Assembly (NCBI GenBank): GCA_029551395.1 | Contig: JAKPFN010000134.1 | Span: 1 to 59,761, forward strand | From: Armatimonadota bacterium | GTDB lineage: Bacteria; Armatimonadota; UBA5829; DTLH01 | Reading direction: 5' to 3' | Length of the DNA stretch: 59,761 nt | Shown here: piece after piece, positions 1 through 59,761 of the stretch | How positions within the stretch are numbered: position 1 is the stretch's first letter | Layout of the letters: each line of letters begins with the position of its first letter | Position numbers and translations under genes: made by a program | The notes under the pieces: model-generated | Databases searched by the model: none | The model's input: the letters and a program-made list of their open reading frames with translations, nothing else | What the model was told of the DNA's origin: nothing

Positions 1-30
1 ATCAGTTCATCAGAGCTGAAGTAGAATTCT

Positions 31-3000
31 ATGTCAATCAGAAATCTCATTACTAATTGCATAACAGCTATCGAGGTAGAAATCGGTGCTGCTTTATCCG
101 GCAAAGCGTCTGAAAGAACCATCAAGATTTTCAACGGTCAGCATCTCAGAGCCGCTGATCAGATGCACATCTACCAATTTGCCGTAGCACACCATTTACG
201 TGCCAACTACGATGATGCACCAGTGATTATTAGTATTGGTGGTAATCGAATTAATGGCAACGTAGTAGGTTTAGGTGAATTCGATGTTACTGTAGCTTTA
301 GAGGATTATCTCGGGAAATATATAGCTGAAGCCGCGCTAATCATCGATCTCACTTTCATTCTAAAAGCCCTACAGGAGAAGTTGACGGAAAAATCCGATA
401 TTCTGGAGGGTTCCAAGGTAGTTAGACGTGTGTTTGGATTTGATTCTCCGCGAATTACTGATGGACCACTCCGAGTAAAGTCTGCAAAACTAAATGCCCA
501 TCAGGAAAAGGCTCTTCGCCATAGTGTTCATAGTGACTTTTTGATGGTCTGGGGACCGCCGGGTACTGGAAAGACACATGTGTTAGGCCAGTTCTTGATC
601 GAGCAAGCTTTACTCGGCAGGACTACTCTCTTGGTATCAAATACTAACGTTGCTGTAGATCAAGCGGTAGGCAAGTTTCTACAGCTATCGAAAGGTAATA
701 GGGAGCTAGCGCCACATTTTAAAGCTGGTAGATTTGTACGGGTGGGTGTACCACAGATTGACGATGCATCTTCTCTTACTCTCGACAAAGTACTTGCTGA
801 TGTTAATGCCGAAGTTCTTACGCTTTTATCCAGTAAACGGGCAAAATTATTAGACCTGGAATCTCGTGTAACAGAGGTGACAGAACAGCTTGATGTTCTT
901 CGTAGACTTCAAGCTGTGCAGACCGAATTGTCGGAACTCCAGCACGATAAGGATGTTGCAGATAACTCACTTACAGCTTTGAATACCAAAAGAAAGAGCG
1001 TCAGCATTGAGCTAGATAGAATCAAAACTCAAATTGCTGAGTCTGCGGGAAAGCGTGGTCTCGGAAAAATGTTAGCTTCGATTTCTTTGGGAAAGCTACA
1101 CAAGAAAGCAGATGATCTTGCAAAAGAATCTGTAAATATCGAGTTGGATATCACGAGAACCGTCACGCAATTAGATACTGCCTTGTCAGAACTAGAGCAG
1201 AAACATGCTGATGTAAAGGTGGATGAGAGAAAAGCAAAGAAAGCTGGAATTTCCTTTAGTGACTATACAGCACTGGAGACAAAGAAGCATCGGTACGCAA
1301 TCGATATTGACACTCTAAAGACAGAGATATCCGAGCTAGAAACAAAGCTCCAGGGAATACGCAACAAGGTTGTACAGGATGCCCTCCTCATTGCTTGTAC
1401 TTGTGCAAAAAGCGTGCTGGACAAAGCCATCAGTGCTAGAAGCTTTGATACAGTTGTTATAGATGAAGGAAGTATGGTTTCAATGCCTCAGATTCTTTGG
1501 AGTGCAGGTTTAGCTGACTCTAGGCTCATAGTCTTTGGTGATTTTCGGCAATTACCGCCTATCAGTGTGATCGACGATAAAAAGAACCCAGAGAAAAGTG
1601 AGAAAAAGAGAATTATGACCTCGTCAATATTCGAGCATCACGGGCTTGGTGGTTCTGATAATTTAAAAAGTGATCCCTGCGTTGTTATGCTGGAGTTGCA
1701 ATACAGGATGCAAGATAGTATCTGCAAGTTGGTTGCAGGACCGATGTATGATGGTAGATTGAAGACAGATCCATCCGTTCCATCCCAAGAATCTAATTCG
1801 CTGTATTTAGTCGATACTTCTACTTTCAATGCCTGGAGTGATAAAACAGAAGGATTCTCATGGTTCAACTGGCATCATGCATTTGTTGTAGTAGAGCTTG
1901 TACGTAAACTTATTAAGGAAAATTCAGATCAAGAAATAACAGTACTTACACCGTATTTAGCACAAGTAGAGCTTATCCGATCACTTCTCAGTGAAGCCAA
2001 GATAGATGGCATCGCGGTTTCAACAGTATGGCGAGCGCAAGGAAGTGAGTCAAAATGTATCATATTTGACACTGTTTGTGCTCCTCCTTTTGAAGCTCCC
2101 GGAAAATGGTTCAGAGATCCTGCTGGTGATTATGAAGGTGCAAGGCTGCTCAATGTGGCAGTAACTAGAGCTAAGAACAAGCTGTATCTTATAGCGCATT
2201 CCGATTACTTAAATCGAGCTGCCGATGAGGGAGCTTTCTCCAAACACATTTTAAACATCTTCGAGAGAACTGCAACGATTATTGATTCCACTGATCTATC
2301 CCGCGATGTATTACCGGATAAACCTCTGCGAAATGGCGCTTACCCCATAGGTTCTTTTCCTGCCGGACATATTGCACTATTTACTGATCAGGACTTTATA
2401 ATGGCCTTTGCACACGACCTACAACAGATGCCTGCATGTAGCACAATCACTATTTTTAGCCCTTTCTTAAACAGTAAATCGGTGGCATACTGGGGTCCGC
2501 ATCTGCGAGATTGTATTCAGAGAGGTTGTTGTGTTGAGATATTCACAAGAAAACTTAATGGGAAAAAGACTTTATTTTTTGAAGGCGAGGATGTAATTAA
2601 GAATCTTATTGAGGAATTGGAAAGATTAGGTGCATACGTAGGTTTTGATAACTACATGAAAGGACAAAGGCCAATGCACCATAAACTAGCTTTGCTCAGA
2701 TTTCCACCGGAACATACCATAGAGCCAATTGTTTGGAAAGGAAGCATGAATGTACTCGGCCATCACTCAAGCGAAGAATTAATGGACCGTATGCAATCCC
2801 AGGAGATATACAATAGAGTCAGCAGCCTTTTAAAGCTCAACCAACAACAGGATAGACTCCGAAGCATGAAATTGGTTGCACAGCTTGAGAAAATTCTTCA
2901 GCAGCGGCTAGGTGCGGTCTGTCCCACTCATAGCTTACCAATGCGTTTACGATGCAGCCGAGGTCGTGGGAAAGGAACATCTTACTTTATGGGTTGCCCA

Positions 3001-3180
3001 GCATATCCGAAATGCAACAATACCGTAAATGTAGATACCAATGCTCTCAATACGGCATTTAAAGTCATCAATGCATGTTGCACAAACGATGGTTGTGACA
3101 GCCCTATCGAAGCGAGAAGAGGTCGATATAGTATCTACATTAAATGCACATCCGGTCATTCGGTTAACCTACTTCCCTAG
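31..3180 (+). CDS. SF1 (Upf1-like) helicase with PLD-type nuclease and zinc-ribbon C-terminus
   Basis: 1049 residues. The Walker A loop GPPGTGKT is at residues 175-182, DEGS (Walker B, motif II) at 478-481, VFGDFRQLPP follows, and the motif V/VI region ends in AVTRAKNKLYLIAH. Between Walker A and B lies a long, probably coiled-coil insert (about 270-450). After the helicase core is a phospholipase-D-like module: H883-x-K885 followed by a GSMN block, with the usual Asp of HKD not evident. The tail has topoisomerase-type Cys4 zinc ribbons (C964, C975, C989, C995, then a second Cys group). Known for the families: ATP-driven unwinding, and phosphodiesterase activity for PLD domains. Inferred: nucleic-acid processing or phage defence. 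The gene is visibly more A+T-rich than the chromosome to the right and is flanked by repeats, so it may have been acquired. Its left neighbour is outside the window. Confidence 0.85.
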   Translation: MSIRNLITNCITAIEVEIGAALSGKASERTIKIFNGQHLRAADQMHIYQFAVAHHLRANYDDAPVIISIGGNRINGNVVGLGEFDVTVALEDYLGKYIAEAALIIDLTFILKALQEKLTEKSDILEGSKVVRRVFGFDSPRITDGPLRVKSAKLNAHQEKALRHSVHSDFLMVWGPPGTGKTHVLGQFLIEQALLGRTTLLVSNTNVAVDQAVGKFLQLSKGNRELAPHFKAGRFVRVGVPQIDDASSLTLDKVLADVNAEVLTLLSSKRAKLLDLESRVTEVTEQLDVLRRLQAVQTELSELQHDKDVADNSLTALNTKRKSVSIELDRIKTQIAESAGKRGLGKMLASISLGKLHKKADDLAKESVNIELDITRTVTQLDTALSELEQKHADVKVDERKAKKAGISFSDYTALETKKHRYAIDIDTLKTEISELETKLQGIRNKVVQDALLIACTCAKSVLDKAISARSFDTVVIDEGSMVSMPQILWSAGLADSRLIVFGDFRQLPPISVIDDKKNPEKSEKKRIMTSSIFEHHGLGGSDNLKSDPCVVMLELQYRMQDSICKLVAGPMYDGRLKTDPSVPSQESNSLYLVDTSTFNAWSDKTEGFSWFNWHHAFVVVELVRKLIKENSDQEITVLTPYLAQVELIRSLLSEAKIDGIAVSTVWRAQGSESKCIIFDTVCAPPFEAPGKWFRDPAGDYEGARLLNVAVTRAKNKLYLIAHSDYLNRAADEGAFSKHILNIFERTATIIDSTDLSRDVLPDKPLRNGAYPIGSFPAGHIALFTDQDFIMAFAHDLQQMPACSTITIFSPFLNSKSVAYWGPHLRDCIQRGCCVEIFTRKLNGKKTLFFEGEDVIKNLIEELERLGAYVGFDNYMKGQRPMHHKLALLRFPPEHTIEPIVWKGSMNVLGHHSSEELMDRMQSQEIYNRVSSLLKLNQQQDRLRSMKLVAQLEKILQQRLGAVCPTHSLPMRLRCSRGRGKGTSYFMGCPAYPKCNNTVNVDTNALNTAFKVINACCTNDGCDSPIEARRGRYSIYIKCTSGHSVNLLP

Positions 3181-3537
3181 TACCCTTACATATGCTTTTT
3201 ATATGCTACTCTTAGGAAATGGCTAGATACTTGACAGCCGATTCCATAAAGCAATATGGAAAATAGTTAGAGCGAGCAGACTATTGACAACTTTATAGCT
3301 ACAATATACACTTGGGTGAATGACTCATCTGTGAGCGTTTGAATGCAGTTGTAACCTGTGTGATCAGGCTGGTTCTAAAGAAAGCTGACTGAGTGAAGAA
3401 GGAATTACTCTTAGTTTGCCTCCTAAATTTTTGGTGCTCGGATTTGATGAAGGAAGGAAACTTTCCGTAGGGGTAGTTACAGTCCGTATTATGCATCCTT
3501 AGTATACACGAGACTCCTTTAGCTTGAGTGATATTCT
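3181..3537. other. Intergenic region with two promoter-like sequences
   Basis: No convincing gene. Two plus-strand promoter-like sequences occur: TTGACA at 3231-3236 with TATGGA at 3255-3260 (18-nt spacer), and TTGACA at 3284-3289 followed by TATACA 15 nt, or TACACT 17 nt, further on. Either could transcribe the small membrane-protein gene at 3538 with a leader of about 200 nt. The minus-strand frame across 3299-3496 lacks a ribosome-binding site and recognisable protein character. Confidence 0.35.
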
Positions 3538-3846
3538 ATGGCAGTGATTGGTTGGATAATCTGGACAAGTTGTGTGCTTTTTTTTCTGATTCATCTACTA
3601 TTGGCAGTTAATAGTTCAGACGGAGGCACCCGTATACTTGCTAAGCGTTATGCCATACTATTAGTAATTGGCCTAACTCTTACTGCCATAGGACCGTTCT
3701 CGAAGTTCCACCTGTTATGGTGGGCACCCGCAATGTGGTGTTTGAATCTAATCTACTTTTGGATAAGCTTCCAATGTGCTGCGGCAAAATTTGTTGAGCA
3801 GCTAAGTGATACGGAACCTTCAGAGAAAGACTCCCTAATTCGCTAA
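3538..3846 (+). CDS. Small hypothetical membrane protein
   Basis: 102 residues with about three hydrophobic stretches (roughly residues 4-24, 38-56 and 62-82) and a short charged C-terminus ending EPSEKDSLIR. I recognise no family. No strong Shine-Dalgarno precedes the ATG. It stands alone between the helicase gene and the repeat field, with base composition like the helicase gene, so it may belong to the same acquired segment. It could be a chance frame, but regularly spaced membrane segments with polar connectors favour a real protein. Confidence 0.45.
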   Translation: MAVIGWIIWTSCVLFFLIHLLLAVNSSDGGTRILAKRYAILLVIGLTLTAIGPFSKFHLLWWAPAMWCLNLIYFWISFQCAAAKFVEQLSDTEPSEKDSLIR

Positions 3847-4067
3847 GTAGCCCTATATGCATTAATTTATGCAGTGCAATTATGGATTTGTACTAGGTTG
3901 CACACCTACCCAAATTTAATATGTATTAATGTGCTTCGGCTACAAGCACTAATGTATGTATTGGCTTGCCAGATTTTTGAACATGCATCTGGAGTCCGAC
4001 GGCTCTCCGCTGCTTTATCTTCCGACTACAGATGTCCTTATGAAATACAATGCTAAGCTATCAATAT

Positions 4068-4189
4068 AAAACAAAGCGGTCTCAAGCGACCGCACTCCAA
4101 ACACCTGTTCCCATAAATATCCCAAAAATACCCCCGCTTTCTCCGTACTTTTTGGCTGAGTTGTTGTCTTATAATTATGAACAATAAAT
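4068..4189 (+). repeat. 122-bp direct repeat, copy 1
   Basis: This segment (starting AAAACAAAGCGGTCTCAAGC) recurs at 4565-4686 with only a few substitutions and no gap, an offset of 497 bp throughout. Its first 30 bases contain a small palindrome (GCGGTC...GACCGC). No coding capacity is evident. Confidence 0.85.
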
Positions 4190-4486
4190 TCCAAAACACC
4201 CTGAAATAGAGGCTAAAATCGATAGATAAAAAAACGCCGGAACAAACTCAAGAAAGGAAAGGAAGCACTATCCGACAAAAGGTACAAACCAGTATCCATC
4301 CACCATCTGTGAAATCAAGATATCTGCGAAATCTGCGGTTCAAGAAAGGAGCGTAATAAAAACTACGCAAAGCGCAATACTTTACACTTTACCCTGTACC
4401 TCGCGTGGTGACAATGTCGTTAGAGGCAGCCCACTGGTTGATATCTCGCTTGTTGATTGCTGCTGCCATCAGGTCAGGGAACAGGT

Positions 4487-4598
4487 CTGGAGTGCGGCGG
4501 CTCGACGCCGCTTTGTTTTACGCCGAAGTCAAGCTATATAACATATAAGATTAGCTGTAATCGAAAAACAAAGCGGTCTCAAGCGACCGCACTCCAAA
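4487..4598. repeat. Inverted repeat pair (GGAGTGCGG...CCGCACTCC)
   Basis: The segment near 4488-4522 (GGAGTGCGGCGGCTCGACGC and following) is an imperfect inverted copy of the first ~33 bases of the repeat at 4565. The two face each other across about 45 bp. A diverged relative of the left arm (CTGGAGTCCGACGGCTC) lies near 3980, ahead of the other repeat copy, so the unit looks like arm, spacer, inverted arm and a ~90-bp tail. Confidence 0.65.
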
Positions 4599-4686
4599 CA
4601 CCTGTTCCCATAAATATCCCAAAAATATCCCCGCTTTTTCCGTACTTTTTGGCTGAGTTGTTGTCTTATAATTATGGACAACAAAT
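4565..4686 (+). repeat. 122-bp direct repeat, copy 2
   Basis: Second copy of the element at 4068-4189, nearly identical through the AATTATGGACAACAAAT end. It is flanked by related scraps: AAGAAAGGAGCGTAATAAAA near 4342 resembles AAGGAAGGAGTGCAATAAAA near 4848, so the whole 4.0-4.9 kb field looks like a diverged duplication of roughly 500 bp. Confidence 0.85.
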
Positions 4687-4773
4687 ATTTTGATGGTTAG
4701 GGATCTACTCACCAAGTAACATCTCATAACAGAGTCAAAAAAAAACCTTGTATACAGTAGTAAACAAAGATCA

Positions 4774-4830
4774 ATGGTAGCTAATATTGCCGAAGGTACA
4801 ATATATCAACAAGAGCCAAAAAGAGAACAG
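4774..4830 (+). pseudogene. Possible fossil of a four-helix-bundle (23S-IVS-type) protein gene
   Basis: The short stretch reads MVANIAEGTIYQQ. The VANIAEG motif is typical of the four-helix-bundle protein family encoded in 23S rRNA intervening sequences and scattered in many genomes. The rest of the frame is not family-like and runs into repeat sequence. A seven-residue match can arise by chance, so this is a weak call. Confidence 0.2.
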
Positions 4831-4998
4831 ACTCAAGAAAGGCAAAAAGGAAGGAGTGCAATAAAAAACATGCAAAACGAAACCATTTCCACGCTCATGA
4901 GCCACTATCGCAATCTCAGATCAAGCTCATTTCACACCTATTTCGTTTTACCAAAACCGTTAAATTCAGCATTTTTAAAGGAGGCGCTTCCCTCCTCA

Positions 4999-6318
4999 TC
5001 ACTCATCACTCGCAACTCGAAACTTTCCCTTCATTCCGCACTCCGCAGCGCTTTCCCCGGCCACCCAGCCGGTTGAAAACGCTGCCTGGAGGTTGTATCC
5101 GCCGGTGGTGGCATCTATGTCTATCACCTCACCGACAAAATACAGCCCCTTGACCAGTCTGGACTCCATCGTTTTGGGGTTTATCTCTTTGATATCGACT
5201 CCGCCTGCGGTGACAATCGCCTCGTCAGGCGGCCTTAAACCTGTAACAGTAAGCCGGAGGTTGCGGAGAAGCTCTACCATCCGTTTCCGCTTCTCAGCAG
5301 TAATGTTGTTGACCGGCAGATGCTCCGGTATGCCTGTCAGCTTGATGAATATCGGGATCATCGCCCGAGGAAGCAGATCAGGCAGGTAGTTTTTAAAGTG
5401 CTTGGTGCTGGTGAAATCTCGGATAAGCCTCGCGTGCAGTTGCTCTTCCGAAAGCGCCGGTTTGAGGTTGATTTCAAGCTCTATCTTGCCTTTCCCGAAG
5501 ACATCTACAGCTTTTCGGCTTAATGTTAGGATAATAGGCCCGGATACGCCGAAATGGGTGAACAGCATCTCGCCGAACTGCTTGCCAATAGCCTTTTTCT
5601 TACCGGATTCGTCCGTCAAATAGAGCCTTGCTTCGACATTCTTGAGGCTTAGTCCTTGAAGCTCGCGTACCCACAGCTCCTGGCAGACCATAGCCGTAAG
5701 AGATGGTCTGGGTTCGACAATATGATGCCCGAGTTCGGCAGCCATCCGGTAGCCATCGCCAGTCGAACCGGTTTTGGGATAAGTAATCCCTCCGGTAGCT
5801 AAAATAACTGCGTCGCTGCTTATCAGGCCTCTGTCGGTTCTGACTCCTTTGACCGTTTCATTGGCTTCTATGGATTTGACCCGGCTGTTCAGTAGGATTT
5901 CGACTCCAAGGCTGCGCACCCAGCGCTCGAGCGCGTTCGCTACGTCGTCTGCATCGTCGGAAACAGGAAAAACGCGCCCGCCGCGCTCGACCTTCGTCTC
6001 AACGCCAAGGCGTCTGAGAAGGTCTCTGAGGTCGTCTTTGAAGAACCGAGAGAACGCGCCGTAGAGGAACTTGCCGTTCTCGCCGAATGCTGCAATAAAC
6101 TCGTTTTTATCGGCTGTATTCGTTACATTGGCCCGGCCTTTACCTGCTATCCGCAGCTTTCGCGCAGTCTGAGGCCCGCGCTCCAGTAGAATCACTCTAG
6201 CGCCTGACTCAGCAGCCCGGCCTGCTGCCATGAGTCCTCCGGCCCCTGCGCCTACGACTATCACTGCCCTGCGGGGTGTATTCTCAATGTATTGAGTTTC
6301 AGGTTCCGGTTGATTCAT
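4999..6318 (-). CDS. HI0933/YhiN-family FAD-dependent flavoprotein
   Basis: 439 residues. The N-terminal Rossmann dinucleotide-binding motif VGAGAGGLMAAGRAAE is followed by the family blocks RKLRIAGKGRANVTN and FFKDDLRDLLRRLG, then ATGGITYPKTGSTGDGY in the middle, and FVGEVIDIDATTGGYNLQAAFSTG near the end for FAD contact. Known: NAD(P)/FAD oxidoreductase fold; physiological substrate not established. The last 13 or so residues (from about ECGMKGKFRVASDE) lie beyond the usual family end and are encoded by a short-period repeat also present in non-coding gaps. It lies 20 bp downstream of the DUF1284 gene, probably in one transcript with it and bioY. Confidence 0.9.
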   Translation of the reverse strand: MNQPEPETQYIENTPRRAVIVVGAGAGGLMAAGRAAESGARVILLERGPQTARKLRIAGKGRANVTNTADKNEFIAAFGENGKFLYGAFSRFFKDDLRDLLRRLGVETKVERGGRVFPVSDDADDVANALERWVRSLGVEILLNSRVKSIEANETVKGVRTDRGLISSDAVILATGGITYPKTGSTGDGYRMAAELGHHIVEPRPSLTAMVCQELWVRELQGLSLKNVEARLYLTDESGKKKAIGKQFGEMLFTHFGVSGPIILTLSRKAVDVFGKGKIELEINLKPALSEEQLHARLIRDFTSTKHFKNYLPDLLPRAMIPIFIKLTGIPEHLPVNNITAEKRKRMVELLRNLRLTVTGLRPPDEAIVTAGGVDIKEINPKTMESRLVKGLYFVGEVIDIDATTGGYNLQAAFSTGWVAGESAAECGMKGKFRVASDE

Positions 6319-6338
6319 ATAGGAAGTAATACCCGTAG

Positions 6339-6758
6339 TTAGCGGTTGGAGTTCTCTCTAATCCGGCGAATTCCGTCAGCACAGTAACCGAGTTTTCGCC
6401 ATTTGCAGCGTTTACAGATAACTTCTAAATCTTCTGGAGCTATCGACTCGGCAATGCGCTTATATAATTCTTCGGAGGTTATCTGAGTGTCAGGGCTGAG
6501 AGAGATTCGCTCCAACACAGCCGCATCTTTGGCATTTATCCGTGAGCCAGCGTCTTTTTTACTGCATTTTTCAGCCAGACGAGGGCAGCAGGAGCAGATA
6601 TCGTCAGGTCCTGATACTATTTCTATCAGGCAGTTGTGAGAAAAGACCCGCGACTGCACGCGGGTCATGTTCTCTACGAATGTATCGCTGTAACCGAGGC
6701 CCCTGAAGCCAAGCAGGCATAGGATATGGTGGCCTCTTAGTCTGATTATCTCTTCCAA
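6339..6758 (-). CDS. DUF1284 domain protein
   Basis: 139 residues. The start LRGHHILCLLGFRGLGYS is the diagnostic opening block of DUF1284. Many cysteines follow (CSCCPRLAEKC in the middle, CKRCKWRKLGYC near the end), suggesting a bound metal or Fe-S centre; that is inference, and the family has no established role. Its start overlaps the 3' end of bioY by 13 bp, so the two are translationally coupled. Confidence 0.85.
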   Translation of the reverse strand: MEEIIRLRGHHILCLLGFRGLGYSDTFVENMTRVQSRVFSHNCLIEIVSGPDDICSCCPRLAEKCSKKDAGSRINAKDAAVLERISLSPDTQITSEELYKRIAESIAPEDLEVICKRCKWRKLGYCADGIRRIRENSNR

Positions 6759-7315
6759 CGGATTGTGCTAGTTGTTGCCATCGAGGCAAATACTACCTTG
6801 AGCGAGTCTATACCTATGAAAGGAGCTATGCCCATCAGCCATACATACAGCCCCGGTGTCTCCTGGCCTGTAGCCGATAGCCAGATGTAAAGCCATGCCG
6901 CTCCACAGGCATAAAGTGAAGCAACTCCGGCTGCACCAGCCATAATCATGCGGGACATATCCTGCTTGCGGCATCGTTCTACCAGTAGTCCGGTAACAAA
7001 TGCGCCGAGGATAAACCCTGGGATATATCCTCCTGATGGGTCAAGCAGAACAGCAGGTCCGCCTGTGAAATGAGCAAATACAGGCGCACCGGCCAGTCCG
7101 GCGCTAACATACTGAAGCTGGGCCAGAGCACCAAGCCTGCTTCCGAGAATCATCCCGGAGAGCATTACTCCCAGTACCTGAAGTGTCACAGGCACAGGAG
7201 TAAACGGCAGCCTGAAAGCAATCTGTGCAAGCGCCGCAGTAATCAGCGCAAACACAAAGGTTGCTCCAAGGCTTCGTACTAAAGGTCTTTCTAATGTTAT
7301 TGCTACAGTCTTCAT
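6746..7315 (-). CDS. bioY: BioY, biotin ECF transporter substrate-binding subunit
   Basis: 189 residues with about six membrane helices. The BioY hallmarks FTPVPVTLQVLGVMLSG (about 37-53) and GGYIPGFILGAFVTG are present. Known: S-component that captures biotin, working alone or with an EcfT/EcfA energising module; none is encoded here. No biotin synthesis gene or BirA-type operator is visible, so the cell is probably at least partly dependent on imported biotin. First gene of a minus-strand trio with the DUF1284 and HI0933 genes. Confidence 0.92.
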   Translation of the reverse strand: MKTVAITLERPLVRSLGATFVFALITAALAQIAFRLPFTPVPVTLQVLGVMLSGMILGSRLGALAQLQYVSAGLAGAPVFAHFTGGPAVLLDPSGGYIPGFILGAFVTGLLVERCRKQDMSRMIMAGAAGVASLYACGAAWLYIWLSATGQETPGLYVWLMGIAPFIGIDSLKVVFASMATTSTIRWKR

Positions 7316-7377
7316 ATCAGACCATGTATTCGCCGCACGATGGGCTTATTCCTCCTGCAAAGAGGTTAAGTAATAGA

Positions 7378-7406
7378 AAGGCCTGAGCAATAAACACTCA
7401 GGCCTT
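7378..7406 (-). terminator. Intrinsic terminator after ftsZ
   Basis: A perfect 10-bp stem AAGGCCTGAG / CTCAGGCCTT (7378-7387 and 7397-7406) with a 9-nt loop. On the minus strand it lies about 60 bp after the ftsZ stop and is followed by TTTCTATT, so it probably ends the division-cluster transcript before bioY. Confidence 0.7.
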
Positions 7407-7466
7407 ATTAGAACCATCCGGTTAATCAGGCAACGCCTGACTATACCAGTTATTTACTTTCAATCC

Positions 7467-8612
7467 TTACCTTCTGCGAAGGAACGCAGGGATATCAAGC
7501 TCGCTTTCGCCCAGGACTGCCGTGACCGGCTCTTCAGCAGGTTTTCTCTGCGCTGGAACAGGGGCAGGCTTCTGAGGCTGAGCAGCGGTTTGAGCCTTTG
7601 CATCGGCTGCCGGCTGCGGCTCTGTCTTTGCTGCGGCCATTTCGGCTGGTCTTTCCGGCCGAGTTGCATCGAATCCGGTGGCAAGAACGGTAATTCTGAC
7701 CTCTCCGATCATCGATTCGTCTACAACCGTTCCGAAGATTATGTTCACGTGCTCCTGGTCAGTGGCACGATAGATAACCTCAGCAGCTTCGTAGACCTCT
7801 GAAAGTGTAAGGTCTGGGCCGCCGGTGATGTTCATGAGAACTCCGCGTGCTCCATCTATCGAAGACTCGAGCAGCGGACTTGCTGTTGCGGCCTGTGCAG
7901 CCTGTGCAGCTCTCTGGTCGCCGCTTCCAAGACCGATGCCCATTAAAGCGGAACCCTGGTTCTGCATGATTGCCTTAACGTCAGCAAAATCTACGTTGAT
8001 CATCCCTGGGATGGTGATGATATCGGAGATTCCCTGCACTCCCTGGCGAAGTACGTCGTCTGCCACGCGGAATGCATCAATCAGCGTGGCTTTCTTCTCA
8101 ACTACCGACAGAATTCTGTCGTTCGGAATAGTTATCAGGGTATCGACTTTTTCCCGCAGCTCTTCGATGCCCATTTCGGCTGACTTGGCACGCTTTGCTC
8201 CCTCAAAACCAAATGGTTTTGTCACCACAGCAACCGTCAGAGCGCCAAGTTCCTTGGACATCTCTGCAATCACCGGAGCAGCACCCGTACCCGTGCCGCC
8301 GCCCATACCGGCGGTTATAAAGATCATATCCGCGCCTTCTATCACTTTTCTGATATCCTGGCGGGATTCTTCAGCCGATCGTCGGCCGAATTCAGGATCG
8401 CCTCCTGCGCCCAATCCTTTGGTGAGGTTCATCCCAAGCTGGAGTTTATGCGTCGCCGCGGACAGGGCCAGTACCTGCATATCCGTATTCATTGCGACGA
8501 AATCGACGCCAGCCACGCCGGCCTCAATCATCCGGTTGACGGCGTTGCTGCCTCCGCCGCCTACACCTATAACTTTTATCCTGGCATAGCGCTCGTCGCT
8601 AACTGCCATCAC
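7467..8612 (-). CDS. ftsZ: Cell division protein FtsZ
   Basis: 381 residues, a normal length. Tubulin-like GTPase that polymerises into the division ring. The GTP-binding GGGTGTG signature is at residues 104-110; N-terminal [17 protein letters not shown] and the T7-type NVDFADVK block are intact. An Ala/Pro/Gln-rich linker (about 325-365) leads to the conserved C-terminal peptide [10 protein letters not shown] that binds FtsA. The first codon is GTG directly followed by ATG; either could serve, with GAGAGGAGAG upstream. It is the last gene of the division cluster. Confidence 0.98.
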
Positions 8613-8639
8613 TGTACCGCTCTCCTCTCTTGTGGGTTT

Positions 8640-8695
8640 AGATCATAGGGCATGGGGCACGGTTTCCGTCCCCTATGACCTATGATCCGGTATCC
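8640..8695. repeat. Imperfect inverted repeat between ftsA and ftsZ
   Basis: GATCATAGGGCATGGGG near 8641-8658 faces CCCCTATGACCTATGATC near 8672-8689, an imperfect hairpin of about 17 bp. It ends just before the ftsA stop and could attenuate or stabilise RNA between ftsA and ftsZ. There is no T-tract on the minus strand, so a simple terminator is unlikely. Confidence 0.55.
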
Positions 8696-9919
8696 CTATT
8701 TGAACAATTTTTTTATGCCTGTAAAAACATTCGCAAGCAGGCTTGGAGACTTTCCATCGTCGCGGACCGCCATCCGATGCCTTGCTGCATACTTAACAAG
8801 TCCGACTGAGGTCGCAAACATTGGAGAAGTAACGGAATCGACCATTCCGCCAACTCCCCTCGGTACCTCAAGTCGGGACGGAGTTTCAATTATCCGGGTC
8901 GCACTGTCGACTATACCCGGAAGCAGTGCTGAACCGCCTGTCAGGACTATTCCCATCGGTAGAAGACCGAGATAACCGGACTGGTCTATCTCTTTCTTCG
9001 ACATCTCAAGGATTTCCTCGACCCTGGGTTCTATAAGTTGTGCAAGAATATGTCTGGGCAGAGATTTCGGCTCGCTTGAGCCAAGCGCTGCTACCTGGAA
9101 CATTTCGCCTTTTTCTACCATATCGACTCTGGCGCATCCGGCTTCCCGCTTCACCTTCTCAGCCTCTTCCTGAGAAGTCTGCAGCCCAACGGCGATGTCA
9201 TGCGTAATATGACCGCCGCCAACCGGAAGCACTGCAGTGTAGTAGACCTCACCGTCCACAAAAATCGCTATATCGGATGTTCCACCACCAATATCTATGA
9301 CCGCAACGCCAAGCTCCCTTTCTTCCTGGCTGGTTACGGCCAATCCTGAAGCAATCGATGCAAGGACAGTCTCTTCTACTTCGATTCCTGCCTTGGCAAC
9401 GCTCTTCAAGACGTTCTGCAGGAAACTTGTGGACCCGGTGACGATGTGGGTCTCAACTTCCAGCCGCCGACCGGACATTCCTACAGGATCCTTTATGCCA
9501 GCCTGACCGTCAATGGTAAATCCTCTGGGTATGGCGTGGATAATCTCCCGCTCAGGTGGAAGGACGATGACACGAGACGCATCGAGCACTCTATCAACGT
9601 GCTCCCGCCTGACTTCATGGTCTTCCTGGGTGATTGCGATTCTACCTGGACTGTTTAATGAGGAAATATGTTCGCCGGTGACGCCGACGAGTGCTGTATG
9701 GATCTCAGCGCCTGAAACCCGTTGTGCGATTGCCACAGACTCACGAATTCCAGACGTGGTAGCGTCCATATCGACGACCACGCCCCTTCTGAGTCCCATG
9801 CAGGGTACGAACCCGACGCCAATTATATCCACACGGCCGTCATCGTGTATTTCTGCGACGGTAGTGCAGACTTTTGTTGATCCAATATCCAGGCCAGCGA
9901 ATATCTCACTTTTGGCCAC
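8696..9919 (-). CDS. ftsA: Cell division protein FtsA
   Basis: 407 residues from the GTG at 9919, chosen because AGGAGGT lies 5 nt upstream; an upstream start at 9958 would add 13 unlikely residues. Actin-like ATPase that anchors FtsZ to the membrane. Visible are phosphate-1 GLDIGSTKVCTTVAEI, the SHS2-region motif, VAVIDIGGGTSDIAIF (phosphate 2), VLTGGSALLPG (adenosine motif), and a C-terminal amphipathic segment LLANVFTGIKKLFK for membrane attachment. It lies directly upstream of ftsZ, as usual. Confidence 0.97.
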   Translation of the reverse strand: MAKSEIFAGLDIGSTKVCTTVAEIHDDGRVDIIGVGFVPCMGLRRGVVVDMDATTSGIRESVAIAQRVSGAEIHTALVGVTGEHISSLNSPGRIAITQEDHEVRREHVDRVLDASRVIVLPPEREIIHAIPRGFTIDGQAGIKDPVGMSGRRLEVETHIVTGSTSFLQNVLKSVAKAGIEVEETVLASIASGLAVTSQEERELGVAVIDIGGGTSDIAIFVDGEVYYTAVLPVGGGHITHDIAVGLQTSQEEAEKVKREAGCARVDMVEKGEMFQVAALGSSEPKSLPRHILAQLIEPRVEEILEMSKKEIDQSGYLGLLPMGIVLTGGSALLPGIVDSATRIIETPSRLEVPRGVGGMVDSVTSPMFATSVGLVKYAARHRMAVRDDGKSPSLLANVFTGIKKLFK

Positions 9920-10046
9920 GGTTACCTCCTGGGCGGGCAGTGCGCATCGGCCCACCATTCATGCACAGAATGCCGAATACCCGTGGCAGGTGTTCGACAT
10001 TCTGGTTAATTATACGGCTGAGATGACCTCTTGTGTTCCTGATTTG

Positions 10047-10409
10047 TTAACTAATCTTATCTTTCTTTGAAAAAGCCGCCTTCGTTAACCAATACCTGCG
10101 TATTAACGAGAGATTCAAAAACACACGGCCTCCCAGCACAACAACTGCTGCAAGAAACAGGTTTACACCTATTTGATCGCCAAGCCAGGCCAGTGCTGCA
10201 GCAAGCAGTGTGTTTACGGCAAATCCAGACAAAAAGATGTCGTCATGGAACTTGCCTTCTATCCCAGCCCGAATCCCTCCGAAGATCGAATCCAGACCTG
10301 CAAGCGTACCAAGGGACAGATAGCTGGCCAGATAATTTGGCACTGTCACATCCCACTGGTAGATGATCAAAAAACCTGCAACCAGACCCACTACCGGGAG
10401 CCAAGCCAT
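10047..10409 (-). CDS. sbp: Small basic protein Sbp (DUF1290)
   Basis: 120 residues with about three membrane helices and the family block YLSLGTLAGLDSIFGGIRAG. DUF1290 (B. subtilis Sbp) genes sit between division genes in Firmicutes-like clusters; their function is unknown. Here it lies between the DUF881 gene and ftsA, the canonical position. AGGAG lies upstream of the ATG. The basic C-terminus (KAAFSKKDK) is presumably cytoplasmic. Confidence 0.88.
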   Translation of the reverse strand: MAWLPVVGLVAGFLIIYQWDVTVPNYLASYLSLGTLAGLDSIFGGIRAGIEGKFHDDIFLSGFAVNTLLAAALAWLGDQIGVNLFLAAVVVLGGRVFLNLSLIRRYWLTKAAFSKKDKIS

Positions 10410-10491
10410 TCTGTCAAATCCTCTCCTGTATACTTGCTTCCGAAATATTCACAATTCCTGCCGTAACTGCTTATTTTCATATAAGCATACG

Positions 10492-11208
10492 TTACTGCTC
10501 AACCGGTTTTGCCCATTTGAACGGCTTATTGCCGGTGAATGGTTTTATCACTATGTTATCGCTCTGCTCTATCTTAACCATATCCGGGTCAGGGAACAGC
10601 TCTACGAGTCCCTGAGGCATCTTAAGCGCTCCCTCCAGCGTTTTCGGATCACCTATTGCTTTAATTTCGTAAGGTGGAACAACTTCCACGCTGTTTACCT
10701 GAATGACCGGACCGATACATCTGATCGATGTTCTCGATGTCACTCTTTGATCATTGACGGATATGGCTTCTGCTCCTGCAAGCACGAGTTCGCTTATAAA
10801 GTTCCTTATGTCCAGGTCATGAACAATAAGGTCATACGCAGGAAGGTCAGCCTCGTCTTTTTGAGTGCTGTCCTTAAGCGTGACGATGATCCCTGGTCCC
10901 TGGACAGAGGTCGTACCTGCCAGCATCTTTGCATCCTGCAGTTCTCTGTTCAGGATACTTTCTGCAGTCGTCCCGCTTGATAACTGCTTCTCATAATCAG
11001 TTATCTTCTGAAGCAGGGTTTCTACCTGCTCGTTCAATACTTTATTCTGCCTTTTGGTTTCCCTGTATGCACTGACCAGTTCAGGCAGCCTGGTCGGCAC
11101 GCCGCCTTCGGTACTGACTTTTTGCTGTGTTTTAAGCGACACCGCAAGCAGCATCCCAAGGACGACACTCATTATTGTTATTTGAAGCACCCAAGACTTA
11201 TTGCGCAT
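10492..11208 (-). CDS. DUF881 family membrane-anchored protein
   Basis: 238 residues: one N-terminal membrane anchor (about 8-26), a coiled-coil stretch around 45-85 (RETKRQNKVLNEQVETLLQK), then the DUF881 core with GPGIIVTLKDS and LVLAGAEAISVNDQRVTSRT. The family accompanies ftsQ and DUF1290 genes in Gram-positive-type division clusters; its biochemical role is unknown. The domain probably faces outward. Cotranscribed with ftsQ (31-bp gap). Confidence 0.88.
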   Translation of the reverse strand: MRNKSWVLQITIMSVVLGMLLAVSLKTQQKVSTEGGVPTRLPELVSAYRETKRQNKVLNEQVETLLQKITDYEKQLSSGTTAESILNRELQDAKMLAGTTSVQGPGIIVTLKDSTQKDEADLPAYDLIVHDLDIRNFISELVLAGAEAISVNDQRVTSRTSIRCIGPVIQVNSVEVVPPYEIKAIGDPKTLEGALKMPQGLVELFPDPDMVKIEQSDNIVIKPFTGNKPFKWAKPVEQ

Positions 11209-11239
11209 TAATTCATCAAACGTTCTAATTCTTTGCGAA

Positions 11240-12109
11240 TCACGTGTCCCGGCTTGGCTGCTCGCCTTCTACCGGTTTCGGCTTCCAGGCAGGCTTCTCA
11301 TAACAGGTTATATCAATATAGAGCACCTGCTCGCCCTTTTCCAGGAGCGCGGGCAGGATTTTCTCCGATAAAGTCGCCAGCTTCTCAGGAATTTCAACCG
11401 GCTGGCCGAGTTTCACGTAGAAGTCACTCCCAATATTTAAGCATAGATTGCCAACAGGGTCAACGGATATTTTGTCAATTTTATAGTCCGTTTTCCGGCA
11501 GATTTTTAGACACTGGATTGCATTATTATATGCCAGACCTCTAGCCTTCTTACCTAAAACCATAGATTTTTTGCTTTCGGCCGGAAGCTCGATAAGTGTC
11601 AGCGACTTCCAAGGTCGGTCTACTTTGTGAAATATCACACCATCCTTGTCCACCAACCAGTAATCAAACATCTGCCCGTTAGTTGTCACACCTTTGGGGA
11701 TAGATAAAACGATATCAGGTCTGCGTTCCTGAATTTTTACTATAACTGTCTCAGGGAGAACTCGTCCGATTTTTATAGATTCGATTTCCGGCCTGTTTTT
11801 TACAACCTGACCGATTATTTGTTTCTTTGGGATAATCAGGATATTCTTTCCAACAACTGCAGACCCTACTTGTACCTTTATTTCAGACGCATCGAGCAGC
11901 CGAGTTCCCTGGACTTTTACCTGCGTTATCTGGAGTTCCGGAGTTGTAAAAAGGTAATAACAGCCAGTGCCAATGGCTGCAAGGATGACGAGCGACAACA
12001 GCGGTTTTATAAGCTTCCGGTAGTTGAACCGGCGGCGATTGCGGGCATACCGCCTTTTATAAGTGCGCCCGTTCGTGCTGCGTGTTCTGCCTGTGCTGCG
12101 CAAGCTCAC
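11240..12109 (-). CDS. ftsQ: Cell division protein FtsQ/DivIB
   Basis: 289 residues. A very basic cytoplasmic N-terminus (about 1-30, many Arg/Lys) precedes one membrane segment (about 34-53) and then a POTRA domain (LQITQVKVQGTRLLDASEI) and the FtsQ beta domain. Known: bitopic divisome linker. Start ATG overlaps the ddl stop by 4 bp (ATGA), so translation is coupled. Sequence divergence is typical; identity rests on architecture plus position. Confidence 0.9.
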   Translation of the reverse strand: MSLRSTGRTRSTNGRTYKRRYARNRRRFNYRKLIKPLLSLVILAAIGTGCYYLFTTPELQITQVKVQGTRLLDASEIKVQVGSAVVGKNILIIPKKQIIGQVVKNRPEIESIKIGRVLPETVIVKIQERRPDIVLSIPKGVTTNGQMFDYWLVDKDGVIFHKVDRPWKSLTLIELPAESKKSMVLGKKARGLAYNNAIQCLKICRKTDYKIDKISVDPVGNLCLNIGSDFYVKLGQPVEIPEKLATLSEKILPALLEKGEQVLYIDITCYEKPAWKPKPVEGEQPSRDT

Positions 12110-13146
12110 TCCTCCTCAAGGGCGAGTTGGATTAACCTGTCTAAGAGTTCCGGGAACTCGATTCCGGCTGCTTTTGTTGCTGTCGGAAGCAAGCTGGTAG
12201 GCGTCATTCCCGGTATAGTATTTACTTCCAGTACTACTACGCTGTCGTCCGGCTGAACTATCATATCGACTCTGGACATCCCCCGGCATCCGAGCGCTTT
12301 ATGAGAAACCAATGCCAGTCTTCTGGCCTCAGCAGCAGCATTCTCGGATATCCGTGCAGGTACTATTTCCGCTGTTGCTCCAGGGGTGTATTTGGCTTCA
12401 TAATCATAAAAACCTTTAGCCGGGACTATTTCCACAATAGGAAGTACTTGGGGATCAGTGTTCCCAAGCAGTCCAACAGTGATCTCCGTCCCCCGGACAA
12501 ACGATTCGATCAGCACCTGATTATCATATTTGAATGCTTCTTCGACAGCCCTTTGCAAATTCCCTTCAGTTTCTACTTTTGACATGCCAATTGTTGAACC
12601 TTGTTTACTGGGCTTTACCATTACGGGATATCCAAGAGGTTTGACCATCGATACAAGGTCCATTTTGCTGACATCAGAGCGGGAAAGAATATCTATAGAC
12701 TCAGGCACGTTTACCCCAGCGGAACGCAGGACTCGTTTGCACATTATTTTATCCATCGCCAACGCGCTTGAGAGCACACCTGATCCCGTATACGGGATTC
12801 CAAGCAGTTCCAGCATCCCCTGTACTGTTCCATCTTCACCGAATTTGCCATGAAGTGCTATAAAAGCGACGTCTACTCGCTCATCTGAGGTTGACACCGC
12901 ATCGCTGATAGACCGCAGCGGTCCAACTCTGGCTAATGCTTTCTCTGCCTCTGCCACAGCAGCTACTTCTATATCACTGCCGGGAAGCTTTCTTTGACTA
13001 CTGCCGAAAAATAATGCCGCATCGACCGGGACAGCCTCATATTTATCCTTATCAAGCGATTCCAGGATCATTCTGCCAGTGGAAAGAGAAACGGCCCGCT
13101 CTGATGACAGGCCGCCCATAAGAACCGCAACCCTAAGCTTTCTCAC
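12106..13146 (-). CDS. ddl: D-alanine--D-alanine ligase
   Basis: 346 residues, ATP-grasp ligase making the D-Ala-D-Ala dipeptide for peptidoglycan. Visible are N-terminal VLMGGLSSERAVSL, FIALHGKFGEDGTVQGML, the ATP-grasp block YPVMVKPSKQGSTIGMSKV, and the C-terminal magnesium-binding VVLEVNTIPGMTPTSLLP. MurB ends 4 bp upstream and ftsQ overlaps downstream, so this is a tight operon. Confidence 0.97.
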   Translation of the reverse strand: MRKLRVAVLMGGLSSERAVSLSTGRMILESLDKDKYEAVPVDAALFFGSSQRKLPGSDIEVAAVAEAEKALARVGPLRSISDAVSTSDERVDVAFIALHGKFGEDGTVQGMLELLGIPYTGSGVLSSALAMDKIMCKRVLRSAGVNVPESIDILSRSDVSKMDLVSMVKPLGYPVMVKPSKQGSTIGMSKVETEGNLQRAVEEAFKYDNQVLIESFVRGTEITVGLLGNTDPQVLPIVEIVPAKGFYDYEAKYTPGATAEIVPARISENAAAEARRLALVSHKALGCRGMSRVDMIVQPDDSVVVLEVNTIPGMTPTSLLPTATKAAGIEFPELLDRLIQLALEEE

Positions 13147-13150
13147 GCTC

Positions 13151-14071
13151 CTACCAGTCTCCTATAATTCTTACTTCATATTCCAAATCTATATCAAACT
13201 TGCCTTTTATGGTACCGCGCACGCGCTCAGCCAGTTCTTTGACTTCTGTAGCCGAAGCTTTGCCTATATTAAGGATAAAATTCGCATGTTTATCGGCGAC
13301 GACCGCGTCACCTATGCTTGTTCCTTTCAAGCCGGCTTCGTCTATGAGCTGTCCGGCGCTGTATCCATCAGGATTCTTGAACATGCAGCCTGCGCTTCGG
13401 CCGACAGTTGGCAGGTTCATATTGCGTCGATGGCGGATGTATTCCATTGTCCGAACCAGCTCTTCTTTATTACCCGGTTTAAGGCCGAGATAAGCTTCGA
13501 CGATGATTTTGTTCTTATCCTCTTGAAAAACGCTCCACCTGTAGCGGAACTGCAAGTTTTCTGGAGTCATTTCAAGTTGAACCCCATCAGTCGTTACTAC
13601 GCAAACTTTCTCCGTAACGTCGCCAATCTGCCCTCTGTAGGTTCCTGCATTCATCACAATCGCGCCGCCGATTGTGCCAGGAATCCCGGCAGTAGACTCC
13701 AAACCTGCAAGTCCAGCATCTACTGTTGCCGATACCACTTTGTCAAGCTTTGCCGCACTTCCGACGATTACTTTCTCACCGTCTATTTTCACCTTGCGGA
13801 ACGGTTTTCCCATGTGGATGACCGCGCCTCGAATCCCTTTGTCGGCAACAAGTACGTTTGCTCCATCACCGAGCACAAACCACGGGATTTGCCGCTCGTT
13901 TAGCCATACGATTATCTGTGCCAGGTCATCAGTATCAGCAGGTTCTATATATAAGTCCGCCGGACCGCCAATGCCGAATGTTGTATGTTTAGCCATTGGC
14001 TCATCGGTCTTGACTATTCCCCGGATTGACTTACGTAGTTCTTCAGCCAGTTGAAATTGTTTTGCTTCCAT
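13151..14071 (-). CDS. murB: UDP-N-acetylenolpyruvoylglucosamine reductase MurB
   Basis: 306 residues from ATG 14071; an in-frame start at 14125 would add 18 hydrophobic residues lacking a ribosome-binding site. FAD enzyme reducing UDP-GlcNAc-enolpyruvate to UDP-MurNAc. Visible are KHTTFGIGGPADLYIEP, the FAD-binding GDGANVLVADKGIRGAVIHM, IPGTIGGAIVMNAGTYRGQ, and the catalytic-Ser region RSAGCMFKNPDGYSAGQLID. First gene of the minus-strand division cluster; murC and murG, often next to it, are absent here and repeats lie upstream. Confidence 0.95.
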   Translation of the reverse strand: MEAKQFQLAEELRKSIRGIVKTDEPMAKHTTFGIGGPADLYIEPADTDDLAQIIVWLNERQIPWFVLGDGANVLVADKGIRGAVIHMGKPFRKVKIDGEKVIVGSAAKLDKVVSATVDAGLAGLESTAGIPGTIGGAIVMNAGTYRGQIGDVTEKVCVVTTDGVQLEMTPENLQFRYRWSVFQEDKNKIIVEAYLGLKPGNKEELVRTMEYIRHRRNMNLPTVGRSAGCMFKNPDGYSAGQLIDEAGLKGTSIGDAVVADKHANFILNIGKASATEVKELAERVRGTIKGKFDIDLEYEVRIIGDW

Positions 14072-14283
14072 AGTCCCATTCTTCCCAACGCATCCAAGCA
14101 ATAATAAGGATACAGTAAAACTCATTAATCGTATACCCGGAGGACAAAAAGAAATTGTAAAAAAACGAATTATTCACTGAGGTTGGTTGATAAGGTTAGA
14201 GTTGAATTTAGATTACCTGGCTTGGATCGCGAGCCTGAATCTTCCAAAAACCGATTTAGCAGGTCATTTGTCTTTTGGCCCAA

Positions 14284-14400
14284 GTGTTGAGCTTGTTTCA
14301 GGGTCGATGATATTGCCATCACACTGAACTTGTTTCAATGTCGATAAGTTAATCGTCACATTGAACTTGTTTCAGTGTCTCAGGATTGTTGAGAGATGCC
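14284..14400. repeat. TGAACTTGTTTCAGTGTC-type dispersed elements
   Basis: Three successive copies of a motif like TTGAACTTGTTTCAGTGTC (around 14288, 14327 and 14361) precede a palindromic ATGCCGAA-TCAAG-TTCGGCAT. The same combination, with GCTGAA in place of GCCGAA, recurs at 35012-35113. Similar GAACTTGTTTCAG elements are widely scattered in bacterial intergenic regions. Confidence 0.7.
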
Positions 14401-14407
14401 GAATCAA

Positions 14408-14515
14408 GTTCGGCATGACGTATCGGCTCGGCATGGTGTATTGGTTCGGCATGGTGTATTGGTTCGGTATGACGTATTGGCTCGGTATGACGAGTTGGTC
14501 CTGCATTACGGACTA
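14408..14515 (+). repeat. 18-bp tandem array, five full units plus one decayed
   Basis: Units begin at 14408, 14426, 14444, 14462 and 14480, each close to GTTCGGCATGACGTATTG, and a degenerate sixth starts at 14498. The first unit includes the 3' arm of the preceding ATGCCGAA hairpin, so the array probably grew by amplifying part of that dispersed element. Confidence 0.85.
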
Positions 14516-14556
14516 AATTCGTCGATATAAAGTATTTGGTTCAAATCAACCTGGCA

Positions 14557-15261
14557 CTACCTGTCGCGATAGAGCGTCACACTAAGGGTATCATCAGCAA
14601 GACGGCCTGTGGCTACGGCAGTATAGACGGCTCCGGACTCGATTCGCAGTGAAGGAACTCTGAACACTTCATTCTCAGGGTTTCCCGCCGGAGTGACGAC
14701 CACTGTGTATGTTCCAGCATCCAAAACCCTGTATTGAGTCACTTCTCCGAACCTTATATTTTGAAAGGCAGGAGCCTGCAGTTGAGGAATGAGAATATCT
14801 AACGCCGGAGCATCAGAGCCAGCATGAACCAGTCTGATTCTAGCTCTGCCCGGAGGTGGCGTAGACAGGTCATCCCTAAGCACCAGAGGCCGGATGCTGT
14901 CTCGTGTACCAATAGCCAGGACTGTCTGGCTAGTGCCTTCAGTAAGGTTTAATGTAGTGGTAATCAACGGATTTTCTTTGGTATTGGCTGGAAAAACTTC
15001 TAGTCGATAAGCTCCTGGCTGTATTGACCTGTACTGAGTTGATTCTCTGAACTCCAGGTCGGAAACAAGTTCTACTCCGGCTATGAACACATCTACAGCC
15101 GGTGTATTTGGTGAAGCATGTATTACCCTTACCTGAGCTGTACTTGGTCCGCTGCCTATTGGTGGTGTATCTCCATCGTCATCACATCCCTGGAAACCTG
15201 TTGTTAAGAAAACACAGACCACTGCAATGGTGAGCAGCACAAATAATCTGTTGCAACGCAT
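14557..15261 (-). CDS. DUF4397 domain lipoprotein or secreted protein
   Basis: 234 residues. A signal segment (LFVLLTIAVVCVFLTTGFQGC) with a possible but weak lipobox at Cys26 is followed by an acidic linker and two tandem DUF4397-type repeats, opening with AQVRVIHASPNTPAVDVFI and ARIRLVHAGSDAPALDILI. Each ends in a beta-rich stretch with TQYR...AGTY. Role unknown; probably an extracytoplasmic beta-sandwich protein. AGGAGGAATTTCT precedes the ATG. It is monocistronic on the minus strand. Confidence 0.88.
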   Translation of the reverse strand: MRCNRLFVLLTIAVVCVFLTTGFQGCDDDGDTPPIGSGPSTAQVRVIHASPNTPAVDVFIAGVELVSDLEFRESTQYRSIQPGAYRLEVFPANTKENPLITTTLNLTEGTSQTVLAIGTRDSIRPLVLRDDLSTPPPGRARIRLVHAGSDAPALDILIPQLQAPAFQNIRFGEVTQYRVLDAGTYTVVVTPAGNPENEVFRVPSLRIESGAVYTAVATGRLADDTLSVTLYRDR

Positions 15262-15477
15262 AGAAATTCCTCCTTTGATTGCAGGCTAGTGAATATCCGA
15301 TTAATAACTGTCTGCTTTTTCCCTTTGCTGAAAGAGGGTAAACCGTGCGTCCGAAGGCCATCTTTGGGTTCAGGCACATAGTGGGGTTAATGTAAGCCTG
15401 CTTGTTTTAATATTATGTCTGCTGGGTAATGTCTCATAGAATTTTTTCTGCATAGTAAAGAATTCTATTTGCAACAC

Positions 15478-15506
15478 TTGACATTACCGTGTCTAATTGC
15501 TATACA
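15478..15506 (+). promoter_or_regulatory. Sigma70-type promoter of the STAS gene
   Basis: TTGACA at 15478-15483, a 17-nt spacer, and TATACA at 15501-15506. It points at the STAS gene 75 bp downstream. The rest of 15262-15477 holds no gene that I can see. Confidence 0.75.
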
Positions 15507-15580
15507 TAATTGGCGGTGACACAGAAACGGGTAGGGTGCGTCAATGACGACGTTGTTAACAGATTAAGGAGGTTTCTGTT

Positions 15581-15910
15581 TTGAGTGTTCCTCCGTTTGA
15601 AGTGTCCGTCATCTGGGAGGATTCGGCTCCAATTGTCCATCTCAGAGGTGAGCTAGACTACGGAACGGCTCCAGTGCTTCACGATACCTTCAAAGAGGTA
15701 ATCAAGGATGATGTGAAGCATGTCACTTTGGATTTATCTGAAGTGACGTTTATTGATAGTGAGGGTGTAAAAATCCTCCTTCGAGCTTATAAGGCACTGC
15801 AGGCACGCGGTGGTACGCTCAGTATCGATGGATGCAGCCAGTTTGCGGCGAATGTGTTCGATGTTCTAGGTATGAATAAGTATCTGGACATCAATGTCCA
15901 TCGAAAGTGA
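15581..15910 (+). CDS. STAS-domain anti-sigma factor antagonist
   Basis: 109 residues from a TTG start backed by AAGGAGG 9 nt upstream. SpoIIAA/RsbV-like fold. The core DLSEVTFIDSEGVKILLRAYKALQ carries the Asp-Ser pair whose Ser is the usual phosphorylation site. Known role: binds or releases an anti-sigma kinase in partner switching. No serine kinase or sigma factor is adjacent, so its partner is elsewhere. It has its own promoter and no downstream partner gene. Confidence 0.9.
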   Translation: MSVPPFEVSVIWEDSAPIVHLRGELDYGTAPVLHDTFKEVIKDDVKHVTLDLSEVTFIDSEGVKILLRAYKALQARGGTLSIDGCSQFAANVFDVLGMNKYLDINVHRK

Positions 15911-16113
15911 TGTCTTACCGTGTTTGCTGCCTGAATCCGTGATTAGTCTAATCTTCCTGTGTGACGAGTATCTGATTAACTGGATATTAATAATATTATG
16001 GCAAGGGTTGGGATTCATCAGGAAAGGAAGTTACGAGTCCTGAGTAAGCGTGTAACGTACTCAGTTCTCTCATCTGTTCGCTGACCTCCGAACCTGACAC
16101 CGGCCAAGTCGTG
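15911..16113. other. Gap between the STAS gene and the nusA promoter
   Basis: No gene seen. A weak hairpin CTGAGTA / TACTCAG (16040-16046 and 16058-16064) is the only obvious structure. No T-tract follows it. Confidence 0.4.
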
Positions 16114-16142
16114 TTGCAAATTTGTACCTCTTGTGATATACT
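16114..16142 (+). promoter_or_regulatory. Sigma70-type promoter of the nusA-infB operon
   Basis: TTGCAA at 16114-16119, a 17-nt spacer, and TATACT at 16137-16142. The inferred transcript begins near 16150, just before the leader hairpin. The position also rules out the in-frame nusA start at 16133, which lies inside the -10 region. Confidence 0.75.
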
Positions 16143-16168
16143 ATGCAAGGTTATACAGGTGCACGGAG

Positions 16169-16197
16169 AAGAGTGGGTTGCACGCCCACTCTTTTAT
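16169..16197 (+). terminator. Leader hairpin with T-tract upstream of nusA
   Basis: AGAGTGGG (16170-16177) and CCCACTCT (16185-16192) form an 8-9 bp stem with loop TTGCACG, followed by TTTTATCGTTTT. An AGAGTGGG...CCCACTCTTTT hairpin ahead of rimP-nusA occurs in many Gram-positive-type genomes. In B. subtilis a NusA-dependent terminator in this leader autoregulates nusA (established knowledge). The same role here is inference. Confidence 0.7.
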
Positions 16198-16225
16198 CGT
16201 TTTACCAAGTTTGGGAGAAGGCGTA

Positions 16226-17338
16226 ATGAACCAGGACTTCCTAGACGCGCTCCGGCAGATAGAAAAAGAGAAGGAAATACCGCTTGAGGTTCTCCTTACT
16301 ACTATTGAGTCGGCGCTGGAAACGGCATACAAGAAGAACTTTGCCGCTACTGGGGACATCAGGGTCAGAGTAACCTCATCCAAGTCAGGCTTTAAGGTCT
16401 TCTGCCAGAAGGATGTGGTAGACGAAGTTAGGAATGACCATACAGAGATTTCGCTTGAAGAGGCTCGGAAATATGATCCGAATGCCACTGTTGGAAGCAT
16501 GATTGAGATTGAGGTCACTCCTGAGAACTTCGGACGCATCGCAGCTCAGACTGCGAAGCAGGTTGTTGTCCAGCGCATACGCGAAGCCGAAAGAGAGCAG
16601 GTCTACGAGGAATTCGGTGACCGGGTTGGCGAAGTCGTCACCGGCACTGTACAAAGAAAAGAACAGCGCAATGTCTTTATCAATCTCGGAAAAGTAGAAG
16701 CGCTGCTGCCGCCGGCTGAACAGGTTCCTACAGAGCCTTACAAGTTCGGAGACAGATTGAAGGTATATGTGCTTGAGGTCAGGCGCACGCCGCGCGGGCC
16801 TCAGGTTGTGGTTTCTCGTACCCATCCAACTCTTATTAGAAGACTGTTTGAGCTGGAAGTTCCAGAGATCACCGAGGGTATTGTTACTATCAAGTCGGTT
16901 GCTCGCGAGGCTGGCGCCAGAACCAAGATAGCCGTTTCATCAAGCGATGATAAAGTTGATCCGGTTGGCGCCTGTGTTGGCCATCGCGGCACCAGAGTTC
17001 AAGCTGTAGTTAATGAACTCTATGATGAGAAGATAGATATAGTAAGGTGGAGCCCGGACATTACAAAGTTTGTAGCAGAAAGTCTCAGTCCGGCTAAAGC
17101 ACTGTCAGTGAGTGCGGATGAAAGCACTAAAACTGCGTTAGTTGTCGTTCCGGACAACCAGTTGTCACTGGCTATCGGCAAATCTGGGCAGAATGTCCGG
17201 CTTGCTGCCAGGTTGACAGGTTGGCGGATAGATATCAGGAGCGAGTCTCAACTCGCAAGAGCTGTGCTGACTGCTGAAGCTGATTCTGAGCCTTATGAGC
17301 CAGATGCGTCTGGCGAAGCGGATTCGGAGCTTCAGTAA
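16226..17338 (+). CDS. nusA: Transcription termination/antitermination factor NusA
   Basis: 370 residues from ATG 16226 (GGGAGAAGG upstream). Domains in order: N-terminal RNA-polymerase-binding domain (about 1-125), S1 (about 130-200, RKEQRNVFINLGKVEALLPP), KH1 with VGACVGHRGTRVQAVVNEL, and KH2 with LAIGKSGQNVRLAARLTGW. It ends in a short acidic tail and lacks the C-terminal repeats of E. coli NusA, as in Gram-positives. RimP, its usual upstream neighbour, is missing. First gene of the superoperon, downstream of a promoter and a putative autoregulatory hairpin. Confidence 0.97.
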   Translation: MNQDFLDALRQIEKEKEIPLEVLLTTIESALETAYKKNFAATGDIRVRVTSSKSGFKVFCQKDVVDEVRNDHTEISLEEARKYDPNATVGSMIEIEVTPENFGRIAAQTAKQVVVQRIREAEREQVYEEFGDRVGEVVTGTVQRKEQRNVFINLGKVEALLPPAEQVPTEPYKFGDRLKVYVLEVRRTPRGPQVVVSRTHPTLIRRLFELEVPEITEGIVTIKSVAREAGARTKIAVSSSDDKVDPVGACVGHRGTRVQAVVNELYDEKIDIVRWSPDITKFVAESLSPAKALSVSADESTKTALVVVPDNQLSLAIGKSGQNVRLAARLTGWRIDIRSESQLARAVLTAEADSEPYEPDASGEADSELQ

Positions 17339-17420
17339 TCAAGCACATATTTGTTTGATTGAGTTGTTAGTGTAAAGTGAAATGTTACGCTCGGGCGTAT
17401 ACTCTCGGGCTGCTACTACT

Positions 17421-17692
17421 CTCGGGCTAAATTGCAAATTTAGCCCGAAAATAGCCTTACCCTCGGGTTAAATTTGCAATTTAACCTGGAATAGTGGATA
17501 AGGGATTTGCCGGGAGGAATTGCAAATTCCTCCCGAGAGATAGGGCTCATCCGAGAGGGATTTACCCTCGGGTTAAATTTGCAATTTAGCCCGGAATAGT
17601 GGATAAGGGATTTGCTGGGAGGGATTGCAAATTGCTCCCGAGAGATAGGGCTCATCCGGGAGGGATTGCAAATCCCTCCCGAGATAGGAAAG
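17421..17692. repeat. Palindromic TTGCAA-core repeats, including a 105-bp tandem duplication
   Basis: Five or six palindromes in a row between nusA and ylxR. Two types alternate: TCGGGCTAAA-type arms and GGGAGG-type arms, all around a TTGCAA core. Units 17459-17563 and 17564-17668 are a 105-bp tandem duplication with a handful of differences, several of which fall in paired positions. As RNA these would form a chain of hairpins inside the nusA-infB transcript. Confidence 0.85.
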
Positions 17693-17700
17693 TGTAGATG

Positions 17701-17746
17701 ACTTACCTTTACACTTTACACTTTCAACTTTTTACTCTATAAAGTT
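17701..17746 (+). repeat. TTTACACTTTACACTTT short-period repeat before ylxR
   Basis: CCTTTACACTTTACACTTTC directly precedes the ylxR start. The same short-period sequence appears at 26551-26628 and near 4380. No Shine-Dalgarno is apparent between it and the ATG. Confidence 0.6.
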
Positions 17747-18028
17747 ATGAATGTAAAAAAGCGGCCGATACGTACTTGTATTGCATGTCGGTCGTCTGAC
17801 GATAAAAAAGAGTTGCTTCGGATAGTACGAAGCGCTGATGGAACAATAGAAATAGACCCGACGGGCAAAAAGCCTGGTCGCGGCGCTTATGTATGCCGCA
17901 GTACTGAATGTGTAGCTGCGGCGGTGAAGAGAAAAGGATTCGAGCGGGCACTTCGCACGGCGGTGCCTGTTGAACTCATTGATCAACTTAAGAAAGCCGT
18001 GCAGGAGAATGAAAACGCAGACCGGTAG
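17747..18028 (+). CDS. ylxR: YlxR/RnpM RNA-binding protein (DUF448)
   Basis: 93 residues. The family motif RTCIACR at the N-terminus, then KKELLRIVR and KKPGRGAYVCRSTECV, match YlxR. Known: small nucleoid/RNA-binding protein in the nusA-infB operon; in B. subtilis it binds RNase P and modulates its activity (RnpM). The usual following gene ylxQ (L7Ae-like) is absent; a structured, non-coding stretch takes its place before infB. Confidence 0.93.
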   Translation: MNVKKRPIRTCIACRSSDDKKELLRIVRSADGTIEIDPTGKKPGRGAYVCRSTECVAAAVKRKGFERALRTAVPVELIDQLKKAVQENENADR

Positions 18029-18058
18029 GCGGTAGGGGAAATATTATGAAACACTAAG

Positions 18059-18141
18059 CGAAGAGTAAGTAATGCTCGCCAGCGGCGAGCCGCAGATGCG
18101 CTATCTTTGCGCAGACTCTCTTCGGCGGTTATCCGCCTTTT
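18059..18141 (+). ncRNA. Candidate structured leader of infB: three-way junction plus terminator
   Basis: An outer helix CGAAGAG/CTCTTCG (18059-18065 with 18118-18124) encloses two hairpins: GCTCGCC/GGCGAGC (18074-18090, triloop) and TGCGC/GCGCA (18097-18113). A GGCGG-TTAT-CCGCC stem (18124-18137) followed by TTTT then resembles an intrinsic terminator. G18124 is shared by the outer helix and the terminator stem. It lies 157 bp before infB. No known riboswitch consensus was recognised. Regulation of infB by attenuation is inference. Confidence 0.5.
18124..18141 (+). terminator. Short intrinsic terminator upstream of infB
   Basis: 5-bp G+C stem GGCGG/CCGCC with loop TTAT and TTTTCGTTT after it. 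Weak alone, but it is placed at the end of the structured region so read-through into infB may be controlled. Confidence 0.5.
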
Positions 18142-18297
18142 CGTTTCCCCACTCAGCTTCCCCGGCTTGCGTACCGTTATATCAGGTGTAAGGTATATGT
18201 ATCGCTGGAGAGAGTCAGGAATCTTTCATTTCTTTCCTCTATATATCCACGAGAACATACCAACACCATCGACGCAGACTGTGAGGTGATAGTCTTT

Positions 18298-20226
18298 ATG
18301 AAGCAAGTTAAAATTTCAGAACTAGCAAAGGAAATGGGAATTTCCACAAGTCCGCTGCTTTCTGCCCTGAAAGACCTCGGAGTCGAAGTCGATGGCCCAA
18401 ACAGCACCATTGACGAAAATACCGCAGAACTCGTTCAGGAAATTATCAGCCAGGATAACAGCCGCGCTGTTGAAATTGGGCAGTCCATATCTGTTCGCGA
18501 TTTAGCGGATGCTATGGGCATAGATGCAAGCGATGTCCAGAGAAAACTGGTAGAAATGGGCATATTGGCGAGTATCAACCAGCAGATTGGGGCCGATATT
18601 GCCGAAAAAATAGCCGCTAAATATGGATATAAGGTTCGAGTAGGTAAAAAAGAACGGACTGAGCCCAAGAAACCTGTAGCAGCAACACCAAAGCCCAAGC
18701 ATGCCGGAAAAACCGTACCGAGGCCGCCGGTTGTTGTCATTATGGGTCACGTTGACCATGGCAAGACCACATTGCTTGATAAGATCCGCGTGACTAATGT
18801 AACTGCAGGCGAATTCGGCGGAATTACTCAGCACATCGGAGCTTACCAGGTTGTAGTCAATGGTAGGAAGATCACATTTCTTGATACACCAGGGCACGAA
18901 GCCTTTACAGCAATGCGTGCCAGAGGTGCAAGTATTACGGATATCGCTGTGCTAGTTGTTGCTGCGGATGACGCTGTTATGCCGCAGACTATTGAGGCCA
19001 TTGACCACGCTCGTGCAGCAGGTGTTCCCATCATTGTTGCTATTAACAAGATAGATAAAGCCGATGCTAACATAGACCGCACAAAGCAGCAGCTTATGGA
19101 GCATGGACTCATGCCTGAGGAGTGGGGCGGCGATACGATTATGGTCGAGCTGTCCGCCAAGCAGGGGAAAAACATCGATGAACTGCTCGAAATGATCCTG
19201 CTTGTAGCAGATATGCAGGAACTTACTGCTCCGGCATCAGCAAAGGATGTCGAGGGAACGATAATCGAGGCTAAAATCGACAAGGGCAAAGGGCCTGTAG
19301 CTACAGTTCTTGTACAGAAGGGTACGCTTAAGATAGGTACGCCTGTAGTTGCGGGAGCAGCTTATGGGAAGATTAAAGCCATGCTCGACGAAAACGGTGA
19401 GCGGGTCTTTAAGGCTGGTCCTGCTACTCCGGTGGAGATTCTGGGGCTGTCTCAGCCTCCTCTTGCTGGTGATACTCTTACATCTACCAGGGATGAAAAA
19501 CAGGCAAGGCAGCTAGCTGAAGAACGCAGCAGACAGGATCGCGATGCAAAGATTGCTTCCGAAAGCAGGCTTACTCTCGAAGACCTGTACAAGCAGGTAA
19601 AAGAGGGTGCTGTAAAGGACCTTAACATCGTCTTGAAAAGCGATGTGCAAGGTTCTGAAGAGGCAGTCCGTCAGTCACTGGAACAGATTGAACACGAGGA
19701 AGTTCGTGTAAAAATCATCCATACAGCAGTAGGCAATGTGAGCGAGTCGGATATTTTGCTCGCTGCGGCCTCTAATGCGATTGTGATTGGGTTCAACGTT
19801 AGAGTAGACCCAAGAGCGGCCGATATGGCAGAAGCTGAGCACGTTGAGGTTAGGACCTACAACGTTATATACGAGTTGATTAATGATGTCCGTGCGGCTA
19901 TGGGCGGACTTCTTGAACCTGTTTATGAGGAAGTCCCGCTTGGCACCATAGAGGTTAGAGCGACATTCAGAGTCCCGAAGGTCGGAATTGTTGCAGGATG
20001 TTACGTTACTGAAGGTAAGGTAATAAGAAATGCTGAAATGAGAGTCATTCGGGATAATCAGGTTATCTACCAGGGTAAGGTAGACACGCTCAAGCATCTG
20101 AAAGAGGATGTCAAGGAAATGGCAGCCGGCTTCGAGTGCGGTATTGCCTCCGAGGGGTTCAACGACTGGCAGGTCGGAGACATCATACAGGCATTTACCG
20201 CCCGAAGAGTAGCGCGGGCAGTATAA
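18298..20226 (+). CDS. infB: Translation initiation factor IF-2
   Basis: 642 residues from ATG 18298; AGGTGA at 18284-18289 is the ribosome-binding site and overlaps the in-frame GTG at 18286, which is therefore unlikely as start. GTPase delivering fMet-tRNA to the 30S subunit. Two N-terminal IF2_N winged segments are followed by only a short linker, then the G domain (GHVDHGKT at 150-157, FLDTPGHEAF, NKID), and domains II, III and IV. It is short for IF-2 because the disordered N-terminal extension is minimal. Confidence 0.97.
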   Translation: MKQVKISELAKEMGISTSPLLSALKDLGVEVDGPNSTIDENTAELVQEIISQDNSRAVEIGQSISVRDLADAMGIDASDVQRKLVEMGILASINQQIGADIAEKIAAKYGYKVRVGKKERTEPKKPVAATPKPKHAGKTVPRPPVVVIMGHVDHGKTTLLDKIRVTNVTAGEFGGITQHIGAYQVVVNGRKITFLDTPGHEAFTAMRARGASITDIAVLVVAADDAVMPQTIEAIDHARAAGVPIIVAINKIDKADANIDRTKQQLMEHGLMPEEWGGDTIMVELSAKQGKNIDELLEMILLVADMQELTAPASAKDVEGTIIEAKIDKGKGPVATVLVQKGTLKIGTPVVAGAAYGKIKAMLDENGERVFKAGPATPVEILGLSQPPLAGDTLTSTRDEKQARQLAEERSRQDRDAKIASESRLTLEDLYKQVKEGAVKDLNIVLKSDVQGSEEAVRQSLEQIEHEEVRVKIIHTAVGNVSESDILLAAASNAIVIGFNVRVDPRAADMAEAEHVEVRTYNVIYELINDVRAAMGGLLEPVYEEVPLGTIEVRATFRVPKVGIVAGCYVTEGKVIRNAEMRVIRDNQVIYQGKVDTLKHLKEDVKEMAAGFECGIASEGFNDWQVGDIIQAFTARRVARAV

Positions 20227-20232
20227 ATAGTG

Positions 20233-20286
20233 TGATGAGTCAGATTTTTATCGCCGGAGCATCTCCTGATATGAAGTGACTCATCA
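20233..20286. repeat. 10-bp inverted repeat between infB and ylxP
   Basis: TGATGAGTCA (20233-20242) and TGACTCATCA (20277-20286) are perfect inverted copies separated by 34 nt containing a smaller GGAG...CTCC pairing; TACATCATTTTT follows. It may be a weak intra-operon terminator or an RNA-stability hairpin. Confidence 0.55.
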
Positions 20287-20301
20287 TACATCATTTTTGT
20301 T

Positions 20302-20583
20302 ATGGTAATTGGCATACTGACGATTACGTTGACAATACCTGGTGCAAATTCGCTTAAAGACAAAAGACAGGTCTTGAAGAGTTTGATTGAGGGTATCAGA
20401 AATAAGTTCAACGTTTCTGTTGCAGAAGTAGCTGACAACGACACTTGGCGTCGAGCAACGCTGGGTGTGGCTTGTGTATCGAATGACAGGGGGATGGCAA
20501 ACCGCATTCTCGATAAGGTTGTGGACTTTGCTGAATCGAACCCTGTCATTTCTATTGTTTCGATAGAGTTGGAATTCGTGTGA
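20302..20583 (+). CDS. ylxP: YlxP family protein (DUF503)
   Basis: 93 residues, full family length. The start LTITLTIPGANSLKDKRQVLKSL and the end block SIVSIELEFV match DUF503 (B. subtilis YlxP). Small alpha/beta protein always found with infB and rbfA; thought to act in ribosome maturation, exact function unproven. rbfA follows by 14 bp. Confidence 0.92.
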   Translation: MVIGILTITLTIPGANSLKDKRQVLKSLIEGIRNKFNVSVAEVADNDTWRRATLGVACVSNDRGMANRILDKVVDFAESNPVISIVSIELEFV

Positions 20584-20597
20584 AAGTGTAGGCTAAA

Positions 20598-20960
20598 ATG
20601 AGCACACGGCAGGAGAAAGTAGGAGAACTGCTCAAAGTAGAAATCAGCCAGATGCTTCAGCGTGAACTGAAGGATCCGAGGATAGGGTTCGTCACGATTA
20701 CTGATGTTGAAGTTTCTCCGGATCTGCGTCATGCTCGAGTTTTTGTGAGCATCATGGGTGAGGAAGAAGAGCGGCAGGCCAGCATGAAGGCTCTGAAAAG
20801 CGCGTCAGGGTTTATCAGAAGCGAACTGGGCAAGCGTTTGAGAATGCGTGTAACTCCTGATGTTGAGTTCCGAATAGATTCATCTATCGAGCAGGGAGCC
20901 CGCATTTTTGAGTTATTGGAGCAGATAAAGCGGAATGAATCCCAATCACAAGAAGACTGA
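20598..20960 (+). CDS. rbfA: Ribosome-binding factor A
   Basis: 120 residues. KH-like fold that matures the 30S subunit (16S 5' end). Visible are the N-terminal VGELLKVEISQMLQRELKDPRIGFVTITDVEVSPDL block and VTPDVEFRIDSSIEQGARIFELL near the end. The last 26 bp overlap the start of nrnA, so the two are translationally coupled. Confidence 0.96.
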   Translation: MSTRQEKVGELLKVEISQMLQRELKDPRIGFVTITDVEVSPDLRHARVFVSIMGEEEERQASMKALKSASGFIRSELGKRLRMRVTPDVEFRIDSSIEQGARIFELLEQIKRNESQSQED

Positions 20961-21984
20961 GCAGCAGATTGCGCTCGATTCCAAGTTTTTTGATGGCATA
21001 GAACAGGCCAAAGAGCTTATAGCTGAAGGCCAGACGTTTGTAATCGGGGTTCATGCGCGTCCTGACCCGGACGCGATTGGTTCGGCGCTTGCGCTTGCAC
21101 GTGGACTTCGGCAGATAGGCAAAGATGTAACTGTCATTTCTCAGGACGGTGTTCCTGAGATGTGCGAGTATCTGTCGGATACAGAGGATGTCTTTACTGC
21201 TGTTGACATCCCTGCCTTCGATGTTGCTGTAATCTGCGATGCAAACGAGCTTGGAGGAACCGGGACAGCGTCGGATGTCCTTAAAAGGGCAAAATCTCTG
21301 CTTGTTATCGACCATCATATTTTTAAGCTAAGTGATGCTGCTGTATCCGAGCATGAGCGTTTATTCGAGAAGATTCATTATCTTGTAGAATCCAAAGCTG
21401 CATCTACTGCTCAGGTAGTATATGAACTGCTAGTCCGCATAGATGGCATACGAATAGATAAACAGATGGCAGAGCAGTTGATGGCTGGCGTTGTAGGCGA
21501 TACGGGAGCATTCAGGTTCTCTAATGTAGATGCCTGGGTATTCAGGACTGCGGCTGCGTTGGCTGAAAATGGCGCTGGAGTGGAAGAAGCTGTTCGAGGT
21601 ATCTTCGACCGTTCCTTAACCAACGCAAGGCTTCTTGGCGCGGCTTTGCTTGCTGCTCAGATAAGTGAAGATGGTAAGGTTGTGTGGTCCAGCATCACGA
21701 TGGAGGACTTTGAGAAGTTTCATGCCACCGATGCGGATACGGATAACATCTCTAACGCGCTGCGCGACATCCGAGGGGTGCGGGTGGGCATTCTTTTCCG
21801 TGAAATCGAGCCTGAGCAGATTCGGATAAGTCTGCGGTCAAGAGACGGAGTCGATGTCAACCGCATCGCCAGAGTTTTTGGCGGCGGCGGCCACATGTCA
21901 GCATCGGGATGCACTGTCAAGGCACCTCTTGAAGATGCACAGCGTCAGGTTCTGGCAGAGGTCAGGGCATGCATGGAATCCTGA
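20935..21984 (+). CDS. nrnA: NrnA-type DHH phosphoesterase (nanoRNase / pAp phosphatase)
   Basis: 349 residues. DHH domain motifs: HARPDPDAIGSALAL (motif I), VAVICDANELGG (motif II), LLVIDHHIF (DHH, motif III) and GAFRFSNVD; a DHHA1 domain closes with FGGGGHMSASGC. Known: degrades short oligoribonucleotides and 3'-phosphoadenosine 5'-phosphate; may also act on cyclic-dinucleotide products. Its place between rbfA and truB is the standard one. It overlaps both neighbours (26 and 16 bp). Confidence 0.94.
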   Translation: MNPNHKKTEQQIALDSKFFDGIEQAKELIAEGQTFVIGVHARPDPDAIGSALALARGLRQIGKDVTVISQDGVPEMCEYLSDTEDVFTAVDIPAFDVAVICDANELGGTGTASDVLKRAKSLLVIDHHIFKLSDAAVSEHERLFEKIHYLVESKAASTAQVVYELLVRIDGIRIDKQMAEQLMAGVVGDTGAFRFSNVDAWVFRTAAALAENGAGVEEAVRGIFDRSLTNARLLGAALLAAQISEDGKVVWSSITMEDFEKFHATDADTDNISNALRDIRGVRVGILFREIEPEQIRISLRSRDGVDVNRIARVFGGGGHMSASGCTVKAPLEDAQRQVLAEVRACMES

Positions 21985-22877
21985 ACATCAACAAACCTGC
22001 TGGTCCGACATCACACGATATCGTAGCAAAAGTCAGGCGCATTCTGAAAGAGAAGCGAGTAGGTCATACAGGCACGCTTGACCCTATGGCTGTCGGCGTG
22101 CTTGTTGTCTGTGTTGGCAAGGCCACGCGGATTGTCGAGTATCTGGTTGGGCAGGAAAAGGAATACTCTGCTGAATTGGTCCTCGGACGGACTACTACTA
22201 CCCAGGACGCTGAAGGCACCGAGACATCTTCAGCCAATGCCTCTCACATAACGCCTGAGATGGTAGAGGAAGCAATCTCGAAGTTTCGAGGCCAGATTAT
22301 GCAGGTTCCGCCTATGGTCTCTGCGGTAAAACACGAAGGCAAGCGGCTTTATGAGCTTGCGAGGAAAGATATAGAGGTAGAGCGCAAGCCAAGGCAGGTG
22401 ACTATTTACGAACTGGAAATGACCGGTTTTATTTTGGGTGACCGGCCTGTGGTCGGCCTGAGAGTAGTCTGTTCCAGCGGGACTTATATCCGCACGCTCT
22501 GCGCGGATATCGGTGAAGCGCTTGGTGTAGGCGGCTATATGAAGAGTCTTGTCCGCAATAGGGTAGGGACGTTCAGACTTGAAGATTCGATTAGCCTCGA
22601 TGAGCTTCAACAGGCTGCAGAAGAAGGTCGGGCAGAGCAGTTAATGGTTTCCATGGATGAAGCGCTTGCCAGCATGCCATCGGTTGATGTAGATTCTTTT
22701 GGGGAGAAAATGATTGCTCGCGGTGTAACGGTGGCAGTTGCCGGGTCTGGAAATGAAAACGAGCTTGTGAGAGTCAGGTCTGAAAGCGGAGAACTGCTTG
22801 CAGTAGGAAGGCTGCATCTTCGAGGCGCTGCGAGCGTTGTCAAACCTGAAAAGGTGTTTGCGGAGGCCGGACAGTGA
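21969..22877 (+). CDS. truB: tRNA pseudouridine(55) synthase TruB
   Basis: 302 residues. Catalytic Asp38 lies in GHTGTLDPMAVGVL; GILNINKPAGPTSHD opens the protein; SGTYIRTLCADIGEALG and a C-terminal PUA-like segment follow. It makes pseudouridine 55 in the T loop of tRNAs. The start overlaps nrnA by 16 bp and the stop overlaps the GTG start of ribF (GTGA). Confidence 0.97.
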   Translation: MHGILNINKPAGPTSHDIVAKVRRILKEKRVGHTGTLDPMAVGVLVVCVGKATRIVEYLVGQEKEYSAELVLGRTTTTQDAEGTETSSANASHITPEMVEEAISKFRGQIMQVPPMVSAVKHEGKRLYELARKDIEVERKPRQVTIYELEMTGFILGDRPVVGLRVVCSSGTYIRTLCADIGEALGVGGYMKSLVRNRVGTFRLEDSISLDELQQAAEEGRAEQLMVSMDEALASMPSVDVDSFGEKMIARGVTVAVAGSGNENELVRVRSESGELLAVGRLHLRGAASVVKPEKVFAEAGQ

Positions 22878-23806
22878 ATGTCATCATGGGCTTGGAAAAC
22901 GTGCCGGATGGCCTTGTAAAGTCCGCTGTCAGTATTGGAATATTTGACGGGGTCCATCTGGGGCATCAGACTTTGCTGTCGGTGCTCAGAAGTGAAGCAG
23001 AACGATTGAGTGGCCCTGCTGTAGTCCTTACGTTCGACCGCCATCCATCAGAACTGCTTTCCCAAGGTAATGCGCCGCTTTACATCACTCCTTTGGATCG
23101 GCGGTTGGAATTGATTCAGCAGACAGGAGTCGACCTGGTTGTTGTGGCGCAGTTTGATGAAAAACTGGCGGCTCTTACGCCTGAGGAGTTTACCGATCAG
23201 GTATTGATAGACCGCCTTAAGGCAGCAAGTGTTGTGGTAGGCACGAATTTCCGCTTTGGCCGAAAACGTATGGGTGATATAGAGCACCTGCGCAGGCTTG
23301 GTGAAGAACGGGGCTTTCGTGTTGTGGGAGTTGAACCGATAATGGTTCATGGAGCCAAAGTAAGCAGCACACGAGTCAGGCATGCTATCGAGCGTGGAGA
23401 TGTCGAATCCGCCGCAAAGTTGCTCGGAAGGCCGTTCACGCTGTATGGCAAAGTAGTCACCGGACTTGGCCTGGGCAGAAAATTGGGATTTCCGACGGCA
23501 AATATCGATGTCGTGCCTAAGCAGATAGTCCCAGGCTATGGAGTTTACGGCGTTCGAGTGCAGATTAAAGAAAACCGTTTCTCCGGCGTGTGCAATATTG
23601 GGACTCGTCCAACATTAGACCTCGATGAACGATCTATAGAAGTTCATATAGACGGATTTGAGGGTAATATTGTGGGAGAAGAGATCAGTGTCATGTTTCA
23701 CTGCAGGCTGCGAGACGAGATAAAATTCGGCAGCCTGGAAGAACTGATAGAACAGATCTCAAAAGATATTGTGACTGCAAGAAAATGTCTTGCAGCTATT
23801 GACTGA
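22874..23806 (+). CDS. ribF: Bifunctional riboflavin kinase / FAD synthetase RibF
   Basis: 310 residues from a GTG start overlapping the truB stop. The N-terminal FAD-synthetase nucleotidyltransferase domain has GIFDGVHLGHQTLL and VVGTNFRFGRKRMGD. The C-terminal kinase domain has KVVTGLGLGRKLGFPTANI and GVCNIGTRPTL. It makes FMN then FAD from riboflavin. Standard position in the rbfA-truB-ribF-rpsO string. Confidence 0.97.
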   Translation: MNVIMGLENVPDGLVKSAVSIGIFDGVHLGHQTLLSVLRSEAERLSGPAVVLTFDRHPSELLSQGNAPLYITPLDRRLELIQQTGVDLVVVAQFDEKLAALTPEEFTDQVLIDRLKAASVVVGTNFRFGRKRMGDIEHLRRLGEERGFRVVGVEPIMVHGAKVSSTRVRHAIERGDVESAAKLLGRPFTLYGKVVTGLGLGRKLGFPTANIDVVPKQIVPGYGVYGVRVQIKENRFSGVCNIGTRPTLDLDERSIEVHIDGFEGNIVGEEISVMFHCRLRDEIKFGSLEELIEQISKDIVTARKCLAAID

Positions 23807-23889
23807 TAAGCCCGGACTCTACCGGGTATACATCGCATTGAATAAAGTTAGGAGACAAATTTCTAACATTATGGTTGGCAGGCTGTCAT

Positions 23890-23918
23890 TTGACACTTCG
23901 GCCTTGATGTGGTAAATT
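23890..23918 (+). promoter_or_regulatory. Sigma70-type promoter of rpsO-pnp
   Basis: A consensus TTGACA at 23890-23895, 17-nt spacer, TAAATT at 23913-23918. The transcript would start about 25 nt before the rpsO start codon, giving the ribosomal protein and PNPase genes independent expression within the superoperon. Confidence 0.75.
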
Positions 23919-23950
23919 TTTCTTCGTATAACATCTGGAGGTATGGATAC

Positions 23951-24220
23951 TTGGCGCTTATAAAAGAGCGAAAGTCAGAGATCATACAGGAACACAAGAC
24001 CCACGAGACCGATACTGGTTCGCCTGAGGTTCAGATAGCTCTGCTGACTACACGCATTAATCAACTTACCGACCATCTGAAAGAGCATAAGAAGGACCAT
24101 CATTCAAGACGTGGTCTTCTGATGATGGTTGGTCAGCGCAGGCGGCTTCTGAACTACCTGGTAAAAACAGATATCAATCGGTATCGCGCGGTGGTGGCGA
24201 AGCTCGGCTTGAGAAGATAG
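23951..24220 (+). CDS. rpsO: 30S ribosomal protein S15
   Basis: 89 residues, exactly the family length, if translation starts at TTG 23951, which has GGAGGT 8 nt upstream; the longer frame from 23909 starts inside the promoter. Visible are [40 protein letters not shown] and the RRRLLNYL helix. Binds 16S rRNA at the platform. pnp follows by 17 bp, the classic rpsO-pnp pair. Confidence 0.97.
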
Positions 24221-24237
24221 GATAACACCAACTTAAT

Positions 24238-26535
24238 ATGACGAACAAAATAGAATTTGAACTCGGCGGTCGCACTGTTGCGATTGAAACGGGTAAACTG
24301 GCCAAACAAGCGAATGGCTCAGTCATTGTTTCATGTGGCGATACAGTAGTGCTTGCCGCAGCAACAATGAGCGATCTACCAAGGGAAGGCACGGATTTTT
24401 TCCCGCTGACGTGTGATTATGAAGAGAGAAAATCCGCTGTAGGCAAGATTCCAGGCGGATTTGTAAAACGAGGCGGCCGCCCATCCGAGAAAGCAGTACT
24501 CACCTCGCGTCTAATCGACAGACCGCTGCGCCCGCTGTTTCCAGCGGGAATGCGCAATGAAGTGCAAGTCATTGCAATTCCTTTGTCTATGGAACCGGAC
24601 TCACCGGCTGATATGCTGGCAATGCTGGCTTCATCTGCTGCTTTGATGGTATCAGACATCCCATTTATGGGGCCGATTGGTGCTGTCAGAGTAGGCAGGA
24701 TCGAGGGGCAGTTCGTGCTCAATCCCAGCTTGGAGCAGCAGAATGCTTCTGACTTGGATCTAATCGTTGCCGGTACCAAAGATACGGTCACGATGCTCGA
24801 GGGCGGCGCTGATCAGCTTGCGGAAGATGTGGTCTTTGAAGCCATCAACTTTGCTTTCGATGCAATCAAGACAATGTGCGAGGTGCAGGAAAAGCTGGCT
24901 TCGGAGATCGGCGTAGTAAAGACTGAAGTTCCGCTGCATGAGGTAGACCCGGAAATCCTCAAGGCTGTGAGAGATACTGCATCCAAGGATATTTCGCAGG
25001 CCATTCAAGACCCGGACAAGGCTTCACGCGAAAGCGGAATCAACGAAGTCAAGCTGGATGTAGTTGAGAAACTGGCCGAACAGTTCCCTGAAAGAGAGCT
25101 TGAGATTGCCGAGGCTGCTGAGAAAGTAGTCAAGGAAGAGATTCGCAAGCTTGTAATAGAGAAGGGAATCAGGCCGGATGGCCGCAAGCCTGAACAGATA
25201 CGTGACATCTGGTGTGAAGTCGGGATACTTCCACGGGTTCACGGCTCCGGCGTCTTTACAAGAGGCCAGACTCAGGTGCTGACAACAGTCACTCTGGGTT
25301 CACTGGATGATGCGCAGATTATCGATACGCTGGAAGAAGATGGCGAGAAGCGTTACATGCACTTCTACAACTTCCTTCCGTTCTCCACAGGAGAAACCAG
25401 ACCGCTTCGCGCTCCTGGCCGCAGAGAAATCGGGCATGGTGCGCTCGCGGAGCGTGCTCTGCGCTATGTCATCCCGGAGCAGGACAAATTCCCTTATACG
25501 CTGCTTCTGACATCAGATGTTTTGGAATCCAATGGTTCCTCGTCTATGGCCAGTGTGTGCGGTTCAACACTTGCGCTGATGGATGCGGGTGTGCAGATAT
25601 TGTCTCCTGTCGCTGGTATTGCAATGGGTTTGATGACCGACGATACCGGTCGGCATGTGATATTGAGCGACATTCAGGGAATGGAAGATTTTACCGGTGA
25701 TATGGACTTCAAAGTCGCCGGTTCGCGAGATGGAATAACCGCCATTCAGATGGATACAAAAATTGGCGGGCTTTCCATGGAAGTCGTCAAAGAGACGCTG
25801 GGCCGTGCTCGCGAAGGTCGTCTGCATATTCTGGACAAGATGCTTGAGACGATTTCTGAGCCTAGAACATCATTGTCGCCTTATGCACCGAGAGTCTTTG
25901 TAATTGAGATTCATCCTGATAAGATAGGCGATATCATAGGCCCAGGCGGCAAGATAATCAAGAAGATTGAAGCCGATACCGGCGCCAAGCTGGACATTCA
26001 GCAGGATGGACATGTTTTCATCACCTCTGTTGATGCAGCAGGCGGCGAAAAAGCGCTCAAGATTGTTGAAGACATTACCCGTGATGTGACGGTAGGCGAG
26101 ACATACGTAGGTAAAGTAACCCGCGTAGAGAGCTATGGAGCTTTTGTTGAGATACTGCCGGGCAGAGAGGGTATGGTCCATATCTCTGAGATGTCTACGG
26201 GCAGAATTGGACGGGCTGAGGATGTTGTCCGCATCGGTGACGAGGTTCTGGTCAAGGTGGTTCCTGGAGAAGAGAATAAAATTCGACTCTCCATGAAGGG
26301 GCTGACCCAGAAACCACGGCCAGGCGAAACCGAAGAAGAGATGGCGGCCCGTATGGCTGCAGCTCAAGCTCCGAGAGCTGGAGGAGACCGTCCGGAGCGA
26401 GGAAGAGGCCCAGAGCGCGGCAGGCGTCCGGAACGCGGAAAAGATATCGGCCGTGAAGGTCGTGACAAAGGCCGTGATGATAAAGAAGATGGCGGATCAG
26501 GAGAGATTCGCGCATACTTCAGACCAAAGAGATAA
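24238..26535 (+). CDS. pnp: Polyribonucleotide nucleotidyltransferase (PNPase)
   Basis: 765 residues. Two RNase PH domains (first about 1-215, with PLTCDYEERKSAVGKIPGG; second about 310-540, with FLPFSTGETRPLRAPGRREIGHG and the catalytic-region DIQGMEDFTGDMDFKVAGS), an all-alpha linker, KH (IGPGGKIIKKIEADTGAKLDI) and S1 (YVGKVTRVESYGAFVEILPG). The tail after about residue 690 is Arg/Gly/Glu-rich (repeated RPERGR-like blocks) and is probably disordered and RNA-binding. Phosphorolytic 3'-5' exonuclease of the degradosome. Confidence 0.98.
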   Translation: MTNKIEFELGGRTVAIETGKLAKQANGSVIVSCGDTVVLAAATMSDLPREGTDFFPLTCDYEERKSAVGKIPGGFVKRGGRPSEKAVLTSRLIDRPLRPLFPAGMRNEVQVIAIPLSMEPDSPADMLAMLASSAALMVSDIPFMGPIGAVRVGRIEGQFVLNPSLEQQNASDLDLIVAGTKDTVTMLEGGADQLAEDVVFEAINFAFDAIKTMCEVQEKLASEIGVVKTEVPLHEVDPEILKAVRDTASKDISQAIQDPDKASRESGINEVKLDVVEKLAEQFPERELEIAEAAEKVVKEEIRKLVIEKGIRPDGRKPEQIRDIWCEVGILPRVHGSGVFTRGQTQVLTTVTLGSLDDAQIIDTLEEDGEKRYMHFYNFLPFSTGETRPLRAPGRREIGHGALAERALRYVIPEQDKFPYTLLLTSDVLESNGSSSMASVCGSTLALMDAGVQILSPVAGIAMGLMTDDTGRHVILSDIQGMEDFTGDMDFKVAGSRDGITAIQMDTKIGGLSMEVVKETLGRAREGRLHILDKMLETISEPRTSLSPYAPRVFVIEIHPDKIGDIIGPGGKIIKKIEADTGAKLDIQQDGHVFITSVDAAGGEKALKIVEDITRDVTVGETYVGKVTRVESYGAFVEILPGREGMVHISEMSTGRIGRAEDVVRIGDEVLVKVVPGEENKIRLSMKGLTQKPRPGETEEEMAARMAAAQAPRAGGDRPERGRGPERGRRPERGKDIGREGRDKGRDDKEDGGSGEIRAYFRPKR

Positions 26536-26550
26536 ATCTAAAAGAACAAC

Positions 26551-26630
26551 AGTGTAAGGTGTAAAGTGGAGAGTGTAAAGTCGCTTTCAGACGTGTTCTT
26601 TACACTTTACACTTTGCATTTTACACTTTT
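26551..26630 (+). terminator. Hairpin of GTGTAAAG/CTTTACAC short-period repeats after pnp
   Basis: AGTGTAAGGTGTAAAGTG... (26551-26580) can fold onto CTTTACACTTTACACTTT... (from 26599), with mismatches, and TTTTTTG follows. It would act as an intra-operon terminator or attenuator between pnp and the M16 peptidase gene. The arms are made of the short-period repeat also seen before ylxR. Confidence 0.6.
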
Positions 26631-26635
26631 TTGTT

Positions 26636-27904
26636 ATGACATTTAACACCACTATAAACAAAACAACACTTAATAACGGCATTCGCATTATGTCTGAGTC
26701 CGTTCCTTACGTCGATTCAGTCTCTGTTGGAATCTGGATAGATGTAGGGGCCAGGGATGAGCACGGAAAGACCAGAGGCGTTTCCCACTTTATCGAACAC
26801 ATGCTCTTCAAAGGCACTGAACGCCGCACTGCAAGGCAGATTGCTGATGAGATGGACTCGATTGGCGGGCACCTAAACGCTTTTACAGACAAGGAAACTA
26901 CCTGGTTCTATGCTAAAGTGCTCTCGGAGCATCTTCCAACAGCGGTTGATGTCATCTCGGATATGATCCTGCACTCTAAACTGGACGATGCAGAGATAGA
27001 GCGCGAAAAGAATGTTGTTCTTGAAGAGATAATGCGCTATGAGGACACGCCGGAAGAACTGGTGCATGATGTTTTTGCTCAGACTCTCTGGCAAGGTCAC
27101 CCGCTGGGCAATCCGGTCATAGGAACAAGAAGCGCTGTAGAGAGTTTTTCGCGAGAAAGCCTGGTGCATCATCTTCAACAAGCGTATACACCTGATAACA
27201 TGGTGGTTTCTGCTGCTGGCAACCTTGACCATGCTGCCCTTGTAGAGTTGATCGAGAAGCATTTTGGAAGTCTGTCAGGCCGGCAGAATAAGAGACATGT
27301 TCATCCGGCCAAAGCGACTGGTGATTCCAAACTGACCAGCAAGCCTGTAGAGCAGGTACACTTCTGTATCGGCACAAGGGGATATACTCAGTATTGCAAG
27401 GATAGATATGTTCTTGCAGTGATGGATGCTATCCTCGGAGGCGGTATGAGTTCCAGGCTTTTCCAGGAAGTGCGCGAGAACAGAGGGCTGGTTTATACTA
27501 TTGGATCATATACTGCATCTTATCGTGAAGGCGGTATGTTCACGGTATATGCCGGGACAAGCATTAAGAATGCTGAGTTGGTGATTGATCTTGTTAAGAA
27601 AGAGTTCGAGACGATCAAGAAAGAGCCTGTAGATGATGCAGAGATAACTCGTGCTAAGAACCAGATTCGTGGAGCGCTTGTTTTGGGACAGGAGAGCATG
27701 TCTAACCGGATGAGCAGGATGGCTAATTCAGAGCTTTACTTTGGCCGGATTGTTCCGGTCCAGGAAGTCATCGACGCGATCATGCAGGTAAAAGCAGAAG
27801 ACGTAATGCGGGTAGCTAACGAGCTGTTTGTTGACGGACAGATTGCGTTTGCAGCGGTTGGACCGTTTAAGCGAGTCAGGAAAGGTAAGAAAGAAGCGGC
27901 ATGA
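26636..27904 (+). CDS. M16-family zinc peptidase (YmxG-like)
   Basis: 422 residues. Inverted zinc motif HFIEHMLFKGT with the downstream Glu in the AEIEREKNVVLEEI stretch marks an active M16 subunit. The C-terminal half (GTRGYTQYCKDRYVLAVMDAILGGGMSSRLFQEVRE) is the standard second domain. Known: processing-peptidase-like enzymes, usually next to pnp or dapB in Gram-positive-type genomes. The stop overlaps dapB by 4 bp (ATGA). Confidence 0.93.
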   Translation: MTFNTTINKTTLNNGIRIMSESVPYVDSVSVGIWIDVGARDEHGKTRGVSHFIEHMLFKGTERRTARQIADEMDSIGGHLNAFTDKETTWFYAKVLSEHLPTAVDVISDMILHSKLDDAEIEREKNVVLEEIMRYEDTPEELVHDVFAQTLWQGHPLGNPVIGTRSAVESFSRESLVHHLQQAYTPDNMVVSAAGNLDHAALVELIEKHFGSLSGRQNKRHVHPAKATGDSKLTSKPVEQVHFCIGTRGYTQYCKDRYVLAVMDAILGGGMSSRLFQEVRENRGLVYTIGSYTASYREGGMFTVYAGTSIKNAELVIDLVKKEFETIKKEPVDDAEITRAKNQIRGALVLGQESMSNRMSRMANSELYFGRIVPVQEVIDAIMQVKAEDVMRVANELFVDGQIAFAAVGPFKRVRKGKKEAA

Positions 27905-28689
27905 GCAGTCAGATAAAGGTTTTAATCTCGGGAGCTTGCGGACGAATGGGCCAGGAGACCGTCAGAGCAGTAGCAGGCGCTGAAGATATGGAGATTGTTG
28001 CCGCTTGCGATTTGTCTGGCGTCGGCAAGAAGCTTTCGGAGGTTGTAATCGGTGTTCAATCTGATGTGATGATAACATCCAGCCTTGCTCAGTCGATTAT
28101 GGACGCCAAACCTGATGTAGTTGTGGATTTTACGTCTCCGGCGGCAGTGATGGAGAATCTGCGGACATGTCTGGAGCACAAAACACCGGTAGTTGTCGGC
28201 ACAACGGGGATTTCTCAGGAAAACCTGGAAGAGCTTCGCAATTTGAGCCAGAAGGCAGGCTCTCCGGTTTTCATAGCTCCGAATTTTGCGATTGGAGCTG
28301 TTTTGATGATGAAATTCGCTGCTGAGGCTGCCAAATACATGCCGTCAGTCGAGATTGTCGAGCTTCACCATGACAAAAAGCTGGATGCTCCATCGGGCAC
28401 TTCAATCAAAACAGCCGAAATGATTGCCCGGTCGAAGGAAACGGAAGCTGCAGAGGGAAAATCCGAACCTGCAGCCAGAGGCGGCGAGTATTTCGGCGTT
28501 AGAATCCACAGCGTCCGCCTGCCTGGATTAGTGGCGCATCAGGAAGTCATCTTTGGCGGTCAAGGGCAGACTTTAACGATAAGACACGACAGTATCGACC
28601 GAACAAGTTTTATGCCTGGAGTCTTAATGTCCATACGTAAGGTGCGGGAACTCCAGGGAGTAGTCTACGGACTGGAAAATATTCTTTAA
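27901..28689 (+). CDS. dapB: 4-hydroxy-tetrahydrodipicolinate reductase
   Basis: 262 residues. NAD(P)H-binding GACGRMGQETVRAV at the N-terminus and the catalytic, substrate-binding ELHHDKKLDAPSGTSIKTAE in the middle; GQTLTIRHDSIDRTSFMPGV closes the protein. Lysine/diaminopimelate pathway, making tetrahydrodipicolinate. It pairs functionally with asd just downstream. Confidence 0.97.
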   Translation: MSSQIKVLISGACGRMGQETVRAVAGAEDMEIVAACDLSGVGKKLSEVVIGVQSDVMITSSLAQSIMDAKPDVVVDFTSPAAVMENLRTCLEHKTPVVVGTTGISQENLEELRNLSQKAGSPVFIAPNFAIGAVLMMKFAAEAAKYMPSVEIVELHHDKKLDAPSGTSIKTAEMIARSKETEAAEGKSEPAARGGEYFGVRIHSVRLPGLVAHQEVIFGGQGQTLTIRHDSIDRTSFMPGVLMSIRKVRELQGVVYGLENIL

Positions 28690-28761
28690 CGGAATTGGGA
28701 CAGGCGATACCGCTGCATCCGGTTCTTATTATATGTTCTGTTGGAAAGGTAGTAACAATCA

Positions 28762-29787
28762 GTGTCAGGATACAATGTTGCAGTAGTTGGCGCAGGAGCA
28801 GTTGGCGAGGAGATGATAAGAGTGCTCCGGCAGCGAGATTTTCCGGCAGCGTCGCTTACGGTGATGGCCAGATCAGCCCGCAGGCAGGTACTCGATGGCC
28901 GGGAGTTCGATATCATTCCAACTACGGAAGATGCGTTTGATGGGATAGACATCGCGTTCTTCGCTGGAACCGAAGGTGAGAAAGGCGCTTCATGCCTGTT
29001 CGGCTGGGAAGCAGTGAAACGCGGTGCAGTAGTCATCGATAACGGCGATGACTTCCGAATGGATCCTCGCGTGCCTTTGGTTGTTCCGGAGGTTAATCCT
29101 GATGCTCTGGATAAACACCAGGGAATAGTCGCCAATCCTAACTGCAGCACAATACAGATGGTGGTAGCGCTCGCGCCGCTTCATCAAAAAGCCTGGATGA
29201 AGAGAGTTGTCGTATCTACTTACCAGTCTGTCTCCGGCTCGGGAAATGCTGCCATCCAGGAACTACAGCAGCAGATTAAAGCGCATGCGGCAGGCGCTCC
29301 GGCAGAGGTTAAGGAATATCCTCACCAGATACACTGCAATGTGATACCTCATATCTCCAAGCTGAAGGATGAGTTTCCAGGCTACTACGGAGAAGAGATC
29401 AAGATGATAAAAGAGACCCGCAAGATTTTTGACTACCCGGAGCTTGCGGTTTCAGCGACTTGTGTAAGAGTGCCGGTTATTCGAGGACACTCTGAGACAA
29501 TCAATGTTCAGTTTGAGGAACCGATAACGGTAGAAGAGGCACGGGAACTTTTGTCAACGTTTCCTGGCGTAGAGGTTATTGACGATCCTGAGAGTGGAAA
29601 GTACCCTATGCCTCTCGATGCTGAAGGTAAGGATGCCGTATTTGTGGGCCGCATCAGGCAGGATGCATGCTGCCCGAACACCATAGATATGTGGGTGGTA
29701 GCGGATAATATTAGAAAAGGAGCCGCGCTAAACGCTGTGCAGATTGCAGAATGCATGATCCAGCGCGGGCTTATAAAAAAGAAGTAA
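28762..29787 (+). CDS. asd: Aspartate-semialdehyde dehydrogenase
   Basis: 341 residues from a GTG start (GGAAAGGT about 13 nt upstream). N-terminal VAVVGAGAVGEEMIRVL binds NADP; the catalytic Cys128 lies in NPNCSTIQMV; the His region is RVPVIRGHSETINVQFEE. Makes aspartate semialdehyde for Lys/DAP, Thr and Met. Same strand as dapB with a 72-bp gap. Confidence 0.97.
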   Translation: MSGYNVAVVGAGAVGEEMIRVLRQRDFPAASLTVMARSARRQVLDGREFDIIPTTEDAFDGIDIAFFAGTEGEKGASCLFGWEAVKRGAVVIDNGDDFRMDPRVPLVVPEVNPDALDKHQGIVANPNCSTIQMVVALAPLHQKAWMKRVVVSTYQSVSGSGNAAIQELQQQIKAHAAGAPAEVKEYPHQIHCNVIPHISKLKDEFPGYYGEEIKMIKETRKIFDYPELAVSATCVRVPVIRGHSETINVQFEEPITVEEARELLSTFPGVEVIDDPESGKYPMPLDAEGKDAVFVGRIRQDACCPNTIDMWVVADNIRKGAALNAVQIAECMIQRGLIKKK

Positions 29788-29794
29788 GAATAGT

Positions 29795-29828
29795 AAATGT
29801 GAGGATAAATATGCCTCACATTTTCCTC
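29795..29828 (+). terminator. Hairpin between asd and rnj
   Basis: AAATGTGAGG (29795-29804) and CCTCACATTT (29814-29823) form a perfect 10-bp stem with a 9-nt loop, followed by the pyrimidine-rich TCCTCTTTACTCTTTG. It may terminate part of the transcription ahead of rnj. Confidence 0.6.
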
Positions 29829-29851
29829 TTTACTCTTTGCATAGTTTTACT

Positions 29852-31522
29852 ATGGCAGTTAAGAAACCGCTTCAGATAATCCCGCTTGGCGGAGTAGGCG
29901 AGATTGGTAAGAACATGACCGCCATCCGCTACGGGAACCATATACTCGTTGTCGATGCCGGGCTAAAGTTCCCAGAGGAAGAGATGCTCGGTGTCGATAT
30001 TGTCATACCTGATATCTCATATCTGCTTGCTAACCCAAAGAAGGTCCTTGGAATTGTTCTGACTCATGGGCATGAAGACCACATAGGCGCTCTGCCGTAT
30101 GTCTTGAAGCAGCTTAACGTGCCTGTTTATGGCACTAAACTGACCCTGGGGCTGGTTGCTGCGAAGCTGGAGGAGCATGACCTGCTTGATGATGCGCAGC
30201 TCAATGAGATAGCAGCAGGAGATGTTATTAAGTTCAAGCGCTCGTTTTCTGTCGAGTTCGTTCAGGTCAGCCATAGTATCCCGGATGCAGTAGGACTAGC
30301 CATCAGGACTCCTGTTGGGCTGGTGGTTCATACTGGAGACTTCAAGTTCGATTATACCCCGGTAAATGGAGCTGGGATAGATGTCTCCCGCTTCGCCCGT
30401 CTTGGTGACGAAGGCGTACTTTTGATGATTACAGATTCCACTAACGCTGAAAAAGTCGGTTACACCAAGAGCGAGAGCGTGGTCCGCAACACCTTTGACG
30501 ACATTTTTGCCCAGGCTGAAGGCAGGATTATCATCGCCACCTTCGCGTCGAATATCCATCGAATGCAGCAGGTGTATAATACTGCTTACCGCTATGGCCG
30601 CAAAGTTGTTGTCATTGGAAGAAGCATGGCCAGAAACAGCGAGATTGCTGAACAACTGGGTTATTTGCAAATCCCCGAAGATTGTAGGCTTTCGCTTGCC
30701 GAGCTACAATCGGTTCCGCATGAGGAAGTGGTCATAATTACAACCGGAAGCCAGGGAGAACCGCTCTCCGCACTGTCCAGGATGGCCATGGACGAGCATA
30801 AGAAGATAAAAATAGGCCCCGGTGATACCGTTATAATCTCTGCAACGCCAATTCCCGGCAATGAAGACCTGGTTGCGCGGACAATCAACCATCTGTTCAG
30901 GCAGGGGGCAAAAGTCATTTATGATGCCATTGCTCCTGTCCATGTTTCAGGGCATGGAAATCAGGAGGATTTGAAGCTGATGCTGAGCCTTCTGAGGCCA
31001 AAATACATTTTACCGGTGCATGGAGAGCAGCGGCATCTGGCTCAGTATATGGATATAGCGGCAGGACTGGGCTATGGGCCTGAGAGTATTATCCCTCTGA
31101 CAATCGGCGATATCCTTGAGATAGATGAAGAAGGCGGACATATTGCTGGTAAGGTGGATAAGTCAGGTGCGATAATGGTAGATGGCCTTGGAGTAGGGGA
31201 TGTCAGTGACGTTGTGCTCCGGGACCGCTGGCACTTGGCGCAAGACGGCGTTATAATTGTTGTAGTTACCATTGACAGGTCATCAGGCTCTGTAATTGCC
31301 GGCCCAGACGTTGTCTCAAGGGGATTCGTTATTCCTGAGCATGAGGAAGAAATCCTTGAAGAAGCCAGGCAGGTAGTTGTCAACAAAATAAGCGAGATGG
31401 AAATAGATGAAGTTACCGAGTGGGCTGCCGTTAAGGCCGGAATAAGAAGCGCTCTCGGCAGGTTTCTCTATGAACGAATGGCTCGCCGCCCGATGATTGT
31501 TCCGGTGGTTGTTGAAGTATAG
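29852..31522 (+). CDS. rnj: Ribonuclease J
   Basis: 556 residues from ATG 29852; a TTG in frame at 29837 is possible, and neither has a clear Shine-Dalgarno. Metallo-beta-lactamase/beta-CASP fold: zinc motif LTHGHEDHIGALPYVL, VVHTGDFKFDYTPV, beta-CASP blocks FASNIHRMQQV and TTGSQGEPLSALSRMA, and HVSGHGNQEDLKLML. 5'-3' exonuclease and endonuclease for mRNA decay and rRNA maturation. The C-terminal domain is complete. It ends the superoperon, complementing PNPase. Confidence 0.96.
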   Translation: MAVKKPLQIIPLGGVGEIGKNMTAIRYGNHILVVDAGLKFPEEEMLGVDIVIPDISYLLANPKKVLGIVLTHGHEDHIGALPYVLKQLNVPVYGTKLTLGLVAAKLEEHDLLDDAQLNEIAAGDVIKFKRSFSVEFVQVSHSIPDAVGLAIRTPVGLVVHTGDFKFDYTPVNGAGIDVSRFARLGDEGVLLMITDSTNAEKVGYTKSESVVRNTFDDIFAQAEGRIIIATFASNIHRMQQVYNTAYRYGRKVVVIGRSMARNSEIAEQLGYLQIPEDCRLSLAELQSVPHEEVVIITTGSQGEPLSALSRMAMDEHKKIKIGPGDTVIISATPIPGNEDLVARTINHLFRQGAKVIYDAIAPVHVSGHGNQEDLKLMLSLLRPKYILPVHGEQRHLAQYMDIAAGLGYGPESIIPLTIGDILEIDEEGGHIAGKVDKSGAIMVDGLGVGDVSDVVLRDRWHLAQDGVIIVVVTIDRSSGSVIAGPDVVSRGFVIPEHEEEILEEARQVVVNKISEMEIDEVTEWAAVKAGIRSALGRFLYERMARRPMIVPVVVEV

Positions 31523-31596
31523 CAACTACGGATACAAATCTGTAGTGGCCTTTATTCTTTGCTTAGATCCCAGATTCTTAATAGAAATCTCTGATT

Positions 31597-32982
31597 ATGA
31601 GCCTAAGCAGCAAGCAGGTTGTCCCGGAAGACGGGATGATTATAACCGAAGATGTTACTCTGGTTCCAGGGGTCTATGTTCTCAGGCACGGACTGACTAT
31701 TGCCGCTGACGGAGTCACCCTCGATGGCGCCGGAGCTATGCTCGTTGGTTCGCAGGACTGGCCTGTTGCAATTTTTATGGAAGGCCGCCGCGATGTTACC
31801 ATCAAAAACCTGAGCACTGTCGGGTTTCATCATGCTGTAAGGCTCAAAAACTGCCGAGATGTCAATATAGTCGGCAACCGGTTCAGATTCTCATCGGAAT
31901 TGGATTTCTACAGCCATCCCCTGTCTGTCTACGCGCCGCTTGAGCAGATGCATGGCGCTGCTATCTTCCTGCAGGATGTTCAATCAACCATTATTTCTGA
32001 TAACGACATGGGCCATCAGCAAAATGGAGTGCTTGCCTACGGCTGCAGAGGTTTAATTATCGAACGCAACCAGGCTCCTATGTGCTCAGGGCAAGGTGTC
32101 TACCTCTACGACTCCCATGAATGCACGATTCAGGACAATCTGCTGGACTTCTGCGCGAGGATATCCCACCTGCCGGACGGAAGAAAAGACATCGGAGCCG
32201 GTGCTGCATCGGTAATGCTGATTTCAGGATCATCAAAGAATCTGATCCTGCGTAACTTTATGAGAGGTTCCGGTGATGGCGTTCTGGCCTGCGGCTATCC
32301 TGAGGCTGCCAAAGTAGCACAGTGCAATGACAACATTATTGAAGGAAACGATGCCTCCTACTGCCTGAATGTCTCCTTTGAAGCTACTTTCGGCAGAAGA
32401 AACGTCTTTCGGGAGAACAAGGCCAATGGCTCAAACTATGGATTCTGGCTCGGTTATTCCTGTGAAACAGAGGTAGTCGACAATGAGATCATAGAAAACC
32501 GGATTGCGGGAGTAGCTATCGAACACGGGCATGGAAATTCCATCCTGGGAAACATCCTGAAACGAAACCGCAGCGGTATACTGCTCTGGACAGACTACTA
32601 TGAGCAGCTTGTGCGTGTTTTCCCGGACTGCGAAGCTTCGTGGGACTATACCATTGCTAGAAACGTGATCGAAGCCAACAGGGATGGCATAAGGTCATAC
32701 ACTGAGCAGCGTGTCAGAGAACCGCTGTGTTACAATTATCGCATCCTCGATAACACTATCAGAGACAACCATACCGGTATCCGGCTGCAGCGTGTAAGAG
32801 ATTGCGAACTGCAGGGCAACAGGCTGGTAAACAACCATAGTTCAGGCGTATGGCTTATTAAATGCAGCGATATTTCGGCTGTGGGCAACGTATTTGAGGC
32901 AAACAGGGTGGATGTTATCGGCGAGTTGACAGAAAGAGTCGATGATACCAGCCATTTGGAAAGCAGGGCTGAAGTTGAGTAA
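31597..32982 (+). CDS. Right-handed parallel beta-helix (NosD/pectate-lyase-like) protein
   Basis: 461 residues with at least a dozen rungs of the type N-x-I-x-x-N-x-I, such as NLILRNFMRGSGDGVLACGY and NSILGNILKRNRSGILLW. The opening LVPGVYVLRHGLTIAADGVTLDGAGA is typical of NosD-like repeats. No signal peptide is visible, unusual for this fold; catalytic residues could not be assigned. Its 3' end overlaps the following kinase gene, suggesting coordinated expression, but a role in signalling is not established. Confidence 0.85.
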   Translation: MSLSSKQVVPEDGMIITEDVTLVPGVYVLRHGLTIAADGVTLDGAGAMLVGSQDWPVAIFMEGRRDVTIKNLSTVGFHHAVRLKNCRDVNIVGNRFRFSSELDFYSHPLSVYAPLEQMHGAAIFLQDVQSTIISDNDMGHQQNGVLAYGCRGLIIERNQAPMCSGQGVYLYDSHECTIQDNLLDFCARISHLPDGRKDIGAGAASVMLISGSSKNLILRNFMRGSGDGVLACGYPEAAKVAQCNDNIIEGNDASYCLNVSFEATFGRRNVFRENKANGSNYGFWLGYSCETEVVDNEIIENRIAGVAIEHGHGNSILGNILKRNRSGILLWTDYYEQLVRVFPDCEASWDYTIARNVIEANRDGIRSYTEQRVREPLCYNYRILDNTIRDNHTGIRLQRVRDCELQGNRLVNNHSSGVWLIKCSDISAVGNVFEANRVDVIGELTERVDDTSHLESRAEVE

Positions 32983-34186
32983 CTTAAGACCGGAAGATAG
33001 AATCAAACTTATGAACGAGGTAGTTCTGCTGCTATCCAGTGGAATGGAGCCTCAGAAAGTACTTCAGGAACTCTCGCAGATAGGAAGCAGCACTCTTGGA
33101 GACCTGTGTGCTATCTTCGTGCTGGATCAGGGTACGCGGCTGCTCAAGCTGGCTGCGGTGCATCATGATGATCCTGCTCTGGTAGCCCGGTGCAAGCGGA
33201 TTTCTGAATCAACACAGTGCCGGATTGGGATCGGTGCAGGCGGTAGAGCGGTTGAGACCGGTAAAACGATCATCTGGCACGTATCCGATGGCGGCCCTGA
33301 CCCGGCTGACAGGGCTTATACGGAAGCTACCAAGGCAAAGGCAATGATTGCATCGCCGATCAAGTGCGGTTCCAGGCCAGTCGGAGCGTTCACAAGCTGG
33401 GTAGTTACAGCAGACCATCCGTTTACACAGGATGATGTTATGCTTGCGGACTATCTGGCGGCAGTTGCAGGAGCTGCAGTGCAGAATGTTCGTCTTTGGG
33501 ACGAATTGAACAGGCGGGACGAATGGCGAAGCAGTCTTGTAAGCAAACTGATGGCTGCACAGGAGGAAGAACGGGCCAAACTGGCTCGTCAGCTTCATGA
33601 CGATGCAAGCCAGATACTCTCGACCGTGCTTTTGGAGCTTACAAGGCTGGAGCAAGCATCGCTCGAAGAAGTCAAAGACCGGATGAAGACGCTTAGAATC
33701 GAGACAGATAACGCACTCAACCGGGTTCATGATATGGCTACGGAGCTTCGGCCTCCAGCTATCGATGATCTCGGGCTGGCAGGCGCGCTCAGGCGGTATG
33801 TAAACGAGTGTATGTCGAATTCGGACGTCAAAATCGACTTTGTGGCAGCGCACATAGGCCCGCATGAGCTTAGCAGAGATGCTCAGGTGTCGGTCTATAG
33901 AATAGCGCAGGAAGCTATTTTGAATGTGGTTCGTCATTCGGGAGCACAGTGTGCTGGCGTAGTCCTGGAGCGCCGTAAGGGGTGGCTTGTTATGACCATC
34001 GAGGACGACGGGCATGGGTTTGACAGGAAAAAGTATACTTCCGGCTCTCCGAAGCGCAGCCTTGGGCTTTTTGGCATGAGGGAACGAGCGTCGCTTCTCG
34101 GCGGGAGCGTGGATATCAATTCCAGCCCTGGAACGGGCACTACTGTTCAGGTTCGTATCCCACTGCAGGATGGGAGGCAAAGCTGA
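32975..34186 (+). CDS. GAF-domain sensor histidine kinase (NarX/DegS type)
   Basis: 403 residues from TTG 32975 (AGGG 6 nt upstream, overlapping the beta-helix stop); an ATG at 32942 would add 11 residues. No membrane segment is seen, so it is a cytoplasmic sensor. GAF domain about 10-165; HisKA_3 dimerisation with phospho-acceptor His208 in LARQLHDDASQ; HATPase_c with EAILNVVRHSGA, EDDGHGF and GLFGMRERASLLGG. Ligand unknown. The stop overlaps the response-regulator start (TGATG). Confidence 0.93.
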   Translation: MSNLRPEDRIKLMNEVVLLLSSGMEPQKVLQELSQIGSSTLGDLCAIFVLDQGTRLLKLAAVHHDDPALVARCKRISESTQCRIGIGAGGRAVETGKTIIWHVSDGGPDPADRAYTEATKAKAMIASPIKCGSRPVGAFTSWVVTADHPFTQDDVMLADYLAAVAGAAVQNVRLWDELNRRDEWRSSLVSKLMAAQEEERAKLARQLHDDASQILSTVLLELTRLEQASLEEVKDRMKTLRIETDNALNRVHDMATELRPPAIDDLGLAGALRRYVNECMSNSDVKIDFVAAHIGPHELSRDAQVSVYRIAQEAILNVVRHSGAQCAGVVLERRKGWLVMTIEDDGHGFDRKKYTSGSPKRSLGLFGMRERASLLGGSVDINSSPGTGTTVQVRIPLQDGRQS

Positions 34187-34854
34187 TGCATAAAATCAGA
34201 GTTATGCTTGCGGATGATCACCCTATGTTCAGGGAAGGTGTTCGGCGGAGTCTGGAGGAACAGCCGGATATCGAGGTGGTTGGTGAAGCATCGGATGGCA
34301 GAGAAGCGATAACAATGGCTCACAAGCTCAAGCCGGATGTGCTGTTGCTCGATGTCGCTATGCCGGAAATGAGAGGGATAGAGGTTGCCCGAAAGTTATC
34401 TTCGGAACTGCCGGGAACGAAGCTGGTCGCGCTGACGGTCTACGATGATGCCGAGTGCGCGCGGCGGTTTATACAGGCAGGAGGCTTCGGGTTTATCGTC
34501 AAGCGTGCAGGTGGAATGGAAATATCCACTGCTATAAGACGAGTACATACAGGCCACGTGCATATCTTTGCTGATCAGGCTTCTCAGCTCTGGCATGATA
34601 TATTATCGGATAAAGTCGTTCCTCCGCAGAAGCAGGGCAAGCTCTCCAAGCGGGAAACGCAGATTTTGGCGCTTATAGCCCAGGGCTACACCAACCAGCG
34701 GATTGCTGATTCGCTTTGCATCAGCCACAGGACAGTAGAAACCCACAGAACGAGGATAACCGCCAAGCTCGGCCTGAAAAACCGGGCGCAGTTGGTGCGT
34801 TATGCGCTCGAGAATAACCTCATCCCGAATGCTGACGATGAGTTTATGCTCTAG
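34186..34854 (+). CDS. NarL/LuxR-type response regulator
   Basis: 222 residues. Receiver domain with the acidic pair D10/D11 and phospho-acceptor Asp56 (LLLDVAMPEM), Lys in FIVKRAGG. LuxR-type HTH at about 150-210 (LSKRETQILALIAQGYTNQRIADSLCISHRTVETH). It is cognate to the overlapping kinase. Targets are unknown. Confidence 0.95.
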   Translation: MHKIRVMLADDHPMFREGVRRSLEEQPDIEVVGEASDGREAITMAHKLKPDVLLLDVAMPEMRGIEVARKLSSELPGTKLVALTVYDDAECARRFIQAGGFGFIVKRAGGMEISTAIRRVHTGHVHIFADQASQLWHDILSDKVVPPQKQGKLSKRETQILALIAQGYTNQRIADSLCISHRTVETHRTRITAKLGLKNRAQLVRYALENNLIPNADDEFML

Positions 34855-34930
34855 TTATTCTGATTAGGCGGTTTGTCGAAACCTAACATTTCTGCAGGAT
34901 GTGAGATATAAACATATACCTTGCTTCTCG

Positions 34931-34990
34931 CCTGCGGGAACTGGATTGTAGATGAATGAAAAGCCTGTGGAGACTTAACGTTCCCGCAGG
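34931..34990. repeat. 11-bp inverted repeat downstream of the response regulator
   Basis: CCTGCGGGAAC (34931-34941) and GTTCCCGCAGG (34980-34990) are perfect inverted copies with 38 nt between. A related CTGCAGGATGTGAGAT stretch lies near 34892. No T-tract follows, so this may be a repeat rather than a terminator. Confidence 0.5.
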
Positions 34991-35011
34991 ATGCGAAAGA
35001 TGTGAAAATAC

Positions 35012-35113
35012 AGATGCTGAAACAAGTTCAGCATGATGTGTCAGGTTCAGCATGACGGACGAACATCATTAACATAACGGATAAACGTCACCCCAAACTT
35101 GTTTCAGGGTCTA
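35012..35113. repeat. CTGAAACAAGTTCAG-type dispersed element
   Basis: ATGCTGAA-ACAAG-TTCAGCAT (35014-35034) is a hairpin, then GGTTCAGCATGACGG, and near 35090 CACCCCAAACTTGTTTCAGG. It is the same family as 14284-14425, with compensated arms (GCTGAA/TTCAGC here, GCCGAA/TTCGGC there). Confidence 0.7.
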
Positions 35114-35124
35114 TGATTGTTGTG

Positions 35125-35541
35125 TTATCCAGCCTTTGGCAGGCTTGGAGTGGTGGGTGTTGTTCTCATCTGTTTGAGTGACATCGGCCTGTTTACTCTT
35201 ACAGCTCTTGCAACAGGCTTGATCGGCAGGTTCACGAGATGAAAAACAGCCACCAGCAGCACCGCAGCGTCCAGAAGCCATGAACCTAAGGATGCCATCG
35301 CTGCTAGTTCAACACTTCTGGCTAACACAGATGCCGCAGACAAGCCTATCGCTGCCGTTGCTGCTGCGAGCATCATCAGCATGTGCACCGCGCCTTCTTC
35401 CCTGACCTGCCTGGGCAGCCTGCGAAGCCGCTTTGGTCCGAACTGCACTATTGCCGTTATGGCCAACGCTGCCAGTGCAGCCTGAAGTCCTAATTTAATC
35501 AGAATAATCAACACTACTGCTGTAATAACCAACTTGCGCAT
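35125..35541 (-). CDS. Hypothetical membrane protein downstream of lexA
   Basis: 138 residues. The third ATG of an ATGATGATG run (35541) is preferred, with AGGAGA 8 nt upstream. Hydrophobic helices at about 4-30, 55-75 and 82-103, with a basic segment KRLRRLPRQVREE between the first two and a basic, Pro/Thr-rich tail. No recognised family. It begins 17 nt after the lexA stop on the same strand, so it may be in the SOS-type regulon, but that is inference. Confidence 0.65.
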   Translation of the reverse strand: MRKLVITAVVLIILIKLGLQAALAALAITAIVQFGPKRLRRLPRQVREEGAVHMLMMLAAATAAIGLSAASVLARSVELAAMASLGSWLLDAAVLLVAVFHLVNLPIKPVARAVRVNRPMSLKQMRTTPTTPSLPKAG

Positions 35542-35557
35542 CATCATTTCTCCTACT

Positions 35558-36202
35558 TTAGGAACCAAGTTTTCTCGTCTGGTAAGACCGGATCAAGCCG
35601 ATAACCTTGCCCAGCACCTCAATACATCGTCCATCTTCTACCAGGACTATCGGTTCATACGCCGGGTTAGCCGGCTGAAGCCTTACCTGCCTGCCTTCCC
35701 GATAGACCCGCTTGACCGTAGCTTCATCTTCTATTCTGACTGCTGCAATGTCCCCGTTTCTGATGCCCAGGTTCTTGGCTATCAGAACGTAATCGCCGGA
35801 CAGGATTCCGTCTTCAATCATGCTGTCGCCTTTGACCTCCAGTAGGAAGGCAGAATCGACTCCGGCAAACATAGACTTGGGCAGCGGAATCATATCTTCC
35901 GCATATTCAGCCGCGAGTATCGGTTCACCTGCAGCAATCCGTCCAAGAACAGGCGCGTAGCTTACATCAGGCGATTCTGACTGCATGACCCAGTCAGCAA
36001 GTCTTATCGCCCGCGCGCCTTTGCCTTTTTCGATAGCACCTTTTGCTTCCAATGCTGCCAGGTGCTTTGCTACTCCATTTGGGCTGCTCATTCCGAAGTG
36101 CGCGGCAATCTCGGGAATACTGGGCGGGCGGCCTTCTCGGCGGACGTATTCCGCAATCATCTGCAGCACTTCCCTTTGCCTTTTTGTAAGTCCTTCAACC
36201 AT
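35558..36202 (-). CDS. lexA: LexA repressor
   Basis: 214 residues from ATG 36202; a longer in-frame start at 36262 would run through the palindrome. Winged HTH (TKRQREVLQMIAEYVRREG, PPSIPEIAAHFGMSSPNGVAKHLAALE); autocleavage site Ala-Gly in GRIAAGEPILA; catalytic Ser in VKGDSMIEDGI and Lys in EATVKRVYRE. Its repression of DNA-damage genes is relieved by RecA. The N-terminal domain differs from E. coli LexA in its recognition helix. A 20-bp perfect palindrome sits just upstream. Confidence 0.95.
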   Translation of the reverse strand: MVEGLTKRQREVLQMIAEYVRREGRPPSIPEIAAHFGMSSPNGVAKHLAALEAKGAIEKGKGARAIRLADWVMQSESPDVSYAPVLGRIAAGEPILAAEYAEDMIPLPKSMFAGVDSAFLLEVKGDSMIEDGILSGDYVLIAKNLGIRNGDIAAVRIEDEATVKRVYREGRQVRLQPANPAYEPIVLVEDGRCIEVLGKVIGLIRSYQTRKLGS

Positions 36203-36213
36203 TGCAGCCTGCC

Positions 36214-36233
36214 TGGTGTAAATAATTACACCA
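36214..36233 (-). promoter_or_regulatory. Candidate LexA operator
   Basis: TGGTGTAA-ATAA-TTACACCA is a perfect palindrome (8-bp arms, 4-bp centre), 11 bp upstream of the lexA start codon on the minus strand. It differs from the E. coli (CTGT-N8-ACAG) and B. subtilis (GAAC-N4-GTTC) boxes. No second copy was seen in the window. Confidence 0.55.
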
Positions 36234-36287
36234 ATTCTAGTGCCTAGCAAGCAGCCTGTCAAGCATTATTTTGCGATTTTCTAAAAA

Positions 36288-36992
36288 TTATTTTTGAGGG
36301 ATATGTTGGTAGACTACTTCGACGATAACCGGTCTGTGGTCTGATGCAGGCGTGTCCAGCACTGCAGCGGAGATACCTCTAAGCTCGGAACTGCCAAGAA
36401 TGTAGTCGATTCTAGCTCGCGGATGGTCTGCGGGGAACGTCATCTCGGGTTCGGTTGAATCACGAACCAGGTCATGAAGCCCTGTGGAGGAAAGCAGCCC
36501 TACAAGCGGCGGCGAGTCTTCAAAATCGTTCAAATCCCCACAAAGCAGGACTGGAGTCTCTGCAGATTTGATAAATGAAGCCGTTTCAGCGGATTGCACT
36601 ATACGTTCATCGGAAGATAATCCCCAGTGGGTGCAAAATACCGTAATCGGTGTCTCCGGGGCTGATACTCTGACCTCCAACAGACCTCGCTGCTCTCCAT
36701 GGCTTGTCAGGCTGTGAGATTTTACACTCAAAATGGGATACTTGGAGAGTATAAGGTTGCCGAATCCGGACGGGCCGTAAGAAAGGTTGGGTTGGAAAAC
36801 GAACTCCATCGCCAGCCGTTCACCGAGCCACTTAGGTTGGTCGGCAAACCTGCCCTGGGGCCACTTTCTGCCGACTTCCTGCATACAGGCTATATGAGCG
36901 CCTGACGCACGCACGACATCGGCTATTCTTGCAAGTGAATACCGGTTGTCTATGCCATGCCCGCGCCGGATGTTGTATGTTAAGACCAGCAT
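36288..36992 (-). CDS. Endonuclease/exonuclease/phosphatase family protein
   Basis: 234 residues covering the whole EEP fold: TYNIRRGHG, the catalytic Glu in CMQEVG, FCTHWGL, LLCGDLNDF, ARIDYILGS and the C-terminal ASDHRPVIVEV. The catalytic His/Asp/Asn set is therefore intact. No signal peptide. Substrate is not predictable; relatives cleave phosphodiesters in DNA, inositol phosphates or lipids. It lies between argB and lexA on the same strand; a DNA-repair role is possible but unproven. Confidence 0.88.
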   Translation of the reverse strand: MLVLTYNIRRGHGIDNRYSLARIADVVRASGAHIACMQEVGRKWPQGRFADQPKWLGERLAMEFVFQPNLSYGPSGFGNLILSKYPILSVKSHSLTSHGEQRGLLEVRVSAPETPITVFCTHWGLSSDERIVQSAETASFIKSAETPVLLCGDLNDFEDSPPLVGLLSSTGLHDLVRDSTEPEMTFPADHPRARIDYILGSSELRGISAAVLDTPASDHRPVIVEVVYQHIPQK

Positions 36993-37004
36993 TGCCAGTT
37001 GATG

Positions 37005-37859
37005 CTAAGAGCTTTCTATCATTGTCCCGATGCCTGTGTCAGTGAATATCTCCATCAGGACTGCATGAGGGAGTGTGCCGTTTATGATATGCGTGCGCTC
37101 CACTCCTCCATCGAGTGCGGTGATACATGCCTCTACCTTTGGAATCATCCCCTTGTCTATCTTGCCTGACTTAATCATTCCAAGCGCTTCTTCTTTACTC
37201 AGGACAGACTTGAGGGTTGATGGGTCATCTTTATCTTCGAATATCCCGGTGACGTCGGTCAGCATCAGCAGTTTTGTCGCCCCAATGGCTGCAGCGATAG
37301 CCCCGGCGATGTGGTCTGCATTAACATTCAAACTCTCACCGTTCGGGCCAATGGCAACTGAGGAGATGACAGGTATGTACCCCTGATTAGCGAGCGTGTG
37401 CAGGATTTCCGGGTTGATATTGGTTACGCTGCCAACGAATCCAAGCGCGGCATCCTTCTGTTCGGCTTCAATCAGCTTCGCATCTTTGCCTGATAGTCCA
37501 ACTGCCTGACCGCCGAGCGTGTTGATGATAGACACGATGCCTTTGTTGGTCTTGCCTGCAAGCACCATCTCGACGATTTCCATTGTTTCCTCATCCGTTA
37601 CCCTCAGACCGCCGATGAATGTCGGCTCCTTGCCGACCCGTTTCATCATCTGGTTTATCTCCGGCCCTCCGCCGTGGACGAGTATCGGGTTCATTCCAAC
37701 GAACCGCAGCAGGACGATGTCGCGCAGCACTGAGGCTTTCAGCGCGTCGTCGATCATCGCATTCCCGCCGTATTTGATGACTATCGTTTTGCCATAGTAT
37801 TGCTGGATATAGGGCAGCGCCTGAACGAGTATATTCGCTTGTTCGGAAGTGTAGTTCAT
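37005..37859 (-). CDS. argB: Acetylglutamate kinase
   Basis: 284 residues. VIKYGGNAMID binds ATP, ILVHGGGPEINQMMKRVG and GGLRVTD bind substrate, and the end has IPKVEACITALDGGVERTHIING. Second step of arginine synthesis. None of its usual arg neighbours is nearby, so it is isolated from the rest of the pathway. Confidence 0.97.
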   Translation of the reverse strand: MNYTSEQANILVQALPYIQQYYGKTIVIKYGGNAMIDDALKASVLRDIVLLRFVGMNPILVHGGGPEINQMMKRVGKEPTFIGGLRVTDEETMEIVEMVLAGKTNKGIVSIINTLGGQAVGLSGKDAKLIEAEQKDAALGFVGSVTNINPEILHTLANQGYIPVISSVAIGPNGESLNVNADHIAGAIAAAIGATKLLMLTDVTGIFEDKDDPSTLKSVLSKEEALGMIKSGKIDKGMIPKVEACITALDGGVERTHIINGTLPHAVLMEIFTDTGIGTMIESS

Positions 37860-37900
37860 ATTATCTATAAGAGTCAGCTCTTAGTCCCTTCATACTGATT

Positions 37901-38296
37901 TTACTGTTGGTTGGCTTCAACCCATACTTTTCTGCTTCTGGGGCCATCGAACTCGCAGAAGTAGATCCCCTGCCATGTGCCCAGCGCCAGTCGTCCGTCA
38001 TCGACAATCACCTGGACCGAAAAACCCATCATACTGGCTTTGATGTGAGCATCTGCGTTGCCTTCCGTATGGGTGTAACCGGCATCACGCGGCACCAGCT
38101 TGTTCAATGCGGCAAGGATATCTCTAACTACGCTTGGGTCTGCATTTTCGTTGATTGTCACGCCTGCCGTAGTATGCGGGACGAAAACAGTCACTACACC
38201 ATCAGCTATTCCCAGTTCCTGGACTGCCTGCTGGACTTGACCGGTAATGTCTACGAATTCGGCCCGTTGGTTTGTTTTGACACTAAAACTTATCAT
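37901..38296 (-). CDS. YjbQ family (secondary thiamine-phosphate synthase) protein
   Basis: 131 residues, full length. Family motifs VFVPHTTAGVTINENADPSV, GNADAHIKASMMG and LGTWQGIYFCEFDGPR. The family can substitute weakly for ThiE in vitro or in vivo, though the true function is unclear. The start overlaps the PHP-domain gene by 4 bp. Confidence 0.93.
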   Translation of the reverse strand: MISFSVKTNQRAEFVDITGQVQQAVQELGIADGVVTVFVPHTTAGVTINENADPSVVRDILAALNKLVPRDAGYTHTEGNADAHIKASMMGFSVQVIVDDGRLALGTWQGIYFCEFDGPRSRKVWVEANQQ

Positions 38297-38973
38297 CTGG
38301 TTCGCTCCCTGCGCCTGCGTTCGATTCTCTCAATGAGGATTTTCGGGTTCTCATAAAGAGTCTGCTTTATTTCATCATCAGAAAGCCCTGCGGCATGAGC
38401 TACGGTCACAGCAAACTCTTCAGACAGCAGATCACCAGGCGCATGTCCGTCCGTATTTACCAGAAACTTCGCTCCGGCCTCTCTGCCAAGCTGAACTACT
38501 CGCCCGTTTGCCAGAGAATGCCCTTTTCTGCAGCTTATCTCAAGAAAAACCTCATGTTCTGCAGCGAGTTTTGCATCATCAGCAGTGATTAGCCCAGGAT
38601 GAGCCAGGATGTCTACATTGCCGGAGAGTATGGCAGCCTTGTTTGTGCCTGGTTCTACAGGTTCGACGACCGTTTCACCGTGGCATACGATGTAATCAGC
38701 GCCAACAGCCAGCCCATGCGCTGCAACTTCGGCAATGGCGTTTGCCGGAACGTGAGTGATCTCGGCGCCGACAAAAACCTCTATCCCCCAGTGCTTTTTG
38801 CCCAGTTCAGCATCCCGTCTGACCTCTTCAATAACACGCGCTACGGTCGAATGGCTGATGTGGTCAGCTATTCCAAGCACTGTGTAGCCTTTCACCACGC
38901 ACCGGCGGATGAGTTCCATCGGCAGAAGTTCGCCATCTGAGAGAAATGTGTGAGTGTGAAAATCGTAAAGCAT
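38293..38973 (-). CDS. PHP-domain phosphatase (histidinol-phosphatase-like)
   Basis: 226 residues. Metal-binding motifs DFHTHTFLSDGE, IADHISHS, VGAEITHV, HPGLIT and NTDGHAPGDLL are intact, so an active PHP metallohydrolase is likely. It is shorter than the canonical HisK-type enzyme. Substrate not assignable from context; the neighbours are prs (PRPP, precursor of His) and yjbQ. Confidence 0.88.
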   Translation of the reverse strand: MLYDFHTHTFLSDGELLPMELIRRCVVKGYTVLGIADHISHSTVARVIEEVRRDAELGKKHWGIEVFVGAEITHVPANAIAEVAAHGLAVGADYIVCHGETVVEPVEPGTNKAAILSGNVDILAHPGLITADDAKLAAEHEVFLEISCRKGHSLANGRVVQLGREAGAKFLVNTDGHAPGDLLSEEFAVTVAHAAGLSDDEIKQTLYENPKILIERIERRRRERTR

Positions 38974-38984
38974 TTGATAAGCCC

Positions 38985-39935
38985 CTATCTAAACAGCGAT
39001 GTTATCGACTCGTCCTCATGCACCCGGCGGATAGCTTCTGCAAAGAGCGGGGCTACGGAAAGCACTTTCAACCGCTCAAGGCATCCTTCCGGCGGACATG
39101 GCACGGTGTCCGTCACAACTACTTCCCTTATTTCGGGTCGGTTTAACCTTGCGTAGGACGGTTCCGTGAGTATGCCGTGAGTTGCTGCGATGTAAATCTC
39201 GGGTTTACAGCCATGCGCAAGCAGTGCATCGACACATTCATTGATGCTTCCGCCTGTAGTGATGATATCCTCGATTATAACAGGTGTCTTGCCTTTGACA
39301 TCGCCTGCCAGATGTGTCATTTCGGTCTTCTGATGCTCAGGATGGAACTTGTAACCAACGGCTATCGGAGACTTCAACCTGCTTGATACCTGTCTTACGG
39401 TCTTGACTCGGCCTTCATCTGTCGAAACAACCACAATATTTTCCAGCTTCTTTTCTTTGAAATAGCTGGACATGCTGGGGATAGCCGTCAGATGGTCTAC
39501 AGGGATGTTGAAAAACCCCTGGATGGCGCTTGCATGGAGGTCCATAGTCATAATTCGGTTTGCACCGGCGGCAGTGAGGATGTCTGCAATCAGCTTTGCT
39601 GTAATTGGTTCACGGGGCGCATCCTTCTTTTCCTGCCTTGCATAGCCGTAGTAAGGAACGACGGCTGTAACGCTTGCTGCTGATGCCCGTCTGAGCGCGT
39701 CCACTATAATCAGCAGTTCAACCAGGTTGGTGTCGACTGGCGGGCAAGTCGGCTGGACAACGAAGGCATCCACTCCTCGGACGCTTTCCTTGAACTTAAC
39801 GTAGCACTCACCATCGCTAAAGCGAGAGATAGCCAGGTCTCCAAGCTCCATGCCAAGATGCTGTGCGATTTTCTCAGCCAGAGGTCTGTTTGCTGTTCCC
39901 GCAAACAGCTTGAGACCGTTTTTTATGCGCGCCAT
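38985..39935 (-). CDS. prs: Ribose-phosphate pyrophosphokinase, divergent
   Basis: 316 residues. Makes PRPP from ribose 5-phosphate and ATP. The N-terminal half is canonical: FAGTANRPLAEKIAQHLG, FSDGECYVKF, VVPYYGYARQEKKDAPREPITAKL, and DLHASAIQGFFNIPVDHLTA. The C-terminal half is unusual: the PRPP loop reads EDIITTGGS where most have DDMxDTAGT, and the flexible-loop and VVSPD regions are altered (VVSTDEGRVKTV). First gene of a minus-strand string. The gap upstream is repeat-filled. Confidence 0.92.
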   Translation of the reverse strand: MARIKNGLKLFAGTANRPLAEKIAQHLGMELGDLAISRFSDGECYVKFKESVRGVDAFVVQPTCPPVDTNLVELLIIVDALRRASAASVTAVVPYYGYARQEKKDAPREPITAKLIADILTAAGANRIMTMDLHASAIQGFFNIPVDHLTAIPSMSSYFKEKKLENIVVVSTDEGRVKTVRQVSSRLKSPIAVGYKFHPEHQKTEMTHLAGDVKGKTPVIIEDIITTGGSINECVDALLAHGCKPEIYIAATHGILTEPSYARLNRPEIREVVVTDTVPCPPEGCLERLKVLSVAPLFAEAIRRVHEDESITSLFR

Positions 39936-40468
39936 CTATGTCCACCCCCGAAAATACAAATCCAATACTAAGTATGCCTGCCAAACCAGCTCACGCGCAG
40001 TCAATTATACACCCAACCTGAAAGCATCTTCAAGGTAGAGTGACCTGAGGAAGAGACGAGTGGCGAGTGATGAGTTCTTCAAGTGCGGAGTGCGGAGTGT
40101 GGAATGTGGAATTTTGGGAAACGAGGAAAATTTGAAACCTGAGAAAGTTGGAAAAGGGATAGGATTGGTTGATGCTGGTTAGGAGGTATAGCTGGGCTTC
40201 GGTGCAAAAAGCGCGCCGAAGCATTTAGGCATCTTAGATTTATAAGGGGGCTTCGGTAAAAAAAGGTGTGGCGAAAAAGTGAGCGCCGAGGCATACGAGA
40301 ATCATAACGGAGACTCAACAGATGAGCTTTGAGGCGTAATAGCTTGTGCCAAAGTGAAGTAATGGCTTGGAGTCAATCTGAGTGCCGTTTGACGGGGTGG
40401 ATACACTGAGGCTGTATAAGCAAGCTGTGGAGGATTGATAAACCCTCCACAGCGGTTATTCAATTATA
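39936..40468. repeat. Mosaic of short-period and hairpin repeats
   Basis: In order: GACGAGTGGCGAGTGATGAG (near 40056), heptamer-like GTGCGGAGTGCGGAGTGTGG (40083 on), the A-rich block GAGGAAAATTTGAAACC... GGAAAAGGGATAGG (40121-40160), GGTTGATGCTGG, and the GCTTCGG/CCGAAGC hairpins at 40196-40222 and near 40250-40292. No gene is seen; the prs promoter should lie at the left edge. Confidence 0.7.
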
Positions 40469-40799
40469 TTACCAGCGTCGTCCGCCACCGCCGCTGCGGC
40501 CACCGCCGTAGCCGCCTCGACCACCGCCATAGCCGCCGCGTCCGCCGCGGCTGCCGCCGCCGGTGCGCTCGGCGCGAGGTCTGGCTTCGTTTACCGTAAT
40601 CGTTCTGCCGCCTACTTCAGTACTGTTAGTGGCATCGATTGCCGTTTCCATGTTCTCCTCAGGAATCTCGACGAATCCGAAGCCTTTGTCTCCTATCATT
40701 CTGACTTCAGCGATCGGGCCATACGGCTCGAATAAGTTGCGAAGGTCATCTTCGCTGGTGTTGTAGGGCAAATTCCCTACATAGAGTGTTTTATTGGCC
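40469..40799 (-). CDS. Glycine-rich RRM RNA-binding protein
   Basis: 110 residues from a TTG start (AAGG 7 nt upstream; coding begins at about 40801 on the minus strand). One RRM (about 3-75) with RNP2 LYVGNL and RNP1 KGFGFVEI, followed by an Arg/Gly/Tyr tail (repeats of RGGYGGG) rich in RGG and ending RRW. Cyanobacterial Rbp-type proteins have this layout and are often cold-induced. Monocistronic, with a strong promoter about 220 bp upstream and a long leader, a feature of cold-shock genes (inference). Confidence 0.93.
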
Positions 40800-40801
40800 A
40801 A

Positions 40802-41018
40802 TTATTTGCCTTCTTTCCGGGAAACACTCCCCAAGGATTCTTCAACGGGCGTGTGGTATCAAGCCACCAACGGGTTCGATCAGTCGCAGAAGACAAAGCG
40901 ATCTACGTAATTGACCAAGACGCCGATGCGCCTTCGTTGAATCTGTGGCTCACAGTATACACGCAAACAGGCAGGCATGTAAACAAATATTTTGTAACAT
41001 TTGCCACATGTCTGCTCA
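40802..41018 (-). promoter_or_regulatory. Long 5' leader of the RRM gene
   Basis: Transcription from the promoter at 41019-41047 would give about 210 nt of untranslated RNA. Within it GTTGGTGG...ATACCAC-type pairings occur near 40850-40875. No known riboswitch consensus was recognised. The remaining part of the gap up to 41324 holds no gene. Confidence 0.5.
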
Positions 41019-41047
41019 TCTATAGGATATACCACGTAATATGGCAA
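41019..41047 (-). promoter_or_regulatory. Sigma70-type promoter of the RRM gene
   Basis: On the minus strand TTGCCA (41047-41042), a 17-nt spacer, and TATAGA (41024-41019). Confidence 0.65.
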
Positions 41048-41324
41048 GTTAATCATCTGATTAAGAATTAAATTTAGGTAGATTTGTGTCGGAAAACGTT
41101 GAACCAATATCCAGATGCTAATTGCTGTCTATTTTAGTGGTCTGCCAGTTCTTAGGGATTGATAGCATTATCTTATGCCTTTATAAAATAACGATTAAGA
41201 ATAATGTTACGAATATACAAAAATACATACATTATCTATTGACAGCCAAGATTTACATGCGATTACTATATTAGGCCAGGTAATTACTGGAAAGTTTCCA
41301 GAAATTGTATGCAGGAGGTGTTAG

Positions 41325-41993
41325 ATGGATAGACGGGGATTTACTTTAATTGAGCTGTTGGTTGTTATCGCTATCATTGCGATCCTCGCAGCGATTCTCT
41401 TTCCAGTATTTGCAGCAGCCAAAGAACATGCAAGACAAACGCTGTGTTTGAACAATCTGATGCAATTAGGTAGAGCTATTCGTGCTTATTCCGATGACTG
41501 GAATGGCAGACTTCCTACTGTGAGAGTAGCAGGTGAAACTCCAACGGGCACTTTTCTCAATTGGAGCGGATCACGAGATGTTGGCGGAGAGTGCAATCCG
41601 GCAAAAGGCGTAATATTTCCTTATGTAAGGAGCGCCAAGATATACATGTGCCCCAGTGACAAAGGGAAATTAGCCAAAAGAGCACCTAATCCGTTCCCAT
41701 TGAGTTATGCTATGAATATTACTCTCTCATGGAGAATGGTTGAAACCATGCAAAAGCCTGGTTCTTATGGTCCAACCAATACCAGGCTAAGTAAAATACT
41801 TATGCTAATACATGAAGACCGAGATACTATTAATGATGGTGACTTTAACTGGATAGGTGATGATATCCCAGATAAAGTACATTACAATGGAACTACCATC
41901 CTTTTCTGTGATCTCCATGCTAAGTGGCAACATGTAAATGAGATTAGAACCGCTATAGCAAAGCGGGAGTATGATCCTGATTATGCTCAATAA
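41325..41993 (+). CDS. Type II/IV pseudopilin (DUF1559-like)
   Basis: 222 residues. Short leader MDRRG, then [24 protein letters not shown] with Glu at mature position 5; prepilin peptidase would cleave at Gly5-Phe6. The globular part has [21 protein letters not shown] and a closing [14 protein letters not shown], the pattern of the H-X9-DG pseudopilins abundant in Planctomycetes, Lentisphaerae and Armatimonadota. GCAGGAGGTGTTAG precedes the ATG. No other secretion or pilus gene is near; a terminator follows at 42085. Confidence 0.93.
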
Positions 41994-42084
41994 GCTGCTA
42001 ATATGATGTATCCGGGATAGGGATTGTTCAAGGTAGAGATTATTCTGCTTTCGTACCGTCCTGCACCGGCCAAAACATCCTCCT

Positions 42085-42127
42085 AGCCATAAGCCCCGTT
42101 ACAATGGAAAGAGCTTATGGCTTTTTT
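42085..42127 (+). terminator. Intrinsic terminator of the pseudopilin gene
   Basis: AGCCATAAGC (42085-42094) and GCTTATGGCT (42113-42122), a perfect 10-bp stem, followed by a run of six T (42122-42127). Confidence 0.85.
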
Positions 42128-42143
42128 ATCACAGAATAAGATA

Positions 42144-42170
42144 TGGCCGGAGAGCAAGTCTATCCGGCCA
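42144..42170 (-). terminator. Probable terminator of the SGNH hydrolase gene
   Basis: TGGCCGGA (42144-42151) and TCCGGCCA (42163-42170), a perfect 8-bp stem 37 bp past the stop of the minus-strand SGNH gene. The T-run on that strand is weak (ATATCTTATTCT). Confidence 0.55.
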
Positions 42171-42206
42171 TTAACTGCTTCAATATGTTGATTTTCTATA
42201 CTGAGC

Positions 42207-43415
42207 CTATCGGGTCAGCGACCACTTCCAATTTCGGTTCTTTGTCACCAGCTTGATTCTTGAATCTTCCCAGTCCGAAATGGTTTTGTCGAAGTTATCT
42301 TTAATCGGCTGAAGGATGGATTTAGCATCGTCTGAAAGCGGGCCAAGTCCCACTTCTCTCCATCGGATGAAATACAGGTTCTCCTGGTTCCACGTCAGCC
42401 TGTCCAGTTCCTTGCCAAGTTCCTGCCATGGGCCAGGGTATGTTGAAAGGTCAACACCCGATGCAAGCTCTTCAGCGCTGAATGTTCCAACCTCGATACC
42501 CTGAACTGTCAGTTTCCAGTCACCCGGTTTAATCCCTGTAACCTTGAAAGGATACCGGTTCAGTTCCTGTGTAAACGGGAGATACTTCAGTACCGGCTGA
42601 ACCTCGTCGGGAAGATACATCGGGAGTGAGCTGTCTGTTCTGGTAAAGGTGATGCTGTCATCAGTTATCTTCAGATTGCTTACCTTGCACCTGTCAGGCG
42701 TGAACGTCGAGTCAGATGCATTTATCTCCAGCCCGGAAGCCTGGTCTGTGCAGCCAAGCGCTTTAATGAGTCCATAAGCCATTGGAATATGCCCTGCAGG
42801 GTTTGGGTGGACTGAATCAGGTATCATCGTGAACTCAGGATCATCTGACTTCAGCTTTGTCTGAACATCCAGCATCAGAGTATGAATGTTGTATACCGGC
42901 ACGCGCTCTTTTCTTGCCAGTTCTTCCACTCCCTGGGCAAACCGAGCCAACGTGTCATTGTAGCCTTTAAGCCCTTCATTTCGGTCATGGTCTATGCAGC
43001 CTGGAGTGAGCAGCACTACCTTCACCCCTGCTTTTTTCAGCTCTGATACGAGGCCCTTCATTCCCTGGATGTAACGGTCGTAAGTTTCCTGATTGAACTT
43101 TCCGTAACCTGCATCATTCATACCAAAACAGATGCTGACTACCGTTGGGTTGAGGCTTAAAACATCCCGCTGCAACCGGCGAAGCCCGCCTGGGGATGTG
43201 TCTCCGCCCCAGCCTGCATTGCGGAACGAGATTTTGGCGTCTGGATAACGCATCGCGACGTAATCCATCACAAACCTGGTGTATAACCGCTGTTCCGTAA
43301 TGCTGTCGCCAAGGAAGACCATCCTGTCGCCTGGCGCTAGCATAGGTGCTGCAAAACTGGCGCTTGCAAGCCAGGTAAAGAGAACAACGATGCAGCAAAA
43401 AACGGAAAATTTCAT
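42207..43415 (-). CDS. Secreted SGNH/GDSL hydrolase
   Basis: 402 residues from ATG 43415 (AAGGTGAG 7 nt upstream; a GTG at 43427 is also in frame and would overlap the upstream gene by 4 bp). Signal peptide MKFSVFCCIVVLFTWLASASFA, then block I with the catalytic Ser in FLGDSITEQ, FRNAGWGGDTSPGG, SICFGMNDAGYG, and the His/Asp block PDSVHPNPAGH. A C-terminal region (about 225-400) is not recognised and may bind carbohydrate. Probably an extracytoplasmic esterase. Confidence 0.9.
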   Translation of the reverse strand: MKFSVFCCIVVLFTWLASASFAAPMLAPGDRMVFLGDSITEQRLYTRFVMDYVAMRYPDAKISFRNAGWGGDTSPGGLRRLQRDVLSLNPTVVSICFGMNDAGYGKFNQETYDRYIQGMKGLVSELKKAGVKVVLLTPGCIDHDRNEGLKGYNDTLARFAQGVEELARKERVPVYNIHTLMLDVQTKLKSDDPEFTMIPDSVHPNPAGHIPMAYGLIKALGCTDQASGLEINASDSTFTPDRCKVSNLKITDDSITFTRTDSSLPMYLPDEVQPVLKYLPFTQELNRYPFKVTGIKPGDWKLTVQGIEVGTFSAEELASGVDLSTYPGPWQELGKELDRLTWNQENLYFIRWREVGLGPLSDDAKSILQPIKDNFDKTISDWEDSRIKLVTKNRNWKWSLTR

Positions 43416-43423
43416 CTTTACAC

Positions 43424-44188
43424 TCACCTTTCTGAAGCGTGGTATCGTTTGGCTGTTTTGACGAACTCCTCAAACAATGGAAGACAGGTTTCACTGACTG
43501 CTTTATCTTTTGAACGTTCAGGATGCCACTGGACAGCAATCAACCAGGGGTGAGAAATTCCCTCTACAGCTTCAATGATGCCGTCCGGCGCTGTGCCCAC
43601 AGCCTTAAGGCCAGGTGCAAGCTCCTTAGAAGAGATTCCTTGATGATGATAGCTGTTTATTTCCATATTCTGCCTGCCGAGCATCCGGCCTATTCGTGAT
43701 TCGGAATCGATTTCCACCTTATGAAAAACTGTTGCATCTTTATGATTGCTGTGGATTATACTGTTTCCGATGCAGGCAGGGATATCTGGAATGAGCCGCT
43801 TTCCGAGTATTATATTTATCAACTGCAATCCACGGCAGATTCCAAGTATGGGTATTCCTGTTTCAAGCGCTCGAGCAACAAGTGGCAGTTCGTAACCGTC
43901 TCGTATTTCATCCCAAAGGAGAGAATACTTCGCTTTTAGTTCATCAAACGACAGTCCCTCGTCTCCTGGCCTGCGCTCATAATGTCTTGGATGCACATCT
44001 TTGCCACCTGTTACCAGCAGACCGGTGCAGTCCTCGATACGGCCTTTTCGTCTGTGACCTATAGCAACAGGGCAGCCGCCTGCACGTGTTATAGCACGGG
44101 CGTAAGAGAGATAGCTTTCACCTCTATAGCGCCAATCATCTGTAGTGCCGGTTGTTATTCCAATAATGGGTATATTTTTCTGCAGCAT
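43424..44188 (-). CDS. Class-I glutamine amidotransferase-like gamma-glutamyl hydrolase (peptidase C26)
   Basis: 254 residues from ATG 44188 (an ATG at 44206 adds 6). IPIIGITTGTTDD, the VTGGKDVHPRHY oxyanion-strand motif, the nucleophile Cys in ILGICRGLQLIN, and the His-Glu pair in VQWHPERSKD mark a PuuD-like hydrolase. Substrate may be gamma-glutamyl-GABA or a related amide (inference; no puu genes seen). It overlaps the next gene's possible GTG start by 4 bp. Confidence 0.92.
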   Translation of the reverse strand: MLQKNIPIIGITTGTTDDWRYRGESYLSYARAITRAGGCPVAIGHRRKGRIEDCTGLLVTGGKDVHPRHYERRPGDEGLSFDELKAKYSLLWDEIRDGYELPLVARALETGIPILGICRGLQLINIILGKRLIPDIPACIGNSIIHSNHKDATVFHKVEIDSESRIGRMLGRQNMEINSYHHQGISSKELAPGLKAVGTAPDGIIEAVEGISHPWLIAVQWHPERSKDKAVSETCLPLFEEFVKTAKRYHASER

Positions 44189-44270
44189 TCCGTGTAAGTG
44201 TAGCATTCATTCTATATTACTGTAAATTCATGAGGTATAATGCATTTGGTAGGTGAAAGGAGAATCGAGT

Positions 44271-46277
44271 ATGAATATTAATTCGGGAAGCAGGAAGATT
44301 AGCCGCAGTTTGGTGGTTATTTCCATGCTCTTGTGTTTAATACCTGTAGTATGCGCTGCCGAGCATGCTCCGGATTCTATAATTATCAAGTTGAAACCGG
44401 GGAAGAAGGCATCAGAAATAGGTTTATTAAACTCATCTGTCAGAGCAACTAAAAGACATGCAATAAAAGATATCGGATATTATAGCTTCAAGCTGCCAAA
44501 AGGGGCAGATTTGGAAAAAGTAATTGAAAGATATCAGAAGCATCCGGCAGTCGAATACGCTGGCCCAAACCATACGCTTCGCATAGCTGCAGTTTTTCCT
44601 GATGATCCGGTCTTTTACTATGGTGATGAGTTCTGGGGAGTCCCTCAGTGGGGGCTGTATAACGATGTGGGCACTCCGGGCGCTGACATCCATGCAGTCG
44701 ATGCCTGGGAGATAACTACGGGCAGCCCTGATGTCCTCATTGCAGTAATTGATACCGGAATTGTCCCGGACCATCCTGATTTAGCGGATAAAATCTGGAC
44801 AAACCCGGGAGAGATCCCTGACAACGGGATAGATGACGATAATAACGGCTACGTAGACGATGTAAACGGCTGGAATTTCATTGATAATGATAATTTTCCG
44901 CTGGATGACCACTATATAACTCATGGCACAATGGTTGCCGGTATAGCAGCAGCGGCTGGAAACAATATGGAAGGCATTGCAGGCGTGGCATGGGGATGCC
45001 CAATACTGCCGTGCAAGGTAATCGCAAGCAATGGATACGGACTTGAAGACGATGCAGCTCGTGCTGTGGTATATGCTGTCGATCTCGGGGCGAAAGTTAT
45101 CAACATGAGCCTGAGTGGAGATCACACTCCGGCACTTGAAGCTGCAATCGACTATGCATGGAGCAAAGGCTGCCTGTGTGTTTGTGCGAGCGGTAACGAG
45201 AATCGCTCGACTCCTACTTATCCCGCCTCTTATACTAATGCTCTGGCTGTTGGCGCAAGCAACGAGTTCGACCAGCGCTGCACGGCTCTTGATTGGGGAG
45301 CAGGCGGCAGTAATTATGGCAGCTATCTGGATGTTGTCGCACCTGGAAGCTATATAGTGAGCTGCGGTTACTTCCTGTATGATTTGGGACTGGCCTACGA
45401 GCCATACGATACTCAGTCAGGCACATCTGCAGCTGCCCCGTTTGTTTCAGGAGTCGCAGCATTGATTTGGTCAATTCATCCTGAATGGACCAACGCTATG
45501 GTGAAGCATCATATAGAGCACACAGCAGACGATATCACTGATTATGGTGTTGGTTTTGACATACATACAGGATGGGGCAGAGTCAACGCTTATCGAGCGC
45601 TTTCAGAGCCGATAGCTACCGTCCAAACGGTATCGGAGATCAAATATCTCAGTCCAGGCAGCGTGATAATGCTTTCTGATAAAGTCTTGTCGACAGCATC
45701 CGGGCAGCTTGCTAACAGGTTGTATGTACAGGATGAAAACAGGGCATCTGGAACTCTGCTCTACTTCAGTGGAACCGGAGTGCCAGGCGATCTAAAGGCT
45801 GGTGAAAAGATCAGCATACTTGGAACCGTTACCAATGTAAACGGAGAAATAGGAATACTGAACCCGCAGATTCTGAGCAAGACAACAGGTGCCGCGCCTA
45901 AACCTCTTGGAATGAATAACAAGACAGTTGGAGGCGGTCCGGCTGGGAATCAAAAGGCTGTCGTCAATCACTATTCCTACCCGCAGCAGAAGGCTTTGGG
46001 TATCAATAACATCGGCCTTTTAGTTACCACTTTTGGTAAGGTGACTGCTGTAGGGTCAAACTATTTTTACATTGACGATGGAAGTAAACTGCGGGACGAC
46101 ACCGGCAACACAGGTATAAGAGTCTATTTCGATCCCAATAAACTACAGAGGCCGGACACTAACCAGTATGTAATCATTACAGGTATATCCAGTTGTGAGT
46201 TCGTGCCTGAAAGCACTGAGCATGTTCGAAGAATCCTCCGGCCAAGGGTTCAACAGGATATACGTATCCTCAAGTAA
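44271..46277 (+). CDS. Secreted S8 (subtilisin-like) serine peptidase
   Basis: 668 residues from ATG 44271 (AAAGGAGA upstream). Signal peptide about 1-30 (LVVISMLLCLIPVVCA), fervidolysin-like propeptide (IIIKLKPGKKASEIG to AVEYAGPNHTLRI, about 40-100), and a catalytic domain with triad Asp161 (VIDTGIVPDHPDLADK), His218 (THGTMVAGIAAA) and Ser386 (SGTSAAAPFVSG). A Ca-type acidic loop (DNGIDDDNNGYVDDV) is present. After about 450 comes a beta-rich region (ILGTVTNVNGEIGIL), possibly an OB fold, with no cell-wall anchor seen. Extracellular or surface protease. Confidence 0.95.
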   Translation: MNINSGSRKISRSLVVISMLLCLIPVVCAAEHAPDSIIIKLKPGKKASEIGLLNSSVRATKRHAIKDIGYYSFKLPKGADLEKVIERYQKHPAVEYAGPNHTLRIAAVFPDDPVFYYGDEFWGVPQWGLYNDVGTPGADIHAVDAWEITTGSPDVLIAVIDTGIVPDHPDLADKIWTNPGEIPDNGIDDDNNGYVDDVNGWNFIDNDNFPLDDHYITHGTMVAGIAAAAGNNMEGIAGVAWGCPILPCKVIASNGYGLEDDAARAVVYAVDLGAKVINMSLSGDHTPALEAAIDYAWSKGCLCVCASGNENRSTPTYPASYTNALAVGASNEFDQRCTALDWGAGGSNYGSYLDVVAPGSYIVSCGYFLYDLGLAYEPYDTQSGTSAAAPFVSGVAALIWSIHPEWTNAMVKHHIEHTADDITDYGVGFDIHTGWGRVNAYRALSEPIATVQTVSEIKYLSPGSVIMLSDKVLSTASGQLANRLYVQDENRASGTLLYFSGTGVPGDLKAGEKISILGTVTNVNGEIGILNPQILSKTTGAAPKPLGMNNKTVGGGPAGNQKAVVNHYSYPQQKALGINNIGLLVTTFGKVTAVGSNYFYIDDGSKLRDDTGNTGIRVYFDPNKLQRPDTNQYVIITGISSCEFVPESTEHVRRILRPRVQQDIRILK

Positions 46278-46288
46278 GCTTCTTCAAC

Positions 46289-46328
46289 TTCAGGCCCGAT
46301 GTTTACGCACCGGGCCTGAAGTGTTTCT
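46289..46328 (+). terminator. Terminator after the S8 peptidase gene
   Basis: TTCAGGCCCG (46289-46298) and CGGGCCTGAA (46311-46320), a perfect 10-bp stem with a 12-nt loop, followed by GTGTTTCT. Confidence 0.7.
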
Positions 46329-46409
46329 ATCCCATATTCTGGTTTCTGTACTTATCTCCTTGCCTAACAGCTCTGCTTGCTATATGATTGGCTGAGAGAG
46401 GTTAGGAGA

Positions 46410-47978
46410 GTGCTGAAAAGACCGCTTTTTCTGATAAGCACAGCGTTTTCGGCAGGTATATTGGCGCTTGGTACGCTTCACCTTCCATTTGTGATAGTTG
46501 CCGCGGGACTGATATTTTCTGCTGCTGCAGCAACCGCAAAACGTCGTTTCGTGCTCTCATTATTACTCGTCATCGCACTTGTAGGTGCTTTTCGCTATCA
46601 TATTCATATGACACTTCCGCCTGATGACGTTTCCAGGTTCATCGGGACTGCTGTATCTTCAATCCAGGGCTGCGTTATATCAGATATAGACATCCGCGAT
46701 GACAGGGCGATGTATATTCTGTCAGTACAGGAACTGACAATCGCTGGGCGGAGGACTCCGGCATCAGGCAGGTTGATGGTAGTACACTATAAGCCTACTG
46801 GAAAACCGGACTGGCAGCCGCCGGATTATGGGAACCTTGTGCTTATCCGGTCTCGTCTATCCAGGCCGCCAGAAGCAAGCAATCCAGGTGCTTTTGCATG
46901 GAAGGATTATCTGGTTCGCAAGAGAATACATGCGGTTACTTATATTACCAAGCCATATCAGATACAGGTTGTAAGGCAGTCTGCAGGTAATCCGGTGACA
47001 GCAGCGGCTTATATGGCAAGGGACAGACTTGCAGAGACTGTAGATACCGCTCTTCCTGCTGATGAAGCGTCTGTGGTTACTGGTATGGCGCTTGGAACAT
47101 ACACTACTCTTCCAGACCGGTTGCTGTCCAACTTTACCCGCACCGGCACACTGCACCTGATGGCTGCCTCAGGGTTCAATTGTGTGGTTCTGGTTATTGC
47201 ATTCAATTTTCTGTTAGCGAGGATATTGAAATTCCCCAAAAAGCACGTCCATGTTATCTTAATCGGAATACTGGTCTTCTACATGTTGATGGTAGGCACA
47301 AAACCGTCTATTGTAAGAGCAACTCTAATGGCCTCGCTGCTGCTTTTTGGAGTTTTAATCAACAGACCTGCAGATACTATCAATCTGCTGTTTGCGGCTG
47401 CGTTGATTATATTGATGATTAACCCCGCGGATATTTATGATATTGGGTTCCAGCTTTCGTTTTCAGCAGTCATGGCACTGGTAGTTGTTTTTCCAGCTAT
47501 AGAGATGTCAGCCGAAGCCATGCGGGTTAATCCACTGCCTGCTCGAAGACAAGCGAACATAATCATACGGGCAGCAGCCTGGATATTTAGAGAAGGCTGG
47601 CAGGGATTGTTGACTACAGTTGCTGCAACTCTAGGCACTATCCCTCTGATAGTTTACTATTTTAATTATTTGTCTCTGGTCTCGTTTTTAGCGAATGTCG
47701 TGGTGGCGGCAACTGTACTGCCTATCTTTGTTATAGGTCTTCTTTTGCCAGTAGTTGGTTCAGTGCCGCTTGTTGGAGACATCCTTGCTATTGCAGGAAC
47801 TGCCATAACCCGCTTTTCACTGGCATCTATCAACTGGTTTGGTGAGCTGCCGAACAGTTGCATATACATGCCATCTCCGGGAACCGCCGGAGTAATCGGT
47901 TATTATATCTTGCTTGCTGCAGGACTTTGGTATGTCAGATCAAAATTCAAAGGTAAAACCAGGGCACACACTCCTTAG
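46410..47978 (+). CDS. comEC: ComEC/Rec2 DNA-uptake channel, membrane part
   Basis: 522 residues from GTG 46410 (GAGAGG 8 nt upstream). DUF4131 N-terminal part with two hydrophobic helices and the OB-like domain (GCVISDIDIRDDRAMYILSV), then the Competence domain of eight or so helices (MALGTYTTLPDRLLSNFTRTGTLHLMAASGFNCVVL, VGTKPSIVRATLMASLLLFG). Forms the inner-membrane channel for transforming DNA. The C-terminal metallo-beta-lactamase domain is not in this frame but in the overlapping next frame. No other com gene is close. Confidence 0.92.
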   Translation: MLKRPLFLISTAFSAGILALGTLHLPFVIVAAGLIFSAAAATAKRRFVLSLLLVIALVGAFRYHIHMTLPPDDVSRFIGTAVSSIQGCVISDIDIRDDRAMYILSVQELTIAGRRTPASGRLMVVHYKPTGKPDWQPPDYGNLVLIRSRLSRPPEASNPGAFAWKDYLVRKRIHAVTYITKPYQIQVVRQSAGNPVTAAAYMARDRLAETVDTALPADEASVVTGMALGTYTTLPDRLLSNFTRTGTLHLMAASGFNCVVLVIAFNFLLARILKFPKKHVHVILIGILVFYMLMVGTKPSIVRATLMASLLLFGVLINRPADTINLLFAAALIILMINPADIYDIGFQLSFSAVMALVVVFPAIEMSAEAMRVNPLPARRQANIIIRAAAWIFREGWQGLLTTVAATLGTIPLIVYYFNYLSLVSFLANVVVAATVLPIFVIGLLLPVVGSVPLVGDILAIAGTAITRFSLASINWFGELPNSCIYMPSPGTAGVIGYYILLAAGLWYVRSKFKGKTRAHTP

Positions 47979-48843
47979 TCTGTGCTGTGTCATAATGATA
48001 GCTGTATGGGTCTGGGCACTGATTCCACGGCCTCCAGTGATGTCTGTCACGTTCTTGAGTGTAGGGCAGGGGGATTCTGCCGTCCTGCGGACTCCATCTG
48101 GCAAAACAGTGGTAATAGACTGCGGCCCTGGGCCTGGCAATCGCAACGATTTCGATGCTGGAGCAAAGGTTGTCACTCCATTCTTAATGAGAGAAGGCGT
48201 AAACCGTATCGATGCGCTTGTGTTTACACATGCACATGAAGACCACATCGGCGGAGCTGTATCCGTTATCCGCAATTTCAAGATAGACACTGTCTTCGAT
48301 CCTGCACTTGCACATCCAACAGGCAAATATAAAGAAGTGTTGGAACTAATCGAGCAGCGAGGGATAAAATACCGGCAGATCAGACGAGGTTATGAGATAG
48401 ACTTCCATGATGGAGTGGTTATCGAGGTTCTCAACCCGCCTGATTCCATTTCCTCTACGAATGATGATAAAGAGCTAAACAACACATCGATTGTGCTGCG
48501 GGTAAAGTTTGGCAAGACTGCCATCATGTTTGCTGGAGATGCAGAGGAGTCTGCTGAAACCCGCATGCTCGGGGAATGCGGCGACCTTACATCTCAAATC
48601 CTCAAAGTGGGCCATCATGGCAGCCGTCAGGCTACTTCACAGGAATGGTTAGAGGCTGTACAACCGGAAATAGCTGTTATCTCAGTAGGTTGGAACAACC
48701 AGTTCGGCCATCCGAGCAAAGAGACACTCAAACGTCTTGAAAGCGCTGGCGCAAAGGTCTTCAGAACTGACAAAAACGGAGGAATCACTGCTGTCACCAA
48801 CGGGCGGCGAATTTCCGTTTCTTCCGTTCGTAAATCAAGGTAA
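47932..48843 (+). CDS. ComEC C-terminal metallo-beta-lactamase domain as a separate frame
   Basis: 303 residues from ATG 47932, overlapping the 3' end of the channel gene by 47 bp in the +1 frame. One membrane helix (about 10-34) precedes the MBL fold: VTFLSVGQGDSAVLRTP, HAHEDHIGGAVSVI (zinc motif), MFAGDAEESAE and LKVGHHGSRQATS. The motifs match the C-terminal domain of canonical ComEC. Only AGGAC precedes the ATG, so independent initiation is not assured. Could be a natural split, a programmed shift or an indel. Confidence 0.9.
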   Translation: MSDQNSKVKPGHTLLSLCCVIMIAVWVWALIPRPPVMSVTFLSVGQGDSAVLRTPSGKTVVIDCGPGPGNRNDFDAGAKVVTPFLMREGVNRIDALVFTHAHEDHIGGAVSVIRNFKIDTVFDPALAHPTGKYKEVLELIEQRGIKYRQIRRGYEIDFHDGVVIEVLNPPDSISSTNDDKELNNTSIVLRVKFGKTAIMFAGDAEESAETRMLGECGDLTSQILKVGHHGSRQATSQEWLEAVQPEIAVISVGWNNQFGHPSKETLKRLESAGAKVFRTDKNGGITAVTNGRRISVSSVRKSR

Positions 48844-49024
48844 TCAACCTGCCTGGTAATCCTACCTGTTTTCTCTTTCACGCTCAGCTTCATCTGAAGT
48901 GCCCCATTAAATCAGACGATAATCTAGCATGAATGCGGAAGAACATATATGAATATTCCGGCTGCCGGTAAGGTGGCTGGGGGATATCCACTACATATGC
49001 ACGTAATCTGAAAAGGAGGTCCTA

Positions 49025-50176
49025 ATGCAGCTACTGGACCTGGATATGATTGAGGCACGTGCTGAACAGCCTCGAAAAACATTTTACCAGGAGACTCTGG
49101 AGGAGCTTGCTCAGTCTATCAAGGAGCGCGGAGTACTTGAGCCGATTGTCGTTCGGCCTATACCCAGCGGTAAATATCAAATCGTTATGGGTGAACGGCG
49201 CTACAGGGCAAGCATCCTGGCAGGGCTGACGCAGATACCTGCCATTGTCAGAGAACTATCCGATGAAGATGCCGCCGCCGATGCGCTGCTTGAGAACTTC
49301 CAACGTGAAGACCTGAATCCTGTAGAAAGAGCATCTGCAATAAAACAGTTGATGAACTTCATGAGCTGGGAGCAGTGTGCGAAGACGTTGGGAGTAGCGG
49401 AATCAACGCTGCGCCGCTATCTGGAACTGTTGGACTTGCCGGAGTCCATCCAGAGGGAGCTTGCAAAGCGGGAAGAGGAGAACGATGGCTCGTTCCTTGA
49501 AGGCCATGCGCGGCTGCTTAAAGCATTTGCTGGCGATGAGAAGATGCAGCTTCGGTTAGTGCAGAAGATCAAGACCGAAAGGCTGTCCATAGACGAGACA
49601 CAAAAGCTGATAGATGCGATAAAGGAAATGCCTGGGAAGGCTGAGGCTTTCATGAGGGTACCGCTGAACGTAACTCAGGAAATCCTACGCCATGCAGGCC
49701 GCAGCACTGAAAAGAAAAGGCCGTTCAAGCCTCAGACTGCTGAACAGCATCTGAAGCAGATATTGAAAACTACTTCCACGATGTCTGATATACTGGACGA
49801 CCGTGTAGTCGAATACCTGTCTGGAACAGAGGCCAATCAGTTGCTTTCTGCTATCTCAGAGCTTACAGATCAATTGGTGAAGTTCGGCCAGGTGTTGCGT
49901 GTAAGCCTGCAGAAGAACGGTGATGGGTTCAAGGAGATATATATCCACTGCCCGCTGTGCGGCAGAATAGAGCTTATCGGCAGTCTCAGGTGTGCAGTAT
50001 GTTGGACAGTGCTGCGAAGGTGCTACGACTGCGGCAACTACGACAAGATGTATCAGCGCTGCAGTGTCACTGCTCAGTATGTGTATATGTCTGAAGCTGA
50101 GTCGCCGGATGAATACTCAGCATCTTATAAATGCGAAAATTACAAGCCTCGCTTTGAGGCCAAACAAGCCGCTTAA
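49025..50176 (+). CDS. ParB/Spo0J-like protein with cysteine-rich C-terminus
   Basis: 383 residues; AAAAGGAGG precedes the ATG. ParB N-terminal domain: LAQSIKERGVLEPIVVRP, the CTP/GERRxR motif MGERRYRA, and LLENFQREDLNPVERA; then the HTH CAKTLGVAESTLRRYLELLDLP. The canonical dimerisation domain is replaced by two four-Cys clusters: C309, C312, C323, C326 and C333, C336, C346, C370, probably binding zinc. No parA, parS cluster or gid genes are near, so this is probably not the chromosomal partition ParB but a paralogue, perhaps a Noc-like or transcriptional regulator (inference). Confidence 0.88.
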   Translation: MQLLDLDMIEARAEQPRKTFYQETLEELAQSIKERGVLEPIVVRPIPSGKYQIVMGERRYRASILAGLTQIPAIVRELSDEDAAADALLENFQREDLNPVERASAIKQLMNFMSWEQCAKTLGVAESTLRRYLELLDLPESIQRELAKREEENDGSFLEGHARLLKAFAGDEKMQLRLVQKIKTERLSIDETQKLIDAIKEMPGKAEAFMRVPLNVTQEILRHAGRSTEKKRPFKPQTAEQHLKQILKTTSTMSDILDDRVVEYLSGTEANQLLSAISELTDQLVKFGQVLRVSLQKNGDGFKEIYIHCPLCGRIELIGSLRCAVCWTVLRRCYDCGNYDKMYQRCSVTAQYVYMSEAESPDEYSASYKCENYKPRFEAKQAA

Positions 50177-50207
50177 ACAGAACACATATAGATGCCTCCT
50201 GAACAAT

Positions 50208-50243
50208 GCAGACGGCCGCCTTCCTGGCGGCCGTCTGCTGTTT
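50208..50243 (+). terminator. Intrinsic terminator after the ParB-like gene
   Basis: GCAGACGGCCGCC (50208-50220) and GGCGGCCGTCTGC (50226-50238) form a perfect 13-bp stem with a TTCCT loop, followed by TGTTTATG. Confidence 0.85.
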
Positions 50244-50700
50244 ATGCCTACAGTGAGCAACCCAGGTATGAGGTATGAGGTATGCGGTATGAGTGGGCTG
50301 CTAAGTAAGGCTTGGCATGTGGTTCTGGCAGCTTAGTTTCAGTCGGTAAGCTGAGATCAGTTAACGAGGAAAATCTGAAAGTGAAGAAAGCTGGAAAAGG
50401 GATGATTCTGGTTGATGCCACTTAAAATTGAAAACATGGGCGTCAGCGCAAAAGGCGTGCGCCTACGCATATAAAAGATGAAATTTACTGATGCCCTATA
50501 CTCGTACTAAATATACTCGGGCTAAATTTGCAATTTAGCCCGATGCTTAGCCAGACTATCAGCATCACGTGCCTGGCTTTTACTTAGCAGCCTACTCATA
50601 CCTCATACCCCATACCTCATACCCCGACTTTCCCTTCATTCCGCACTCCGCGTTCCGCATTCCGCATTCTACCGGTTTGCTTTGGGGAGGGTTTGTGTTA
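50244..50700. repeat. Repeat mosaic between the ParB-like gene and obg
   Basis: No gene. In order: GGTATGAGGTATGAGGTATG (about 50270-50293); the A-rich block GGAAAATCTGAAAGTG...GGAAAAGGGATG and GGTTGATGCC (50365-50420); the GGCGTCAGCGC/GCGCCTACGC hairpin (50439-50470); a TTGCAA palindrome TCGGGCTAAAT/ATTTAGCCCGA (50517-50543); an inverted copy of the first repeat, CTCATACCTCATACCCCATA (about 50586-50620); and the heptamers CATTCCGCACTCCGC (50637-50670). rplU and rpmA, usual neighbours of obg, are missing. Confidence 0.8.
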
Positions 50701-50701
50701 G

Positions 50702-53177
<2,476 letters not shown>

Positions 53178-53192
53178 GTAGTTCCCTAGTCT

Positions 53193-54155
53193 TCACTCAT
53201 CCGGGAAATACAAAACGGAAGCTTTAGCTAATATTTCCTTTACGAAAGAAGTTTTTGCTTCCGTATAGGCTTCGCGGTCGGTTTGGTGGAGTTTAGCCAG
53301 CTCATACTTTAATGAAGCGTAACGCGATGCATCTTCAGGATAGGTTCTCAGGTAGTCACGGAATGTCAGTCCTTCCCACAATTTATGTCCTGCAGGGGCA
53401 ATGTGTATATGATGAGTGCGTTTCCCCATCATTTTCTCCCGGATGATGACAACCGTATGGTCAGCATACCACCAGCATTCGCACTCCGGCCTGTTGAACA
53501 GTGGAATGATGTGTTTTCTCGCTTCATCGAATGAGGAGACTTCAACAAGTATATCTATAATAGGCTTGGCAGGCATTCCAGGGATGGATGTGCTGCCGTA
53601 ATGCTCGATTTTTAGAGCCAGGTCAGTTCCCAGAGTCTCATACAGGTAGTTTTCCATCTCCCGATACTTCTCAGGCCATGATGGATCGTACTCCACAAGC
53701 TGGATATCATCATCCCAGGCCTCTGAAGCCCCTAAGTAGCCGTTGGCATGAATCCGAAAACTGCGAGTCGAGAGGTTAGAGCAGCCCCAACTAGAAGGGC
53801 AGTTTGCTGTGAACTCTCCTAATGATCCGTCTATCCACTGCCAGGTCAGATCTCCCTGCCAGACTATGCAGTCCTGTCCGTCTTGTGGTTCCAGCACCGT
53901 CCAGGTATCGTTTTGCAGGTGCCAGGCCATCATGCCTTCGGGGATATTCTCTATCCGGCTGACCTCGAGACTCAGGAAAAGCAGAAAGTCATCCTCTGTT
54001 GTGCTTCCAGTGTAAGCAACATATCTGGAAACATCTCCGATGTGCCCGATTTCCCTTGTCAGCCTTGGAAACAGGTCTTTAAGGAAGTCGATAACTCCGT
54101 CAGCGCTGCCATTATACAGCCCTCCGATTAGTTTTATATCTGCTGTAGGTGTCAA
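53193..54155 (-). CDS. Fusion of a GyrI-like effector-binding domain and a GrpB/UPF0157 domain
   Basis: 320 residues if started at TTG 54155 (GGGAG 5 nt upstream); the frame extends to a GTG at 54203, but those codons read through a GGTATGAG repeat. N-terminal half: IKLIGGLYNGS... EGMMAWHLQNDTWTVLE, resembling GyrI/SOUL-type small-molecule-binding domains. C-terminal half: VEYDPSWPEKYREMENYL, IEHYGSTSIPGMPAKPIIDILV and HHIHIAPAGHKLWEGLTFRDYLR, a complete GrpB domain (nucleotidyltransferase-fold family of unknown substrate). Convergent with proB. Confidence 0.8.
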   Translation of the reverse strand: MTPTADIKLIGGLYNGSADGVIDFLKDLFPRLTREIGHIGDVSRYVAYTGSTTEDDFLLFLSLEVSRIENIPEGMMAWHLQNDTWTVLEPQDGQDCIVWQGDLTWQWIDGSLGEFTANCPSSWGCSNLSTRSFRIHANGYLGASEAWDDDIQLVEYDPSWPEKYREMENYLYETLGTDLALKIEHYGSTSIPGMPAKPIIDILVEVSSFDEARKHIIPLFNRPECECWWYADHTVVIIREKMMGKRTHHIHIAPAGHKLWEGLTFRDYLRTYPEDASRYASLKYELAKLHQTDREAYTEAKTSFVKEILAKASVLYFPDE

Positions 54156-54669
54156 ATCAACTCCCAACTTAAGAAAAGGTATGAGGTATGAGTTAGCTCC
54201 CACTCGTCACTGTTTTTGTATGCGTCGGCGCGCGTTTTTTGCGCCGACGCCCAATTACCCGCAGGCTAAATCCTACCCTCGGGTTAAATACCACCCTCGG
54301 GCTAAATTTGCAATTAAATACTACCCTCGGGCTAAATTTTCCCCTCGGGCTAAATTTGCAATTTAGCCCGGAAAGGCTGAGAGAGGGATTTGCAATCCCG
54401 GTCTTTGGTGCTTCATATAATGATTCGGGATCACAGATCCCTCACCTGCCTATTCGGGGGAAATTGCAAATTTCCCCCGAATAGATTCCTTAGCTATCAG
54501 TCCGTGAGGGATTGCAAATCCCTCACGAGGAATGAGAGGGATTACAAATCCCTCCCGATGAATAACTCCTCATCACTCGCCACTGTCTTTGTAGGCGTCG
54601 GCGCACATTTTTTGCGCCGACGCCCAGTTATGATTCTCAATCAGCACCAACAAATATCATCTTTTATAT
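54156..54669. repeat. Repeat mosaic with five TTGCAA palindromes and two GCGCCGACGC hairpins
   Basis: No gene. GGTATGAG copies (54178-54195); hairpin GCGTCGGCGC/GCGCCGACGC (54222-54250); tandem CTCGGGCTAAA-type units and a palindrome near 54298-54370; GGGGGAAA-TTGCAAA-TTTCCCCC (about 54457-54480); GTGAGGGA-TTGCAAA-TCCCTCAC (about 54505-54530); GGGAT-TACAAA-TCCCTCCC; ACTCCTCATCACTCGCCAC; hairpin GGCGTCGGCGCA/TGCGCCGACGCC (54594-54624); and CTCAATCAGCACCAAC. Confidence 0.85.
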
Positions 54670-55488
54670 CTACAGAAGCGGAGTCAATATTTCTATTGCC
54701 CGCTTGATATCCTGAATCTGTCTTTCGCCGGATATTTCGCGCTCGATTGTAATCGGGTTGCTGTAACCGAACGATCTGAGCTTGGGAATAAGCACCGGGA
54801 AGTTTACCTTGCCTTCACCAAGAGGAGTCTCGCGTCCAAGTTTGTTCGGGTCAGTCGGATATTCTCCGTCTTTGGCATGTACTCCCTTAACATACGGCCC
54901 AAGGATGTCCAGCGCGTCAACAGGATTGCCTTTTCCGTAGAGCAGCAGGTTGGCAGGGTCCAGGTTTACTCCCAGATTATCCGTTCCGACGTCAGTTATA
55001 GCCCTGAACAGCGTTACAGGGGTTTCCTGCCCGGTCTCGAAGCAGAAATAGAGGCCGTTATCCTTGCACGCCTGCGCAACGATCCGCAGTGCCTCGATTG
55101 TCCCTTCATAATTCGGGTCTTTCGGGCTTTCAGGAATAAATCCTGCGTGGGTAGAGATGCTTGGGGCATCGATCCATTTTGCAAACTCTATGGCCTTCAT
55201 CATAGAATCCACCCTCATCTGCCTGTATTCCGGTGGAACGAAGCCAAGAGTGCTTGGACCGTCTATGAAGTTCCAGATAGCCGGACCAGGATACCCAGCC
55301 CAGAATGACGACAATCTGACATTGTATTGCTCGAACGCGTCTACAATCTTCTTTGCGATTTCTTTCGTCCAAAGGTCAGGATTCCATGTGCTAATCTGGC
55401 AGGTAGGAAGCCCTATCTCTCTGATTTTTGCAATACTTTCGCCAGGGTTCTCCGTCAGGTTAGTGATAACACCAAGTTGGATAGCCAT
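54670..55488 (-). CDS. Sugar phosphate isomerase/epimerase (xylose-isomerase-like TIM barrel)
   Basis: 272 residues from ATG 55488 (TTAGGAGATGAA upstream). AP-endonuclease-2/TIM barrel superfamily: STHAGFIPESPKDPNYEGT, CFETGQETPVTLFRAI, GVNLDPANLLLYGKGNPVDALDILG, VKGVHAKDGEYP and PITIEREISGERQIQDIKRAIE with conserved metal-ligand Glu, Asp, His and Glu. Substrate unknown. It is separated from the polysaccharide genes by a terminator. Confidence 0.92.
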   Translation of the reverse strand: MAIQLGVITNLTENPGESIAKIREIGLPTCQISTWNPDLWTKEIAKKIVDAFEQYNVRLSSFWAGYPGPAIWNFIDGPSTLGFVPPEYRQMRVDSMMKAIEFAKWIDAPSISTHAGFIPESPKDPNYEGTIEALRIVAQACKDNGLYFCFETGQETPVTLFRAITDVGTDNLGVNLDPANLLLYGKGNPVDALDILGPYVKGVHAKDGEYPTDPNKLGRETPLGEGKVNFPVLIPKLRSFGYSNPITIEREISGERQIQDIKRAIEILTPLL

Positions 55489-55571
55489 TTCATCTCCTAA
55501 CATATCATCCGAGATTGAAAACCAGTACCACTTATCCGTTTATGCCGTGGATACCTCTAATGTACAGCAAA

Positions 55572-55600
55572 AAAAGCTGCCGCTTTGACAGCTTTTATCT
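55572..55600. terminator. Bidirectional terminator between glycosyltransferase and epimerase genes
   Basis: AAAAGCTG (55572-55579) and CAGCTTTT (55589-55596) form an 8-bp stem. On the minus strand a run of seven T follows, so it ends the glycosyltransferase transcript. Confidence 0.75.
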
Positions 55601-55632
55601 TGAAAGTCTCTGTACTGATTACTAATTATTGC

Positions 55633-56862
55633 CTATGCTGCAATCTCTTCATCGTGCTCTGCGTTATCTTTATCGAATACAGGAGGCAGCCCGATACCCT
55701 CAAGAAGATGGCTGTACTCGGTACACATAGCTTTCCAGATATCCTCCTGTTTGAACTCAGAAAGCATTCTCCGCCGGCCTTCTATCCCATGAGCCTTCCT
55801 CAAGCCTGGATACTTCACATATTTTCGTATGGCATCTGCCAGTGCAGCCGAATTTCCAGGCTCGACCAACGTTCCGGTCTCGTTATCTACAACCGCATCT
55901 ATGCAGCCTGGTATAGCCGTTGCCACTACAGGAAGCGCCATCGATGCAGCTTCCATCGGGACTACAGGAAAGCCTTCCCGATAAGTCGGTAGAGCGAGAA
56001 TATCCATAGCTGCATAAAACGGAGGTGTGTTCCAGTCAGAACCGGTCAGAATGATGCGCGAGTCATTCCTTAGAATCTCTTCTGTTTCCTGCGGCACCGG
56101 GTCCTGCGGTTCAAATGGCCCAACAACCAGCAGCCTGAGTTCAGGAAACTCGTTTCTCAGCACCTTCCAGGCATCTACAAGCTCGATCAGACCTTTATCC
56201 CGGACAATCCGGCCTACAAATCCTATTACTACAGCATCCTCTGGAATACCGAACCTGGTTCGAGTGTCAATTCTGGCCCGTTCCCCGACGCGAAGCGGAT
56301 TGAACCTTCCTTTCGAGTCCACTCCATTGATGCTTCCGCTAAGCAGCACTTTAATCTTGTCTTCAGGACAGAGGTTTTCCATTATTGCCACATTTCTAAT
56401 GGAATGGCTTACGCACAGGACTTGGGTTGCCAGTTTGCAGGCTGTCTTTTCAGTCCAGTGAAGGGTTTTCCGCTTGCGGCCTGTTGCTGTCATCAAGGGC
56501 AGACCATGAATGTGGTAGATCCGGACAGGCACTCCTGTAAGCCACGCTGCAATCATCCCCAGCAGCCCGCCTTTAGGCGTATGAGCGTGGACAATCGTCG
56601 GGCGGATTTTTCTTAGTGTGAATACGATTCTGCCAAGAGAAAACAGGTCCCGAAGCGGCGTAATTCGTCGAGACATAAGCACAGGATGGACTTCAACCTT
56701 TTCCTGCTCTTCAAACCTGTCCAAAAGCTCCCCAGGTGAGGAGATTGCGTGTATCACAAATCCCCTGGTCTTCATGTAACTGACTTGTCCTGTCAGGAAG
56801 CCAAGCGATTCTGGAACGGTTGTAATGTGGACGAGACGCGGCCGTCTCGACGCTTCAGACAT
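55633..56862 (-). CDS. GT4-type glycosyltransferase
   Basis: 409 residues, full length. GT-B fold: VHITTVPESLGFLTGQVSYMKTRGF opening, IVHAHTPKGGLLGMIAAWLTGVPVRIYHIHG, then RTRFGIPEDAVVIGFVGRIVRDKG, and the nucleotide-sugar site EGFPVVPMEAASMALPVVAT. Similar to exopolysaccharide and teichuronic-acid-type transferases. It begins inside the tail of the upstream gene remnant, whose stop lies at 56793. Confidence 0.95.
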   Translation of the reverse strand: MSEASRRPRLVHITTVPESLGFLTGQVSYMKTRGFVIHAISSPGELLDRFEEQEKVEVHPVLMSRRITPLRDLFSLGRIVFTLRKIRPTIVHAHTPKGGLLGMIAAWLTGVPVRIYHIHGLPLMTATGRKRKTLHWTEKTACKLATQVLCVSHSIRNVAIMENLCPEDKIKVLLSGSINGVDSKGRFNPLRVGERARIDTRTRFGIPEDAVVIGFVGRIVRDKGLIELVDAWKVLRNEFPELRLLVVGPFEPQDPVPQETEEILRNDSRIILTGSDWNTPPFYAAMDILALPTYREGFPVVPMEAASMALPVVATAIPGCIDAVVDNETGTLVEPGNSAALADAIRKYVKYPGLRKAHGIEGRRRMLSEFKQEDIWKAMCTEYSHLLEGIGLPPVFDKDNAEHDEEIAA

Positions 56863-57032
56863 ACCTCGGTCCTTTCCTTCACTACATTCAAAAACTCGTT
56901 TCGCTGTTGGCGCAGCGTGTTTTCGTGATACTCCAGAGCTTTAGCCAGGTTTCTCTCAGACATCCGAGCCATCCGCTGCAGGTCTGTTTGCCGTTGCAAG
57001 AGCCTCAAGCAGCGGCCGATACTTACCATCAC
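56863..57032 (-). pseudogene. C-terminal remnant of a glycosyltransferase
   Basis: The frame over 56793-57032 reads DLQRMARMSERNLAKALEYHENTLRQQRNEFLNVVKERTE, resembling the C-terminal helices of GT4 enzymes (inference). No donor-site motifs precede it in this frame. It overlaps the intact glycosyltransferase start by 70 bp. This is the right part of a deletion-fused pseudogene. Confidence 0.6.
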
Positions 57033-57246
57033 CGATAAACAGCAATTTCAATGCCAGCCCTTGCTGGATGCAGCGTGTAGCGGCTTCAATCAGCACATCC
57101 GGCGATTTATACAACTGGGCAAGCGAGCCTACACTGACCAGGAGATATGGTTTGTCTTTACTATGGGGCTTGCGAGGTTCTGAGATGAATGCATCATCGG
57201 GCAGGTCAATGTCCGATACACCAACAGAATATTCCGGGTGACCATC
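56956..57246 (-). pseudogene. Internal remnant of a GT4 glycosyltransferase
   Basis: In another frame this segment reads SVGVSDIDLPDDAFISEPR, then PYLLVSVGSLAQLYKSPD and LKLLFIGDGKYRPLLEALA, the linker and start of the second Rossmann domain of a GT4 enzyme. It lacks an N-terminal acceptor domain and stops at 56956. It joins abruptly to the flippase fragment at about 57245. Confidence 0.75.
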
Positions 57247-57446
57247 TCAGGTGAACCGAGTTTTGCAAGCGCAGCAAGCATTCCCCACTGGCATCCTGCA
57301 TAGACGACGTTCCCAACAAGCGTCCATGAGAAGTTGCACCTAAGGCTCAGGCTCTTCCGAGTGTTTTCGGCACTGTAATCAAGCCCAAGCCTTGAAGATT
57401 CAATTCCCGTATGTTGTTTCAGCTCAGCTGCACACATTGGACTCAA
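57245..57446 (-). pseudogene. N-terminal remnant of a Wzx-type polysaccharide flippase
   Basis: RKSLSLRCNFSWTLVGNVVYAGCQWGMLAALAKLGSPEMV is the usual opening of oligosaccharide flippases (MOP superfamily, first membrane helix and loop). After GSPEMV the family sequence stops and glycosyltransferase sequence follows in another frame. Expected full length is more than 400 residues; fewer than 70 remain, so it is not functional. Confidence 0.75.
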
Positions 57447-58254
57447 GCTTGTTCTCGCTATATTTGCCTCGCCTTGAAGCTATCAGCTTATGCAGCCAGT
57501 TTCGCCTCGTCTTTGGGCTGTAGGCAAGCGGCTGCGATGGCACTTTTTCCCCGTTCAAAATCCTCTGGCCGTTGTGCCAGGCAAGCTCCTGCGTCATTTC
57601 TGAGCCAACCAGGTTCAAGAGTGTATCTACAGCCTCGCTCAGCCTGGGGCGGCGGCGTCCAGCCGAATGAGCATCGGAAGCAACAAAATGAACCCACTTA
57701 TGCTGCAAGAAAAGCATCATTGTCTCTTCCGCCTGCCTGCCATGTATGCCCAGGATACTCGATGCATTGCACTGCACCAGCATCCCACGGCTTACCAGTG
57801 GTTCCAGTATCTGCGGTTTTTCTTGAATCACCACTGACCGCTCAGGATGCGCCAGTATTGGTGTAATCCCTCTGGTCTGAAGGCTGAAGACAAGCTGCTC
57901 AAATCCCATTGGGATGATGTTCAACGGACAATCCAGCAGAAGGTAGTTGGATGAAGCAAGTTTAACAGGCAGTCCGGCATCGACAGCCCGCAGTACATCA
58001 TCTGATGGATACACCTCAACTCCTGGTGCCACATTGAGCGTTATACCCTGAGCATCTATAGCTTTTTGAAGTTCTCTGACACTCTCCGAAACGCATGTTG
58101 CTGTGGCAAATTCATTCGTTTCAGCCATGTGTGGAGTTGCAAAGATGGTTTTAGTGCCATCTGCTGCTGCCAATCGAGCTATTTCAATGGCTTCCTCGAT
58201 TGTTTCAGGGCCGTCATCCATCTCAGGCAGTATGTGACTGTGAATATCTATCAT
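57424..58254 (-). CDS. CpsB/CapC-type PHP-family tyrosine phosphatase
   Basis: 276 residues from ATG 58254 (CGGAG 6 nt upstream). Metal motifs MIDIHSHILPEMDDGP, FATPHM, LLDCPLNIIP and ILAHPERSVV, plus the end block FVASDAHSAGRRRP. Known: regulates capsule or exopolysaccharide synthesis by dephosphorylating the BY-kinase. No kinase is in the window. Its 3' end overlaps the flippase remnant by 23 bp and its start overlaps the truncated CapD gene. Confidence 0.93.
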   Translation of the reverse strand: MIDIHSHILPEMDDGPETIEEAIEIARLAAADGTKTIFATPHMAETNEFATATCVSESVRELQKAIDAQGITLNVAPGVEVYPSDDVLRAVDAGLPVKLASSNYLLLDCPLNIIPMGFEQLVFSLQTRGITPILAHPERSVVIQEKPQILEPLVSRGMLVQCNASSILGIHGRQAEETMMLFLQHKWVHFVASDAHSAGRRRPRLSEAVDTLLNLVGSEMTQELAWHNGQRILNGEKVPSQPLAYSPKTRRNWLHKLIASRRGKYSENKLESNVCS

Positions 58255-58813
58255 GTAGTTCTCCGAGATCATTATGCTGCTCGTTTCTGATAATTCTAGC
58301 AGCGTTTGTGTCGGCACCAAGAATCACTACCCTTTTGACCTCATGCCTGGGTCTGTGTTCACGGTTCTGATATGCAATACTAGCCAGACTGAGCATTGCC
58401 CGTACGCCGCCGACTGATACAATGCTGATTAACCAGAAAATAATGAGGACTGACCGGGGCAGGATACGGCCATCTGTTAGCGACTGGATGACAATCATCC
58501 CTGCAAGCCCGATGCTGTTGGCATAGACGACTCCCCACAATGACTCAAGTCCGGCAAACCTCCAGGCGTAACGGTATAGTCTGAGCGCTGAAAATGCGCA
58601 AAGGTAAATCGCCAGAGCCAAAGGCAGGCTGAGGAAATGGTCTTCTAAGTGGAGGTCATATATAAAGGAAAATGGCCGGCCTTCAAAGCGAAGCAGCAGA
58701 GAGATTATAAGGGAAGCAAACAGTGCTGTAGTGTCTACTAACATCAATATAAGGATTATCGCGCGGGATTTTGCATTACCTGGAAATCCGGTCTGCGTCT
58801 TCTCTACTGCCAT
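58223..58813 (-). pseudogene. Truncated CapD/WbpM-type nucleoside-diphosphate-sugar dehydratase/epimerase
   Basis: 196 residues from ATG 58813 (GGAGGT 11 nt upstream). Four N-terminal membrane helices (for example LMLVDTTALFASLIISLLLRFEG and the WGVVYANSIGLAGMIVIQSL region) and the first Rossmann strand RVVILGADTNAARIIRNEQ are present; then the protein ends as HNDLGELHDRYSQSHTA. The family normally continues more than 400 residues with the second NAD-binding and catalytic domain. The catalytic part is lost, so it is probably inactive, though the membrane part is intact. Confidence 0.85.
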
Positions 58814-59165
58814 ACTTTTGCCTAACCTCCACAATAACGGTCTTTAGAGAGGTATAGTGTTTTGTGGAGTGGCTGATGCAACCGGTAGCATATATCGATG
58901 ATTGCTGTGATTCTGACCATACCGGAAATATCTACAAACGGTTTTTTATAAAGTGGTTCTTTAATATTCCCAGTAAATTTACCTGGTTTTCAGGCTGTGC
59001 TGAGATCGTCGTTTATCTGCTGTGGATTTATAAAGTGATCCGGTTACCAGCTCGCTCCCGTCATATTATCGGCTTGTTATTAAGAGGATTTCAGGTAAAT
59101 TTGAGCTTTGGGCAGTAGTGATATTTCTAATAATCTGAGAAATATTTGGTTATATTTAATTATAG
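58814..59165. other. Intergenic region
   Basis: No convincing gene. The plus-strand frame at 58864-59118 (84 codons) has no Shine-Dalgarno and no family character. A+T-rich stretches near 59120-59165 could contain the end of the 59166 gene's transcript. The promoter of the minus-strand polysaccharide genes should be here but was not identified. Confidence 0.4.
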
Positions 59166-59384
59166 TTAATCTTCTTTCTTTTTCTTGTGATGTCCTTTCT
59201 TTATGTGTGTCTCATGTGTGAGGCCGCCTCTTATGTTGACCTGATGCGAGGCTTCTTCTGGCACTTCTTTACCTACAACTTCTGATGTAGCGCCTCCATG
59301 AGGGCTCAAAGCCGCAGCCTCCTCAGAAGACAACTCTTCTGGCTTCTTTTCAACAAAGTCTTCATCACGTTCGTCTTCAACCAT
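59166..59384 (-). CDS. Small highly charged hypothetical protein
   Basis: 72 residues from ATG 59384, with GGAGGT 8 nt upstream. An acidic N-terminal half (EDERDEDFVEKKPEELSSEE) and a basic C-terminal end (HIKKGHHKKKKED), no hydrophobic segment. No family recognised; likely disordered. The good ribosome-binding site and lack of overlap with other genes support a real, monocistronic gene. Confidence 0.6.
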   Translation of the reverse strand: MVEDERDEDFVEKKPEELSSEEAAALSPHGGATSEVVGKEVPEEASHQVNIRGGLTHETHIKKGHHKKKKED

Positions 59385-59387
59385 CAA

Positions 59388-59761
59388 TTTCTACCTCCAA
59401 AGCAAAATACCCTGTACCTTCATACCCCATATCTTCTGGAAAACCGATGCTGAGGGATTTTGACAAGGAAAATTTGAAAAGAGAGAAGACAGGAAATGGA
59501 TAGATGTAGTCTCCATGAAAGACATCTCATCCCAACTTATCCTTACTCGTCCATGAAATCCGTTCCGTTATCCAGTTATCACATTTTAAATACCTATATG
59601 CGTCGGCGCGGTTTTTTTCGCCGACGCCCAGTTATGAGACTTAACCAACCTCGGGAGAAATTTTCCAACCTCGGGAGAAATTTGCAATTTCTCCCGAACA
59701 TATTGCTAAGGAATCTGTGATTCCGAACAATTATCTAAACATCAATAACCGGGATTGCAAA
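59388..59761. repeat. Repeat mosaic at the right end
   Basis: CCTTCATACCCCATA (GGTATG-type); A-rich block AAGGAAAATTTGAAAAGAG...GGAAATGG (59464-59500); hairpin GCGTCGGCG/CGCCGACGC (59600-59627); tandem AACCTCGGGAGAAAT units, the second forming the palindrome TCGGGAGAAA-TTTGCAA-TTTCTCCCGA (about 59673-59698); and the start of another CGGGATTGCAAA copy at the edge. No gene is seen. Confidence 0.75.

Follow-up and report, generated by a model that had tools for sequence, protein, structure and literature searches.

Palindromes with a shared TTGCAA core in an Armatimonadota bacterium as probable REPs of a REPIN-RAYT-like system

Our analysis of a 59,761-nt stretch of DNA from an uncultured Armatimonadota bacterium (the window; contig C14 of a source genome of 3.58 Mb in 165 contigs) indicates that the palindromes in its gaps are repetitive extragenic palindromes (REPs) arranged in miniature elements like REPINs or BIMEs, which belong to a RAYT (REP-associated tyrosine transposase) system and are most likely mobilised in trans by the RAYT encoded on contig C39 of the same genome. 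We give this reading a probability of about 0.92; cleavage and mobility of the elements are steps that we infer. It follows from a RAYT gene that lies inside one copy of the unit, and from the finding of the same type of end around RAYTs of its clade in other Armatimonadota genera. The initial annotation had offered a hairpin-mobilised REP-like element, an RNA-processing signal and a protein target as possibilities. The first of these is now supported by genome-wide copies, compensatory arm changes, extragenic sites and the RAYT inside the unit. The system is of a known kind. New are the lack of a GT[AG]G foot, the double-hairpin end, the near-invariant TGC loop and the exchangeable paired arms. 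A full REPIN-RAYT system is hereby placed in Armatimonadota, with a gene-bearing and a near-identical gene-less copy side by side. Among open-access PMC papers, none joins the phrase "repetitive extragenic palindrome" with Armatimonadota.

Palindromes of the window and the two-ended unit

Perfect hairpins that combine a 3-nt loop with a stem of 9 bp or more occur nine times in the window, all nine with a TTTGCAA or TTGCAAA core, compared to a mean of only 0.25 (maximum 2; 0.03 with the core) in 60 dinucleotide shuffles of the window. At a stem length of at least 7 bp there are 11 such hairpins, nine of them with the core, and the shuffles yield a mean of 4.1 and a maximum of 10. TTGCAA by itself is only weakly enriched (35 versus 24.8 expected); the signal lies in the palindromes. 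When imperfect copies are included, the window contains ~14 palindromes. All four gaps in which they had been reported indeed contain them, and all five arm sequences quoted at that time were found.

At the centre of each palindrome, A-T pairs close a loop of 3 nt that reads TGC on one strand and GCA on the other, which makes each hairpin directional. The core had been described as invariant, which holds for the nine perfect stems of at least 9 bp, but not throughout: the loop is ACA at 54536-54554, and TGT or TAC in copies elsewhere in the genome. The core is thus near-invariant only. Stem imperfections are found at 17464-17488, 17569-17593 and 17616-17640.

The palindromes are not free-standing, but are parts of a larger two-ended unit. 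Each end has two hairpins: the outer one is 25 nt long, CGGG-N4-ATT-TGC-AAT-N4'-CCCG, and ~13 nt further on comes an inner one of 15 nt, GGGATNTGNNATCCC. A typical unit is an inverted pair of such ends, with the outer hairpins facing each other 108 bp apart. The features of the window are as follows.

17423-17447, minus strand: REP hairpin CGGGCTAAATT-GCA-AATTTAGCCCG; the loop is TGC on the minus strand
17464-17488, plus strand: REP hairpin CGGGTTAAATT-TGC-AATTTAACCTG, with one G.T pair
17511-17535, minus strand: REP hairpin CGGGAGGAATT-GCA-AATTCCTCCCG
17569-17593, plus strand: REP hairpin CGGGTTAAATT-TGC-AATTTAGCCCG, with one G.T pair
17616-17640, minus strand: imperfect REP hairpin; the plus strand reads TGGGAGGGATT-GCA-AATTGCTCCCG
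17657-17681, minus strand: REP hairpin CGGGAGGGATT-GCA-AATCCCTCCCG
50518-50542, plus strand: lone REP hairpin CGGGCTAAATT-TGC-AATTTAGCCCG
54260-54341, plus strand: serial truncated end copies (CCCTCGGGTTAAA.., CCCTCGGGCTAAATTTGCAATTAAA.., CCCTCGGGCTAAATTTT) preceding the full unit, read directly from the sequence
54342-54483, no strand: complete REPIN-like unit with two inverted two-hairpin ends; z of the single-stranded DNA fold -8.5
54346-54370, plus strand: outer hairpin of the CTAAA-type end of this unit
54385-54399, plus strand: inner hairpin GGGATT-TGC-AATCCC of the CTAAA-type end
54427-54441, minus strand: inner hairpin of the other end, GGGATC-TGT-GATCCC on the minus strand
54455-54479, minus strand: outer hairpin CGGGGGAAATT-GCA-AATTTCCCCCG; the perfect stem reaches 54450-54484
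54503-54527, minus strand: REP hairpin CGTGAGGGATT-GCA-AATCCCTCACG
54536-54554, minus strand: degenerate REP hairpin GAGGGATT-ACA-AATCCCTC with the altered loop
59668-59724, plus strand: two-hairpin end ACCTCGGGAGAAATTTGCAATTTCTCCCG...GGAATCTGTGATTCC, the top covariance-model match of the window (75.7 bits)
59750-59761, minus strand: first part of the partner end, CGGGATTGCAAA; the contig ends within this unit (59668-59761)

The six hairpins at 17423-17681 together form a mosaic cluster of ends that are partly whole and partly truncated. Besides the end of the window at 59761, several other contig ends of the source genome (C42, C48, C122, C142) lie in or beside units. The repeat therefore limits the assembly, and our copy numbers are lower bounds.

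The inverted arrangement is a prominent one, as in REPINs, which are inverted REP doublets. Among neighbouring hairpins spaced 100-112 bp apart, 37 of 41 pairs are convergent, and 74 of 159 hairpins belong to such convergent pairs. CTAAA-type outer hairpins mostly occur with a TGC inner loop, and AG-type outer hairpins with a TGT inner loop. The minimum-energy structure of the unit at 54342-54483, folded as single-stranded DNA, consists of separate local hairpins, while the centroid structure pairs the inner parts.

The dinucleotide CT lies immediately 5' of the outer hairpin in 140 of 157 cases, and the 5' foot reads CNCT. A GT[AG]G guide, sought ahead of the outer hairpin as well as in the spacer, is not a fixed feature: GTAG or GTGG is present in 24 of 118 inner spacers and never forms the hairpin foot, which is where canonical REPs carry their GT[AG]G hallmark (PMC6006769). 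The hairpin is followed on its 3' side by a GGANNNNTAGCTGA-like sequence in the TGC orientation and by a GAGNGTA-like sequence in the other.

Other repeats accompany the hairpins. One is a second family of palindromes, GCGTCGGCGC and GCGCCGACGC around a spacer that is often T6, which lies in the same gaps at 54222-54250, 54595-54623 and 59600-59627, with a degenerate copy near 50441-50470. It has seven copies in the 311 kb of stretches sampled around copies of the TTTGCAA hairpins, and no full copy was found near the RAYT genes of the source genome. Near-tandem runs of short units (CTCATACCTCATACCCCATACC; CCGCACTCCGCGTTCCGCATTCCGC) lie at 50600-50675, beside the REP hairpin. An inverted repeat, GTGCCGAATCAAGTTCGGCATGAC / CCCTGAACTTGTTTCAGGG, occurs beside or within clusters (flanks of units, stretches L004 and L007).

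Genome-wide copies and pairing of the arms

The strict pattern CGGG-N4-ATTGCAAAT-N4-CCCG has 177 sites in the source genome (94 forward, 83 reverse) and its reversed control none, so that the palindromes extend throughout the genome, well beyond the window. Four others of the 291 genomes of the phylum match this pattern, all from the same order. Most matches from outside the phylum are singletons or fail to pair in their N arms, and look like chance.

Almost all copies are extragenic. In the sampled stretches, only 9 of 169 hairpins are located within open reading frames (ORFs) of at least 100 aa, though ORFs make up ~80% of the sequence. Some of the nine are in spurious ORFs of the repeat itself. 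Extragenic palindromes of 20-40 bp with many copies per genome are what is understood by REPs.

We examined the arms of 162 hairpins from these stretches. As many as 125 are perfect, in 11 types, and the N4 arms are complementary in 131 of the 162, compared to 46 expected when the arms were re-dealt. A pairwise count on 46 distinct sequences, relatives included, found 96.4% of cells paired and changes on both sides in 7 of 11 pairs; the observed values were reached in none of 500 shuffles. Inner hairpins likewise show compensatory changes. These results bear out the earlier impression that the arms change in a paired fashion rather than decay. The strand of the hairpin also seems to matter. 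Among copies with a single imperfect pair, the TGC strand has G.T in 18 and A.C in 3 (11:3 by distinct types, p = 0.057), and the hairpin family of the related genome G003 has a G.T pair in most copies. Judged from these sequences, the G.T excess hints that the TGC strand is the strand that must fold.

Perfect pairing might be explained by quasipalindrome correction, in which the polymerase templates one arm from the other and the pairing is a mutational by-product without recognition or mobility. The high share of perfect palindromes would be in agreement with this, and so would the serial truncated copies that many hairpins have at their outer edge, which suggest that replication stalls or slips there. 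These copies start at the foot (CNCTCGGG) and stop variably up to or just past the loop; they are seen at 54260-54341 in the window, in stretches L012, L014, L026 and L230, and in similar form in G011 and G003. Their arrangement suggests repeated hairpin-dependent slippage or abortive copying. However, a few arm types (71 CTAA, 29 AGGG) are common to many unlinked copies, together with the same spacer, the same inner hairpin and the fixed 108-bp spacing, which requires copying of whole units. Moreover, correction leaves the RAYT inside the unit and the one-strand G.T bias unexplained. It is insufficient as a sole cause, a role in which we consider it very improbable, and may contribute to the perfection of the arms.

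Compensatory pairing at extragenic locations could also reflect selection on RNA structure, if the hairpins were transcribed and acted as terminators, 3'-end stabilisers or RNase signals. The G.T pairs, G.U in RNA, are tolerated on one strand, and secondary roles of this kind have been ascribed to known REPs (PMC3733652). Yet, many copies form inverted pairs and thereby present both orientations on either strand. Furthermore, the gaps between convergent genes hold no excess of copies (20 convergent, 22 divergent and 83 co-directional neighbours), and the hairpins lack the following T run that would mark an intrinsic terminator. An RNA-level function would also not account for the association with a RAYT. 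We regard it as a very improbable explanation of these elements.

The RAYT gene and its relatives

The initial annotation proposed a search for a TnpA-REP-like transposase in the genome, and one is encoded inside a copy of the unit itself. Positions 9396-9938 of contig C39 encode a 181-aa protein between facing hairpins (stretch 9322-9993). The protein matches the NCBIfam profile NF047646 (REP_Tyr_transpos) with 86.1 bits, above the cut-off of 80, and Pfam Y1_Tnp with an E-value of 0.005, below its cut-off. It has the HxH motif (THAHY) and the Y-x-x-x-N-P motif (EYLHNNP), of which H60, H62, Y142, N146 and P147 are invariant in 18 sequences. Where relatives have V, I, F, L or Y between the two histidines, the C39 protein has an unusual Ala. 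The top PDB match of its AlphaFold model (pLDDT 91) is 4er8, the E. coli TnpAREP with a bound REP hairpin (E = 2.2e-8), followed by the transposases of IS608 (ISHp608) and ISDra2. By profile, motifs and predicted fold, the C39 gene is a RAYT (TnpAREP, HUH/Y1). It is flanked by inverted REPs of its own type, which are abundant in the genome, as is typical of RAYTs. The Pfam Y1_Tnp search yielded other Y1 proteins and missed C39, and the first three Y1 loci of the genome have other repeats around them or none, which taken alone would suggest that no RAYT is involved. At least four RAYT-like genes are present in the source genome (C39, C162, C126, C84), and one gene-bearing copy of the unit was found.

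In the C39 element the gene takes the place of the short central spacer, between a left and a right end of two hairpins each. A gene-less unit, ~230 bp downstream of this gene, shares 57 of 58 positions with the left end; the sequences diverge exactly at the inner hairpin's inner edge, where the gene begins. REPINs have been proposed to derive from REPs flanking a RAYT-like ancestor (PMC3116915). In line with this proposal for their origin, the C39 pair illustrates a REPIN as a RAYT element minus its gene.

For a wider comparison we used a covariance model (R1) of the 57-nt end, built from 45 rows of dispersed source-genome copies. The rows include the C39 left end, and the match of R1 to that end is circular, unlike those to the C39 right end and in the other genomes. 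R1 matches 11 of the 291 genomes at E ≤ 0.001, all of the same class. Inverted ends lie on both sides of RAYTs in G017, in G002 (two genes) and on contig C174 of G014, and an end lies on one side only of the RAYT on contig C124 of G014. G017 and G002 agree in the distances, which are 31 nt from the end to the start codon and ~16 nt from the last codon to the other end. The C39 RAYT and its three closest relatives form one clade (support 84/94). In G003, G005 and G011, which have related hairpins, we found no RAYT bracketed by these hairpins; the RAYTs of these genomes have other REPs alongside or appear decayed. G020 gave three R1 matches and no RAYT match. Inspection of the G003 and G005 units by eye found no target-site duplications.

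The order has other RAYTs (L033 1220-1250 and 1820-1920; L241; L235; L240; L157), several of which lie between inverted hairpins of their own, different type, as expected under the one-RAYT-one-REP rule (PMC6006769). They offer a natural series for the study of RAYT-REP co-divergence.

The least plausible alternative is that the units are MITEs of another transposase, or binding sites of a nucleoid or regulatory protein, into which the RAYT inserted by chance: the source genome does have other Y1 genes and palindromes are common protein targets, but the RAYTs of G017, G002 and G014 are bracketed in the same way, with equal distances for G017 and G002, and several other RAYTs of the order have different hairpins of their own in keeping with that rule.

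Possible mechanism and comparison with known systems

Characterised TnpAREPs bind one strand of the folded REP and cut at CT, and the group with perfectly palindromic REPs depends on the loop bases (PMC8266576). By analogy with these enzymes, the C39 RAYT would read the loop and the foot and move the unit in trans. A displaced single strand might fold during replication, and the RAYT would then bind the outer hairpin. Recognition would depend on the TGC loop together with the stem's shape and its ends, and not on which bases form the four middle pairs. The enzyme would cleave close to the CT at the 5' foot, and move or amplify the unit into extragenic DNA. Because the middle pairs would not be read, the arms could drift freely as long as both sides match, under selection for a foldable substrate. 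Template-switch correction possibly helps to keep the arms perfect. The suggestion that a factor recognises the core would fit a RAYT that reads the loop.

Tentatively, the system might represent a distinct class of REPIN-RAYT recognition, with a two-hairpin end without GTAG guide and a RAYT that reads the near-invariant TGC loop and the CT foot while tolerating any paired middle four, such that one transposase would serve many arm types per genome. We regard this as a possibility rather than the expected outcome. Exchangeable arms around a fixed loop provide a ready substrate series for what a RAYT reads in its hairpin.

The closest counterpart is the REPIN-RAYT system of Bertels and Rainey (2011; PMC3116915), which likewise has extragenic inverted REP doublets at high copy number, clusters and tandem arrays, and a RAYT gene flanked by the same REPs. 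In contrast to that system, the ends in our genome have two hairpins and the REP is without the GTGG or GTAG motif. In addition, the outer hairpins of a unit usually differ in their arms, which suggests local folding instead of one long hairpin. TnpAY1 subclass 2.6 and class 3 are known to have atypical REPs that lack GT[AG]G (PMC6006769).

REPSm of S. maltophilia, in a group 3 TnpAREP-REP duo, has a perfect stem, a 3-nt loop with an essential, conserved base, and a CT near the hairpin (PMC8266576), much like the hairpins described here. However, our stem is 11 bp instead of 8 bp, lacks GTAG and has its CT directly at the 5' foot. Similarly, the REPs in Stenotrophomonas BIMEs vary at few positions, always keep the palindrome and occur in the order REP-rayt-REP (Nunvar 2010; PMC2817692); the matching arms of modified REPs were noted in that study and read as complementary mutations. 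Our genome differs in having 11 perfect types among 162 copies, and most of the variation falls on the four central pairs.

IS200/IS605 elements and their non-autonomous derivatives share the Y1 HUH fold, subterminal hairpins read as single strands, and the lack of observed target duplication. In contrast to these, the C39 protein fits REP_Tyr_transpos and 4er8 best and has a single gene copy found inside the unit, and the ends are inverted copies of each other, not left and right ends on the same strand.
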